Shown: positions 1 through 64,000 of the stretch, piece after piece
How positions within the stretch are numbered: position 1 is the first letter of the stretch
Layout of the letters: every line of letters starts with the position of its first letter
Origin: Mesostigma viride
Taxonomy: Eukaryota; Streptophyta; Mesostigmatophyceae; Mesostigmatales; Mesostigmataceae
Length of the DNA stretch: 64,000 bases
Assembly (NCBI GenBank): GCA_009746045.1
Contig: RPFO01000132.1
Location: 1,320,590-1,384,589 of the forward strand
Direction: 5' to 3'
The notes under the pieces: generated by a model
Database searches by the model: none
Seen by the model: the letters and a program-made list of their open reading frames with translations, nothing else
What the model was told of the DNA's origin: nothing
Made by a program: the position numbers and the translations under genes

Positions 1-45
1 CAGCACAAGTGCGCAGCGTCGAGAGGATCATACGCGAGTTAGTGG

Positions 46-90
46 AGCAGCTGGAGCTGGAGCTGGAGCTGGAGCTGGAGCTGGAGCTGG
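46..90. repeat. (GAGCTG)n hexanucleotide microsatellite
   Basis: About seven copies of GAGCTG lie inside an open frame (9 to 269, plus) that reads as alternating Glu-Leu. The frame could be the end of a gene entering from the left, but nothing outside the repeat is recognisable, so I do not call a gene. Confidence 0.8.
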
Positions 91-269
91 ACTGCTGGAC
101 TTCAACAGCGCCGAGGCTATTGACAGGCCAGGTGTCTTTGTGGTGTAGAATAGCGGGTCAACGTTATGAGGACTGGACAGAAAATGGAAAAGGACAATTT
201 GCGGTGCGGAGCCAGATCGCTGGAATGAATGCGAAATCGCTGGCAGCCCTACAAAGGGATTTCTTCTAG

Positions 270-1050
270 AAAGGAAAGATTAGAAGCAATGTTTGCTGGG
301 CCACTCACACGCAAGGTGTGAGCGTGCAGATTGTTTGAAGGATATTATGCTTCGACCTTGGTGGTCGTGACTAAATGCCGGACATTCCCAGGGACAGAAA
401 TGCCGGAGCCTCTAGGAGATGAGATCGGCAACAGGGTAGCAATTTAGATTTGTCGGGATGCCTTCCTGTTTTTGTTGGCATGTGTGGTAGTAAGCCAGGA
501 CGGCAACTGGAATGCGGTTTCTGTTTGCATGGTTCAGGCAGCAAGATAGTTTTGGCATTCCTGGCTGGACTGACAAGTGTGGCGTGTGTCATGCGTGTGG
601 CATGACGAATGGTTTGGTTCATAGTCGAAGAGGACTCTCACGTAGCGTGTAGTCTCTTCGAGTCTCTCGTTAGTGGCCTTCGTGTTTCTCCCTTTCCTTG
701 GGAGCAAGGCCGGTAGCATGTCATGGAGCGCTGCCTAACTGCGGGCTCGTGAGCATGGAGTGCATCGATATTGAGACTATCAACGTGTTGTAATTGTATT
801 AACTTTCTCAATAAATTCCGCATGTGCGGCTTCATCATCAGACTGTGCAAAGTGTGTGTTGTGAAAACATTGTTCTATAGCAGGGGAGGCAAAAGCATTA
901 AGGTGGTCATCAGGCACGAGGGACAGTTCCTTGTCCTCGGCTGAGAACCCTCCTTTCGTTAATCATGGGACAGGTCCTCGCCCACCCCACCGGGCATGCA
1001 GTTAAGGCAGGCACGTCAGCTCAGCTCATTTGGGTTTTACCAAAGCTGAG
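270..1050. other. no gene recognised
   Basis: Both strands hold only short overlapping ORFs without family signatures, and no repeat is obvious. The stretch separates the window edge from the first LINE copy. Confidence 0.4.
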
Positions 1051-1059
1051 CATGGCCAA

Positions 1060-2310
1060 CCGCCATGGTGGCGCCGGAGATTGTGGTACGCAGACGCGAC
1101 AACCCCGCCATGCCCACTGCAGACCGGCGTCTGGCAGGGTTGCGTCCTGTCGCCGTACCTGTTTATTATTGTAGTGGATTATGTTATGCGCCAGGCACGT
1201 GCTCGCTTTGCTAGCATTGCAGGCCGTGCCCCTGGCCTAGCGATCACGAACGAGCTTGGGGAAGGGGGGCCGACTAACAAGCAGAATTTACTAGCTGACC
1301 TCATTTATGCCGACGACATCACGCTCATCGAGAAGCCGGAGTCTGCCCAACTTTGGCTGGACTGCCTGGCGCTCGAGGCTCGGGTGGTTGGTCTAGAAAT
1401 CAGCCTGCCAAAACGGAGGCCCTGGCCCTCGGCATGGCAGGGCCCCCACCCACACTCCGCCTCTTAGACGATGCCGAGGTCAACTACCCTCCTTCAGGCC
1501 GCTTCAAGCTGCTCGGCAGTTGGCTTCCCGACTGCGAGGACGACATGACGACACGGATCGGCATGGCGTGGGCGCACCTCCATGACCACCGCCGCTGGTG
1601 GAGCAACCCCGCCCTACCCCGGATCGTCAAGCGTGACCTCTTCAAGGTCGTCATTCTGACGATCCTGACCTACGGCGCCGAGACGTGGACACTGATGCAG
1701 GAGCTGGAGCAACGACTCGACGGCGCCGTCACCAAGATGCTGCGCAAGGCCCTTAACATCCCCTTTGGTTTGCACATTAGTAATGAGGATTTGTACGCTG
1801 ATTTGCCCTATGTTTCCCACATTATTAGGCACAGGCGCCTGGGCCTAGCCGGGCACCTGGCCCGCACAGATCAGGTAGATACATCAGATAGACTAGCTGG
1901 CACCAAGCCCGCCCAGCCTGGGCGATATGTCCTCACCTGGCGTGCCCCCGGCCGCGCGCGTCAGGGCCGCCACCCGTGGACTTTTCGTGATAGACTCGGC
2001 ATGGACATGTGCTACACTAGACGTGACGGGCTCACCCCCGGGCAGCCTCCTGGTTTGTCTGTAATATGGAGGCAGATGGTGCGCAAGGATAGATGGCAAG
2101 TAGTGATGAAGGAGACCACCCCCAAGCCTGTGGGGGCTCCGCGTGTGACCAAGTATGGCATTCATAGCGATTCGGGCCGCGGTGCCCACACCCCTGTAAC
2201 TAGGACCTAGATAGCTTATACCATCCATTCCATCCCATGTTCCCCTCCCACTGAGGACTTATGCTCACGTGACGCAGTCACGTGTCTATTAATTATTAAT
2301 TAATTAAACA
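1060..2310 (+). mobile_element. LINE family L-A, copy 1, 5'-truncated reverse transcriptase
   Basis: The copy encodes the C-terminal half of a non-LTR reverse transcriptase. The GVWQGCVLSPYLF motif, catalytic YADD (about 1309 to 1320), the LLGSWLP region, LTYGAETWTL and a GHLARTDQ motif follow in the order usual for RTE/CR1-like elements. The fingers with the first catalytic Asp and any endonuclease are missing, so it is 5'-truncated. The frame changes once near 1400 to 1415, in the stretch reading LEISLPKRR, so it is dead. The stop lies near 2208. A 3' UTR follows with a 19-bp palindrome CACGTGACGCAGTCACGTG (2266 to 2284) and a TTAATTAA-type tail ending about 2307. A near-identical copy lies at 34640 to 35908. 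Confidence 0.9.
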
Positions 2311-2835
2311 CCTGGCTGGGACCACTAGGTCGGCCACTGAGCAACTGCTGTGGGTAGGTCATGACGTGTTTGCCTACCTTCTTAGGGATGTCCTTGGGGC
2401 CAGGCCAGGTCAGGATATGCCGCCCTGGCTGGCCAAGCGGCTGGGGGCCGGCCAGACCGAGGTCGGTGTCTACCTGGCTGGTGCGAGCAAGATGTCCTAC
2501 GAATGCTATCCTACGCTGTCTAGATAATCTCGTCCGAAATGCGAGGCATGCCCTGGTACAAAGATTCTAAAGACCTATGCGTGGAAAACCCTACATTCAG
2601 GGCCTGACGGAGCATCCTGGTTACCGTGCCGTCTAGCTTGGCGGCCAGCGTGTCCGTGAGCGTCCATGCCTCGGCGCCATAGGTGAGCACCGTGAGGACC
2701 AGGACCTTGAAGAGCATGCGCTTGCGGTGCTCGCCGAGGGCCTTCGAGTGCCAGTAGGTTTTGAGCGAACGATGCCAAGCCCAGGCCAGGCCGATGCGCG
2801 TGTCCACATCGTCGGCGGTGTCGGGAGCATGCTCC
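2308..2835 (-). mobile_element. LINE family L-B fragment (RT C-terminal part)
   Basis: Read on the minus strand, the segment encodes LTVLTYGAEAWTL, TRMLRQALNVGFS and a (G)MPRISDEI motif. These closely match the corresponding part of the full L-B reverse transcriptase at 60435 to 62132. Several frames are needed, so it is a decayed copy truncated at both ends. It abuts the tail of L-A copy 1 directly, which suggests insertion at or next to that tail. Confidence 0.85.
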
Positions 2836-2889
2836 CCAGCAGACGTAGCATGGCTGGCTGTACAAGGGCTAAGCTAGCTAAGGCTATGA

Positions 2890-3095
2890 CTGGTTGTGTC
2901 TTTAGGTATGATACGTACATTGATCGTGGTGGTGCATGCAGGTGCACCTTGGTGCACGGTCCAGATAGACGTGGCAGTATACATCCTCCACCTGCACGTT
3001 GTACTAGCAGCTCAGAATGTATTAAAAACCATGTGCCCCTTCTCCGGGATATGTGTTACATATACTCCCAACGGACACATGTTCTTAATTTATAG
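2890..3095 (+). mobile_element. SINE-like element S-B, copy 1
   Basis: This is one of at least five dispersed copies of a roughly 200-bp sequence. The shared core has a GGTGCA-rich head, a TTAAAAACCAT segment, a CTTCTC(A)GGGATATGTG segment and ends with CATATACTCCCAACGGA. The same 3' end is found on the L-B LINE, so S-B is probably mobilised by L-B machinery. There is no coding capacity. The head is diverged here. Confidence 0.7.
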
Positions 3096-3099
3096 GGCT

Positions 3100-3511
3100 A
3101 GCTACAATAGTAGTACTAGCTACGGTAGGATGCGAGTCCTGCATATTGTTGTGGAATTCCACAATGTTCCAACCCACCATTCGATGTCCCAAAGCACTTC
3201 TCAATGTACTCTGGACATCGATCCATATGCAGTTGAAGGAGTTGGTAACGCGGATAGTACGTCTCATGCCTTAATATGATCAGGTCCTCACTGCACCATG
3301 TTGGACAATGGACTGGTCACCATGCATGCGTCCAGGAATATTGTCTTACTTGTTAATGTCCATTCCATTAATCATAAGGCAGACTTGAGGGGATGCTTTT
3401 GATACGGATCTTTTGCGATGTCAAGCCTGCTCACTAATAAAGACTGTGTTTGTACTGTGTATCCCGTTGATGCCTCTCGTACACCACACTGACGCCGAGT
3501 GCAAGGTTTGG
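3100..3511. other. 3' flank of the plastid-protein gene, no gene seen
   Basis: Lies just downstream of the minus-strand stop codon at 3512 and probably includes its 3' UTR. No ORF or repeat in it is convincing. Confidence 0.4.
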
Positions 3512-6500
3512 TCATTTCGACTCCATCGACTGGGCAATCAGTAGAGTTTCCTTCTGTATTTCCTGCAGCTGCTTCAGGATGAACATACGCTTCGGATTGC
3601 CCTTGGACTGCTCCACGTCCTTCATCATCATGTCCACCAGCTTGAAGAAGTAAGAGTCCTTTGGGTTCACAAACCATTGTCGATTTTTGTCCTCCTGCGC
3701 TCGTGGGGCCACGCAACGGACGCATTCGTGTACGCCAACCGCGTGGAAGTGGGAACAGCAACCGATGACACAAGTGAAACTATCGATTAGCGCGGCAGGG
3801 GATAAGCAACGGACGGTGAGCACGGGGCTGAGCACGTAATATGAACAAGGGAAGGAAACCAAAGGGAGGGACATCGAGAGGGAAATGGTGCCGGCATTGT
3901 ACAGAAGGGACCGTGAAGATCAGACACTGCTGCAGACTTACGGAGGCCTTTCGTAACGCACAGCAATAGGACGTGCACATAGCTAGCTCCAAAAGCCAGG
4001 CTGGCAATGGAAAAGTTTGATAAGGTGGTTACGCAGCATTGCATAAAACGTCAGAGGTGTGAATCATGTGAACACACCCTGCAGCGCGCGTATCCCTCCA
4101 TCCCGGGACCAACTCGCACCTGCAATTACCATAAGTGGCCTGAGATCCCATGTGACTGGCCTGCTAACCAATTGAAACTGTCATTCCTTCATGAATGCGC
4201 TCCACAGGCGGGTCTCCACATCCTCCACAGCTGTAAAGAGGTGTGTCTAACAGACTCACTGCCGCCAGTAAACGATTGTCCCCTGACCCTCTGGGCAGCA
4301 CACTGATGATGGCAATTTCTCTCATATCCATGAGGCTTTCAAATCTGTCTAAATCATGTAATAAATACGTTACATTATCTGTCAAACATATTTACTATAT
4401 ATAGCTACCATACCCGGAAGGTGATGGCACAGTGGAGTACCGCGAAGGTGCTTATTGAATGATGAGCCAGAACAAACGGCTGGCTGATTCAAGTGCTGGC
4501 CGCGGATAGTGGGTGACTTTATTTTCGCACAACATCTGCAGGCGCTCCCATAGCCAACAGCTCCCACACTACCACCGCCTCCCACCGTAAACACATTTTG
4601 TGCCAGGGCTAGGCCCTGACACAACTGGTCAACCCCCCACCTCCGATACACCTCGTTCCACACCCACCCACGGACCCACCAAACACATTTTCACTAGCTC
4701 GTGCACCCATGCACCGCGTACAGCCGTACAGGTGGCACACCACCCACCCACCCACCCACCCACTAAATACATCAGTAGCGCGTAGGTTTGTGAACGTAAT
4801 CCCCACATCCACAAGTAGCTTGCCACCCACCACGTAGATCTAAAACACACATGTGTCGTGCCTTGGCCGCGCACCACATAGACCGACAAGTTACTGCAGA
4901 CAGCTGTCATGCCCTAGCCACCCGCCACATAGTTCTACCACACACACCTGCACTAGTCCCTCCCAACGCACCACGTAGACCTACAGCACACAGGTGACAG
5001 GTGGCGTTCCAACCCACCACGTAGACCTACAGCACACAGGTGACAGGTGGCGTTCCAACCCACAACGTAGACCTACAGCACACAGGTGACAGGTGGCGTT
5101 CCAACCCACCACGTAGATCTTCTGCCGCTCCTGCTCACTGGGCGCGCGCAGCAGCGCGTTCAGCAGCTGGATCTCCGGCCGTAGCGTCTTCTCCTTCTCC
5201 TGCATCGTGATGCGCAGGATGGGCTCGATGCGGGAGACCACGTCCTGGTTGCCCTCCTTGCGCGCCTGCACAGCAGGCAGCAGCAGCCAGCAGATGCAGG
5301 TGGTGGTCGGTAGCAGTAGAGAGTAGGGGCGGACATAACGCGGGCGGTGGCAGGTAGCAGTAGAGAGTAGAGGCGGACAGAACGCGGGCGGTGGCAGGTG
5401 GCAGTAGAGAGTAGAGGCGGACAGAACGCGGGCGGTGGCAGGTGGCAGTAGAGAGTAGAGGCGGACTGAACGCGGGCGGTGACAGGCCGCAGCAAGCCGG
5501 AGCCGATAGGTGGCAGCCAGCAGCGCAAGCAGATGGGCGATGGCAAGCACTCAGTGGTTTGCTGTCATGGATGCAAGCGGGGGTCAAAGGTTCCGAGACA
5601 TCAAGGAGACATGCCCATCATGGCACACATGCATCATGACCACCGCTCATCATGGCACACATGCATCATGACCACCGCCCATCATGGCATACATGCGTCA
5701 TGACCACCGCCCATCATGGCACACATGCGTCATGACCACACCCCACCATGGCATGCATGCATCATGACCACCGCTCATCAAGGCACACACATGCGTCATG
5801 ACCACACCCCATCACTCCCCATCATGGCACACATGCATCATGACCACCGTCCATCATGGCGCCATGACCACCGCCCATCATGACACGACTCAAGGGCCAC
5901 AGACGAGCGGGCAATCACAGTGCTAGTATGTGCTGGACTGGCACGGATGAGGGCACGCATGGGGGTACGCATGTGGGCGCGCACAACAAGGGCAAGAGGC
6001 ATTGACCTCCCCAGGCACACCCCTGTGAAGGGCGCGTGCTCCGTGCGTGCCTGCTTGGTGTGCCAGCGGAAGACATTCCTTTGTGGGCTGTGGGAGACGC
6101 TTGCAAACTGCCAACGTGCCTGAGAGAAGGTCATGTGCCTCTCATGTGGTCATGGGATCTGCACGCTGTCACGACCATGCATGCGACCACGCCTGTCCAA
6201 TCCTCACACAGCCTCACGCCCTCACATCACAGCAGCCAAGCACAGGGCTGCCAAAGCACAGGGCTGCCAAAGCACAGGGCTGCCAAGCACAGGGGTGCCA
6301 TGCAGCTGTTGCAGGCGAGGATTCTTGCGTCTATTCTATCACGTAGGATGTTCAGTAAGACCACCGCTGCTAACTGGATGCCATGGTGCGGACAACAGGG
6401 CAGCAACCATTGGCGCAAATTTGGGGGGCGTGGGGGTTCGGATCATGGAATTCATGTTACGCCGTTGAATGTTTCTCACATGCGTATGATTGGTCAGAAA

Positions 6501-7267
6501 TTATCGTTGCTAATCAACTGCAAAGAACAGGACAGGGTGCTGTTTTGACCCACGAGACGGACTTGGTAGGGGAAATTGGACGGATATAGAATAAGAGGTG
6601 GCATGTAAAATGGCTGGGGCATGTGGCTTCGAAGCACGTTTTCTCCACGCGTGTCTCTCTGGCTGACTCTTCTCTCCCCTCCAGGCCAAACAATACTGAG
6701 AACAGTCATGGGTGGGTTGCACGCCCGGCGACGGTACGCACAAGGAAGCTGGGTTTTCGAATAAGAACTCACCATTTCGAGGTACGTCGACGTCACAATG
6801 AAGAAATTCTCGTTAAGCTTGTCGACGTTTTCACGCGCCGCCGCCCGGACATCCTTCGCCTCCATCAACTTGGCAAGAAGCTCCGAACCTTCTATCTGCA
6901 TTGCCCGGGAATTTTCAAGTTTCTTGTCGGGTCCTGGGGCGCCAATTGAAAGAAGCCAAGCATTCAAGGGAAGGTCAGATGGTTGTAGGTTGCAAAACGT
7001 CGTGAATGGCTCGCAAGCGACTTTCTTCAAGACCAGGGTTCAATCACATGACCGTCAAGGCCAGGCCTCACCTTGACCAGCACCAAACCCTTTTCCGGTA
7101 CTGCAAACTACTAGACAACGTCTCTGGGTGCCCTTAGCTTGGACTCTGCCAATTCCACTAGGCGGCAGGCACACTTTCAACGCCGGTCGCCTTGTTGGGC
7201 AAGCAGGAACAGTGAGCAAAATTTGCCCAACATTGGCTGCACAGGAAGTCACTGTGGCAAAACTCAT
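3512..7267 (-). CDS. plastid-targeted conserved helical protein, four exons, function unknown
   Basis: Exons, in minus order, are 7267-7072, 6933-6773, 5265-5110 and 3694-3512. The donors GTGAGG, GTGAGT and GTGGGT and the AG acceptors join in phase, giving about 231 residues. The first 60 residues are rich in Ser, Thr, Ala, Arg and Cys and end in RCLVVCSTGKGFG, a typical chloroplast transit peptide with cleavage near VVC. The mature part is Lys/Glu-rich and predicted helical, with the segments LKRPEI-like KTLRPEIQLLNALLR (exon 3) and KGNPKRMFILKQLQEIQKE (exon 4). The LLN motif recalls the helical plastid protein PALE CRESS, but the match is too weak to name it. The exon 3 donor could also be 3 bp upstream (GTGGTG), and an exon between 3 and 4 cannot be excluded. 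It is transcribed divergently from RPAP1. Confidence 0.72.
4780..5116. repeat. minisatellite made of copies of a 5' splice site, intron 3 of the plastid-protein gene
   Basis: Three nearly identical 47-bp units (4975 to 5116) and several diverged ones further left repeat the exon 3/intron 3 junction. Each unit carries, on the minus strand, TCTACGTGGTGGGTTGG, which is the end of exon 3 plus its donor. Confidence 0.8.
5318..5482. repeat. minisatellite, about 47-bp units, intron 2
   Basis: Four copies of a unit containing GCAGTAGAGAGTAGAGGCGG sit just upstream, in minus-strand terms, of the exon 3 acceptor. Confidence 0.85.
5605..5890. repeat. minisatellite, about 30-bp units (CATCATGGCACACATGC type)
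   Basis: About eight diverged copies alternate CATCATGGCACACATG with CATCATGACCACC. It lies in intron 2 of the minus-strand gene. Confidence 0.85.
6236..6302. repeat. short tandem repeat CACAGGGCTGCCAAAG
   Basis: Four copies of a 14 to 16-bp unit in the same intron. Confidence 0.8.
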
Positions 7268-7987
7268 TTTGGTGGTAAAGAAAGGCCGTTTCGTCCACTT
7301 GTGTCAAGGTTTGTGTCAAGAGACAGTTGGCGCAGCAACCAGCCTCGTGCTAATGATTGAGCCAACGTTTGAAGGAGCTGCACAAATGTAGGATTACTGC
7401 TGGCTTTGCCGTGCACCCATCTCTATCGCGCTGATTAGGGCAACGGTAGATCCAACTTATCGCACCCGGTGCAAGTGAGAGGCACCTAATACCTATACAC
7501 TGCATGTTTCTGTGAGCCGAATAACCCGTGTGCCTATCCGAATAGCCCAAAGTGCCGTCCCAACAGTGAGTAATATCGCCGTAAGATGCAAGCTCTCGAA
7601 TCGCCGCGCCGGGAAGGCCTGGAAAAAGTCCGATCACACCGGTGGCAGGTGGCAGGTGGCAGTATGCCAGGTGGCAGGTGGAACGGAAGCAGGTCCAAGA
7701 GGCAGCCATTTTTTATCGTGGTAGCTCAGGGTAGCTGTGTATCCTTTAGTACAAGGCTCAGAAGCGATGCAGAAAATGAGCAGTTGAGCAGTTTGTTGCT
7801 GGGTTGGGCGATGGTTAAGGTACTGGCTAGCGGGAATGCAGCCGAATGGGCTCTCAACTCATTGCATGTCTCATTAACGCAGCATACTTTCGTCGTGCAG
7901 CTGTAATTTATGTGCTCGAAAAGTTGCACCGTCGAGAAAAAAGAAGCCCCTTTTAATTTCTAATTCATGCGTTGTTAGCATCTAAGC
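7268..7987. promoter_or_regulatory. shared intergenic region between two divergent genes
   Basis: The start codons of the plastid-protein gene (minus, 7267) and RPAP1 (plus, 7988) lie head to head with 720 bp between them and no transposon inside, the only such clean spacer in the left half. It must hold both 5' UTRs and both promoters. I see no unambiguous TATA box. A short run of GGTGGCAGGT units (7641 to 7682) is the only repeat. Confidence 0.55.
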
Positions 7988-10900
7988 ATGCAAAGAGCGA
8001 GGCTTGCGTCGACCGAGGAAGAGCTTTTGCAGCTTCAAAGTCAGTTTCTTTCTGGGAAGGACACGCCAGCTGCCACGTTATTGCATCACAAAGCTCCTGC
8101 AGGTAATGAGCAACACTCTGCGGTGATGTATGCTGGTAACTCAAGAAAGCCAACCGTGTCCCCGTGCTGACGACATGTGCTGCTTCATACTGCATATGTC
8201 CGTTTGCTGCCTCTTGTGCATAGGAAAAGCTGCTGTGCCGACTCCTACAAGGGATCCGCGGCCGCCTTTGGACTCGGGCAAGGCGCCTTCCGCCACAAAT
8301 GCTGGCAAAGAAACGCCTGCAGCTAACGCGGCACTAGACAGTCGCAAGCCTGGGCTCATCGACAACCCTCTTATTGGAGAGATTGTTGAGAAGTCGCCGC
8401 AAGCGGCGGATGTGCCGATCGTCGCCCCCGTCGCGGAAGTGTCGATTGCGTTCCCTGTGGCACAGCATCGCTCCATCTCGAAGGTGAGAGGCGCTTGAGC
8501 ACTACCCGAGTGCCAAACACCAAGCTCTTGGGTCGGTCTGAAAAGTGTGCGCTTCCTGTACTGTGCACATTCTCACGGTGCGGCAGCTGTTTCTTCTATG
8601 CTGTTTATTCTGTGCCTGTCACGGCCTGGCCTGAGATACAGTCATGCATGACCCATACAAATGTCTCGGGGGCTGCGTCTCGTTATTCACGGATAACAAG
8701 CAATCGCACTGTTCGCTGCCTATCCCTCGCAAGCCCCCGCTCGTGTCTCCCCGCGCCGTTGTTGGGTGTGGCAGACACCGCCGCCGCATGTACGGGACCG
8801 CATGCACACCCTGGAATGAATGCACCGCTTGCATCTGTCACAGTTGGCGAACTGTCGTCTCCCTTGCGTGGTTGAAACACTGATCGGGGTGGTGCGCCTG
8901 GACCCAGAGAGGGCAGCTTGTGTTCCTCCGGGGTTGTTACTCTGGCAGTCCTTTGCTTTGAGGGCTCCCAGACGCAGGCTGTCTGTAAGGATATTAATAG
9001 ATTATGAATAAATTAGTATATGGTTGCATCCCCCGGGCGGGTGGGTCACACGGGACACGGGCCAGTGGCCCACACAAGTCCCACACAAGCCAGGAGACTT
9101 TGCTTAAAGGCAGGAGGCGGAAGGAAGCCAGAAGACTTGTCGTCTCACGCAAGTCTCCTGGCTTTCTTAGGACGTGCCACGTGGCAGGCATGTGCGTTAA
9201 CCACAAGATTCCGGGCACCCCGCTGGCCACTGTGAGCATGCAACGTGCCCGGTGCCACCAATTAGGCGTAGCATGGCTGGCAGGCACGCAACGACCCATC
9301 TGCCTGATCTCCTGGGACATGTGGCGTGCACCTGCTTCCCTGCAGCTTGAGTGGTTCAACCGTCCTGCACCCCCTGCTGCGTGCGGTGGAACCGTGCTGA
9401 CTGCTGATCCCCCTGCTGCGTGCTGATTGCGGCCGGCGATTGGTGCTTGGATCTGACACTTCTTGCAGTTCAAGCAGCGCAGGCAGCAGGAGGCGGCGGA
9501 GGCAGCGGATGCAGGGGGGCGTGAAACAGTGCGGCAAGGGGCGATGTGCGAACCAGCAAATCACCTACCAACGTTGGACATCCGAGCGGGTGCTATGGGT
9601 GATGGCAATGCGACCCCCCTGATGGGCGACTCAGGTGTGTTTCCTTGCCGTCCACCGTCGGTGCGGGATGTGGTTGGGATGCCTGCCCCGCGCGTGGTGG
9701 CGAGGGATGTGGTGCCACCCAGGCCACAAGTGGATGTTGCCGGCATGCTGGCGGATCATGAGGTTGCCGACATGCTGGCGGATCCTGCGCCCTCCCTGCC
9801 CACTTCAACGCCCGAGAGCCAGATGGCGGACATCCACGCATCCAACCTGGCCGCAGTGTGCGCGATGACCCGCGAGGAGGTGGAGGGGGAGCTGGAGGAC
9901 TTGCGGGCGCGGTTCCCCCCATCGGCGCTCGAGATGTTGCGGCAGCGCGGAGCACGAAAGCTGGGCGTGGAAACAGTCCCTCTGCTTGCCCAACCTGGCA
10001 CGCTTCCAGGCCAAACAGGGAGGGGCGCACAACTTGTCGAACCAGCGCGGGCCACAACACCTGACCAACCTGGCGCAAAAGCGGTCCAATCGGCGGTGGG
10101 TATGGCCAACGCAAACGGTGTGCCTGCCCGCGCGGCGTCTACAGTCGATGCAACTCACGGCAAGGCGTCGCTGGGTGCTGGCGGACCAGAAAGGGATGGC
10201 CAAGCGGGGGATGCGGCGGTCGCTAACTCTGGCGCTGGCTCCCAAGCGCAGGAGGCCGGGAACCCTTTCTGGCGGCTGGCAGCAGGGGAGGCCAGCGGAC
10301 AGGCGACGTGGGATGGGGTGGCGGGGTTGCCCGAGGGCACGGGCAACCGGTGGCCTGTGCATGATGCCAGCAGTGGTCCTGGCAGCGTATGCAGTGCCGG
10401 TGCTGAAGCTGCTGCGCTGCCCCCGCATCCGCCCCCTTCATCTCCGACCACGCTCCCTGCAACACAGGCGGGGGATGGCCAGGTGGCGGGCGCGCAGGTG
10501 GCTGTCCCTCCAGGTGGCACTGCGGTCAAGGGAGGATCAGTGGCGGGCGTTGCAGGAAGATGTCCAGAGGCGGGCGCTGCAGCCGCCCCGAGTGAGGTGG
10601 TCAGGGGATGGGACCCGGCGCGCATCCGCTTCAACATGCAAGGGTGGCCGATGCGGGTGTTCGCGGAGGAGGATGAGGGGGATGGGGAGGGGGCAGATGC
10701 CAGCACTGCGACGGCCTTGCCCGCCCCCACCAGCGTGGTGGAGCGGGACCCGCTGCGTGCCGGCACCGCCAGCGAGGAGCTCGGGTACAGCTGGCGCGAG
10801 CTGGTGGCGCTCGCGCGCAGCACGGTGGGTGGCGAGTCATGTAGTGTTCAGAGTATGGTGTATGTGTGTGTAGCTGTATAGGGAGTGTACTGTTATATTT

Positions 10901-13900
10901 TAGAGATGTGCGCGTAGTAGTATATATTTGTTGTAATTATGTTGCTGTTGACTATGCAAATGATCAGGTAACTTCCCTTGCTAGGGTTCTCTCTGTTTCA
11001 CGCTGTGCATGTTCTCACTTTACATAGTTTGTGATTTCACTCATGATAAGATATGTTTATCGACATAGTAGCATATACTACAAATTTAAGACTAGTATAA
11101 ACAACACCAGTCCGGCATCCATTAAGGCCTCATGCCCCGGTATAGGGCGGTGCTCCCTTCTCCAGTTCTCCTCTGCATCCCCTCTTGTTGCCCCAAGTGG
11201 GAGGCGGCGGCCCCGGTTTGTTCGGTTTTCTTCTTCTTTTTTTTTGCACTATTGCACCCGCGGGCACGGCATGCCATTGCTATGATTGTGGTGGCGTTGG
11301 GCATAGGGTGGGGTTGGGCATAGGCGGGTGCCCCCCATGGTGTCATGTTGGGTGCCATGGGACTGGCCCTTGTTAAGGGACAATGTCCTTTGCGGCGACG
11401 TCAGCTCCCGTAGTGTGTGACCAACTGATCAACCTTGCTTGCCCATCATGGATGCGCAGATGCCAATCAATGCCATCGATGTCCACATGTCATTCCTTGG
11501 CCGTCGCCCACCTGCCAGGTGGCGGGCCAGCGTGTGGCCGCGCTTCAGATGATCACGGCTGTGCTGTCCAACGCTGACCGGGCACTGCATGCACACCTGG
11601 TGGTCAAGGGGTATGCCGGCAGCCGCCACATCACCAGCCACGCAACCACCAATCACCACGCGGATGGCGAGGGCAGCCGTGGGGGGGTAGCGGGGGGTGG
11701 AGAAGGGCTGCCCGATGGCGAGAGTGTCGAACAGCAGTCCGCATCCCAGTGGGGGAGGCTGCTCGACTTTGCCGTCAGCGTTGAGGTCGGCCTTCCGACA
11801 TGCCTCCGGTAGGTGGTTCCGTGGCTAGGTTGCTAAGCAGCCTCACCGATATTGGTAGGGAGGTCGGCCTTCCGACAGGCCTCCGGCAGTTTCCATTGAG
11901 ACAACCAAGTACCCGTACGTCGCTGCAGTGGCAGGTGCATGGTGGGTGCCTGTTTACCTGCTGCGATGCACGTTTGGCTTCCATGCATCGTCCGCAAAAC
12001 AGGCCTTGGCTGGCGGTGCGCTGAGGGTGTTGTTGGCGGTGGCCAGGATGTGGTCGGCGGTGGCCAGGATGTGGTCGGCGGTGGCCAGGGTGTTGACGGC
12101 GGTGGCCAGGGTGTTGACGGCGGTGGCCAGGGTGTTGACGGCATCGGATGCCACATGCCACAGGTTGCATGCGCTCATGCATGCTTGTCACGTGTCGGTC
12201 TGCCGCAGGTCGCAGGGGCAATGCTTTGGGCAGTGGCCTGGCAGGTGGGGTGCAGGCGGGCGGGCGGGCGGGCGGGCGGGCGGGCGGGCGGGCGGGCGGG
12301 CGGGCGGGCGGGCGGGCGGGCGGGCGGGCACTCATGCATCCGCAGCAACGCGCTGGTCCATTGATGCCGGTCCCATGACAGTAAATTCCCCACATACCGC
12401 CACGCATTGTCAGATAATGGCCCCGGATACCGCCACGCCTTGTCAGATAATGGCCCCGGATACCGCCACGCCTTGTCAGATAATGGCCCCGGATACCGCA
12501 ACGCCTTGTCAGATAATGGCCCCGGATACCGCCACGCCTGGTCACGCATGCGCTGATGCATGCTTGCCACACGTGCAGTCATGCATGCTTGCCACACGTG
12601 CGCTCATGCGTGCTGGTCACACGTGCAGTCATGCGTGATTGCCACATATGCACTCATGCGTGCTGGTCACACGTGCAGCCATGCATGCTTGCCACATATG
12701 CACTCATGTGTGCTGGTCACGCATGCGCTGATGCATGCTTGCCACATGTGCACTCATGCATGCTGGTCACGCATGCGCTGATGCATGCTTGTCACACGTG
12801 CAGTCATGCATGCTTGCCACATGTGCACTCATGCGTGCTTGTTGCTGGTCACACGTGCGTCCGCTGCCCTGTGTTTCCTACTGGCGTCGCAACGCTCAGG
12901 ATGGCGCTGGATGATGCACACGACACCGTGGTGGCGGCAGCAGCCCACGCGACAGCGGCGCTGCTCAGCTCCCCCACACTCGAGGAGGCAGCCGACGCGT
13001 TGGAGGTGGGTGGGTGTGGTTGGTTGCGGACGCGGCGGAGGTGGGTGAAGGGGAGGGTTCGCTTGCATGAGAATGGGTAGGGGAGGTGGGTGGCCTTGAG
13101 TGGGGATGGGTAGGGGAGGTGAGCGGGCGCGGTGGGTGTGGTTGGGGATGGGTGGGGAGGTCGGTGGCCTTGCTTGGGAATGGTTGGGTGTGGAGGGTAG
13201 GTGTGGCTGGTTGCAGATGCGGTGGAGGTGGGTGGGTGTGGCTGGTGGTCGACGCGGTGGAGGTGGGTGGGTGTCGTTGGTTGCGGACGCGGTGGAGGTG
13301 GGTGAAGGGGAGGGTTCGCTTGCGTGAGAATGGGTAGGGGAGGTGGGCGGCCTTGATTGGGAATGGTGGGGACGAGGAGGGGGGCGGGGAGGGAGGGGAG
13401 ACAAAATTGTCCACATTGAGAGATGAGCATGGCACGCAGACAAAGAGGGAAGCTCCATTCAACTCATCGCCGCCAACTCGATTGTAAGCTGCCCCGCCTA
13501 TTTGAGAAGCGCACTCTCAACGTTTTGTCACAGGGGTTCACGTGCCCCTCTTGATGGTGCCGGGGTTCACGCACGCCTCTTGATGGTGCCGGGGTTCACG
13601 CACGCCTCTTGATGGTGCCGGGGTTCACGCACGCCTCTTGATGGTGCCGGGGTTCACGCACGCCTCTTGATGGTGCCGGGGTTCACGCACGCCTCTTGAT
13701 GGTGCCGGGGTTCACGTACCCTAAACCCTTGATGGTGCCGGGGTGACCGTGCCTCCTTGGCCCTTGCAGCAGGGTGGCATGTGCCGCAAATATCATCGCG
13801 TCTGCTGTGGCAACAAGTGACTTGTGTGCGCGTTGCACGAATGGGCTTACGAGTTCTGCACAAGCTCACTAGTGTTCGTCAGTCTACCAGTCATTGTAAT

Positions 13901-16900
13901 GTTTCTAAGGGTTGTTACCGTTTGTTTTGTCGGGCCGAGTGGACATTACGCCCCTGTGCCTGCTTCTTCTGTTGTCTGGTCCTAGATCTGCCTCATCTAG
14001 ATTAGCACCCCCACTACCCGCATGACCCCGCATGTTCCCCGCCTCAGGACATCCGCGGCGGAGAACGCGGCATCGCGTCGGCCCCCGCGACCCGCGACGC
14101 GCAGGGCATGTGGCGCGCCCCAGCAGAAGATGTGGGCGAGCAGCTGGTGCGCGCAGCGGTGGACGCGGCGGTGGCACAAGGAGGGGGCCGCAGTGTGGGG
14201 GAGGGCTGGCTGGGCACCCCCCTGGAGGAGGAGGAGGAGGTGGGCCGGACGGTCAAGGGCGATGCGGAGCTCTGCCAGGTGGACGCAGTGGCCGGGCTAA
14301 TGCGCATGGGGCTGCTACCGCGTGCGCGCTATGTACTGGAGGTGAGCCGCTCGACCGAGTATGCTTGGTGTATGGCACGTGGGATCATTAGCGCGCGCGG
14401 CTGACGTTGTGGTAGTGTGTGCAAACGAACTGGGCAAAGTAGTACTTTTCTTCCTGCGTACTATGGGCGGCAACCGTTGCTGTTTATGGCATGCCGTATT
14501 CCTCGCATGGCGTGGGCGTAGTGGTCGGTTGGTGCTCTACGTTACAAGCATGAGTACATCACCACCAGTGGATGTTGCATGCTGCATCCTCGGATGACAG
14601 CACGATAGGATGACATTTTTATGACATCACCCACCGGATGACATCACGTACTGAAGGCAAGCAATCCACGCACTGCGGGCGACGGCATGTGTGCCTGCAT
14701 TGTGTGATATTCTCCGGCAACATCTAGGTGCACATTTGCTTGCCGCATCCATGGCTATGGTGGCGATGTTTTTTTTTCTCAGTGTGGTGTATGCCCTGCT
14801 CATGCAGGTCTCGCTCTGGTAAGCGTACTCAAGCCACTGTGCGGATGGCAGCATGTCGTGCAGGCGTGCATTTTTGTCTCGGTCTGCCATCCTGCTGATG
14901 ATGCTGATCATGATTAATTGATTAAGGTCTGCCGTCCTGCTGATGATGCTGATCATGATTAATTGATTAAGGTCTGCCGTCCTGCTGATGATGCTGATCA
15001 TGATTAATTGATTAAGTAAAAGTACGTGACTGCATCATGTGGGTGTCCATAAAGGAACTTTTAACCCCTATACACAACAAGAAGGGGTACCTGGTTCGGT
15101 TCCGCTCGGAGGCACGGAAATATCTGCGGCGGGTAGGCCTGGGAGGCCGAGCCGAAATATTTGTGGATTTCTATGTTTGGCGGAGGCCGGGTAGGCCAAG
15201 TCGAAACAGGAATTATGGCATGAGGCTGGGAATAGCCGAGTCATAATTAATCGAGTCACCTCGGTAACGAGCGGTGTGTGCGGAACGCCGGAATTTCGCC
15301 ACGCGGCCCAATTTTAGTTAAGTAATGCGATACGCATTACTTTTGCATACCTGCAAGTGTGCAAAAGTAATGCGTATCGCATTACTTAACTGGAGGTAGG
15401 GCGCCCGAGCTTCTCTCACTGCCTCAAGTGGGCAGGCCACTGAGGACTCTCTCTGCATCATGGTGCAGGCCCAACTGTGGGTGCAATAAAGCTTCGACAT
15501 AGCAAAAGCATAGCGGATGCAGTAAGGCTGCACCATGGTCCAGAGCCCACAGACAGGCTTGGAACGCATTCAGAGGCGCCGGTGTGGGAGAATTTAAAGG
15601 CCTCTCCCGGAGCCTGAGGGGTTTTAGGGGCATACCCAGGGTTCACCCACAATCATGCTGATCATGATGGTGAACATATATCCTCTCTGCGCACATCACC
15701 CCCTTCCAGGTGCTCCAAATCCCCTCCGCCGTCGACCCCCTGCTCTCTGTCCTGCTGGCCTGTGCGCGGCACGGCCCCTCCGCCGCCGCCGCCGTCATGG
15801 CCTGCCCCCGCCTGGTGGAGACCTTGCTTTCCTGCTGCCTGCCGCCACGCTCACCGGCCGCACCAGCAAACGCCGCTGTCTCAGCCTCAGCGGGTGCGCC
15901 TGCCCCTATACCTGATGGTGCGGCGACCGGCCCAAGGATGGACGCAGCCAAGGCGCGCACGATGGCAAAGGCCGTCAAGCTGGTCAAGGTGAGACACCAC
16001 GGGTCATGGTCAGGCCAGGCCACTTTCGGCAGCTTTTGATCAGGCACGCTCGTCAAGGGGAGGCCGCATGCAAGGGGAGCCACGGTTGGGTGTAGGGGGC
16101 ACCGTGCGTACCGGCTTTGCCGCTGAAGGCAGCGCTTCACCAGATGGGGCATGCCTTGGGGGGGGGGCATCTGTTGTGGGTGGCGCATTACATGTCGAGT
16201 AGGAGCTGCTTGAGGCAGGAGCGCAAGCAGCGGCGTGGGATGTGCTTGTAACCAGCAGACAGCCTTGCTTGGCATGTTGTCATCGACCAGCCGTCTTACC
16301 TCGGTCTTTGCCACGCTCGCAGGGCGCAGCTGTTGCGGTCATAGGGCCTGTGACCTCAACCCATGGCCTACGTAGCTCAAGATGATACAAGCGTTAGCTC
16401 ACGACTTGTAGTGATTGTGCTCGTTGGGACCGTATTGATTGTTGTGGCGCCCACCTGTGCCCATGATTCCCGTGTGCTTGTTGGGACCGTATTGCTTGTT
16501 GATGATATCCGTATCGCTTGTTGATGATATCTGTATTGCTTGTGGATGATATCCGTATTGCTTGTTGATGATATCGTGCATTGCTTGTTGCCATCGCGTG
16601 CCATCCCCGCAGGTGCTGTGCATGGCGAGCAAGGAAGCAGCGCTTGTGTTCGAGGAGTCGGGGCTGCTGATGTCCGCGGCACATCTGCTGACCATGCTGC
16701 CATCCCCCATGGACGCATTCAACGCCACTGCATGCCCTGACCACGCATCAGCCACTTCTGCCGTGGCCAGCACTCATCCACCGAGCACCCACCCATCAGC
16801 TGCGCCCTCAGCCACTAGTGCGTTGTTGATGGGAACCCGTTGCCTGCGGCTAGAGCTGCTGCGCCTGTGGCGTGTACTTGCGGCTTACGGCGCGGAGCTG

Positions 16901-19900
16901 GTGGACGCACCCACGCGGGTAATGCTGCCATCCTTGATGGCCATCCTACAGCCACCAGCTGGCTTGCTCCCCCCGTACCCTAAACGTGGCGGGTTGTGTG
17001 CCTTGCACCTGCCCAGTGGTGTTGAATCCAAGGATGACGAATCCAAGGTAAAACCCAAACATGAGGAGGAGCGCAGCGGGAGGCATCCACCACCCTCACT
17101 GCATGGTGCGGAGACATGTGACGTGGCAGCTTCTCTCCTTGAGCCGCGCTGCCAGGAGGCCTGTCTGGTCCTGTGTGGTCTCGAGCTGATGCTGAGGAAC
17201 CTGCCGGCACCTGGACAGGGGGGCGAGGCGCTTTCTGGGCCATCATCCACCACAGGTGGCACCGGTTCAAGTGCCGGGCAACCTCCATCGGAGCACCGGG
17301 GGAAGGGCAAACCCCCGCGGCCACCGGGCGATGCGGGTGGGACAGCTGGCAGCAAGCTGCACACAGGAGGTGTCACCACCTCCGCTCGCTTGTCCCTGGC
17401 TGACATTACCCCGTTGATGAACGTTGCCTGCCGCTGGCTGCACCCGGGCGTGGTGGAGCGGCTGGTTCTGAAATCGGATGAGGGTTTCCCATCGGCAGAT
17501 ACCCTGGCCGTCAGCCAGGGAGGTGCCAGCACAATACCAGCGCGCCTGGCCAGCCTGCACGGGTGCGGCGTGCTGGCGTCCGCGCTTCATGCGCTGTCCG
17601 CGATGTACGCGCTCTTCGTGACCGTCTCGTTGGTGGACGCGGCGCAAGCGACGGGGACGGGTGCCATGTGTGTGGCGGCTGGCCCCCGCATGACATGTGG
17701 CGGGGATGGGTGTGTCCGCACGACGATGGGCGCGGATGAGTGCGTACGAGGGGACCGGGAGGGGGTGGCCCGGGACCATTGTGGCATCAGCGCCCCATCC
17801 TCCTCGGCATCGTCTCCTGCGCGAGTTGGTGCACCGGGTCGGCCGCTGCACATGGCCTTGAACCCGGCGGCATGGGGCCAAGCAGCGGCTGAGGGGGGGC
17901 AGGGCGACCAGGCTGCGGCTGCATGGGGTGATGATGCCGTGGTCGGGCCGCAACCTCCCTTGTGGAGCCGAGCCGTCCCGCTGCTGCTCGCGAGTGGATT
18001 GATGCTGGCATTCGACGTGCGGCCGCCAGAAACACGCGCGAGTGTCCGTGTGGCCGGCACGCACGTCTCGCAGGCAGGCGGGCAGACGCCAGCAGGTGCG
18101 ACCGTGGCGACATCCCCCTGCTGGTCCCACCTGCTCGCAGTGGCTTTTGATGCGCAACACTCACAAGGGGCAAGGGACCACAACAACAACTGCAGCTGCG
18201 TGGGGACAGGGCAACCATCATCGCCGCCGCCAGGATCAGCGGAGGCGCAACCGCGGCCCGTGGCAGCAACCTCGACTCCTTGTTCACACGGTCCTCTGGC
18301 GCAGGCTTGCGCGTCGCAGGTTTGTTTCTCAAGCCACCGCCACGGCATCCTTGCGGCGTCCCTCCTCACTGCCCTCGTGCGCCTGCTGGCAGCCGTACAG
18401 CTCGCGTCGGGCACACGCTGGGAGTATTGGGCCATGCCCGCAGGGTGGTTTGGCGCGCTGAGGTTAGGCTGGCAGCGGGCACGTGCGTTGGCCGTGGCGG
18501 CGACGATGGCATCATCCCTGGGACCACAGGAACATCCGCCACAACAGCAGGGGGCGTTGGGATGGCAGGGGAAGGGAGGAGCATCCAGTGAGGGCCATGA
18601 CGCCCTATCTGCTGCAGCCACCCCCACGGATGGCGACGCAATGACGAACACACGACCAGGGTCCGCCACCCCCCTGGTGCTGGCGTCCCGCATGCACCAC
18701 TGGCTGCTGGTCCACCTGGCAGCGCTGGATTGGTCGGTGGCTGGCACCGCGCAGGAATCAGCGCCATCAGCGGGCAGCGTTAGCAGAGAGGGGGGTGGCA
18801 ACGAGCAGGTGTTGCATGGACTCAGTGCACACGACGTGCCTCCAGACGTCTGGGCAATGGATGGGGATGGCATGGCCCGACCCGCGGCCTCTCCTTACAA
18901 GTTGTCACGTACCTCTACGGGCGCGTCCTGCCGGGATGACCTAAGCTTCCAGGGTGACAAGGCCCCCGGTGAGGCGTCCCTGGGTGATGACGTCGATGCA
19001 TCGTTTCTTGCGGAGACGGATGCTCTGCTGGCGCTGCCCCAGCTGTCAGGCCCCATGGACTACGCCCTGTTCCGCTGCGCGCTGGGCGTGGCGCTGGCCC
19101 CCGCGCGCTTGTTGCGCTTGTTTCAGCTCGTGGCCCGTCGAGCGGGGCAGATGGCGGGCCTAGGGTCCGCATTGCGGCTGGTGACAGAGGAGGAGGGGAG
19201 CAGCACACGGAGAACTGAGGAAGGCAGCAATGGCGCACAGGCCTTGACGTGGTTGCAGGCGCGCATGGCTGCGCTGATGGCGGATGTGGCGCCCCTGGCT
19301 ACCCGCCTGGCCTACCACTACACCCACTTCTGGCATGCGGGAGCAAGAGGAGAGGGGGAGGATGACAGTGATGATGACGGTGATGTTGGTGGGGATGATG
19401 ACGATGATGCAGATGGCAGCGTTGCTGGTGCTGGTGCCGGTGAAGCGGGTTGGCGTGAGGGGCGCCGTCATCCTGGTGCCTCGGTGGCGTTCCTGGAGGG
19501 CAGCAACGCGGCACCAGCTGGCAGCATCGTGCCGGCGGGCGAGTTGTTGGAAGGGACAGGGGTGTTGGTGAAGGCATATTCGGGGCAGGGCTTCCCGCTG
19601 CCGCCCACGTGGCTGCTCAGCCCGCTTTGTGGGGTGGCCGTGGGCCAGGGCCTGCCCAGGGACGCGCAGGGCAACCTGGTGACGGACGAGAGGATGCTAG
19701 AGGCAGTGCTGGCGCGCTCGGTCGCGGCGGGTCGGCATCAGGAGTTCCGCGCTGGCTGCGCATTTCTGCTGGTGCTGGAGGTGAGGCGTCAGATTGGCTG
19801 CGCATTTCCTGCGTTGGTGTCAAAGCATGCTTATACACGATGAGGTTGCAGCTGACAATTGGAGGGATTGCAAGGTGTCGCTCACACACCCGGGGGGCAA

Positions 19901-22900
19901 GGTAGTAGTATGTGAGCAAATGGATGGCTCCCACCTTGGTCCATGGTGTCATGTGTGATGGCATTCACTGTGGTGACGGCACCAGCAGATCAGGTGCTAT
20001 CAAGTAGACGCGGTGGTATTAAAGGAATACTTGCATTCACATGTAGTTGCGATGGCATCTGAGGAATGCTTGCGTCCGCGTGGTTCGCACAGACGCTGTG
20101 GTATTAAGGAGTATTTGCGTCCGCGTGGTTCGCACAGGATGGATGGGGAGTTACTGCCTGCGTTGGGCTGGTGGGAGCCTCCTGCAGATGCGGCCATCGG
20201 TGGGGCTTCTCTTGCTGCCATGCGTGCGATTTTCTTTGCCACGCAGATAGTAATGACTAGCAATAGTAATGACTAGCAATGTCTAACGCTCGTTTTAGCT
20301 GCTGCGCTTGTCCGGCATCCGTACCCTCCATGACTGCCGGTCACCCGTGGCTTGTGACAGCTGGCGCACTCCCGACGGGTGTGGCCCCTCGCCCCCACCG
20401 ACAAGTTCCTCTTCCTCTGCCAGGCCTTCCTGTCGCCCTCTGCCGCCTTCCTGCAACCAGGTAGGTAGGGGGCGGAATTGCGACAGTTCTCTACGCTTGC
20501 ATTTGGTGGTGCATGGCCGGCGTTAAGAATGCTTGGCAGCCTGCGGGATGAGGTGGATGTGGAACGAGGGACCACGGGCCAGTGCAGCAACCATTCAAGC
20601 TAATGCCGTTTGGAGTAGGACCACTAGCTGGGGCTGTGATGCAGGGAGGAGCCGCTCAAGCAAGCAAGGGTGAGAGAAAGGTGGGAGGAGGAATTGCTAA
20701 AACAAGCAAGGGTGAGAGAACGGGGGGAGGAGGAATTGCTCAAACAAGCACGTGTGAGAGAACGGGGGGAGGAGGAATTGCTCAAACAAGCACGGGTGAG
20801 AGAACGGGGGAGGAGGAATTGCTCAAACAAGCAAGGGTGAGAGAACGGGGGGAGGAGGCATTGCTCAAACAAGCACGGGTGAGAGAACGGGGGGAGGAGG
20901 AATTGCTCAAACAAGCAAGGGTGAGAGAACGGGGGGAGGAGGCATTGCTCAAACAAGCACGGGTGAGAGAACGGGGGAGGAGGAATTGCTCAAACAAGCA
21001 CGTGTGAGAGAACGGGGGGAGGAGGAATTGCTCAAACAAGCACGGGTGAGAGAACTGGGGGAGGAGGCATTGCTCAAACAAGCACGGGTGAGAGAACGGG
21101 GGGAGGAGGCATTGCTCAAACAAGCAAGGGTGAGAGAACGGGGGAGGAGGCATTGCTCAAACAAGCACGGGTGAGAGAACGGGGGGAGGAGGAATTGCTC
21201 AAACAAGCACGGGTGAGAGAACGGGGGGAGGAGGAATTGCTCAAACAAGCAAGGGTGAGAGAACGGGGGGAGGAGGCATTGCTCAAACAAGCACGGGTGA
21301 GAGAACGGGGGAGGAGGAATTGCTCAAACAAGCACGTGTGAGAGAACGGGGGGAGGAGGAATTGCTCAAACAAGCACGGGTGAGAGAACTGGGGGAGGAG
21401 GCATTGCTCAAACAAGCACGGGTGAGAGAACGGGGGGAGGAGGCATTGCTCAAACAAGCAAGGGTGAGAGAACGGGGGGAGGAGGCATTGCTCAAACAAG
21501 CACGGGTGAGAGAACGGGGGGAGGAGGAATTGCTCAAACAAGCACGTGTGAGAGAACGGGGGGAGGAGGCATTGCTCAAACGAAGGGTGAGAGAACGGGG
21601 GGAGAGCGCACAAAGTAGAACCGTGCGCCACACTCCACGGTAAGCTGCCACACTCTGGGGTGATGTGCCACAGAGTGGAACGAGTCGTCGCAGCGCAGGT
21701 GGTCACGCAGGTGCAGGTGCACGAGCGAGCCTATTCATTTGAGTTCTGACACCTGTCACGCTTGCGGACCTTGGCAGGCTGACCATACAGGCTGCACCCT
21801 GTTTGTGGGAGTTTCCCCCCCAGGCTTCCGATGGCACTGCCGAGCAGTGCCGAGATGAACCACATAGCCGCATGCCCACCATAGCTTTGCACAGCCACCA
21901 CTCTAGCTCTACCGTCCAGCAACAGGCAGCTAGAGCGGACCTCCCGAGTGATCAGCTGTTGGGAGGTATCAGCTGGGCGCCGGACGAGCAGCATCCGCAG
22001 TGTCGTCACGGTTGCTACAATGTGGCTGCGTGTACAAGCCATTTTGGCCTTTGTCCAGGTAACCCATGTATCTTTCACCACACCTGCATGTGCGCATGCC
22101 TGCGTCGGCCCAGGTGTGCGTACCTGGATTGGCCCACGTGTGCGTGCCGTGTAATGTGACGCCGGCCCCCCTATTTGCGTGCGCCACCGCTTGCCGCCCA
22201 GACGTCAAGTGGCTACTGGCCGCCCTGCAGGACGCCTACTGTGGACGCCTCAGCAGTGCACCCCGCGACGGTGGCTGCGCAGGGGACGGAAACCGGCAGT
22301 CATCGACCAGGCGGGAGAGCAGTGGCGAGCTGGCGGGGCCAGCAGCAGCATCTGCCAACGCATCAGCGGACACAAACACAGCACCGGCAGCAGTGGTAGA
22401 GGCGGTGGCAGCCAGCGTGCCGCTGACCATTCCTGACAGCGCGTCATCAGAGGCGTTGGGCGTCAAGCTGGTGGGTGCGGCGGGTGACGCCTGCTTGTCT
22501 GTTCATCCATTAGCGGGCATGCATGGCGCCACCACTGGGGATGCCACTGGCATGCATTATTTAATGAATTGTCACGTAGACTGCGTCACGTGGGTGCCAA
22601 AAAAGGAACCTTCAATCCTTATACTCAATGAGGAGGGAGGGCGCCCTAGCTTCTCTCACTACCCTAACTGGGTAGGCCACAAAGCGCTCTCTCCGCATCA
22701 TGGTGCGGGCGCAACTGTGGGTGCAACAAAGCTTCGGCATAGCAAAAGCGTGGCGGATGCAGTAAGGCTGCCCCATGGTCCAGAGCCCACAGATAGGCTG
22801 GGAACGCATTTAGAGGCGCCGGAGATGGAGAATATAAAGGCCTCTCCCCATGAGTGTTTTTAGGGGCATACCCAGGGTTCACCCACAACCCCCATATTCA

Positions 22901-24075
22901 CTGCCATGCATATTCGATATTTAAACACGTGGGATGCTAACCTGACTCCTAGGACGGTGTCTGCAGCTGAGGCATGCGTCTGGGTCCCCCTCCCTTTTGA
23001 CCATGCGGATCCCCTCTCTGACCCCCCTCCCTTACTCATCATCCCCAAACCCCTCTCCTCTCTCCCCTCCCTTCCCCACCAGGCGGACAACTTTGCGGCT
23101 GCCTCCTACGGCGACCGCCTGTACGGGCGCCAACTGGCACTCTTCCTGCGGCCGGGCACCTGTCCCCCTGGCATCCGTCGAACCACGTGGCGGGCGCTAG
23201 AGGCCACCTCCTCGCTCTACCTGCTGCCACCCGTGGATGAGTGTGTGGGCGGCGCTGCTGCGTACTTGGACCCTCCCGAGGTGAGCGGGGCGTTGCCACC
23301 TGTCAAATTGGGGGTGTGGATGGGGGGGAATGTGGGGGGGGTTCAGTCGGGATATACTATAGAAGAGAATGTCATTTTGCAACGTCTCATGCTGGCATTC
23401 GCATGATAGACTACAGATGTTCTACCTGTGGTTCGGATAACCACGTTGGCTGAACTACGACAACTAGTTTTGCAAGCACTTGTGGGATAGCACTAAGTAC
23501 CTGTAACTGCTTTGCCAGCCGCTTTGCCTGAACCAACCGGTCACTAGCGGACCAACCGGCATCCACAATGTACCCATGGGCTCGTTGTCGCAGCTGCTAC
23601 CTCTTTGCCTCCACTCCGCCAGCATGCGGCTGCGGTTTCGCTCGTGCAGGTGTTTCACGCCCTTGTGTGATTAACGTGGCACAATGGCACTTGCAATGGG
23701 CCTCATGCGGTTGCTCACACAACACACACATCCCCCCAGCCATCGCCGTCGATGGTGGAGGAGTATGTGCGCTCCCTTGCCACTGGCGCACTGGACCTGG
23801 CGGTGTCCCGTGGCGCGCTGCCGGGACACCTGGCGCTTTGCCACACGCGCGCCGCCCTCTTCCCTGAACATGCCGACGGTGGTCACCCTGGCAAGGCACC
23901 TGGTGGTAGCCAAGAGGGAGGCTGCCCCAGTGGTGATGCGGGTGAGGGCCAATCGGTGCCCAGCAGACAAACCACGGTGAGAGAGGCAGAGAAGCAAGGG
24001 GGTGATGAGGGTCAGGGGGCGGCGTCTGCGGATGCCAGCCGGTTCCTGAGGCGACTCGTTCGGGGCTGCTCTGAG
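7988..24075 (+). CDS. RPAP1: RNA polymerase II-associated protein 1 (RPAP1/MINIYO homologue), at least 12 exons
   Basis: Exons: 7988-8102, 8224-8483, 9469-10824, 11519-11610, 12900-13005, 14048-14341, 15710-15988, 16613-19780, 20361-20460, 22202-22470, 23083-23280, 23740-24075. All phases agree, giving at least 2191 codons. Known family role: assembly and nuclear import of RNA polymerase II. Signatures in order are LLQLQSQFLSG (residues about 14-24), IGEIVEK with FPVAQHRS (exon 2), an RPAP1_N helix MADIHASNLAAVCAMTREEV (exon 3), the RPAP1_C start IRFNMQGWPM, VVERDPLR and GYSWRELVALARST running into VAGQRVAALQM (exons 3-4), MALDDAHDTVVAAAAH (exon 5), GLMRMGLLPRARYVLE (exon 6), LLACARHGPSAAAAV (exon 7), and SMVEEYVRSL (exon 12). 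Exon 8 carries long low-complexity and acidic insertions, explaining the length against about 1400 residues in animals and plants. Exon 12 ends at a good donor (GTACGC), and the last exon was not found. Exon 4/5 borders are the least certain. Confidence 0.88.
9087..9164. repeat. inverted repeat, 14-bp arms, RPAP1 intron 2
   Basis: The arms AAGCCAGGAGACTT (9087-9100) and AAGTCTCCTGGCTT (9151-9164) are perfect complements separated by 50 bases. No flanking duplication is evident. Confidence 0.7.
12015..12142. repeat. 21-bp minisatellite, RPAP1 intron 4
   Basis: About six copies of a unit like GGCGGTGGCCAGGATGTGGTC, with variants GGTGTTGAC. The period is a multiple of three, so it stays open in several frames, but the region is placed in an intron by the RPAP1 alignment. 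Confidence 0.85.
12252..12330. repeat. (CGGG)n tetranucleotide microsatellite
   Basis: About twenty units of GCGG/CGGG in RPAP1 intron 4. The G-runs on one strand could form G-quadruplexes. Confidence 0.95.
12385..12545. repeat. 30-bp minisatellite (CCCCGGATACCGCCACGCC type)
   Basis: Five copies of a unit containing GTCAGATAATGGCCCCGGAT, in RPAP1 intron 4. Confidence 0.9.
12545..12850. repeat. 30-bp minisatellite (CATGCTTGCCACACGTGC type)
   Basis: About ten diverged copies alternate CATGCTTGCCACA with GTGCTGGTCACAC. The array runs up to the region of the exon 5 acceptor (12899). Confidence 0.9.
13006..13380. repeat. minisatellite carrying copies of the exon 5 donor, RPAP1 intron 5
   Basis: The exon 5 end and donor (ACGCGTTGGAG then GTGGGTGGGTGTGG at 12996 to 13019) recur as GACGCGGTGGAGGTGGGTG at about 13251 and 13287 and as GATGCGGTGGAGGTGGGTG at about 13216. 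GTGGGTGAAGGGGAGGG segments are repeated as well. Confidence 0.85.
13533..13745. repeat. 29-bp minisatellite (GGGGTTCACGCACGCCTCTTG type)
   Basis: About seven copies, very uniform, with one variant unit at the right end. In RPAP1 intron 5. Confidence 0.95.
14881..15016. repeat. 45-bp tandem repeat, three copies, RPAP1 intron 6
   Basis: Units start at 14881, 14926 and 14971. Each ends in TGATCATGATTAATTGATTA, the same AT-rich tail that adjoins the S-A element to its right. Confidence 0.9.
15089..15394. mobile_element. unclassified 305-bp insertion ending in a long hairpin
   Basis: This block is absent from the other two S-A copies. It ends with a perfect inverted repeat. No terminal inverted repeats of the whole block and no clear target duplication are visible. 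A 3' hairpin recalls Helitrons, but the stem is too long and the terminal CTRR is missing. Confidence 0.5.
15316..15391. repeat. perfect inverted repeat, 32-bp arms, 12-base loop
   Basis: Arms 15316-15347 and 15360-15391 are exact complements. Each arm contains a smaller inverted repeat, GTAATGCG/CGCATTAC, so a cruciform or nested hairpin is possible. Confidence 0.95.
16480..16585. repeat. 22-bp tandem repeat (TTGTTGATGATATCCGTATTGC)
   Basis: Four to five copies immediately upstream of the RPAP1 exon 8 acceptor (16612). Confidence 0.85.
20665..21610. repeat. 42-bp minisatellite with higher-order structure, RPAP1 intron 9
   Basis: About 22 copies of a unit containing GAGAGAACGGGGGGAGGAGG and ATTGCTCAAACAAGCA. 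Unit length is mostly a multiple of three, so both strands stay open. Variant units (CACGTGTGAG, AGAACTGGGG) recur about 333 bp apart, showing a duplicated block of eight units. Confidence 0.95.
22571..22889 (-). mobile_element. SINE-like element S-A, copy 2
   Basis: The most complete S-A copy, about 315 bp, minus orientation, in RPAP1 intron 10. It begins TTGTGGGTGAACCCTGGGTA and contains a TTTATATTC box near its head. It ends in GGCACCCACGTGACGCAGTC and a TTCATTAAAT-type tail. No RNA polymerase III A or B box is clear. Confidence 0.75.
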
Positions 24076-25860
24076 GTACGCGAGCTTGCCACTCTTTCTG
24101 GCTTAGGTAAGGAGAGATGCGGCAAGGAGACATAGAAAATAAGGACATCCGGCTCATGTTATATGGCGTACGGCACCTCTGGGTTACTCACCTTTCATGG
24201 CTTAGGGCAGGTGAGGACATGCCCTAGGGCAGCTGCATGGGACTCAGGAACACGGGCGCTTGTAACTCGATCAGCCAGGCAGGATGCGGGGGTGAGCACG
24301 CGATCCATTTGACCGGTGGCCAGTTAGAGTGTGCGGCCGGTCCTTCTGCCCTGCCTGACGTACGCGTGCACCGAGCACCATTTGGCACTTTGTTGGTCAT
24401 GTTTCTCCCACAGTTTCTTTTCCCCCCCCACCGCACCTGCTGCATGGTTGAGTGTGGACATGTAACTAGTACTGGCTTCATTGCACAGAGTCTTGCAAAG
24501 GACTGGCCAATGGTTGTATCCCACTTTATTAGGATTGAATAGCTGCCACCAACATGCTTGCTAGCTACCAGGCGCGGAGGCCTGTTGCCTGGCGCTTCTG
24601 TGTGTTTCTGTCCTGGCCGTATTCTCGGCAAGGGTGATCTCTTTACAAACGCACGGGCCAAACCCACCTGCCTGTTGCATGCAGGCATTGCACAGTGTAC
24701 AATTCCAAGACAGCAGTGCACATCCTGCAAAACGTTTGGGCTTGAGTCGTTACCGCAGGACTCGGCGGGCACAGCAAGCCCTTGCGCTGTTCTGGAACTA
24801 GACCAATATGATCTGTTTTTGTTTGTGTCACGGATCCATGGCTGTGACACCTGATTGACATAAGTCAAAAAGGGCTTGCTTACACCCCAGCTTTCATTTT
24901 ATAAGACAAAGGTGTCCCACCTGTCCTGGACTTGATCCATGGCTGCAATGCCGGCAGTAACAAAATCATGATCTTCCAAAACTACAGAAATGTGACCATT
25001 CCCATCCCACGTGCTGCTGTGGCTGTAACTTCGCTGTGCGCCATGTGCATGGTGGTCACCCTCCCATGAATGTGCAGGCAACCTTGGCACAGCTGTTGCC
25101 GCGTGCGACAGTAACCGTGCCATTCACTGCCAGAGAGAACAATCCAGCCGTGGCAGTAACGACCCGATCTAGGGAACCCGCGCCAATGGGTACCCTTAAT
25201 CTACAGGACAAAAGCAGGCAAGCTGGCCACTACAGTGCCACATCATCACTGTGTGCTACCTGCCTGGCTGTGGTGAGAGCCGCTTGCCAAGGAGAAAAGT
25301 CCCTTTCTGACAAGCTTCAATCTGCAACCGTGGGCTTCCATTAGGGCATGTCGTCACATTCTTTGTGCGCGCATGAATGATCACATCGCGTAGTGTATGC
25401 ATGTCAGAATTGGGCATTCATCTAGGGATTGAAGCAAACCACCAGACTATCACTTGTTGTTGCCGTTGAACATTTTCTAGTCCAAGGCATTATCGTGCGT
25501 TTTCCTGGCAGGGAAGCTTGCGTGCATGCGATGTTAGACCATGCATGTACTTGACAGTTGTTTAGAGACACATTCAAAATGACCAATCCACTATGCAGAC
25601 ACCTACGGTCAACATGGTCTGCCACCTGGGCATCCATCTGCTATATACACTACAAAGAATCTAGATGCAAATCTCTATCCTTAATTCACCAAGTAGGCTG
25701 CTTTCCGACAGTGAAGCGGCGTGCCCATATAAGCACATGGCTTATATGAGGATGAACCCCAATATCGGACCTAGAAGCTTCTCTTGTCACCCGACACCGC
25801 CGCCTCCTCTTGCCGGCCACCTTGCCCGCACAGACCAGGTGATTATAACTCGTAACAGGG
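24076..25860. other. RPAP1 3' region, no exon identified
   Basis: Exon 12 of RPAP1 stops at a donor (24076), so at least one terminal exon should lie here. In plant MINIYO the exon 12 motif is followed by only about 25 to 30 residues. If the donor is ignored, the frame stops at 24133. No other gene or repeat is convincing. Confidence 0.35.
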
Positions 25861-26092
25861 TTACATGAGCATAAGTCCTCAGTCACAGTCGAGTGGGATG
25901 GGATGGGATGGGATGGGATGGGATGGGATGGGATGGGATGGGATGGGATGGGATGGGATGGGATGGGATGGGATGGGATGGGATGGGATGGGATGGGATG
26001 GGATGGGATGGGATGGGATGGGATGGGATGGGATGGGATGGGATGGGATGGGATGGGTTTGGATGGATGGGGCTAGCTATATTCTGATCAGG
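25805..26092 (-). mobile_element. L-A 3' remnant expanded into a (GGATG)n array
   Basis: The flanks GAGCATAAGTCCTCAGT (25868) and GGATGG...GCTAGCTAT match the L-A 3' UTR, which normally reads CATGGGATGGAATGGATGG. In this copy the GGATG core has expanded to about 33 units (25893 to 26057). Confidence 0.75.
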
Positions 26093-26119
26093 CACTCCGC
26101 TGGGCTAGCTATATATATT

Positions 26120-26705
26120 AATAATATAATTACTTACAGCAGAGTGAAATCACTCAAACCAAAGCAAACGCCCAGCTATAATGTCTAAACCTCTATACAG
26201 AGCCATGTCAAATCTCTATACTACGATAAGACCAATGGAAACTCCTAACGGGAGGAACCTAATAGCCCTGCTGCACCGCAAAATCAGCCCGCGTACGGCG
26301 GAGCATGATGTCAGCCATGGCCCGAGTCAGCGCCACCGACAAGCGCTGACGCCAATATGACGTCCAGGTCCGCGCCGACCATGGGGCCCGCTGGCCCTCC
26401 AGGTCCAGCCGGTCCTCCCGGAGCCGGCAACACTCCTTGAAGAAGGCGGAGGTCAGGGGCCCCATGGCCCCAAACTCCTCCAGGACAAAGGGCACCACAC
26501 GATGGTGCCCGACGTCGCCGTAGGCCAGGAGCTTGGCCCGCTCCGCCCGGTCCGCCGTGTAACCTGCCGTGAGGGAGGCCCCAGCCACGTGGCTAAGAGC
26601 CAAGGGCCGCGCCACCGAAACGTCGATAAGCAGATGCCGGCCTCCCCCCTCAAAGTCCAGCACCACGATGTCAGGCCGGTGGTTGGGGGAATAGAAGGCA
26701 GCGCC
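26120..26705 (-). mobile_element. RLE-type LINE family 1, 5'-truncated copy (C-terminal domain and 3' UTR)
   Basis: The minus frame (26666 to 26259) encodes NHRPDIVVLDFEGGGRHLL followed by IDVSVARP, which fits the PD-x(n)-D core of the restriction-like endonuclease of R2/NeSL/CRE-type LINEs, then a conserved helical tail ending ADFAVQQGY. The 3' UTR follows to 26120. The left side is ATATATAT (26109-26119) and the right side is ATATATATAT (26706-26715). Confidence 0.85.
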
Positions 26706-26715
26706 ATATATATAT

Positions 26716-27368
26716 TCATTGAGAATGATAGATTACGGAGGTGAGATAGGCATGCAACATAAGGAAAAACCCGAGAACTGGGAGAATAACCCTGAAGAAA
26801 TTAATAGTAATCTGACACAGACATCCAAGGATCACGCCAGCGGCACAAGGTACAACTAACTATACATAAAAAAATACACGCAGCAACAGCGCTGCCGGCC
26901 CACCATGCAGGCCTGGAAGGAATCTAGACCGCATGGGTCGCGACAAAGTCGGCCCGGGTGCGGCGGAATAACACATCAGCCACGGTGCGAGTGAGGGCGA
27001 GTGACAGACGCTGCCGCCAATACGAGGACCACGTGCGGGCCGACCACGGGGCGGTCTGACCCTCGAGGTCGAGGCGGTCTTCACGGCGCTGGCAGCACTC
27101 GTGGAAAAACTCCGCTGTCTTGGGGCCCATGGCCCCGAACTCCTCAAGGACAAAGGGGATGACCCGGTGGGGCCCCACATTGCCGTAGGAGGCAAACTTG
27201 TCGCGCTCAGCCACAGCGGCAGCAGCGCCGGCATCCACAGCCGCCCGGAGGATGTGGCGACCGGAAAGCGGCCGAGCCACGGAGACATCGATGAGCAGGT
27301 GGCAACCCTGCCCGTCGTAGTCAAGCACGGTAATGTCGGGGCGGTGGTTGGGTGAGTAGAGGGCGGCC
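26716..27368 (-). mobile_element. RLE-type LINE family 2, 5'-truncated copy
   Basis: The minus frame 27328 to 26924 encodes a relative of family 1 (HRPDITVLDYDGQGCHLL, then IDVSVARP), ending RRTRADFVATHAV. The 3' UTR runs from 26923 to 26716, where it meets (AT)n. The 5' end abuts the 5' end of the plus-strand family 1 copy head to head, without a TA tract. The same family recurs at 36585-36945. Confidence 0.85.
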
Positions 27369-29184
27369 CACCCGGCGGTCGCTATTCAGGCCTACTTGGA
27401 TGATATCTACCTTCTGGGCCCTGTGCCGGACACCACCGCGGCTCTGCTGGCACTGCAGACCGCGGTGGCCGACATCAACCTCCAGTTGACCCTGGCCAAG
27501 TGCGCGGTGTACTCGCCCCAAGGTGATTGCTCCGGCTTTCCGCCCCAGCTCTTGGGCCGGGACGAGCGCCTCCATGGGTTGGATGTCCTCGGCGTTCCGG
27601 TTGGCGACCCCGCGTTTGTCATCGATGCTCTGCGGGCCGCCCTCGAGGCACGCACTGAGGTACTGCCCTTGATTGCGCGCCTTCATGATTCGCAGACCAA
27701 GGGTCTGCTTCTGTGGTTTTGCGCTCACCCTCGCGTCGTTCACTGGCTCCGGGGCGCTCTTCCGGCTCAGGTCCGGCTGGCCGCCGAGGGCCACGACGAA
27801 CGCATCCAGTCGGCCTTGGCGCAGCTGGTCCCGGGCCCCGACCTCCCGCCACATGCTATTCGCATTGCCTCCCTGCCTGCACGGATGGGTGGCTGCGGTC
27901 TGACTCGTGCCGCCCGGCTGGCCCCAGCAGCATTTTTGGGCTCCGTCGCTCAGTCGTGGGCGGAAAGCTGCCGGCTCCTGCCCCTTTTGGCTACGGCAGC
28001 GCCTGACCTCCTGGACCCCAGCAGCCCTTTGCCCTTCGTCACCGCCATCCAGGAGGCCTATGCTGAGATCCAGCAGGCCTGTTCTCCCGTCCGTGCCGCT
28101 CAGGCGGTACAGCGCCACCTCCCTCGCGGCACTCCCTCGGTCGCCTCCGTTCAATCTCCCGCCGCATTCCCTGCTCGCGTCATCGATAAACACCAGAAAA
28201 CCTACGCGGGTATTCTGCACACGGCTGATTGGATTGCTCTTTTCGCGGACCTCAACGCCCAGGGACGTGCGTGGCTGTTCTCGCTTTCCTTGCGGAGTGT
28301 GGGCTCGGCGTACCTTCGTGCTCTTCCCATATGGCCCCCCCATTCGCCTTGGCTCCCAGCCACTACTCGGTGGCGCTCCGGCACCAGCTATTTGCCCCGC
28401 AGCCTCTTGTTCCGGCCGGGCGGCCTTGTGGTAGCTGTGGGCAGCCGCTGGATCCCACGGGGACTCACTACCTTGCCTGCATGGGGGGCCAACAGAATCA
28501 GAATTGGTATTTGTATTTGCACACTGTCCTCCTGACGGTGGTGCTCGCCATGATTCGGTCGGTCTTCCCCCACGCCAACATCCGGTCCGAGGATGCGGAT
28601 GGCGCTGCCTTCTATTCCCCAACCACCGGCCTGACATCGTGGTGCTGGACTTTGAGGGGGGTGGCCGGCATCTGCTTATTGACGTTTCGGTGGCGCGGCC
28701 CTTGGCTCTTAGCCACGTGGCTGGGGCCTCCCTCACGGCAGGTTACACGGCGGACCGGGCGGAGCGGGCCAAGCTCCTGGCCTACGGCGACGTCGGGCAC
28801 CATCGTGTGGTGCCCTTTGTCCTGGAGGAGTTTGGGGCCATGGGGCCCCTGACCTCCGCCTTCTTCAAGGAGTGTTGCCGGCTCCGGGAGGACCGGCTGG
28901 ACCTGGAGGGCCAGCGGGCCCCATGGTCGGCGCGGACCTGGACGTCATATTGGCGTCAGCGCTTGTCGGTGGCGCTGACTCGGGCCATGGCTGACATCAT
29001 GCTCCGCCGTACGCGGGCTGATTTTGCGGTGCAGCAGGGCTATTAGGTTCCTCCCGTTAGTAGGCGTTTCCATTGGTCTTATCGTAGTATAGAGCTTTGA
29101 CATGGCTCTGTATATAGGTTTCTAGCTGGGCGTTTGTTTTGGTTTGAGTGATTTCACTCTGCTGTAAGTAATTATATTTTTAAA
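27369..29184 (+). mobile_element. RLE-type LINE family 1, longest copy (RT end, CCHC finger, endonuclease)
   Basis: The copy starts at the catalytic AYLDDIYLLG motif of the reverse transcriptase. The thumb region (27396 to about 28330) is followed by a CCHC finger CGSCGQPLDPTGTHYLAC (about 28427-28480) and the restriction-like endonuclease with HRPDIVVLDFEGG and IDVSVARP. It ends at a TAG near 29044 and a 3' UTR. Two frameshifts disable it: one near 28330, and one near 28616, where four Cs stand against five in the copy at 26.7 kb. The missing RT fingers and the (AT)n at its right end indicate a 5'-truncated insertion. Confidence 0.85.
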
Positions 29185-29192
29185 ATATATAT

Positions 29193-29705
29193 GATCTTAT
29201 TGACGTTTCGGTGGCACGGCCCTTGGCTCTTAGCCACGTGGCTGGGCCCTCCCTCACGGCAGGTTACACGGCGGACCGGGCGGAGCGGGCCAAGCTCCTG
29301 GCCTACGGCGACGTCGGGCACCATCGTGTGGTGCCCTTTGTCCTGGAGGAGTTTGGGGCCATGGGGCCCCTGACCTCCGCCTTCTTCAAGGAGTGTTGCC
29401 GGCTCCGGGAGGACCGGCTGGACCTGGAGGGCCAGCGGGCCCCATGGTCGGCGCGGACCTGGACGTCATATTGGCGTCAGCGCTTGTCGGTGGCGCTGAC
29501 TCGGGCCATGGCTGACATCATGCTCCGCCGTACGCGGGCTGATTTTGCGGTGCAGCAGGGCTATTAGGTTCCTCCCGTTAGGCGTTTCCATTGGTCTTAT
29601 CGTAGTCTAGAGATTTGACATGGCTCTGTGTATAGGTTTATAGCTGGGCGTTTGCTTTGGTTTGAGTGCTTTCACTCTGCTGTAAGTACTTATATTTTTA
29701 ATATA
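29193..29705 (+). mobile_element. RLE-type LINE family 1, short 3' copy
   Basis: Begins within the endonuclease (LLTFRWHGP in one frame, the IDVSV region in the other) and runs to the 3' UTR end. It is bounded by (AT)n at 29185-29192 and 29700-29708. Confidence 0.85.
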
Positions 29706-29708
29706 TAT

Positions 29709-29981
29709 AATTACTTACAGCAGAGTGAAATCACTCAAACCAAAGCAAACGCCCAGCTATAAACCTATATACATGCAGAGCCATGTCAAAGCTCTATACT
29801 ACGATAAGACCAATGGAAACGCCTAATGGGAGGAACCTAATAGCCCTGCTGCACCGCAAAATCAGCCCGCGTACGGCGGAGCATGATGTCAGCCATGGCC
29901 CGAGTCAGCGCCACCGACAAGCGCTGACGCCAATATGACGTCCAGGTCCGCGCCGACCATGGGGCCCGCTGGCCCTCCAGG
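29709..29981 (-). mobile_element. RLE-type LINE family 1, inverted 3' copy
   Basis: Mirror image of the preceding copy, meeting it tail to tail through TAATATATATAA, so the two form a long palindrome. The outer end is (TA)n at 29982-29991, which then joins the broken L-A copy 3. Confidence 0.85.
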
Positions 29982-29991
29982 TATATATATA

Positions 29992-31260
29992 TTCTAAGAC
30001 CTAGTTACAGGGTTGTGGGCACCACGGTCCGAATCACTGTGAATGCCATACCGGCTTGGTAACACGCAGAGCCCCCACTGGCTTGGGGGTGGTCTCATTC
30101 ATTACTTCCTGCCACCTACTATCCTTGCGAACCATCTGCATGCCTCCAGATTACAGACATGCCATGCAGGGGGCCGGCTGCCCTGGCGTGAGCCCATTGC
30201 AACGTGGGTATGTCCCATATCCATGCCTAGTCTATGTATCGATACATCCCGGAAAGTCCACGGGTGGCGCCCCTGCTGCGCGCGCCGGGCCCGCGGGGCA
30301 TGCCATGTGAGAACAAAACGCCCAGTTTGGGGGGGCTTGGTGCCTGCTGAGCTATCCATCGTGCTAGCTACATGATCTGTGCGTGCGAGGTGCCCGGGAA
30401 GGCCCAGGCGCGCCCAAGTGCCAAATAAGTAATAATATAGTAAATCAGCATACAAATCCTCATGGTGAATGTGCATGGCAGCCGATCACGGATTATAGAA
30501 TAATTTGAGCGCACTACGTCAGTAGCATCTTTCGGTGACCCGGCGCGCCATTGAGCTGCTGCTCCAGCTCCTGCCGGTCAGCGTCCGGCGCCTCCGACGG
30601 CTCGATCCATAGGTCAGGATCGTCAAGATGAAGACCTTGAAGAGGTACCGCGTTTGACAGTCCGGGGCAGGGCGGGGTTGCTCCACCAGCGATGGTGCTA
30701 GTGGAGCTGTGCCCAGGCCATACCAATCCGGGTCGTCATGTCGCGTCCGGCGCAGACGCGCAGTCAGGGAGCCATGCAGCTGCCTAGCAGCTTGAAGCGA
30801 CCGCGAATCAAGCGGCCGGGAAAGGGAAAGTGGGGTGTCGCTAAGCTCTAAGAGGCAGAGCTCAGTGGGGGGCCGGGGCCGGCCAGGCCGAGGGCCATGG
30901 CCTCCGTCTTGGGGCTGATTTCGAGACCAACAGCCCGGGCCTCGAGTGGGCCAGGCAGTCCATACAAAGTTGGGCAGACGCTGGCTGCTCAAGGAGAGTA
31001 ATGTCGTCGGCGCATGAATAAGCTCAGCGAGTGAATTCTGCTGTAGTCGGCCCCCCTTTCCCGGGCTTGAATTCTAAATCTCGAGGCCAGGGGCACGCCG
31101 GCCAGCAATGCTAGCAAAGCGGGCACATGCCTGGCACACAACATAATCCACTACAATAAATGAACAGGTATATACGGTGACAGGACGCAGCCCTGCCAGA
31201 CGCCGGTCTGCAGCGGACATGGTGGGGTATTGCCGTCTTTAGTCCGCACCGAGGCCATAT
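29992..31260 (-). mobile_element. LINE family L-A, copy 3, decayed
   Basis: Minus-strand fragments encode the GLPGHLARTDHV motif (about 30390), an ILTILTYG motif (30610), an SPKTEAMALG-like region (30900) and GVWQGCVLSPYI (31195). Many frameshifts are present. The 3' UTR beyond the stop codon is missing, cut by the (TA)n junction. Confidence 0.8.
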
Positions 31261-31419
31261 ATTCCCGTATATTCCGGAAATTTTCTGGCCTGCTGCACTG
31301 GCTGATCTCAAATTGATGTATATTCCATGGTCCGGATTCTCCCGATTTCTGGCCTGCGCTGGCTGTCTCCTTGATATTCCATATTGAGGATTTATGCTCC
31401 GTGTCACAGTTCAGATTCA

Positions 31420-31785
31420 TCTACTAAAGCTATCCCAGTAGTCTACGCATGGCTACAATTAATCGCAACCCACTGGCCGGCAAACTTGCGCGCGCGTCCC
31501 GTACCGACACAGACCTATGTGACACGTTTGCTTGAGGATGCAGGGCTTAATTCTGGGATTATCTGTACTCTGCGCCCGCATGATAGACAAGGAGAAATGG
31601 GCTGCCGTCTGCGATAAGCACCTTCATGTGGGGCATGCTCCTGTTTTCTCCCCACAGGCCCCGCCGCCCATTGGTAGAATGCAGGGTAGAAGTCCACAGG
31701 TGGAGGTTATTGCCCCTGAGGATAGCCGCCAGTGTCACTACCGCCTCGTCTGCCATTGCAACAGTAGAGGACCGGCTCAGATTAA
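31420..31785. other. no gene recognised
   Basis: Open frames here (for example 31532-31909, plus) show no family signature. Probably transposon debris. Confidence 0.35.
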
Positions 31786-31960
31786 ATTAAATTTAAATTT
31801 AAATTGTAACATATCTCCGTTGGGAGTACATGTAGCACATATCCCTGAGAAGGGGCATATGGCTTTTAACTACATTCTGGGCTACTTCCTGCCGAAGGAT
31901 AGGGTGTAAACTACTCCTGCTCGGGGTGCACCACGTGCACCTGCACCACCATGATGAATC
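31786..31960 (-). mobile_element. SINE-like element S-B, copy 2
   Basis: Minus orientation, with an (AATTT)n-type tail at 31786-31806 followed by CTCCGTTGGGAGTACATGTA and the GAGAAGGGGCATATGGC core, ending near GGGGTGCACCACGTGCACC. Confidence 0.8.
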
Positions 31961-32059
31961 AGTCTGAGCTCAAAGGCCTGGCATGGGGTGGAAGATCATC
32001 ATGGCTATACAATGGCTACATAGGGTATGGCATCTCAGCAGAGAGTATACCTCTCTGCA

Positions 32060-32407
32060 TGCATTAATTAATTAATTAATTAATTAATTAATTAATAGAC
32101 ACGTGACTGCGTCACGTGAGCATAAGTCCTCAGTGGGAGGGGAACATGGGATGGAATGGATGGTAGTAAGCTATCTAGGTCCTAGTTACAGGGGTGTGGG
32201 CACCGCGGCCCGAATCGCTATGAATGCCATACGCGGTCACACGCGGAGCCCCCACAGGCTTGGGGGTCAGGTCTCCTTCATCACTACTTGCCATCTATCC
32301 TTGCGTACCATCTGCCTCCATATTACAGACAAACCAGGACGCTGCCCGGGTGTGAGCCCGTCACGTCTAGTAAAGCACATGTCCATGCCGAGTCTATCAC
32401 GAAAAGT
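32060..32407 (-). mobile_element. LINE family L-A, copy 4, 5'-truncated 3' end
   Basis: Tail (TTAA)n at 32063-32098, palindrome CACGTGACTGCGTCACGTG at 32100-32118, then the 3' UTR and the last codons of the RT ORF up to the TTTTCGTGATAGACTCGG region. About 350 bp. Confidence 0.9.
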
Positions 32408-32439
32408 CCACGGCATGCATAGGCAAGGCTAAGTATAAG

Positions 32440-32570
32440 TGACGAGCCACGAGGTAGCGGCATGGCTGACGGCGGAGCTCATAACTTTCACGTTTGGGCA
32501 CCAAGTTCGGCCGTGAATGTCACAATCGCTTCGTCTTTCTAAGACGCACACGCTGATCTATTTTCCCGAA
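32440..32570 (-). repeat. dispersed repeat also present at 51175-51330
   Basis: The minus strand reads GTGCGTCTTAGAAAGACGAA and, after a short gap, a CCCAAACGTGAAAG segment. The plus strand at about 51195 has the same order. Family unknown. Confidence 0.55.
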
Positions 32571-33080
32571 GCTATTACGCAATATCATGACAAGCAAACG
32601 CACCTCGACACAACGCAGCTTAGCGGCAGCGCTGAGCCCTGAATTAAGCTACGCAAGAAGGTATGCCTAGTAGAGTCCAGCCGCCCGGCCTGGAAGGCAG
32701 CTGCCAGCACCACTTCCCAAGCTTTTAGTGGTATGTACATTCTGGCCCTTCTTCGGCCTCGCCGTCGGCCTCTCCTGAGCCCAAACGCAGTCGTCCCGCC
32801 AAGCCACCCAGCTAGTTTCAAGATTTCACCATCGACGAGCACTTTTGGCAGAAAAGTCCAAGTGACCAGCTGCGGCGTCCTGTTTAATTTCATGGGACGT
32901 GCATGGTTTTAGTAGAATTGTGCTATACCAACTCAAGATTCTGCGGGCCGGGGTCTTTGCCTGCCGTCAGGTGCTGAGCACGGTCGGCTTGGCTGCAAAG
33001 ATGCCCAACCTTGCCCGTCCCTACTTGCAACAAATCGCCCTTTGCTCCCTCCTCGGACACTCTGCCGCCCAGATCGATCG
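32570..33080. other. no gene recognised
   Basis: Several weak ORFs, none conserved. It may be the 5' part of the LINE ORF1 region that follows. Confidence 0.3.
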
Positions 33081-33084
33081 ATCT

Positions 33085-34021
33085 TTGAACCCACTGCTGT
33101 GACTGACACCATCCGCGACCTCCTAAGGACGCTGTCGAGCAGCACGTGCGTGACTCCCTTAGCTGCAGATGTGGCAGCCCTGGGTTGCACGCTGACTGCC
33201 GAGCTCCGCACCATGCATCTACTGATCCACCGCCACTGACCTCCACCCTCCTCGCCTCCTCCACCGCCACCACCCCATGCACCTCGATCCGACGCCATCA
33301 CCGCCCAGCTCCGCGACATCGACCAGCGCCTCAAGGACAATGCCATCGCTATCAAGTGCCTGCAAAACACCGCAGGCATCACCGCCCAGGCGGTCAAGGA
33401 CATTGCCGCCAAGCTCCACTGAGCTGGCCTGGCTGGTGATGCTCCTCCCATCCCGACCTGGGCGGACATGCTTAAGCAGCACACCACCTCCACCACCTCG
33501 ATCCGCCGTCGCAGCATGTACAGCTCCAGCGGCAGACGCTTGACCTCCGCGAGGAGGCCGAGCTCGCCAAGCGCAGCCTTAACGTCATCGTCAAGAACTT
33601 CGACATGGCGGAAGGTGAGAATTCCGAGAAGGTAATTGCATGTGCGTTTGAGAGCAAAATCCTTGATCGCATGGGCCTTCTTGGTGAGATCAAGCTGGTC
33701 GCCCACCGCCTTCCCCGCGTGCGGGGTAAGGCAGGGGCGCCCCCGCTTCTTCTCATCTGTAAGAGCCCATCAGACAAGCTTTCAATTCTCAGACGCTGCA
33801 AGCGGCTCGAGAAGACTCCCTTCACCTTGGACGACGACTTGACCCTGGCGCAGCAACAACGGCAACGGGAGCTATGGCCGACCTACCTCCAGCTCCGGCA
33901 GACCGCGGCAGGGAAGCCGGTGTACTGCATGGAAGGGGGCGACCATCTACGTCTGCCACAAGCCCTGGCAAGCGACCCCCGGCCGCGGCCCCAGCACCTC
34001 CAGATGCCCCGTGTAGAATAG
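33085..34021 (+). pseudogene. LINE ORF1-like protein, decayed
   Basis: Across two frames it encodes a heptad-rich coiled coil (AQLRDIDQRLKDNAIAIKCL, about 33302-33361), a linker with a WADMLKQHTT motif (about 33450) and an RRM-like segment (33605 onward, VIACAFESKILDRMGLL). The end is a C-terminal motif, PFTLDDDLTLAQQQRQRELW followed by a GKPVYCMEGGDHL region. This order is typical of L1-type ORF1 RNA-binding proteins. The C-terminal motif recurs in five other decayed fragments in this window. The stop is at 34019. Confidence 0.7.
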
Positions 34022-34264
34022 TCAGCAGGCCTAGCCACCGTGGCCTTGTACATGTACGCCTATACTACAGGCCCTATACCAGATGATGCCTTAGCCTTAT
34101 TTAATCATGTGCATGTGTGCCTATGATGTGCCACACACCAGATGATGCCTAGCTTTATTTAATTATGCTGTGCCCATGCAGGGAGTTACTCTCTGCTGAG
34201 AAGCCACGCCCTTAGGCTAGCCTTTGTCTAGCCATGATGATGATCTTCCCCCCTATGTCTGCGC

Positions 34265-34498
34265 CTTTAGGTAGGTGCCTGAATACATAGTGGTGTGCAG
34301 GTGCACTTTGTGCACCCAGAGCAGGTGTAGTTTACACCCTACCCTTGCAGGAAGTAGCCCAGGGTGTATAAAAAGCCATACACCCCTTCTCAGGGATATG
34401 TGCTACATATACTCCCAACGGAGTTCATATGTTCCAATTCAATTCAATTCAATTCAATTCAATTCAATTCAATTCAATTCAATTCAATTCAATTCAAT
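34265..34498 (+). mobile_element. SINE-like element S-B, copy 3, with (AATTC)n tail
   Basis: The best-preserved S-B copy. Head GTGTGCAGGTGCACTTTGTG, then GTTTACACCCTACCCTTGCA, CTTCTCAGGGATATGTG and CATATACTCCCAACGGAG, and a pure (AATTC)n tail of about 13 units at 34435-34498. About 170 bp plus tail. Confidence 0.85.
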
Positions 34499-34639
34499 AG
34501 GCAAGGCTAGGCTAAATTCTTAACGCATCATCCATGGGGGGTCCCATTATACTAGGCAGAGCGAGGCATCATCCATGGGGGCCATTATGGGCGCACATGC
34601 GCGTAGGGACGACCACTTCCGTGCGCACTCAACATGGCA

Positions 34640-35908
34640 TTACCCGGCCATGCCCACTGCAGACCGGCGTCTGGCAGGTTTGCGTCCTGTCGCCGTACCT
34701 GTTTATTATTGTAGTGGATTATGTTATGCGCCAGGCACGTACTCGCTTTGCTCGCATTGCAGGCCGTGCCCCTGGCCTAGCGATCACGAACGACCTTGGA
34801 GAAAGGGGGCCGACTAACAAGCAGAATTTACTAGCTGACCTCATTTATGCCGACGACATCACGCTCATCGAGAAGCCGGACTGTCTGCCCAACTTTGGCT
34901 GGACTGCCTGGCGCTCGAGGCTCGGGCAGCTGGTCTAGAAATCAGCCCCGAAACGGAGGCCCTGGCCCTCGGCATGGCAGGGCCCCCACCCACACTCCGC
35001 CTCTTAGACGACACGGCCGAGGTCAACTACCCTACTTCAGGCCGCATCAAGCTGCTCGGCAGTTGGCTTCCCGACTGCGAGGACGACCTGACGACACGGA
35101 TCGGCATGGCGTGAGCGCAACTCCATGACCACCGCCGCTGGTGGAGCAACCCCGCCCTACCCCGGATCGTCAAGCGTGACCTCTTCAAGGTCGTCATTCT
35201 GACGATCCTGACCTACGGCGCCGAGACCTGGACACTGACGCAGGAGCTGGAGCAACGACTCGATGGCGCCGTCACCAAGATGCTGCGCAAGGCCCTTAAC
35301 ATCCCCTTTGGTTTGCACATTAGTAATGAGGATTTGTACGCTGATTTGCCCTATGTTTCCCACATTATTAGGCACAGGTGCCTGGGCCTAGCCGGGCACC
35401 TGGCCCGCACAGATCAGGTAGATACATCAGATAGACTAGCTGGCACCAAGCTCGCCCAGCCTGGGCGATATGTCCTCACCTGGCGTGGCAGCCCCCGGCC
35501 GCGCGCGGCAGGGCCGCCACCCGTGGACTTTTCGTGATAGACTCGGCATGGACATGTGCTACACAAGACGTGACGGGCTCACACCCGGGCAGCCTCCTGG
35601 TTTGTCTGTAGTATGGAGGCAGATTAAAAGTGTCTATTAATTAATTATTAATTGTAATATGGAGGCAGATGGTGCGCAAGGATAGATGGCAAGTAGTGAT
35701 GAAGGAGACCACCCCCAAGCCTGTGGGGGCTCCGCGTGTGACCAAGTATGGCATTCATAGTGATTCGGGCCGCGGTGCCCACACCCGTGTAACTAGGACC
35801 TAGACAGCTTACACCATCCATCCCATCCCATGTTCCCCTCCCACTGAGGACTTGTGCTCACGTGACGCAGTCACGTGTCTATTAATTAATTAATTAATAA
35901 TTAATGCG
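34640..35908 (+). mobile_element. LINE family L-A, copy 2
   Basis: Nearly identical to copy 1 and truncated at almost the same place (GVWQVCVLSPYLF). YADD lies at about 34849-34860. A frameshift lies near 34880 and a TGA codon at about 35113. A 25-bp insert of TTAATTAATTATTAATTG type at about 35632 duplicates part of the tail in the coding region. The palindrome is at 35859-35877 and the (TTAA)n tail ends at about 35905. Confidence 0.9.
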
Positions 35909-35984
35909 CGTAGGCGTGTGCCACGTGCTAGGCTAAGCCTGACTAAGCTACACTACTGCTGTATTCCCTAGACTGGGGTTGCTG

Positions 35985-36135
35985 GGGCGGCAGGGGGTGC
36001 CTGCCAGGGCTTGTGGTCGACGTGGATGACGTCCCCCCTCCAGTATACCGGTTTCCCCCCTGCGCTCTGCCGGAGCTGGAGGTAGGTCAGCCATAACTCC
36101 CGTCGCCGATGTTGCTGGGACAGCTCAGATATTGG
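35985..36135 (-). pseudogene. LINE ORF1 C-terminal fragment
   Basis: The minus strand encodes RRRELWLTYLQLRQSAGGKP followed by VYWRGD, matching the ORF1 end at 33.85-33.95 kb. Confidence 0.7.
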
Positions 36136-36329
36136 GGATTATATCCCCCTCTAGTGACTACATGGTTGGGTCATGATGCAGACGATATATGTAACTTTCG
36201 TGTAATTACTTTTCTAATGAGATTAGCATAGTACTCCGTGGCACTACCCATGCGCATGACACTCAAGTACTTACTTACAATGGATTATAATTGATCTAGC
36301 TAGCTTAGTTAATATTAATTAATTTTAAG

Positions 36330-36395
36330 TGAGACAACTATTCTGATTTGGCACGCCGCAAAGGTGAAAACCATTAGCGTTCAGTGCCGGCAACT
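36330..36395. mobile_element. fragment of the tRNA-like SINE
   Basis: The stretch ATTCTGATTTGGCACGCCGC and the following AAAGGTGAAAACCATT are shared with 49040-49100. Confidence 0.7.
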
Positions 36396-36584
36396 ATTAT
36401 TTAATGAAGTGATACAATACTGATTAATATTTGATCTAGCTATCTTGTCATCCTTGTCGCCATTATAGTACGTACAACAAGACCAGCATCACATGTGTGC
36501 CTGTGCCTTTAGAAAACGAAGCTCATGGACATACTCATTGACCAACTTCCCCATTAGAACTACATACGAAAATGATATATATAT

Positions 36585-36945
36585 TCATTGAGAATGATAG
36601 ATTACGGAGGTGAGATAGGCATGCAACATAAGGAAAAACCCGAGAACTGGGAGAATGCCCTGAAGAAATTAATAGTAATCTGACACAGACATCCAAGGAT
36701 CACGCCAGCGGCACAAGGTACAACTAACTATACATCACAAAACTACACGCAGCAACAGCGCTGCCGGCCCACCATGCAGGCCTGGAAGGAATCTAGACCG
36801 CATGGGTCGCGACAAAGTCGGCCCGGGTGCGGCGGAATAACACATCAGCCACGGTGCGAGTGAGGGCGAGTGACAGACGCTGCCGCCAATACGAGGACCA
36901 CGTGCGGGCCGACCACGGGGCGGTCTGACCCTCGAGGTCGAGGCG
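36585..36945 (-). mobile_element. RLE-type LINE family 2, 5'-truncated copy with (TA)n target duplication
   Basis: Same 3' UTR and C-terminal codons as the copy at 26.7 kb. It is flanked by GATATATATAT on the left (36574-36584) and GATATATATAT on the right (36946-36956), the clearest target-site duplication of this group. Confidence 0.9.
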
Positions 36946-36959
36946 GATATATATATATT

Positions 36960-38895
36960 ATGCCAGTGCACCAAATTCATCATGTGTGCGCAATTTAAAA
37001 TGATTTATAATCGCAGAGTACCATGCAGTGTATCAGGGTGAAAAGTTAAAGCATTACCACAATGGATCAGGATTCAATAATCCTGCCATAGACACCTCAC
37101 TTCCTCCCAGCTGCAGCGGTTGACACATCAGCCCATATGGGGCATCCAGGCTGTGGCACATGGACATCTGTGCCCTTGCCTACTGCCTGCCTGTGTGGAT
37201 TGCTCATCCCACACATCGTACGATTGCTCATTCATACGTGGGAGCTGCTGCCATTCTACTCCACCCCCCACCCACCCACCCACCCACCCACCCACCCACC
37301 CACCCTCACCCCCCTCTCTCCTCTTCTTTGTGATTGACACCCACTAGCTGGCCGCTGTTGTAGAAAAAAAAAACTGAACCACCTGCCATTAGGGTGCTAC
37401 TGCAAGAAATGGCAGGCCAGAATGCCAGGCTCTGCAACAGCTGCACCCCATTGAAGACATCGCCAATGCTTGTCCTTGAACCAGCCCAATGGGACCGGCG
37501 GCACGCTGAGAAGACACAAGCATGCAACAGCCCGTCCCCCTAGACCACCGTCTCCTGGGCCGCCAGCCTTCGATTTCCAGAGCTAGCCCCAGCCTCAGCT
37601 CCCTTGCCCTTGTTGTCATTGCATGGCACCAGACATTGCACCAGAGCTCCCTTGCTCCTAATTGCAACCTGGGTCGTGCATTGTTACTGTTGTCTGACAT
37701 CTGGCTCACCGGCGGGTGTCAACCACATACACGGATGGCTCACCAGGCACAGGGCTTCCTGCCGACATCCCCCCAGCCGTGACAAGATGTGCTGACTATC
37801 CCCACTCCCCAGTATCATGCGTGGCCTAACTAACACACAGCCGCTGGCTCGGAACGCCCACAGGAGCAAGCCACGGGAGCGCGGGGCGTGGCACCGCAGC
37901 CTGTGCTGCTGCCACACACCAAAGCCACCAAACACAACAGGCACCAAACAGCGTCCACCACACCACCCACCAATACAAAACAGGGCTTTATGCATATCCG
38001 GGCATGCCAGGCAACCACTTCGCTTGAAGCACTTCCTTAGAACCCCCTCTTTAGAACCCCCTGCCCCACGCATAGTGGCTTGTAGCCACCTGGGGGCATA
38101 GCGCCGACTGCCCCCTGGGACCCCGTTCACCCTGCACGCACCCGTAGGTCTGGCGAGTAAGGAAGCCGGTGAGCCACGCTGGTGACCCCGCTAGAAAACG
38201 GGGTACATAAGGAAGCCGGTGAGCCACGCTGGTGACCCCGCTAGAGAACCAGGTACCACTATAACGGTGGTGCCCAGTGCAGTCGCATTTGCTGGGTCGC
38301 CCATGGGCATTGTGTTCCTTACACATGCGCCCACCGTGTCCACATGCAACCCTGTAGGTTCACGACTCGCGTGAGCAGTACACGCACCCGGCATGCGACC
38401 ACGTGTCCACCGGCTGGCCATGCAAGGCCGCCAAGTGGCTGCACCACCCATAGGCAGAACACCCGAACAGTGCTCACTTTGGGGCCAGGGCTGACAAGGG
38501 CCGGGAGAGCTGGATGGCGCCGCTTGGCCCCTGTGACAACTTCTCCCTTGAGATTTGCCGATTTGCCTAGGGGAACCCTTCCATCGGCCCCGGCCTTGGG
38601 GCCACACATGACGATGTGTTAACTAATTAGTTGGTGCCACACAAAGCGCTGCGGCAAATGGCTGGTGAGGTAGCTTATCTAAAAGTAACGCCGGCGGCAC
38701 AGCACGTGTGCCAACGGCCGTCGCAGGTGCTGCCGCGCTGCTCGTGTCAAGGAGTCGTGCAGACGGGTGGCAACCCATCACACCGCAACATGTGATGATG
38801 ATGGCCGTCGCGTGCGCCCCCACTTGCCAGGCAAACGACTTTGCCAGGCAGTCTAATATGTCTGCATCTCGGTACACAGCCGAGGTGGTCGCATC
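36960..38895. other. no gene recognised; (CCCA)n at 37263-37303
   Basis: A (CCCA)n tract and a 55-bp direct repeat at about 38150-38250 (GGAAGCCGGTGAGCCACGCT in both copies) are present. Otherwise there are only weak ORFs. Confidence 0.4.
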
Positions 38896-38899
38896 CCCG

Positions 38900-39646
38900 C
38901 TAAGGCGCAGCTGGCGTTGATGGGGTCACCTTTGGGGGCATTGCGCCTGGGGTGGACAGGTCAGGGGCGGACAGGTCCGGTTTGTACAAATCGGGCACCA
39001 GCTCACACCGCTTGAGGCGCAACGCGTCCGCAAAGTAGTCCACCAACCGCGTGAAGACCTGGTCCACGTCCACCTGCTCGCCACCGCGCTCCTTTGACAT
39101 GGAGGTGACCGCCTTGTCGGCGACCCCGCACGGCACGATGTTGTCAAAGTACTTGAGGTCCGTGTTCACGTTCAGAGCGAGGCCGTGGAAGGTTATGCCC
39201 TGGGACACGCGCACGCCGATCGCGCCAATCTTTCGGTCGTCCACCCATACCCCGGTTAACCCGGGGACGCGCCCCCTCGCGGATATGCCGTACTCGGCCA
39301 CTGTGTGGATCATGGCATCTTCGAGCCGCTCCACAAAACGACGCACACCGATGCCGCGGTCACGCAGGCCAATTATTGGATACAATACACATTGCCCTGG
39401 CCCGTGGAAGGTAACCTCGCCTCCTCGCTCGGTAACGAAGAGCTCGGCGCCGGCAGCTCGTAGGGAGGCCTCGTCGACCAGCAAATTGGAGACCAGAGAA
39501 CGGCGACCCAACGTGTATACCGGGAAATGCTCGCATGTTATAACGGTATCGTGCGAAGCTCCGCCTTGCCGAGCGGCCACCGCCTCCTTTTGGAGGCGCC
39601 ACGCATCCGCGTATCGTATAAGACCAAGTCGGCGAACCTGCAACAT
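38900..39646 (-). CDS. LIPB: lipoyl(octanoyl) transferase (LipB/LIP2)
   Basis: An intact 248-residue ORF. The enzyme moves octanoyl from acyl carrier protein onto the lipoyl domains of 2-oxoacid dehydrogenases or glycine cleavage H protein, in mitochondria or plastids. The family motifs RGGEVTFHGPGQ (residues 74-85), PGLTGVWVDDRKIGAIGV with the catalytic Lys139, HGLALNVNTDLKYF (154-167) and VPCG with the catalytic Cys173 are all present. The last 30 residues are Pro/Thr-rich and outside the domain. The ORF starts directly at the conserved VRRLGLIRYADAW segment. Upstream the frame is closed by a stop 36 bases before the ATG. Because CAG/GTTCGC is a possible acceptor just after that ATG, a separate transit-peptide exon upstream is possible. 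Confidence 0.95.
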   Translation of the reverse strand: MLQVRRLGLIRYADAWRLQKEAVAARQGGASHDTVITCEHFPVYTLGRRSLVSNLLVDEASLRAAGAELFVTERGGEVTFHGPGQCVLYPIIGLRDRGIGVRRFVERLEDAMIHTVAEYGISARGRVPGLTGVWVDDRKIGAIGVRVSQGITFHGLALNVNTDLKYFDNIVPCGVADKAVTSMSKERGGEQVDVDQVFTRLVDYFADALRLKRCELVPDLYKPDLSAPDLSTPGAMPPKVTPSTPAAP

Positions 39647-39806
39647 GAAGGGCCTATCAGAGGAGCACTGCCATAATTCCTATTGACATGGATGAGTTTC
39701 TTGCCATCCCAAGGTTGGAGCACCCCCTGGACCTTAGATCTTAAGAAGTAAGCCCACGCAGTTACATATTCACGACAGTTGCACAGCTTGAGAAAATCTC
39801 AATGTC

Positions 39807-40028
39807 TTATAGGTTGAAAAGCATCTGTTGACGCCCCCATGCAAACTGAAAATAAACCCCTTGGTGAACTGCGACGCATAGCACCTCCATTACCTTGTTA
39901 ACAAGAAAGTCTGCGAGGAATGTTAGACCCAAAAAGTTAAGCGCTGCATGTCTCGCATATCGCCCTTTGAATAGCAAACGACTCGCGCAGCTTTGCTCAT
40001 CGCCACTCTTCAGAATTGACTTAGCCAT
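39807..40028 (-). CDS. small ORF, possible first exon of a histone-fold-like protein
   Basis: A 73-codon ORF in the clean stretch upstream of LipB. Residues 16-50 contain SRLLFKGRYARHAALNFLGL followed by an LADFLVNKVMEV segment. The spacing of RLL, KGxYA and LA-x2-L resembles helices 1 and 2 of H2A-type histone folds, but identity is low and this is only a suggestion. A strong donor (AAG then GTAATGG) lies inside the ORF after LVNK, so the true protein may splice there. It could instead be a 5' exon of LipB. Confidence 0.3.
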   Translation of the reverse strand: MAKSILKSGDEQSCASRLLFKGRYARHAALNFLGLTFLADFLVNKVMEVLCVAVHQGVYFQFAWGRQQMLFNL

Positions 40029-40029
40029 C

Positions 40030-40595
40030 GCGACCCTGTAATTAATTTTGCTTCATCACTCACTACTCACTAGTCGTGTACTCGTGGGAGGCTACAGTAA
40101 CAGCGAGAACCCACCGCCAGCCTAATTAGCTGCTGCCTCCTGTACGCGATGTTGTATGACAGCAGTAACTAGTAAGCAGGACTGCCGACGCCTGGCCGAC
40201 GTTGCTATTTTCCTAGCCGCCGTGCTTGTCTGTAGCCCGACGGCCGCCCGATTGCGGCCATCGGCCGCTGTGGCCGTGTGCAATCGCGATCCGGTTCATT
40301 TTAATAAGAGTCCTGGACGCATGGCGAATCCAACGTCGGGGTACTAGGGTAGTTGTCTGAGAGGAAAGACGCGAAGACCGCGGCCGGGTCCACTGAGCCG
40401 CGTAGTGAGTGGCCGGCTCATGATCGGATGACGGACTGATGACTAATCCAGCCGCGTGTGCGGGAATGAGCCGGCCAGGGACCCCGCCACCTGCATGGAG
40501 GGATATAGATAGACTAATAAATTGATTGATTAGTTGATTAATTGATTTAGAACACTGCATACTATGATCTCCGTGGGGTAAATATGTAGTTGAAC
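40030..40595. other. no gene recognised
   Basis: GC-rich in the middle (CGGCCGCCCGATTGCGGCCA at 40240), perhaps a promoter region. No conserved ORF. Confidence 0.35.
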
Positions 40596-40599
40596 TGAA

Positions 40600-40745
40600 C
40601 ACTGCACATCATGATCCCTGATGAGAAGGGGCATATGGTTTTTACTGAAATACATTCTGAGCTACAACCACGAGGTGGTGGGTGTACTTAGTAAACTGGG
40701 CACCGCCTACTCGGGGTGCACAAGGTGCACCTGCATGCACCTGAG
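40600..40745 (-). mobile_element. SINE-like element S-B, copy 4, partial
   Basis: Contains GAGAAGGGGCATATGG, TACATTCTGAGCTAC and GGTGCACAAGGTGCACC in minus order. The 3' hairpin end is missing. Confidence 0.7.
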
Positions 40746-41593
40746 TTTTTGCTAAGGGTTTTTGGGCTGCGGACGCGTGTGACCTCGGCCCCCGAAATCC
40801 TGCGGTCGCGGTGACCTCGGCCACCACAATCCCGGGGTCGCGCATGACCTTACTTAGCTTAGTTGCAAGCACTGTGTGTGATGTGTTAAACGCTTGAATG
40901 CCTCAGCCTAGGCTTGTGGGGGGGCAGGGGGGCTATAGGCACTTTGGCCTTAGTAGTCTACTGTCCTTACATGACGGCAACTTAGTGGTTTGTTCTTATG
41001 TGGAATTCTTGCATCAATAAAATTAGATGACCCTTCACCCTTGGGCCTTAAGCCTTGGGCATAAACACAAACTTGCTGACCGTAATGGCGCATTCATACT
41101 ACTCAACAATACACATAAATGATTACACCTTTGCGTTGTGACTTGGCCTGTTGGCCACTTGGGCCATGGGGAATGGTCCAACGGCTACGGAGGTTTAAAA
41201 ACTCAATCCTACCTGCTTGACTGAAAATGCTACATAAAACAACAGCATACATAATACATCCTTGACAGTGGTTGTCTCACTTAATAGACACTTGGCATCT
41301 TCTTGCATAGTAGGTCTAAGACTCTAAGCCCTAAGGCCATCACGGCGCCATAAATTGTCAAATGCCCACATCTTCCACAGCTGAGTTGTGGGTAAGAAAA
41401 ATCAAAGGGGCAATGGGTCATCATCATCCCTGGCACCCTCGACTGAAATGGCGAGTAGGCTTGCTGCGCTGCTGCCAGTATGCAGCTGCCTTGCTGCCAT
41501 GCAGCAGCAGCGGCGGTCCATTGGTTGCCCGTTGATCCACCCATGCGCCGTGGCCTGCCAGTGCTTGACGGCCCTTGAACCCCCCCCCATAGC

Positions 41594-44500
41594 CTAGAAG
41601 CTTTCGAAGGGTGTCTTGGTGACATACAAGTGAAGTGCCACGTCCAAGTGAGCTGCAAGAAGCTTGTTGCGTTGCTTTGATTTGATGAAATTCATGGCAG
41701 AAAAGAACCGCTCATCTGGCACACTGCCGTGGCAAGCGAAGTGCCACAAGGTAGGTCCACCATGATGGCGCTGCAATGCACAACCAGGTCGGCATCGTCT
41801 CCAACAACGTGGCGTCCAGCAGGCGAGCCGCCCGCACTTCCCGCCATGGCTGAAAGCTACCAGCATCCCGAGCCTTGTGCCACTTCTTCATGCTGGCCCT
41901 GAAAGCGCTCCACTCAGCCTTCTTCAAGTCCTTGGGTGAGATGAGCGCAGGGACCTGCACTGGCTCGGGCCAGCCGCTTCATCGTCATGGGGGGAGGGGT
42001 GATCACCTTTGAGGGACAATACTGAACTTGAGAAGGGGCTGCAGCTGCATGCTCCTTCAAGTCATCGGCGGTAGGGGCAGGGTCAGCGGCCCAGTACTCA
42101 GGAAAGAACCTGGTGACCACCCCAGCAAGAAGGTGTCCTCTGGGAATCGTTGGCTGAAAAGTTCTGTCCACGGCCATCTGGGCCATCTCCTGCAGCTGCC
42201 GACCGATGTTGTCCATGAAATGCTGCAGCTTGACCCTATCGGGCTGATGGGCAACTTGTAAGCTAGCCCTGCTCCGGGTCACACGCACTTGGTCGGTTCG
42301 CACCCGTGTACTGTAGGACGACCACGTGTGTTGAAGGTCACCTCATAGCCCTCAAGCTTGGCCGTCACTGGTGAGCTCGACTGCTAGCTCACCCTCGACG
42401 TCCTGGGGCACCTCTTCAAAGTACACACGAGGGACCACCGCCTTGCCTTGCTTGCCCTTGGAGGCGGTCGCTCTGCATGGATGCATGACAGCGCTGCATG
42501 GCGGCTCTGCGGCGTCATCACCCTCATCCAAGTCAAGGGGCTCGCTCCCACTGCTAGCCTCACGGTCGTCAGCGCGTGCTAAGTCCTGCCCAAGGACAGC
42601 TTGGAACACGTTGCCATAGGTGGGCCTATCCACCAAGTAAGTGGCCTTGATGATGCGGTCCTTCGCGGTCTGGATGATGCCCGCGACATCCTTGAGGTGG
42701 AGGGAGTCTTGCTGAAACATCTTGGACGCAATGTCAAGCTCATGGAGCAAGGCCTGCATGCCGTGAGCTCCGAGTATGACGTCACAATCCACGAGGGCCT
42801 CGTAGATCTCCCCCGCATTCTCAGAGCCCTTCTGGACTTGGTCGCAGTAGTAGTGCAGTAGCGCGTCATACTCATCGATGAAGCGGTAAAGGACACCGCT
42901 GACTGAGATCCACCGCACATCGATGACCGATTTCAAGCGAGCCTGGCTAGTGTGGCCGCACACCCCGGCAGCTGGCACAGCAAGAACTCCTGGGTCTTCT
43001 CAATGGGTGAATGGTTCATGTCCGGCCGCTGCCACCATGCGATCGAAGAACGCTCTCCACCTTCTGGCACAAGGGATGGGCAGAAATGTCCTTGCCCACC
43101 AAGCTGTTCCTGTGCCCCGGGCACCAGCTGGAGATTGCAAAGGGCGCAAATTGCTGCCAGTGGCAGAGCAAGACAGCGCCCCCTTGGGCGCCGGCCCAGC
43201 ATGACGTTGGCACCATCCGTGGAAATGGCCACCATCTTCGTTGCCTGATCTGCCTAGCATTGACGAGGCCGCCCTAATTGCTCTTGAGCTCAGAATAGAT
43301 TGCCTTAATTGGCGATGTCAGGCGCGGTGGCAGAGGCACCAGGCAGCTCGTGCAAGCCCAAGAATGCGGTTGTGCGTTAACTGCGTTTACCGTGTTTCAG
43401 GGGATAACATACCATAGCGCACTGCTCGTTGCGGGTAATGTCGGCGCTATCATCCACTGACAATGACAGGTACCGCGACGTAGCAATGTCATCACGGAGG
43501 TTGTCGACGAACACGGCGCTGATGGCCTCACCAAACTCCCAGCCTGCATTGTCGCTGAAATACTTTCCAGACAGGGGGATGCGTTGCTTGTAGAGCTTGT
43601 TCTCAAGTTCATGAAGTCGATCAGGTGGGCGGTCTGCTTAAAATCCAGCATGGAGCGACCGTTTGCCAGCGTCTTGAATGTGACGCAGAGCATGTTCATG
43701 ACACCTGTCTCAAGCTCCTCCTTGCCGCTGCGTTGGGCCATGCACGAGCCCAGCGATGCCCATCACCTTTGTTATGGTAGTGTTGTCCCCGATGGCAATC
43801 CCCAAAGCCGCCTGACCTGATCGATGCCCACGTTGCTGCTATCTTGTGGTCATTGGTCTTCTCATGAATGCATCTTGAAACGACTCACGCGACTTGCTGT
43901 GATGGGCTTGGCCACATCCTTGGTGGTCGGGCATGCACAGCACCACAGACAATCTGCTTTGTGGTGGGTGTCCCCGGGCAGCTTGCCCACCTTTGCCGAG
44001 GAAAACTTTCCACCGGCCGCTGAGCCATTCTGCTTTGAATCTCCGTTTCCCATTCCGCACACGCTTGTTCCCCTTTCTGGACCGCTTGCTGTCTCCGGCC
44101 TTCAATGGCTTTTCCTTTGTCATCCTCCGCTTCCTCCGCTTTGCTGGCCGCTCCGAGCATTGCGCATCGCTGCTTGAAGAATGGCTGCCTGAAGCATCGC
44201 TGCTTGAAGAATGGCTGCATGCATGAAAAAATGCCACCTGAAGAACCGCTGCTTGAAGAATCAGACGATCTATGGCGACGCTTTCCACGCCCAGATCTCG
44301 GGTCATCGTCGGAATGGGAACGTGATTGAGACTCGGCATGCAGACTCAGAAGAGGAGTCGTTTCCACTCACCCCAGACCTTTTCCCCCTGTTCGTCTCGT
44401 TCGATTCCAAACCGCGACTAGCTCCGACACCGTATTCACATTCCCAGGCGGCTGCAAGTTGCCTGTCAGACGATGGCGCCGAATCAGGCCTTGCTTCAGG

Positions 44501-44665
44501 CATGGAGTTGTCAGGAGGGCTGCGGCCAGCTGTGCCTGATGACTTTCGTGGAATGAGCCACGATAATAAACCTACACCCTTAGCTCTGCCTGAGGCCGAG
44601 GCCACTCCTAAACTAGACGTTTTTTTATTCTTGCTGGCCATGTTCGATTTGTCGTTTCCCGACAT
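41594..44665 (-). pseudogene. hAT-type transposase, complete domain order, several frameshifts
   Basis: Starting at an ATG (44665), the minus strand gives a Ser/Arg-rich N-terminus and a BED/TTF-type zinc-finger region (DCLWCCACPTTKDVAKP, about 43980-43910). Next is LRDDIATSRYLSLSVDDSAD (about 43500), the CDESTD-like part of the RNase H fold, then STDGANVMLG (about 43215). The helical insertion follows (RLKSVIDVRWISVSGVLYRF and FQQDSLHLKDVAGII). The C-terminal hAT dimerisation part is SVPDERFFSAMNFIKSKQRN (about 41725-41665), ending at 41594. At least five frame changes (near 44340, 43950, 43560, 43000 and 41930) show it is dead, unless some are introns. Terminal inverted repeats and the expected 8-bp duplication were not found. 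Confidence 0.82.
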
Positions 44666-44799
44666 ATGTTTGTATTTAACGCTAGGGCAAGCTCAGTCCC
44701 CACCCATTAGAATAGCATGGCGCTACCTAGACATAAAGCTTAAATCTCGTTACTTTGTTCCGTTTTTCATAGCCATTATATCACGCTGCTGATCCCCCG

Positions 44800-45105
44800 C
44801 CAGTCTAGAGAACGAGCATAATGTTTTCGACGTCGCCAGCCATCAATGATATCACGCGTGACCTAAGCAATGTGGTGCCTTCTAGGTCGGGTGTGTACAA
44901 CGCCGAGCGACCAAGCACTACTGCACTGAGCACCCCAGCTAGATACTGGGGCGGTTGGGCCTATGAGGAATGTTGAGACAGTGCAAGAGAATGCTGGGCG
45001 GGCAGATGTTCTCGGTACACACCACCCTAGTGTGGATCTTCACATTGGCAAGGTGCTCACACGGGCGGCCTTTCGTGCATGCAGCCTCTGAAGCTGCCCA
45101 GTTAG
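44800..45105. other. spacer between hAT and copia remnants
   Basis: A 51-codon ORF from 44821 is the only open frame. No LTR signal could be assigned. Confidence 0.3.
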
Positions 45106-45111
45106 CCAACA

Positions 45112-46164
45112 ATGTCACTACCCCAGCCAGTAGTCACCCCACCTGTTGAGAATCCTGACAATGCCACTGCACCTCAGGCTGTCACCCTGAAACTGTTAGC
45201 ATACCAGATGCACCGTGCATACGGGCATGATGCCCAAGCCGAGGTAGAGGGGGCACACATGTTGGGGGCACCTTTATACAACGAGCTGAGGAATGTGCGT
45301 GCTCAGTGTCCTGCCTGCATCAAGATCAGGAAGAAGTCGCGTAGGCGGCATGCCAAGACTCCACCCTTGGAGCGAGGGTACCTCGTGGGGGATGTCATGC
45401 ACATGGAAGGGGGAGACACCAATTTCATAGTCAAGGGTAGGTTCAGCAAGGTCACCTACATTGAGCCGCTGCCCCACATGTTTGAGGCTGACCTGCACAG
45501 GGCTATCAAGATCAGCCTGGCTTTCTTTCATCCCGTAGTGGAGCTCATGCTAGACCAGCAGTTCCGCTGTGTGCAAGGTTTGCCGGGGATGGAGGCCGTG
45601 GTCATCGTGGGGCGTGAGGATCACGGCAATATGGGCATGATAGATCGCACTGTAAGCTATGTCAAGACTGTGGCAGCCAAGCGACAGGATAACCCACATG
45701 GCAAATCCTACGCGGTCAAGACGGCGTGGTGCAAGGAGCTCATGCATGTGTGCAACCATAGGCACGTGCTCGATGTTAAGGGCTTTGGGCTGGTCACGCC
45801 TCGGGGGCTGTCAGCGGGCACCTACTCACCCGAGGTAGTAGAGGCATACCAACAGCATCTACAGGATACCGCCGCCAAGCTGCGGCTCAAGGATGCCACG
45901 CTGCCTGATTTGTCTAGCGCTTTTGAGGTCGGGCAGTTGGTCATGTTCCACAAGGAGAGCTCGCCCAGCGGCAAACGGGGCACCATGCAGGGTCCTGGGG
46001 CCATCACAAAGTTAGACTGGCCGCTGCGGGTCATAGACATAGAGTGGAATGATCGGGTGTATAGGGTACCATGGGCATCGGTGGCAGGCTATACGCAAGG
46101 GGATGGCATGGAGAGTGAGCTGGCAGCCATGCAACAGGGCACTGGGGTGGGTAGTGAAGGATAA
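45112..46164 (+). pseudogene. copia-type integrase
   Basis: An uninterrupted 350-codon frame. The HHCC zinc finger is visible as HRAYGHDA (residues about 34-41) and CPACIKIRKKSRRRH. The core shows GDVMHMEGG and LMLDQQF (Asp positions) and EDHGNMGMIDRTV, where the usual ER of NGxxER is replaced by ID, so the last catalytic Glu seems lost. A C-terminal SH3-like part follows (FEVGQLVMFHKESS and VYRVPWASVAGYT). It is followed, in other frames, by protease-like and reverse transcriptase segments of apparently the same element. Confidence 0.75.
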
Positions 46165-46499
46165 TGCGCCTGTCGTAGCATCTGAGGTGGTACCCCACGG
46201 GTCGCTCCCAGGGGCAGACACAGCTACACCCCCCCCCTCCCCTGGGCCCCAATATGACCCCGTGGATGGGTGGGATGAGGATGGGGTGGGTTTGACGGGA
46301 CCTAGTGCACGTAGTGACTCACCTCCTGTGCTAGCCACGGATAATGTGGGAGGCCCGCCTAGCGTGGCCTCGCCGGAGGGTCAGGTACGTCCTGCCCATG
46401 CGCCTCGCCCACCTAGGGACCTGGCTTCAACGGTCACGGCCTTGTGGCGTGCTCAGGCGCTTAAGCGAAAGCTGCATCAGGGGTGGCTCTGACAGGTCA

Positions 46500-46900
46500 A
46501 AACTCTCTCACAGGGGCCGGGTCAGGCCGGTTAAGTCAGCCTTGTTTCCTACGTGTAGACCGTGGCAGCTGGTGGCTGTGGACACGCAAGCATCCGTTTC
46601 TATTATCTCTCGTCGGGCGGCCACCCTGTATCCAGTGCTAGAGTCGCCGTACAAATCGGTGACCGACTTTGCAGGCACTTCGGCATATCAAGTTACCGGG
46701 ATGGTGGTGCTGCCGGTGTTGGGCATTGACACGCCGTTTCACGTCGTGGATGGCTACGAGGATGTGGCCTTGCTGGGCGAACCTTTCGTATCATACCCGG
46801 GGTTCTCAGTGTCCACTGACTTGCTGTCGGTCGCGGGGGTGGGCAGCATCCCGCTTCGCGAGTACCACGCTCCATTGGGGGTGGTGGTAGGGCAGCCCGG
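46500..46900 (+). pseudogene. retropepsin-like protease segment
   Basis: In the frame open from 46344 to 47243, VDTQASVSIISRRAATLYPV resembles the DTGAS active site of retroviral aspartic proteases, with Gly replaced by Gln. About 65 residues later VALLGEPFV resembles the ILG motif of the same fold. It lies after the integrase, not before it. Confidence 0.55.
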
Positions 46901-47099
46901 CGTTGTGCGGCGCTTACCAATGGCGGCGTTTTCCACACAGCCGCTCGTCCAGTCCATCATTCAGACTCAGGATTGGCACCCGCGCAGCTTCGGCCTCCAC
47001 TCACACTCACTGGCGGCGGATAGCCCTGTGACGTGGGAGCAACTTGTCCTGGACTGTCAAGATCCTCTCAAGTTTGCTTTGTGGCGCGACGCGTTCATT

Positions 47100-47807
47100 C
47101 GAGCCGAGGAGCAGTGGCGAGAGCGCGAGGTCTACCGAGGATTGGAGAGTGTGCCAGCCGGGGCCACGCGGTTGCGGCCGGTTGAAGTTCGTGCTCACCT
47201 ACAAGCCGGACGAGACCAACTCTTCGGTGGTGTTCCGGGTTAGGCCCGTGGTCACGGAGACGAAGGGATCCTCCCCGCTGGATGCCAAGTATCTTTATAC
47301 CCCTGGGCTCAACCATGTTTCGCATCGGCTACTGACGGTCATCTACTTGGGCAAGCGGAACGCGGGCAAGGACTACGGGATGTGGTGCGGTGACTTTCAG
47401 CGGGCATTCCTCCACAGCGACGCTGCATGGGGTCGCGCAGCAAACATGGCAAGGCACCCGCTACGTGGTGAAGGTCCCGGTGGTCTGGCAGGATGGCACC
47501 ATACCATGGGCAGCGAGTATATCGAGCTGTTGACAGCCGGGTGGAGGGGCTGCAGAGCTCTCCCATCATCTTCCGCGTTTCCGCGGAGGAGGTCTTGCAG
47601 AGCTTAGGGGCCACGTACCATCGCGCTGATCCTAACTTCTTTGTGGTCCCCACCGGCGTCCCTGGCGAGCCAGCCCTCTTCGTGTGGCATGGCGATGACT
47701 TCAAGCTGGTGGCACCTCGCACATTTGCTACCCAGTTTCTTGCTGCAGTGGCGGCTAAGTTTCCCCTGGGCAGGGCGGTGGATCATGAGGAGGGTACAGT
47801 TGAGTAA
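47100..47807 (+). pseudogene. copia-type reverse transcriptase, frameshifted
   Basis: Three frames together give VPAGATRLRPV, KFVLTYKPDETNSSVVFRVR, the first catalytic Asp in CGDFQRAFLHSD (equivalent of DVKTAFLNG), GLQSSPIIF (equivalent of GLKQSPRAW), DPNFFVV and FVWHGDDFKLV (equivalent of YVDD). The RNase H domain is missing downstream, where the frame stops at 47807. Confidence 0.75.
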
Positions 47808-47869
47808 CTCTAGAGCCCTAGGATCTGGCTCTAAGTTCCCCATGTCCGTCCGCACGCCTTCCGCTAGCG

Positions 47870-48135
47870 TCCGCTAAGCCGCCGGCTATAATCCGGCGGT
47901 CCGATGCGGTCGACCGGTCTAAGGGCGGCGCCTAGGGCCGGCGCCACCTAGGCCCCAGTCCGGGGCCTTATCCGGGTCGGTACGGACAGCTAGCCTGTCC
48001 CACGGTTACGGCTAACCGGATAGGCTTTGCTGGCTAAGACATAAACCAGTGGTTGGCCAGCTCCGACAGCAGTTCTCTGTGTTCACCTTCTCTCAAGCTC
48101 AACGTGACCGACCGCCATAGCTTAGCCGGTCGGGG
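47870..48135. other. GC-rich region, no gene recognised
   Basis: Contains several short inverted repeats (GCCGGCTATAATCCGGC type at about 47881). It could be a decayed LTR or structured RNA, but I cannot assign it. Confidence 0.3.
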
Positions 48136-48139
48136 GCTT

Positions 48140-48250
48140 TAACTAGTACCTCCGCCACAAGCAGGACCCCCAGAACCCCAAGGTGTACTGGAGGGGCGGG
48201 GACCTGATGATCAACCACAAGATGTGGACGCCCCCCGCGGGCTAGACTAG
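48140..48250 (+). pseudogene. LINE ORF1 C-terminal fragment
   Basis: Encodes RHKQDPQNPKVYWRGGDLMI, the same end as at 33.9 and 52.1 kb, followed by a TAG. Confidence 0.75.
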
Positions 48251-48654
48251 CCAATAGCCCTAGCTTGTATCCACTGGTAGTCACTGCCGCTATGGCAGCC
48301 ATGCTTAGAACGTTTGCCTAGCCGGGCCAGCATATACCTAGTCACGTGTACCGCTAACGCACGGTACACAACCAGCCATGTAGCCTTAGCTTAGTCCTTG
48401 TACAGCCATGCTACGCCCTGGCTATGATCAGTTTACTCGCCCACGCTCCTTGTTATGCCATGCTCACATGGTTCTTATTGCACCCACAGATTGCCGGATC
48501 GTTACAGTGTAGCGTGTCCGTTTAGCTATAGCGCGCCCGAATGCAGCTGTGGCATGCCTTAGGCATGAAGGAGACTGGGGGTCTCTGCCCTTTCTCCTGT
48601 TGTGCACACACAGGGAATAAAAGCATTTCGGTGCTCCGTGACTCCCCAACGGGA

Positions 48655-48915
48655 GCACAAGTTTAATTAGTGATGAAGGAGTCAAGGAGACCAGTGACCG
48701 CCCTCAAGTCTGACAGTGGGACTGGGGGCTCCGAGTGTGACCCAACTGTTTGGCATTCACTTTGATACTGTAATGATTCAGGTCGAGGTGCTCACACGCG
48801 GCTATTATTAGCTAGGAACTAGATAGCTAGCATCATCCACTCCATCCCATTCACATCCCACTGCATGAGGACTTATGCTCACGTGACGCAGTCACGTGTA
48901 ATTTAATCATCTGGT
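48655..48915 (+). mobile_element. LINE family L-A, copy 5, 3' end
   Basis: Diverged last codons, 3' UTR, palindrome CACGTGACGCAGTCACGTG (48880-48898) and a TAATTTAATC tail. Immediately upstream (48635-48652) is the GTGCTCC/GGGAGCAC hairpin shared with the tRNA-like SINE. Confidence 0.8.
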
Positions 48916-48964
48916 GTGGTTCCCAGATCAGAGGCATACATACGAGCATGGGCGTGCGCCACGG

Positions 48965-49265
48965 CAGCTAATTAAGTAATTGATTAAAACACGTGCTCCT
49001 GTTGGGGAGTCATGGAAGTCACCAGAGACTGTGCGTGCCCTGTACGTGTATTCTGATTTGGCACGCCGCAAAGGTGAAAACCATTTGCGTTCAGTGCCGG
49101 TCCGCGGAAAACGCGGAAAAACGCGATCTGCAAATGAATCCAGGCCGGAATCGAACTGGGGACCTCTCGCACCAACTTTGCTGACTATAGGACGGACGTC
49201 TCCGGATCCTAAGGCATCGCCAACTGACACCTACAGTCATCCGCAAAAGTTCTCCTAATTTCCGG
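48965..49265 (-). mobile_element. tRNA-derived SINE
   Basis: Read on the minus strand, GTCAGTTGGCGATGCC (A-box-like) is followed by GTGCGAGAGGTCCCC and CAGTTCGATTCCGG, a B box and T-arm like that of a tRNA. The anticodon part is aberrant, so it is not a functional tRNA gene. The body follows (GGTTTTCACCTTTGCGGCG, CCAAATCAGAATACACG). It ends with GACTCCCCAACAGGAGCACG and a TTTTAATCAATTA tail. Confidence 0.65.
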
Positions 49266-49519
49266 GGATCGTGATGCAAGCCTTTCGGATTTGGTGCTAG
49301 ATAAATCATTCGAGTTCTGTGTGTAGGAGTACGGGTATATGCACAGCAGGGAAAGACTCAGGCTGAGACCCCCCTTTTCCTTCATGCCATAGGCATGCCA
49401 CGGCCGGCGGCAGGCGGCTAATATAAGCCAGTGTCACTGGTACATAGTGTAGCATATGTAGTCAGACTATGCTATACACTACGGCTATAATTTTCCCCTT
49501 AGTAGGCCAGTGGGGGGGC

Positions 49520-49700
49520 GCGAGGATGGCGGGGGTCGATTGCCTCAGTGCTTGTGGTCAACGGAGTAAAGATGGCAGCCCCCCTCCAGTAAACCGACTT
49601 GTTGTTCCCTGCTGCTTGCCACCGGAGCTGGAGGTAGCCGTATATAGGTAGGTAGGCCAGAGCTTCCGTCGCCGTTGTTCCTGCGCCATCATGCAGGGTC
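49520..49700 (-). pseudogene. LINE ORF1 C-terminal fragment
   Basis: The minus strand gives AQEQRRRKLWPTYIRLPPAP-like codons and a VDHKH motif, parallel to the fragment at 36.0 kb, frameshifted. Confidence 0.6.
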
Positions 49701-49929
49701 AAGTCGCTGTCCAGCGTGTAGGAGGTCCCGACAACTGCTGGCCGCTTGCGACGCTTATAATTTAATTAGTTAAGAACAAAAGCTAATAATAGCTTATCCC
49801 CCATGCATTGTCTCAAAGTTGAGGAGCACTGAGCGGGGACGCCGGTCGGCAGCCTTATATCCCGTGAGCGGGGAAGGCGGATCGCCCCCATGCAGCTTGA
49901 CTAGCTCGATCACCATTTATAGTTAGAGC

Positions 49930-50560
49930 CATGGGGACAAGGATGTTTTTCTCAAACGCCCTCCTGGCCATGCAGCCGGGGTCACTTGGAGGTCTCACCT
50001 GGCAGCGCTGGTCTAAGTGCTTGACGATGCCGTTAATTAAGGCTGTGTTTGTCGAGCTCGGCCTAGCTCCTCGCAGACTCAGGTCAAGCGCCTGTTGCTT
50101 TGAGCTGTGCGGCGAAGGCGCGGAGCAAGGTGGTGTGCCACTGAGGTTCAGCAGCAATGATGGCTGCCCAGGTCTGTGTGGGAGGTGTGCATCGCCGGCT
50201 GGGCCAACGGGGCCGGGCGGACCTCAGTGGCGGCAAATTATGCCCTTCAGTTCCACATGGTCGGTGAGGCCTGTTGTGTTTTGCAGGCACTCAGATGGTG
50301 ATGCCGTTGTCCACGAGCCACTTGTCGAGCTCGAGCCGGAGCTGGGCAGTGATGGTGGCGGTGGTGGTGGACCGGTGGCCGGGTGGAGGTGGAGGCGAGG
50401 AGCCTGCTGCATGGGTGGAGGTGGCGGTGGCGGTGGACCGGTGGTGGACTGAGGAGAGGGAGCTCGGCAGCCAGCGTGCCTTCCATGCATATGGCTGCCA
50501 CGTCTGCAGCGAGGGGGGTCGTGAACGTAGTCACTGCCGGCTCGAAGGCCTCCTTAGGGA
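49930..50560 (-). pseudogene. LINE ORF1-like fragment (coiled-coil part)
   Basis: The minus strand contains TPLAADVAAICMEGTLAAEL and a coiled coil (AQLRLELDKWLVDNGITI, then CLQNTTG). Both match the 33.1-33.4 kb ORF1. A His/Pro-rich stretch lies between them. Broken by frameshifts. Confidence 0.65.
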
Positions 50561-50564
50561 AGGA

Positions 50565-51170
50565 AAGTGGTTGAATCTGTCACGGCGGTGGGGGTGGTGC
50601 ATGCCAAGCCCAGATCAGTCGGCGGCGGAGCGGAACATGGAGCTACTAAGTTAGCAGGGAGTGATGCACTGAAGGCGGATGGAGGCGAGGGAAGCTGGGC
50701 AGTGGGCAGGCAGTCAACAGTGCATGACTGGTGGAACCGATCGAGAAGCCGAGCAGCCGCTTGCATGGCAGATGGAAGCTAGCGGTTCTGGTGGTGGAGG
50801 TGCGTGCACAATTCAAGAAGCGAGGCATGCGCGTCCCGTAAATTTACGTCACTCATGAATTGTGCCGGGGTTGATTGGTTCCAATAGCCGAGGGAGTTGA
50901 TGTCATAATAAAGGCGACCTTGCTCCAGCGAGGTTCTTCAGGGTGACACGTTTGGGCAAAGGCAATGCCGATGGCGAGAGGCCGCAGGAGGAGCTGTGTA
51001 GACCCGACTATTTAATTGGCTTGATGAGTAGCACCGCTGCCTTCTTGGGGCGGGATCAGGCGTAGCCTAAGACCGTCGTAGCTTCATTAGGGCTCAGCGC
51101 AGCCGCGCCAGGCTGCGCTGCGTCGTGCGTGGTGCGTTTGCTCGACGCCATAAGCATCGCGTAATATAGC
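50565..51170. other. no gene recognised
   Basis: Likely 5' continuation of the ORF1 remnant and unrelated debris. No conserved motif. Confidence 0.3.
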
Positions 51171-51174
51171 CGGC

Positions 51175-51330
51175 TTCGGGAAAGGTTATAAGCTTGTGCG
51201 TCTTAGAAAGACGAAGCGATCAAATTGTGATAGTCGCAGCAGATTTTGGAGCCCAACCGTGAAAGCTATTATGCAGGGCGCCGCCACGGGCGGGTCAGCC
51301 ATGGCTATCTTGTGCATGGCTTGTGACCCG
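51175..51330 (+). repeat. dispersed repeat, second copy
   Basis: Matches 32440-32570 (GTGCGTCTTAGAAAGACGAA, CCCAACCGTGAAAGC). Confidence 0.55.
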
Positions 51331-51559
51331 TGGACTAATGAAGCCCCCGGGCTTGTGGAAGGGAGACAGATGGTATAACAAACAATAAAATGGTTTATAG
51401 AATAGACCAAAAGATGAAGGAAAAAGAGAACACACACCACACACGAAGAAAAATTATAAGAAGTAGAATTTATAAATGAGCACACGAAGAAATATTATGA
51501 AGTATAATTTATACTACTACACTACTATATTAATTATAATATGTAACACATATTACAAT

Positions 51560-51775
51560 ATGTAGCACATGACTGCGTCACGTGGGTGGCAATACACAGA
51601 GTAAAGGAACCTTCAACCCTGTTATTATACACAACGAGAAGGAGGGAGGGCGCCGTAGCTTCTCTCACTGCCGCAACAAGTGGGCAGGCCACAGAGCGCT
51701 CTCGATCCCCACAGCATGGTGCCGGGGCGCAACATGCACTGTGGGTGCAATACAACCAGTGCAATTAATACCATA
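51560..51775 (-). mobile_element. SINE-like element S-A, copy 3, partial
   Basis: Shows GACTGCGTCACGTGGGTG, AAGGAACCTTCAACCC, GAGGGCGCCGTAGCTTCTCT and GCATGGTGCCGGGGCGCAAC. The head beyond about 51775 is missing. Confidence 0.75.
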
Positions 51776-52049
51776 GGTAGGCTGACGCATAGCTTATGCT
51801 ACAAAGGTGAGGTGGGCTCAAGACGTCGGCTATAAGGTCAGTTGGGCTCAAGACGTCGGCTAAGGCGCATGAGCTGATGGCCACAAGGTACAACTGAGTC
51901 GAGCTGATTGAAGGTACGATAACGCTGGGCGCCAATAATGAATATCATTAATTCAAGTGTTGTAATGCCTAAGCTATCCCATAATCGATCGCCCCCATCT
52001 AGACAACTAGCTTGAGAGTGCTCTATCCCGCGGGGGAGACCGGGGGGGC

Positions 52050-52225
52050 CGGCTTTCACAGTTTCTTGTTGACATAAAGGTCCCCGCCCCGCCAGTACAC
52101 TTGGGGCTTCTCGGGGTTGGTCTTGTGGCGGATGTAGTCGGGCCACTGATCCCAGCGTTGCTGCTGCTGGGCTGACGTCAGGAGGTCGTCGTCAAGCGAC
52201 CAGGAGGTGTTCACCAGCATAGTAG
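52050..52225 (-). pseudogene. LINE ORF1 C-terminal fragment
   Basis: The minus frame encodes SWSLDDDLLTSAQQQQRWDQ, followed by PQVYWRGGDLYVN, and stops near 52056. Confidence 0.8.
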
Positions 52226-52229
52226 AAAA

Positions 52230-53330
52230 TAAAATTTGAATAATAATAATTAAAAAAGTTAATGAGTAACAATAATAATAATAATAAATAAAAGAAATTG
52301 AATAAAGAAAGAGGTCATTGCATGCTGGGATATGGTGAGGCAGAGGCGATGTTGGATTATGGGTCAGTAGTTCGATGTTTGAGCCCCCATCATGGTAACC
52401 CCCATCATGTTCTGTTAGTAGTCGATCCAGGTAGTGCGCCACGTAGTACCTACATTGGTTTGTACATGCATTCGATCATCATTAATTTGCGCATTACGTG
52501 TGTCAATTTGGTACCAATAATTAAAGGATCAATCATCCGACATTTGATAAATGTACACCGGCGTAGCCGGCTCACACTATGTGTCATGTGAGTAGACGGA
52601 TTGAAGTAAGCATATATTAGTTGTCTTTTAATAAGTCTTCATCAGTGGGATGGCAATGACTGAAATGGAATGGATGCCCCCTTGAAAAGAAAACCGACAA
52701 TCTAGCTGTTAGTTGAAGGGTTGCGGGCCTCGCTTCCCGAATCACCGGCACGCACCGTCATCATGATAGCCCAATATCATTGATATCTATGGCAACTTCT
52801 TCCAGATTTCTGGCCTGCGCTGTCTGTCTCTTTGATAACTAGCAAGGTTAACATGCAGTTCTCGCTGGTAGCACTTCTCGCGCACAGTCGTGCCCGCCAG
52901 TCACGTTTACCAGGCAAGATGACACAGTTGTCTTGCTTAATACGTCATGTACATGTGCCGTAGGAAATGAAGAGGGCCGCAACTTAGAATGTATAACTAA
53001 TTTAACTACTTTTGCACTTGACCCGGCAGTCAACAGCATGCCAGTCCCGCTCTCAGTCGTCGGTTTTTATATACCTGCCATTTGGTTGCCATGTGCCCAA
53101 GGCAAAATTCACGCATTCCAGATTTCTGGACTGCACTTTTTCTCGAGATCTCATTGATACTTTAATAAACCATGATCCAGATTCTCCAGATTTCTTGCCT
53201 GCTCTGGTTGTCTCAAATTGTGTACAAAAACTTCAAAAAAGGTTTGGCATTCGACAACTGATCAGATTGCCATGCACCGTAAACGTTTGAGACACTGAGC
53301 CATGCAGCTGATGCTTGACATCAGGAGGCA
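52230..53330. other. AT-rich transposon debris, no gene recognised
   Basis: Contains (AAT)n at about 52265-52285. Short stretches such as CCAGATTTCTGGCCTGC (52801) and CCAGATTTCTTGCCTGC (53187) resemble 31.28-31.36 kb. No coding family seen. Confidence 0.35.
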
Positions 53331-53332
53331 GC

Positions 53333-53492
53333 AATTAATTAATTAATTAATTAATTAGGAACATAACTCCGTTGGGAGTATTGCTTAATTAATTAACTAA
53401 TTAATTATGAATAGACACGTGACCGCGTCACGTGAGCATAAGTCCTCAGTGGGAGGGGAACATGGGATGGAATGGATGGTGTAAGCTATCCG
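53333..53492 (-). mobile_element. LINE family L-A, copy 6, nested 3' end
   Basis: Two TTAATTAA tails flank a scrap of S-B tail (CTCCGTTGGGAGTA). Then come the palindrome CACGTGACCGCGTCACGTG (53416-53434) and 60 bp of 3' UTR, breaking into S-B copy 5 at 53492. Confidence 0.8.
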
Positions 53493-53665
53493 TTGGGAGT
53501 ATATGTAGCTCATAGCCCTTGAGAAGGGGCATATGGCCTATAGTACATTCTAAGCTACTTCCTGCAAGGGTGGGAATGTAAACGACACTTGCTCTAGGTG
53601 CACCAGGGCACCTGCACCCCCCAGAGTCTCGGGCAACACCCAGCTAAGGGGAGCCCGTCATAGGG
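53493..53665 (-). mobile_element. SINE-like element S-B, copy 5
   Basis: Starts CCGTTGGGAGTATATGTAG, contains GAGAAGGGGCATATGGCC and ends in CACCAGGGCACCTGCACC. Confidence 0.8.
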
Positions 53666-53984
53666 GGGGAAGATCAGCATAGCTATACAAGAGCTAGAGC
53701 ATAGCTATACAAGAGCTAGAGCTAGAGGCAGCAATACGATACCGTGAGTAATTTATCGAGACTGCATGGCTTTGCAGTACTTAAGCAGGTTTGCCGATGA
53801 TACTTGCAAAACCAATGAAATCGAGATGAAGGTTGACAGCCCTTGTGCATTGCTTGATTACCCAGTCATCAGATTTGAATTATAAATAAGAAACGTACGG
53901 CCGTGTGCATGTGAATTTGACCCCCCAAAAGGCGTAAGAGGCCACAGGTCATATAATAATAAGAAACCGCATATTGCAACCGGA

Positions 53985-54235
53985 TTCTACGAGATGGCCC
54001 GGGCTCCCGGCCCCTGCCGATGTATTGGAAGCTCGCTGTCCGGGTCATGCTCTACAAGGGCAAGGGGTCCGCCGTGGATACTGGCAATGACCACGGCGTC
54101 TGCCTCCAAAGCTGCGTGCTGAAAGTCTTCATGCGTCTTGGCTGCATGCTGAACCGCATGCCTGCCAAGCCTCGATTCCCACCTAGGTGACTCCCAGATG
54201 GGCAGTTCGGTGTTGGTCGCAATTGTGGACAGTTA
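53985..54235 (+). mobile_element. LINE family L-B fragment (RT fingers)
   Basis: Encodes WKLAVRVMLYKGKGSAVDTG, then GVCLQSCVLKVFMRL, parallel to residues 72-110 of the L-B ORF at 60.4 kb. Broken by a stop after the conserved PR region. Confidence 0.8.
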
Positions 54236-54289
54236 TGGTCTGACACCATGACCGCGTGTTGCGTGCCCGACCCTTGGAACGGGCGCAAC

Positions 54290-54960
54290 AATGGAATAAA
54301 TTATGTATTTTGGCTTGTTGTCATAGTCCGTAGGACTTTGGGACTCATTTCGGGACGTAATTTGGGAATTGTCCCTTGGTCAGGACTTTTGTATGGAACT
54401 ATGATAGTTTGTGTGATTCGGACTAGTTATTTTGGGCCTAGGTTGATGTATGAGATCTTCTAGGGGCCGGCGCAGTCGCGCCGCGCTGCGTACTTTACAG
54501 CCGGTTAAGATCTTGTATTCATGCGTGGATTCTGTAGGTGAGGGTCGATGTCGACCCGAGGATCTTGTGTGGACTGCATGTTTCGGAGTTCTCTGGAAGG
54601 TCGGCGCCATGTCGGCGCCTCTTGCCAGCTTGGTGGCAGACCTAGGTGAAATTGGTCCGAGGACGAGAGTCTCGTCCTCTTGGTTCGGAATAAAGTGTGT
54701 GTTATCACCTGTCTGAACCTGGGGCATAAATTCCAACTGCATTTGGTAGCTCCATCCTAAATGTGGATTGTGTAGATTAATGCAATATTAATCACCGCGA
54801 GCCGTAACAGGCCTAAAGCCACGCCTGTTCCGTTAATCCCACTCCCAAAGAGTGGTCGTGGTTAGCCAAGAAACCGGTGACAACCTACCTTAACAATAGG
54901 ATCTTTCGCACGACCCGGATGGGTTCGTTACACTGGTTATCGGAGGTTAGGTTAGGGTGG
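54290..54960 (+). other. possible decayed LTR with primer-binding-like site
   Basis: The stretch has an AATAAA signal (54690). A TGGTTATCGGAGG motif (about 54933) weakly resembles a tRNA-Met primer-binding site (TGGTATCAGAGC). No second LTR was found in the window, so this is tentative. Confidence 0.25.
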
Positions 54961-54964
54961 TTTT

Positions 54965-55555
54965 ACAGGGCGGCCCAAAGCCGTGTTTAGCTTAGCGCAG
55001 GCCCAGAGCCGACCGGCATCATCCCGCCCAGCATCGGCGGTTGCCAGATCCCGGGGACGCTCAGGACAGCTACAGCCACAGCCGGCACGCCATCCAAGAC
55101 CTCTTAACCCTTTGAGGGGTGTCATAGGACGCTAGACGTCCATGCAAGTGGTAAGATTTCCCTGATTTCCTTCTTGCCCCCCCCCTGTCTTACCCACGCG
55201 CGTAGAAACGGGGTTTTTGTTCTTTGTCGTAATCCGTTTTCATGTCTGTAAACGTTTGTGAGCGGGTTGTCCCAAAGACAGCCCTCGTGAGCCGTGGGTG
55301 GACCCCCAAAGGGCAACGCTGCCTACGGCTCGAGGGTAGTCACCGGCTGGCCGTTGCCTAACTGTGTTGCCGGTGGCTGGACCTCAACGTCTTTCGTACT
55401 GTTTGTGAACGTTTCGTTTCTGCCTTGTGTTTCTCTCTCGCTGTGAGCACGTCACCTGCACGTAGAGGTATCCTGGGTGGGCTTTCCTCCCTTTCTTTCC
55501 CCTTCCTGCATTGCATGCTTGAATACCGTGTGATATTGCTTTATACCTAATCGGT
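54965..55555. other. no gene recognised
   Basis: Possible leader of the ORF at 55561. No long ORF and no clear repeat. Confidence 0.3.
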
Positions 55556-55560
55556 AGTTC

Positions 55561-55908
55561 ATGGGAACCTCCCGCAGCAGACGTAATAATGAAGGAGGAT
55601 ATAGACGTATTAATCAAGGAGGTAGATCCCAATACCTATACTATGCAGTAGCACACGACGGGGCCACAGGCCAACCAGGCATTTTTTATAGTTGGGCTGC
55701 GTGTAGCAATCATATTAAGGATAAAGTCTTACACCCAACGTCGTTAGCTAGATGGCAGGGATACATTAGCTGAGGCAGATCAGTTTATTAGGGATAATAT
55801 GCCCCTCCCAGAAGGGCTGCACCAGACTAGGCGTGGCACCCAGATACCTGCACAGGATGTGTTGCATGCACTGGAGCAGCTTCACCTGGGCCCAGTCACT
55901 AGTGCATA
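55561..55908 (+). pseudogene. RNase H1 hybrid-binding (viroplasmin-like) domain ORF, one frameshift
   Basis: A start codon at 55561 is followed by a Gly/Arg-rich stretch, then YLYYAVAHDGATGQPGIFYS and WAACSNHI. This is the YYAV...G.Y.SW...C pattern of the RNase H1 N-terminal RNA/DNA hybrid-binding domain. The frame stops at 55771. The expected end of the domain, LAEADQFI (as in TLEEAEAFI), continues in another frame at about 55768 and reaches a stop at 55906, so one frameshift near 55740-55765 breaks the ORF. No catalytic RNase H domain follows. It may belong to a retroelement gag gene or a host protein. Confidence 0.6.
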
Positions 55909-56123
55909 AGTACTACTACCGCTACTAGATACTAGTATAGAGTGAGACTGCCAATAGCCGAGATACAAGAGTTAGTAGATAATATTAGTACCATTAATTA
56001 ATTTAGTACCATTAGTTAGAAGCATTAGTTGTGGCTGCCTCTTTTCTCTCGTGCTTGCTTGTGTTTGGGGAGGTACTGTGTATTGTGTACCTAGTACGGT
56101 GCTGGTGAGGTACGTGGGCCCAA

Positions 56124-56268
56124 ATGCCCCATGAGAAGAGAGGTACAGGTGGCACACGGTCCCCAAAGGACCCTAGGCTGTCCCCAAAGGACGTTAGGGA
56201 AGAACAGCAGGAAGTGGCGAGCAAGTCCAGCCAGGGTTCCAGAAGATCTAGCAAGTCCAGTAGGGGCT
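56124..56268 (+). CDS. short basic ORF interrupted by the 7.2-kb element (5' part)
   Basis: From an ATG at about 56124 a frame rich in Lys, Arg, Ser and Gln (SPKDPR, SPKDV, EVASKSSQGSRRSSKSS) runs without stop up to the insertion point. It continues in phase at 63481 on the other side when the element and one GCT are removed. A gag-like or host disordered protein is possible, and function is unknown. Confidence 0.4.
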
Positions 56269-56374
56269 GAGGGGATTCATAAGTGTTTGCTCAATTTCAT
56301 AAATTTTACTCAATTTTTCCACATGTGATTAAATCCTTATATTTGTCAATAAAGCAGGGGTCATCCAGCCTTCA

Positions 56375-57425
56375 GACCATGAAAATAGACCACCCACAAA
56401 AATTGGGCTCATTCTGAGCTCAAATGGTGACATGTGACAGCATACATGTGCAGTTTTTCGTCATTTTCCCCCTTTTCTTACATGAAACAAATATGAATAG
56501 TGAACAAATGAACTCATATCAGGCTGGATTCTTGCAGGCAGCATTTATACCATGAAAATAGACCACCCACAAAAATTGGGCTCATTCTGAGCTCAAATGG
56601 TGACATGTGACAGCATACATGTGCAGTTTTTCGTCATTTTCCCCCTTTTCTTACATGAAACAAATATGAACAGTGGACAAATGAACTCATATCAGGCTGG
56701 GTTCTTGCAGGCAGCATCTAGACCATGAAAATAGACCACCCACAAAAATTGGGCTCATTCTGAGCTCAAATGGTGACATTTGACCGCATACATGTGCAGT
56801 TTTTCGTCATTTTCCCCCTTTTCTTACATGAAACAAATATGAATAGTGAACAAATGAACTCATATCAGGCTGGATTCTTGCAGGCAGCATCTAGACCATG
56901 AAAATAGACCACCCACAAAAATTGGGCTCATTCTGAGCTCAAATGGTGACATGTGACAGCATACATGTGCAGTTTTTCGTCATTTTCCCCCTTTTCTTAC
57001 ATGAAACAAATATGAACAGTGAACAAATGAACTCATATCAGGCTGGGTTCTTGCAGGCAGCATCTAGACCATGAAAATAGACCACCCACAAAAATTGGGC
57101 TCATTCTGAGCTCAAATGGTGACATGTGACAGCATACATGTGCAGTTTTTCGTCATTTTCCCCCTTTTCTTACATGAAACAAATATGAACAGTGAACAAA
57201 TGAACTCATTTCAGGCTGGATTCTTGCAGGCAGCATCTAGACCATAAAAATAGACCACCCACAAAAATTGGGCTCATTCTGAGCTCAAATGGTGACACGT
57301 GACAGCATACATGTGCAGTTTTTCGTCATTTTCTCGGTTATCTTACATGAAACAAATATGAATATTGAACAAATGAACTCAGATCAGGCTGGAAACTTGT
57401 AAGCAGCATGTAGACCATCAAAATA
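56375..57425 (+). repeat. 173-bp tandem array, left arm
   Basis: The GAAAATAGACCACCCAC motif recurs at 56381, 56554, 56727, 56900 and 57073, exactly 173 bp apart, and once more as a variant at about 57246. Units are about 95 percent alike. The last partial unit decays at 57425. Confidence 0.98.
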
Positions 57426-57597
57426 GACTGTTTACAGCTCAAAAGGTGACAAATGAAAGGAAAACAATGCAGTTTGATGCCATTGCCACTGTTCTCTTGA
57501 ATAAAACATTTTTGTGCGACCAAATGAAATTCATGGGCATTCATTGACAATCCTCGAGGTTCGTGCAGTCTGAATTTCGTACAACGGTAGTATGAAG

Positions 57598-58793
57598 TTC
57601 AGACTGGACGGGCAGTCTCGGGTCTTCGATGAATGAATTCCAGTGAATGCAAGATGAATTGCCGAGACCGACCTGTTAGCAAGGAAATTCGTCCTTTTCG
57701 TATGTTCAGACTGGACGGGCAGTCTCGGGGCTTCGATGAGTGAATTCCAGTGAATGCAAGATGAATTACCGAGACCGACCTGTTAGCAAGGAAATTCAAG
57801 TCCTTTTCGTATGTTCAGACTGGACGGGCAGTCTCGGGGCTTCGATGAGTGAATTCCAGTGAATGCAAGATGAATTGCCGAGACCGACCTGTTAGCAAGG
57901 AAATTCAAGTCCTTTTCGTATGTTCAGACTGGACGGGCAGTCTCGGGGCTTCGATGAGTGAATTCCAGTGAATGCAAGATGAATTGCCGAGACCGACCTG
58001 TTAGCAAGGAAATTCAAGTCCTTTTCGTATGTTCAGACTGGACGGGCAGTCTCGGGGCTTCGATGAGTGAATTCCAGTGAATGCAAGATGAATTGCCGAG
58101 ACCGACCTGTTAGCAAGGAAATTCAAGTCCTTTTCGTATGTTCAGACTGGACGGGCAGTCTCGGGGCTTCGATGAGTGAATTCCAGTGAATGCAAGATGA
58201 ATTGCCGAGACCGACCTGTTAGCAAGGAAATTCAAGTCCTTTTCGTATGTTCAGACTGGACGGGCAGTCTCGGGTCTTCGATGAGTGAATTCCAGTGAAT
58301 GCAAGATGAATTGCCGAGACCGACCTGTTAGCAAGGAAATTCAAGTCCTTTTCGTATGTTCAGACTGGACGGGCAGTCTCGGGTCTTCGATGAGTGAATT
58401 CCAGTGAATGCAAGATGAATTGCCGAGACCGACCTGTTAGCAAGGAAATTCAAGTCCTTTTCGTATGTTCAGACTGGACGGGCAGTCTCGGGGCTTCGAT
58501 GAGTGAATTCCAGTGAATGCAAGATGAATTGCCGAGACCGACCTGTTAGCAAGGAAATTCGTCCTTTTCGTATGTTCAGACTGGACGGGCAGTCTCGGGG
58601 CTTGGATGAGTGAATTCCAGTGAATGCAAGATGAATTGCCGAGACCGACCTGTTAGCAAGGAAATTCAAGTCCTTTTCGTATGTTCAGACTGGACGGGCA
58701 GTCTCGGGGCTTCGATGAGTGAATTCCAGTGAATGCAAGATGAATTGCCGAGACCGACCTGTTAGCAAGGAAATTCAAGTCCTTTTCGTATGT
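57598..58793. repeat. 109-bp tandem array
   Basis: Eleven units beginning AGACTGGACGGGCAGTCTCG at 57601, 57708, 57817, 57926 and so on. Two units are 107 bp because AA/AG is missing before GTCCTTTTCG. Each unit contains ATTGCCGAGACCGACCTG, which with GGGCAGTCTCGG can form an inverted pair (CAGTCTCGG/CCGAGACCG). Confidence 0.98.
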
Positions 58794-58847
58794 GCGCGAA
58801 ACATGAGGGGTGGGAAAACGGAATAAGCACAGAAAACGGAATCAGCA

Positions 58848-59069
58848 ATGGCGGAGAAGACGGCGATGGCACTTTTCAAATCGCATGTCATGGACGTGCA
58901 CGAGCCGGAATGGTTGGTGGGGACCCCGGTATGCAAGATATTTTCAGGCCCAAACTCAGGGGAGAAGCGGTATCATGCCCATGTGACGGCGTTTAATAAG
59001 GAGCACAACATGGTCCATGTGCTCTACACAGACGGGGACGATGAAATAGTAGGGTTAGATGAGGTGTGA
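58848..59069 (+). CDS. small Tudor-like domain protein inside the TIR element
   Basis: A 73-codon ORF, the only plausible protein of the element itself. WLVGTPVCKIF, YHAHVTAFNKEHNMVHVLYT and DGDDEIVGLDEV follow the pattern of Tudor-like or agenet-like domains (VGtxVxKxF, hVxYxDGDxExL) common in plant and algal chromatin proteins. The upstream start at 58790 in another frame is an alternative. It directly follows the 109-bp array, which might act as its promoter region. The fold assignment rests on pattern recognition only. Confidence 0.5.
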   Translation: MAEKTAMALFKSHVMDVHEPEWLVGTPVCKIFSGPNSGEKRYHAHVTAFNKEHNMVHVLYTDGDDEIVGLDEV

Positions 59070-59524
59070 GCTGCGCTTTGCGCATGCCCAGGTGTAGAGT
59101 TACCCAATCTGCCACCCGACTCGACTGCGCGAGGTTAGGCGGAGATAGTAGAGTGCGTTCGGATCGAAGCAGGTCGCACACCGGGGCACGGCTAGCAAGC
59201 AAGCGAAGGCGACCCCGCGCCACAAGCGCCGCCCTCCCCACATAATTGATGACTCAGACTCAGACTAGCCTTATTGATGTGAGTTTAAATTTTTCAGTTT
59301 TAGATCCCAGCGTGCAACATACAGGGATGAAAAGCACTTTAACATGTATTATTGTGCTCTGCGACTCCCCAATAGGAGCGCGTGTTTTATCAATGAATTA
59401 TTTAATTAATAATTTTTTCAGTTGGAAATGACGTCAAAACTGGGCTGAGTTTAAATGTTACTTATATATATATACTGTCCTGAGCCAGTAGACATCGCGC
59501 CTTACGCGGATCCGCGCTTTTTAC

Positions 59525-59740
59525 GTTTCAGTTCAGACAACTGGTCTCAGACATGCACGGGGCTCGGCGTGCCATGCTTCCACGTTTGTTGTCTCTTTTC
59601 AGACAACTGGTCTCAGACATGCACGGGGCTCGGCGTGCCATGCTGCCACGTTTGTTGTCTCTTTTCAGACAACTGGTCTCAGACATGCACGGGGCTCAGC
59701 GTGCCAATGCTTCAGTCCACGTTTGTTGTCTCTTTTCATA
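59525..59740 (+). repeat. 66-bp tandem triplication
   Basis: Three copies of CAGACAACTGGTCTCAGACA followed by TGCACGGGGCTCGGCGTGCC and CCACGTTTGTTGTCTCTTTT. Confidence 0.95.
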
Positions 59741-59743
59741 TAC

Positions 59744-60282
59744 TGTCACATGTCACCATTTGAGCTCAGATCGAATGAGCCCAATTTTTGTAGGTGGTCT
59801 AGTATTATGGTTTAAATGTTGCTTGCAAGAATCCAGCTTGATATGAGTTCATTTGGTCATGATTCCTATTTGTTTCATGTAAGAAACCGGTGCAAATGGC
59901 GTAAAACTGCATATTCATACTGTCACATGTCACCATTTGAGCTCATAATGAGCCCAATTTTTGTAGGTGGTGTAGTATTATGGTTTAAATGTAGCTTGCA
60001 AGAATCCAGCTGGATATGAGTTCATTGGTTCATGATTCCTATTTGTTTCATGTAAGAAACCGGTGCAAATGACAAAAGGTTGCATATTTATACTGTCACA
60101 TGTCACCATTTGAGCTCATAATGAGCCCAATTTTTGTAGGTGGTCTAGTATTATGGTTTAAATGTAGCTTGCAAGAATCCAGCTCGATATGAGCTCATTT
60201 GGTCATGATTCCTATTTATTTCGTGTAAGAAAACGATGAAAATGGCGTAAAACTGCATATTTATACTGTCACATGTCACCAT
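59744..60282 (-). repeat. 173-bp repeat, right arm, inner diverged units
   Basis: Inverted relative to the left array. GTCACATGTCACCATTTGAG starts at about 59744, 59925 and 60099. These units are more diverged (GTAGGTGGTCTAGTATTATG) than the outer ones. The array is split at 60282 by the L-B LINE. Confidence 0.95.
60273..60282 (+). repeat. target-site duplication of the nested LINE (left)
   Basis: ATGTCACCAT here and again at 62269-62278 flank the L-B insertion. The last A and T could partly derive from the tail. Confidence 0.85.
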
Positions 60283-62268
60283 GACCGCTGGTTGGCCCAC
60301 AATGTTTCCTTGACCGGTGGGGCTCGCGCCCCCCCCCGCCGCTGCACCCCGAGACGGCCGCCCGCCTCGGGGTCGCCGGACCCCCGCCGCCACCGGCGCC
60401 CCCCTCCTCGGCCGCGGACTACCAAGTCCCCGCCTTGAAGGAGGGCTGCCTTGCCACTGACGACGTCGTCCACCCCTTCACTTTGGAGGAATTGGACGGC
60501 GCCCTTGCTCGTCTGCGGTACGATGCAGCGGTCGGTGCCGACCACCTTTCTGCTGAGCTGCTGAAGACCCCTGATCTGGCGGTTAGGGATCTTCTGCTGG
60601 CGTTCTGCAACCGTGTCCTGCTCTCTGACGAGCCTCCGCCTGCTGAGTGGCAGACGGCCATCCGCGTCATGCTGTACAAGAAGGGCTCTGCTGCTGACCC
60701 CGGCAACTACCGGGGTGTCTGCCTCCAGAGCGCCGCGCTGAAGGTCTTCATGCGCATGATGCTACACAGGCTCCGCGCCGCGCTGGACCCACACCTGGGT
60801 GAGTCTCAGATGGGTTTCCGTAGTGGTCGTAACACTGTCATGGCTGTGTTTGTCGCGCGCCGGTTGATGGAGGAGGTGCGTCGACTTCCCCCTGACAGTT
60901 TGCCGCTGGTCTTCATTTTTGTTGACTATATCAAGGCCTTTGACACGGTTCTCTGGGAGGCTCTTTGGGCCATCCTAGCTCTGGATCGGGTACCACCTGC
61001 GTTTATTGCTGCCATTCGCCGACTGTATGAGGGCTCACAGGCCGTAGTGCGGACTGCGGAGGGCACCACTCCACCATTCCCCCTTCACCACGGGGTGTGG
61101 CAAGGTTGTGTCCTGTCCCCATACCTGTTCATTATTGTCGTGGATCACGTCATGCGCCGGGCACGTGCGCGCTTTACTGCTCTTAAGGGGTTCGAGCCAG
61201 GCTTGGACATCCTTAACGTGAAAGAGCACGGCGGGGTTAGACCGGGGTACCGCCTTGCCGACCTGATTTATGCGGATGATACCACCCTCATCGAGCGCCC
61301 CGAGCACATTCAGACCTGGCTGGACTGCCTGGGCCTGGAGGCGCGGGCGGTGGGGTTGGAGATTAGTGTCAAGACTGAGGCGATGGTGATAGGGGCCTCC
61401 AGTAAACCACCGCTGCCGCGCCTGCTCGACGGGACGGAGGTCCCGTTCCGCGACCGCTTCAAGCTGTTGGGGAGCTGGCTTCCTGACACCGACGACGATG
61501 TGGACACCCGCATCGCCCTCGCCTGGGCCAAGCTCCGTTCGCTCACACCTTACTGGCGCTCGAAGGGCCTGGACGGGCACCGCAAACGCATGCTCTTCAA
61601 GGTCCTCGTCCTCACGGTGCTCACGTATGGCGCCGAGGCGTGGACCCTCCCACCCAAACTGGCAGCTCGGCTCGACGGCACAGTTTACAGGATGCTCCGG
61701 CAGGTCCTTAACGTAGGTTTTTCCGAGCGTCCGTCATCAGAGTCTTTGTATCATGGCATGCCTCGTGTTTCGGACGAGATTAGGCAGCGTAGGATAGCAT
61801 TTGTAGGACACCTTGCCCGCACTAGCCAGGTCGACACCACCCTTGGTCTGGCCGGCCCCCAGCGGCTTGGCCAGCCAGGGCGGCATATTCTGACCTGGCC
61901 TGGCCCCGCGGACATTCCCAAAAAGGTAGGGAAACCTGTCACCAACTACGTTCAGATGTTGCTGGACGACCTAGTGGTCCCAGCCCAGTTTGAGCACCGC
62001 ATACACTCTCTCTCCCGTCTTTGGACTGTCATGCAAGACAAGACGCGGTGGAAGAAGATTGTCAAGGCGCACACGCCCGACCCTGTGGGCAAGCCACCTC
62101 CCCCCAAGCGGAGGAGGCGTTTTGATGAGTAGTGTAGTTAGGATTTTCTAGATAGCCTAGCGTTAGTATAGTTCGATTACGCGGCTTCCTCCACCCCATC
62201 CATCATGGAATATGTGCTACATGACCTCCCCACGGAGGCATGTTATAATTTAATTTAATTTAATTTTA
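60283..62268 (+). mobile_element. LINE family L-B, young 5'-truncated insertion
   Basis: The copy interrupts a 173-bp unit and carries a clean 10-bp duplication. It contains one open RT frame, a 3' UTR with ATGTGCTACATGACCTCCCC and ACGGAGG (the 3' end shared with S-B), and an (AATTT)n tail (62243-62268). The absence of decay points to a recent insertion. Confidence 0.95.
60435..62132 (+). CDS. L-B non-LTR reverse transcriptase, open frame, N-terminus truncated
   Basis: The frame is open for at least 565 codons with no stop. It holds the fingers region WQTAIRVMLYKKG (residues about 72-84), GNYRGVCLQSAALKVF, MGFRSGRNT, FVDYIKAFD with the first catalytic Asp (162-170), HGVWQGCVLSPYLFIIVVDH (219-238), YADD (279-282), LLGSWLP, LTVLTYGAEAWTL, and RRIAFVGHLARTSQ near the end. 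It ends in a basic tail, PPPPKRRRRFDE. The motif set fits RTE/CR1-like LINEs. The apurinic-type endonuclease expected upstream is missing. The given start is a non-ATG codon, and the frame stays open towards the truncation point. Confidence 0.92.
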   Translation: MKEGCLATDDVVHPFTLEELDGALARLRYDAAVGADHLSAELLKTPDLAVRDLLLAFCNRVLLSDEPPPAEWQTAIRVMLYKKGSAADPGNYRGVCLQSAALKVFMRMMLHRLRAALDPHLGESQMGFRSGRNTVMAVFVARRLMEEVRRLPPDSLPLVFIFVDYIKAFDTVLWEALWAILALDRVPPAFIAAIRRLYEGSQAVVRTAEGTTPPFPLHHGVWQGCVLSPYLFIIVVDHVMRRARARFTALKGFEPGLDILNVKEHGGVRPGYRLADLIYADDTTLIERPEHIQTWLDCLGLEARAVGLEISVKTEAMVIGASSKPPLPRLLDGTEVPFRDRFKLLGSWLPDTDDDVDTRIALAWAKLRSLTPYWRSKGLDGHRKRMLFKVLVLTVLTYGAEAWTLPPKLAARLDGTVYRMLRQVLNVGFSERPSSESLYHGMPRVSDEIRQRRIAFVGHLARTSQVDTTLGLAGPQRLGQPGRHILTWPGPADIPKKVGKPVTNYVQMLLDDLVVPAQFEHRIHSLSRLWTVMQDKTRWKKIVKAHTPDPVGKPPPPKRRRRFDE

Positions 62269-62270
62269 AT

Positions 62271-63395
62271 GTCACCATTTGAGCTCATAATGAGCCCAAT
62301 TTTTGTAGGTGGTGTAGTATTATGGTTTAAATGTTGCTTGCAAGAATCCTGGCAGCTCGATATGAGTTCATTTGGTCATGATTCCTATTTGTTTCATGTA
62401 AGAAACCGGTGCAAATGACGAAAAGCTGCATATTTACACTGTCACATGTCACCATTTGAGCTCAGAATGAGCCCAATTTTTGTGGGTGGTCTATTTTCAT
62501 GGTCTAGATGCTGCTTGCAAGAATCCAGCCTGAAATGAGTTCATTTGTTCACTATTCATATTTGTTTCATGTAAGAAAAGGGGGAAAATGACGAAAAACT
62601 GCACATGTATGCTGTCACATGTCACCATTTGAGCTCATAATGAGCCCAATTTTTGTGGGTGGTCTATTTTCATGGTATAAATGCTGCCTGCAAGAATCCA
62701 GCCTGATATGAGTTCATTTGTTCACTATTCATATTTGTTTCATGTAAGAAAAGGGGGAAAATGACGAAAAACTGCACATGTATGCTGTCACATGTCACCA
62801 TTTGAGCTCAGAATGAGCCCAATTTTTGTGGGTGGTCTATTTTCATGGTCTAGATGCTGCCTGCAAGAATCCAGCCTGAAATGAGTTCATTTGTCCACTA
62901 TTCATATTTGTTTCATGTAAGAAAAGGGGGAAAATGACGAAAAACTGCACATGTATGCTGTCACATGTCACCATTTGAGCTCAGAATGAGCCCAATTTTT
63001 GTGGGTGGTCTATTTTCATGGTCTACATGCTGCCTGCAAGAATCCAGCCTGAAATGAGTTCATTTGTCCACTATTCATATTTGTTTCATGTAAGAAAAGG
63101 GGGAAAATGACGAAAAACTGCACATGTATGCTGTCACATGTCACCATTTGAGCTCAGAATGAGCCCAATTTTTGTGGGTGGTCTATTTTCATGGTCTAGA
63201 TGCTGCCTGCAAGAATCCAGCCTGAAATGAGTTCATTTGTCCACTATTCATATTTGTTTCATGTAAGTAAAGGGGGGAAATGACGAAAAACTGCACATGT
63301 ATGCTGTCACATGTCACCATTTGAGCTCAGAATGAGCCCAATTTTCGTGGGTGGTGTATTTTCATGGTCTACATGCTGCCTGCAACAGTCCAGCT
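62271..63395 (-). repeat. 173-bp tandem array, right arm, outer units
   Basis: GTCACATGTCACCATTTGAG recurs at about 62441, 62613, 62786, 62959, 63132 and 63306. Units match the reverse complement of the left array (TTTTTGTGGGTGGTCTATTT) at about 95 percent. Confidence 0.98.
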
Positions 63396-63477
63396 TTAGG
63401 TACCCTCAGATCTGAAAGATTTTTTTTTTACTCATTTGAAGACTTGTGAAATTGAGCAAACACCTATGAATCCCCTC

Positions 63478-63690
63478 GCTCCCGAGGCTCCCGGCGATCC
63501 GATGCAGCCGCTAGGGTTACCGCGGAACGGCAGGCGACCCTGGAGTCGCAGCTAGAGCAAGCTGCCCTAGGGTTTCATCAGCAACCGCAGTCGCCGCAGC
63601 GACAGCATCAGTCTCAGCAGTCGCCGCAGCGACAGCCTCAGTCTCAGCAGTTAAAGAAACTGTGGCTGAACTGTGGTTCAGCCTGCACTG
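63478..63690 (+). CDS. short Gln-rich ORF, continuation right of the 7.2-kb element (3' part)
   Basis: In phase with the ORF at 56124 the frame gives SRGSRRSDAAARVTAERQA, then ESQLEQAALGFHQQ and a Gln/Pro/Ser repeat (QSPQRQHQSQ, twice), ending at a TAA near 63692. It looks like a disordered, possibly gag-like, protein end. Confidence 0.4.
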
Positions 63691-63694
63691 ATTA

Positions 63695-64000
63695 ATATCT
63701 ACAGAGGAAGTAGTTATATTAATCAATAGGTTTACGTTGCTGGTTATGGCTACCAGCACAGAATGCACGAGGCACGTGAGAACCGTCGCCAAAGGTGCGA
63801 GGACACAGGTGCAGGGAAAGTGGTGCTACCAAGTGGCAGCGTCCTGCTCGTTATATACTAATTGTGACGCAGTCACATCCAGATGACTGATAGGACAGAT
63901 CATCTCACAATATTGCTGTCCTTCACTCTGGACCAGCAGATCTCGACTCGTTATCCATAAATAGTCACATCAGTGTCCTGTCGCACAAGTCCTGTCACTA
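63695..64000. other. no gene recognised
   Basis: AT-richer DNA up to the window edge, with a GTGACGCAGTCACATC segment (63864) that resembles half of the L-A palindrome. Confidence 0.4.

Follow-up and report, generated by a model that had tools for sequence, protein, structure and literature searches.

A foldback-like element with mirror-image 173-bp arrays in Mesostigma viride, probably a defective non-autonomous DNA transposon

What kind of element lies between positions 56269 and 63477 of this 64-kb stretch of Mesostigma viride DNA (the window)? Its ends match each other in inverted orientation, its two halves carry arrays of one 173-bp unit as mirror images, and a small gene lies between them. 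The explanation that we hold with considerable confidence is a cut-and-paste DNA transposon with a foldback-like layout that is non-autonomous, has become defective, and is known from this one copy. The features are given below by window position.

56266-56268, no strand: left target-site duplication, GCT (sequence comparison)
56269-56302, plus strand: left terminal inverted repeat, 34 bp (32/34 against the right terminus)
56366-57428, plus strand: left 173-bp array (arm alignment), with 6.1 copies in 56374-57428 (tandem repeat)
57597-58793, plus strand: tandem array of a 109-bp unit (11.0 copies with 98% matches), whose end lies 54 bp short of the Tudor-like frame
58848-59268, plus strand: decayed gene for a small, likely Tudor-like protein, homologous to residues 243-380 of the Mesostigma protein model P0016
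59532-59738, plus strand: 66-bp tandem array, 3.1 copies (tandem repeat)
59739-60282, minus strand: inner part of the right 173-bp array, 3.1 copies, subtype B (tandem repeat)
60273-60282, no strand: left target duplication of a LINE, ATGTCACCAT, 10 bp (exact match)
60283-62268, plus strand: nested LINE (non-LTR retrotransposon) fragment, 1,986 bp (reverse transcriptase, target duplication)
62269-62278, no strand: right target duplication of the LINE, ATGTCACCAT, 10 bp (exact match)
62269-63394, minus strand: outer part of the right 173-bp array, 6.5 copies (tandem repeat)
63444-63477, minus strand: right terminal inverted repeat, 34 bp (32/34 against the left terminus)
63478-63480, no strand: right target-site duplication, GCT (sequence comparison)

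The outermost features agree with a sequence-only reading of the same DNA, which had proposed inverted termini of about 31 bp, a flanking GCT duplication, and boundaries that prove right to the base. The inverted repeats extend to 34 bp, and a pair that matches at 32 of 34 positions is expected only about 4e-8 times in 64 kb if base frequencies are equal. GCT is present on both flanks; a match of this kind has a chance of 1 in 64, which is weak taken alone. The ends of the element begin with GAGGGG (terminal sequence GAGGGGATTC), and a degenerate repeat of period 19 (2.1 copies, 56276-56316) makes up the inner part of the left terminus and the sequence just inside it. Apart from these two copies, the 31-bp terminal core does not recur in the window even when as many as seven mismatches are allowed. 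The exact terminus has no match in viral and prokaryote contigs, sets that are not expected to contain M. viride.

The same reading had taken an unbroken frame across the site, restored by removing the element and one GCT, as independent support for these boundaries. The frame exists: when the flanks are joined, a plus-strand frame of 124 codons spans the joint. However, four of the six frames at the joint are open for at least 82 codons, and when the left flank is joined to random right halves, an equally long plus-strand frame results in 34.5% of 3,000 trials. Some frame of at least 124 codons is also found at 63% of 3,000 background sites. The restored frame is therefore uninformative, and we rejected it as proof of the boundaries.

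The sequence-only reading had also seen no transposase. A Pfam scan (E ≤ 0.1 or laxer) of the element's 29 stop-to-stop frames with 60 or more amino acids likewise found no transposase domain, though a diverged or spliced transposase in shorter pieces could escape such a scan. Hits to ArgL-like, FOG1-like_PR, and FBPase_C models (E 0.02-0.05) fall far under the cut-off and were taken as chance. Rfam gave no matches in the window at gathering scores. The proposal of a non-autonomous element thus stands on matched ends, the GCT duplication, symmetric arrays, and the lack of a detected transposase domain, with the qualification that the element is known from one copy.

The arrays of the 173-bp unit are mirror images, as had been described: the left array (56374-57428) is inverted relative to both right blocks. 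The left arm (56366-57391) aligns to the right arm (62353-63378) with 96% complementarity along 1,026 nucleotides, and the arms start 97 and 99 bp inside the outer ends of the element. Five close copies in the left array are 96.0-98.8% identical to each other, and its innermost copy is diverged, sharing 89.0-93.1% identity with the ten outer copies in the two arms. A subtype B is made up of the inner right units, which are 81.5-86.1% identical to those ten outer units, of subtype A. The outer right array consists of one unit cut by the LINE, which is of B type at six of seven diagnostic sites, one recombinant unit (anchor 62476), and five A units. The recombinant, which lies between the subtypes, is a clean A/B junction, with A-type bases at 7 of 7 diagnostic sites followed by B-type bases at 11 of 11. 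The separate 109-bp array was found where it had been reported, whereas the 66-bp array had been missed. The sequence-only reading also suggested that the element may be a source of satellite DNA; within the 64-kb window, neither the 173-bp unit nor the 109-bp unit matches any sequence outside the element (blastn, E ≤ 0.01), and neither pattern has an exact match in viral contigs.

How the two arms stay alike was examined with the ten outer units. These are 10 of the 15 anchored units; the other five are the recombinant, the unit cut by the LINE, two inner units, and the diverged copy at the inner end of the left array. Identity averages 97.2% within arms and 96.9% between arms, and when the arm labels are permuted, 20 of the 252 splits give a within/between difference at least as large as that observed. 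Copies at matched positions in the two arms (96.9%) are no closer than unmatched copies (96.8%). Variants at alignment columns 8, 11, 139, and 161 are common to both arms. Because identity between arms is about that within arms, variants are shared, and position confers no match, the units appear to have been exchanged rather than copied as one arm. This pattern is what repeated exchange and conversion among tandem and inverted units would leave, a mechanism that we infer from the sequence of the units.

Between the arrays lies the small gene. The sequence-only reading noted one small ORF with a Tudor-like product. That 73-residue frame (58848-59069) is there, as is a weak Tudor match, yet the description was incomplete, since a 565-residue LINE frame also lies in the element. 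The frame ends at a TGA (59067-59069). A second in-frame stop follows at 59136-59138, then a frameshift, and in an alignment to P0016 a C-terminal part with a basic and an acidic stretch resumes in another frame (59167-59265). Against the PTM/DIR17 Tudor model, the 73-residue frame scores E 6.7e-5 and 23 bits versus a curated cut-off of 27.2 bits, and its relatives P0001 (24.7 bits) and P0016 (19.2 bits) are also under the cut-off. The gene product is likely Tudor-like, and the assignment is not secure because the frame and its relatives all score below the curated threshold.

A first protein search gave one match, P0001, which is identical over 67 residues and runs on past the stop in the window; it may represent a second copy or come from a separate record of this same locus. 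A search that admitted longer proteins gave one match among eight candidates, P0016, a Mesostigma model of 381 residues that is identical to the Tudor part at 69 of 82 positions. This longer relative, with homology that continues past the stops, shows that the frame was once longer. By this alignment, the Tudor-like ORF is a decayed copy, with two stops and a frameshift, of a longer protein also present in M. viride. Nothing in the window significantly matches the first 242 residues of P0016 (best E 0.16). An intron model (59064-59172) was rejected for this gene, as P0016 homology runs through the intron. P0016 has no confirmed relatives in viral contigs.

Structure prediction adds little to this assignment. 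The fold predicted for the 73-residue frame from the single sequence (pLDDT 63) has no match at E ≤ 0.001 in the Protein Data Bank; among the 487 matches at E ≤ 10, chains of the Spindlin Tudor domain are found from E 0.66 upward, and these predicted similarities would lend weak support to a Tudor identity. Among the sequences of solved structures, neither the frame nor P0016 has a match at E ≤ 1. The predicted fold of P0016 (pLDDT 37) was not used.

The LINE, which had been missed in the sequence-only reading, interrupts the right array. Its target duplication is identical at 10 of 10 positions, its reverse-transcriptase frame is open (60435-62132, 565 residues; PF00078, E 1.2e-23), and it has a TTTAA-rich tail. 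No endonuclease domain was found in the fragment by Pfam, whereas the endonuclease PF03372 is present in 3 of the 14 relatives of the LINE frame that were listed (7,997 candidates scored). On this basis, the LINE is read as 5′-truncated, and as an insertion into the right array that is younger than the array. The closest three of the listed relatives are M. viride gene models (jgi/Mesvir1; 88-97% identity, 46-58% query coverage). Since the 1,986-bp fragment is nested in the right array, the element proper is about 5.2 kb; without the LINE and one copy of the LINE duplication, the length is 5,213 bp, a statement of length only. Related LINE reverse-transcriptase fragments, with pieces in different frames, are found at 1078-2840, 29993-31327, and 34582-35489.

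The window holds other repeats and encoded domains. Segments 26110-26707 and 28599-29191 are inverted copies with 96.7% identity, as are 26110-26630 and 29196-29709 (96.7%); 26110-26404 and 29691-29982 are direct copies (94%). The duplications within 26110-29982 are possibly another foldback-like or rearranged repeat. Tandem arrays occur at 20654-21604 (42-bp unit, with a 167/209-bp higher order) and at 25894-26071 (TGGGA). A 21-residue pertussis toxin S5 match at 21119-21730 (minus strand) is under the cut-off, lies in a tandem array, and was dismissed as spurious. An RPAP1-like N-terminal domain is encoded at 9457-10878 (plus strand, E 3.4e-9), and a lipoyl protein ligase A/B catalytic domain at 38903-39679 (minus strand, PF21948, E 5e-47).

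If the locus is a non-autonomous cut-and-paste transposon, its history can be outlined. A transposase encoded elsewhere would bind the ends, and perhaps also sites that recur in the arms, and the cut element would join a staggered 3-bp target. Unequal exchange and conversion, both within and between arms, may have enlarged the arms and kept them similar. The Tudor-like gene could be passenger or accessory cargo that has since decayed, and the LINE would have landed later in one array.

One step in this outline had been put forward in the sequence-only reading, which suggested that the arrays are transposase-binding sites. Compatible with a transposon as described here, though doubtful enough that we hold it tentatively, is the idea that the 173-bp arrays are clusters of sites for a transposase or a host protein that raise transposition, as has been proposed for Galileo, a Drosophila element whose tandem repeats are described as containing secondary transposase sites (PMC3573991). 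In favor of binding, all 15 anchored units contain an exact 28-bp block in which one column varies. In permutations, variable columns avoid the block at p 0.005 (36-column window) and 0.015 (28), but not at 20 columns (p 0.24), and these sizes were picked after looking. The longest invariant run in the units falls short of significance (p 0.066). By eye, the block contains a small insertion in a sixteenth unit (near 59773), and exchange between units would also keep blocks alike. The resemblance of the unit to the terminus is weak: 12 of 14 positions agree between the unit and a 14-bp segment of the terminus (p 0.02-0.03, unadjusted for 24 comparisons), subtype B units differ in this motif, and terminal or subterminal sequence in the units gives 2 of 24 comparisons under 0.05, which is about chance. 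Thus, binding arrays are plausible from precedents, but the sequence here supports them weakly.

Long inverted arms of internal tandem repeats place the element in the foldback-like structural class. With regard to superfamilies, it misfits PIF/Harbinger, CACTA, and a Mutator of the Tetris type because of its GCT target, its GAGGGG ends, and the 3-bp length of its duplication, respectively, and we assign it to no superfamily. Duplications of 3-4 bp are also made by a few less common superfamilies (Zator, Academ).

It is unlikely that the element is a PIF/Harbinger member with enlarged subterminal tandem repeats like those of MtPH-A6-4 of Medicago truncatula. That element resembles ours in its 3-bp duplication, its 2-35 repeats, and its nested insertions; it differs in its 60-bp unit and in belonging to a superfamily with a known transposase (PMC2213677). 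The target given for that superfamily is TTA/TAA, and its autonomous elements are described with termini of 14-25 bp (PMC2213677). Here, in contrast, GCT is duplicated and the termini are 34 bp. Autonomous members of the superfamily encode a DDE/DDD transposase; in this copy no transposase frame was found.

It is decidedly improbable that the element is CACTA-like, with subterminal arrays mirrored as in the Jozin elements of Chenopodium. Jozin shares the 3-bp duplication and mirrored subterminal repeats, and some CACTA-like copies in C. quinoa hold a 171-bp satellite array (PMC8978399). However, Jozin as described has CACTA ends, subterminal units of 12 bp in C. pamiricum (for CACTA, units of 10-20 bp in both direct and inverted orientation are expected), a 171-bp array only near the 3′ end, and a transposase (PMC8978399). 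The present ends begin with GAGGGG, not CACTA, and the subterminal unit is 173 bp.

Two elements of Drosophila come close in layout. Tetris, a foldback element of D. virilis, is apparently non-autonomous, with inverted arms in which a unit of about 220 bp is repeated in tandem a variable number of times (two alleles have three or four), and no transposase found in the published account (PMC4079207). It differs in its 8-10-bp duplications, which suggested Mutator, in an outermost arm domain of up to 866 bp, and in having no conserved ORF as described (PMC4079207). Galileo also has long, internally repetitive inverted arms, and those of subfamily F hold tandem repeats with a unit of about 210 bp, unequal in number between the arms of one copy; its transposase is known and belongs to the P superfamily (PMC3573991). 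The layout is thus already known in flies and plants (Tetris, Galileo, MtPH-A6-4, Jozin), and the present element adds an example more than it adds a kind. No published description of it appears among the titles and abstract openings listed from the open-licence literature, which is not proof that it is unpublished.

A more adventurous proposal, and a long shot, is that early streptophyte algae have a lineage of cut-and-paste transposons that belongs to none of the described superfamilies. Such elements would use GCT-type 3-bp targets, bear satellite-sized binding arrays in their arms, carry as cargo a Tudor-domain protein that guides or protects them on chromatin, and seed satellite DNA in the host. 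Least credible of all is that the locus is no transposon, its local satellite arrays being inverted with coincidental ends and GCT or arising from an inverted duplication or assembly fold: this would suit the one copy seen and the 63-65-bp spacers between termini and arms, which look unalike by eye on the two sides, but so improbable a terminal pair stands symmetrically outside both arrays, and arms that differ by 4% and in unit content argue against a fold.

Read as a defective non-autonomous transposon, the locus means that a foldback-like element whose arms are built of satellite-sized repeats occurs in an alga from among the earliest branches of the streptophytes. Repeats make up 66% of a published assembly of this alga (PMC6947507). 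The repeats of Tetris are reported to have seeded satellite DNA (PMC4079207). Further copies in Mesostigma, if any, would reveal how the mirrored arrays of one element are kept similar and whether free satellites arise from them. Because the Tudor-like cargo has a relative in M. viride, it may point to a putative chromatin reader carried by a transposon.
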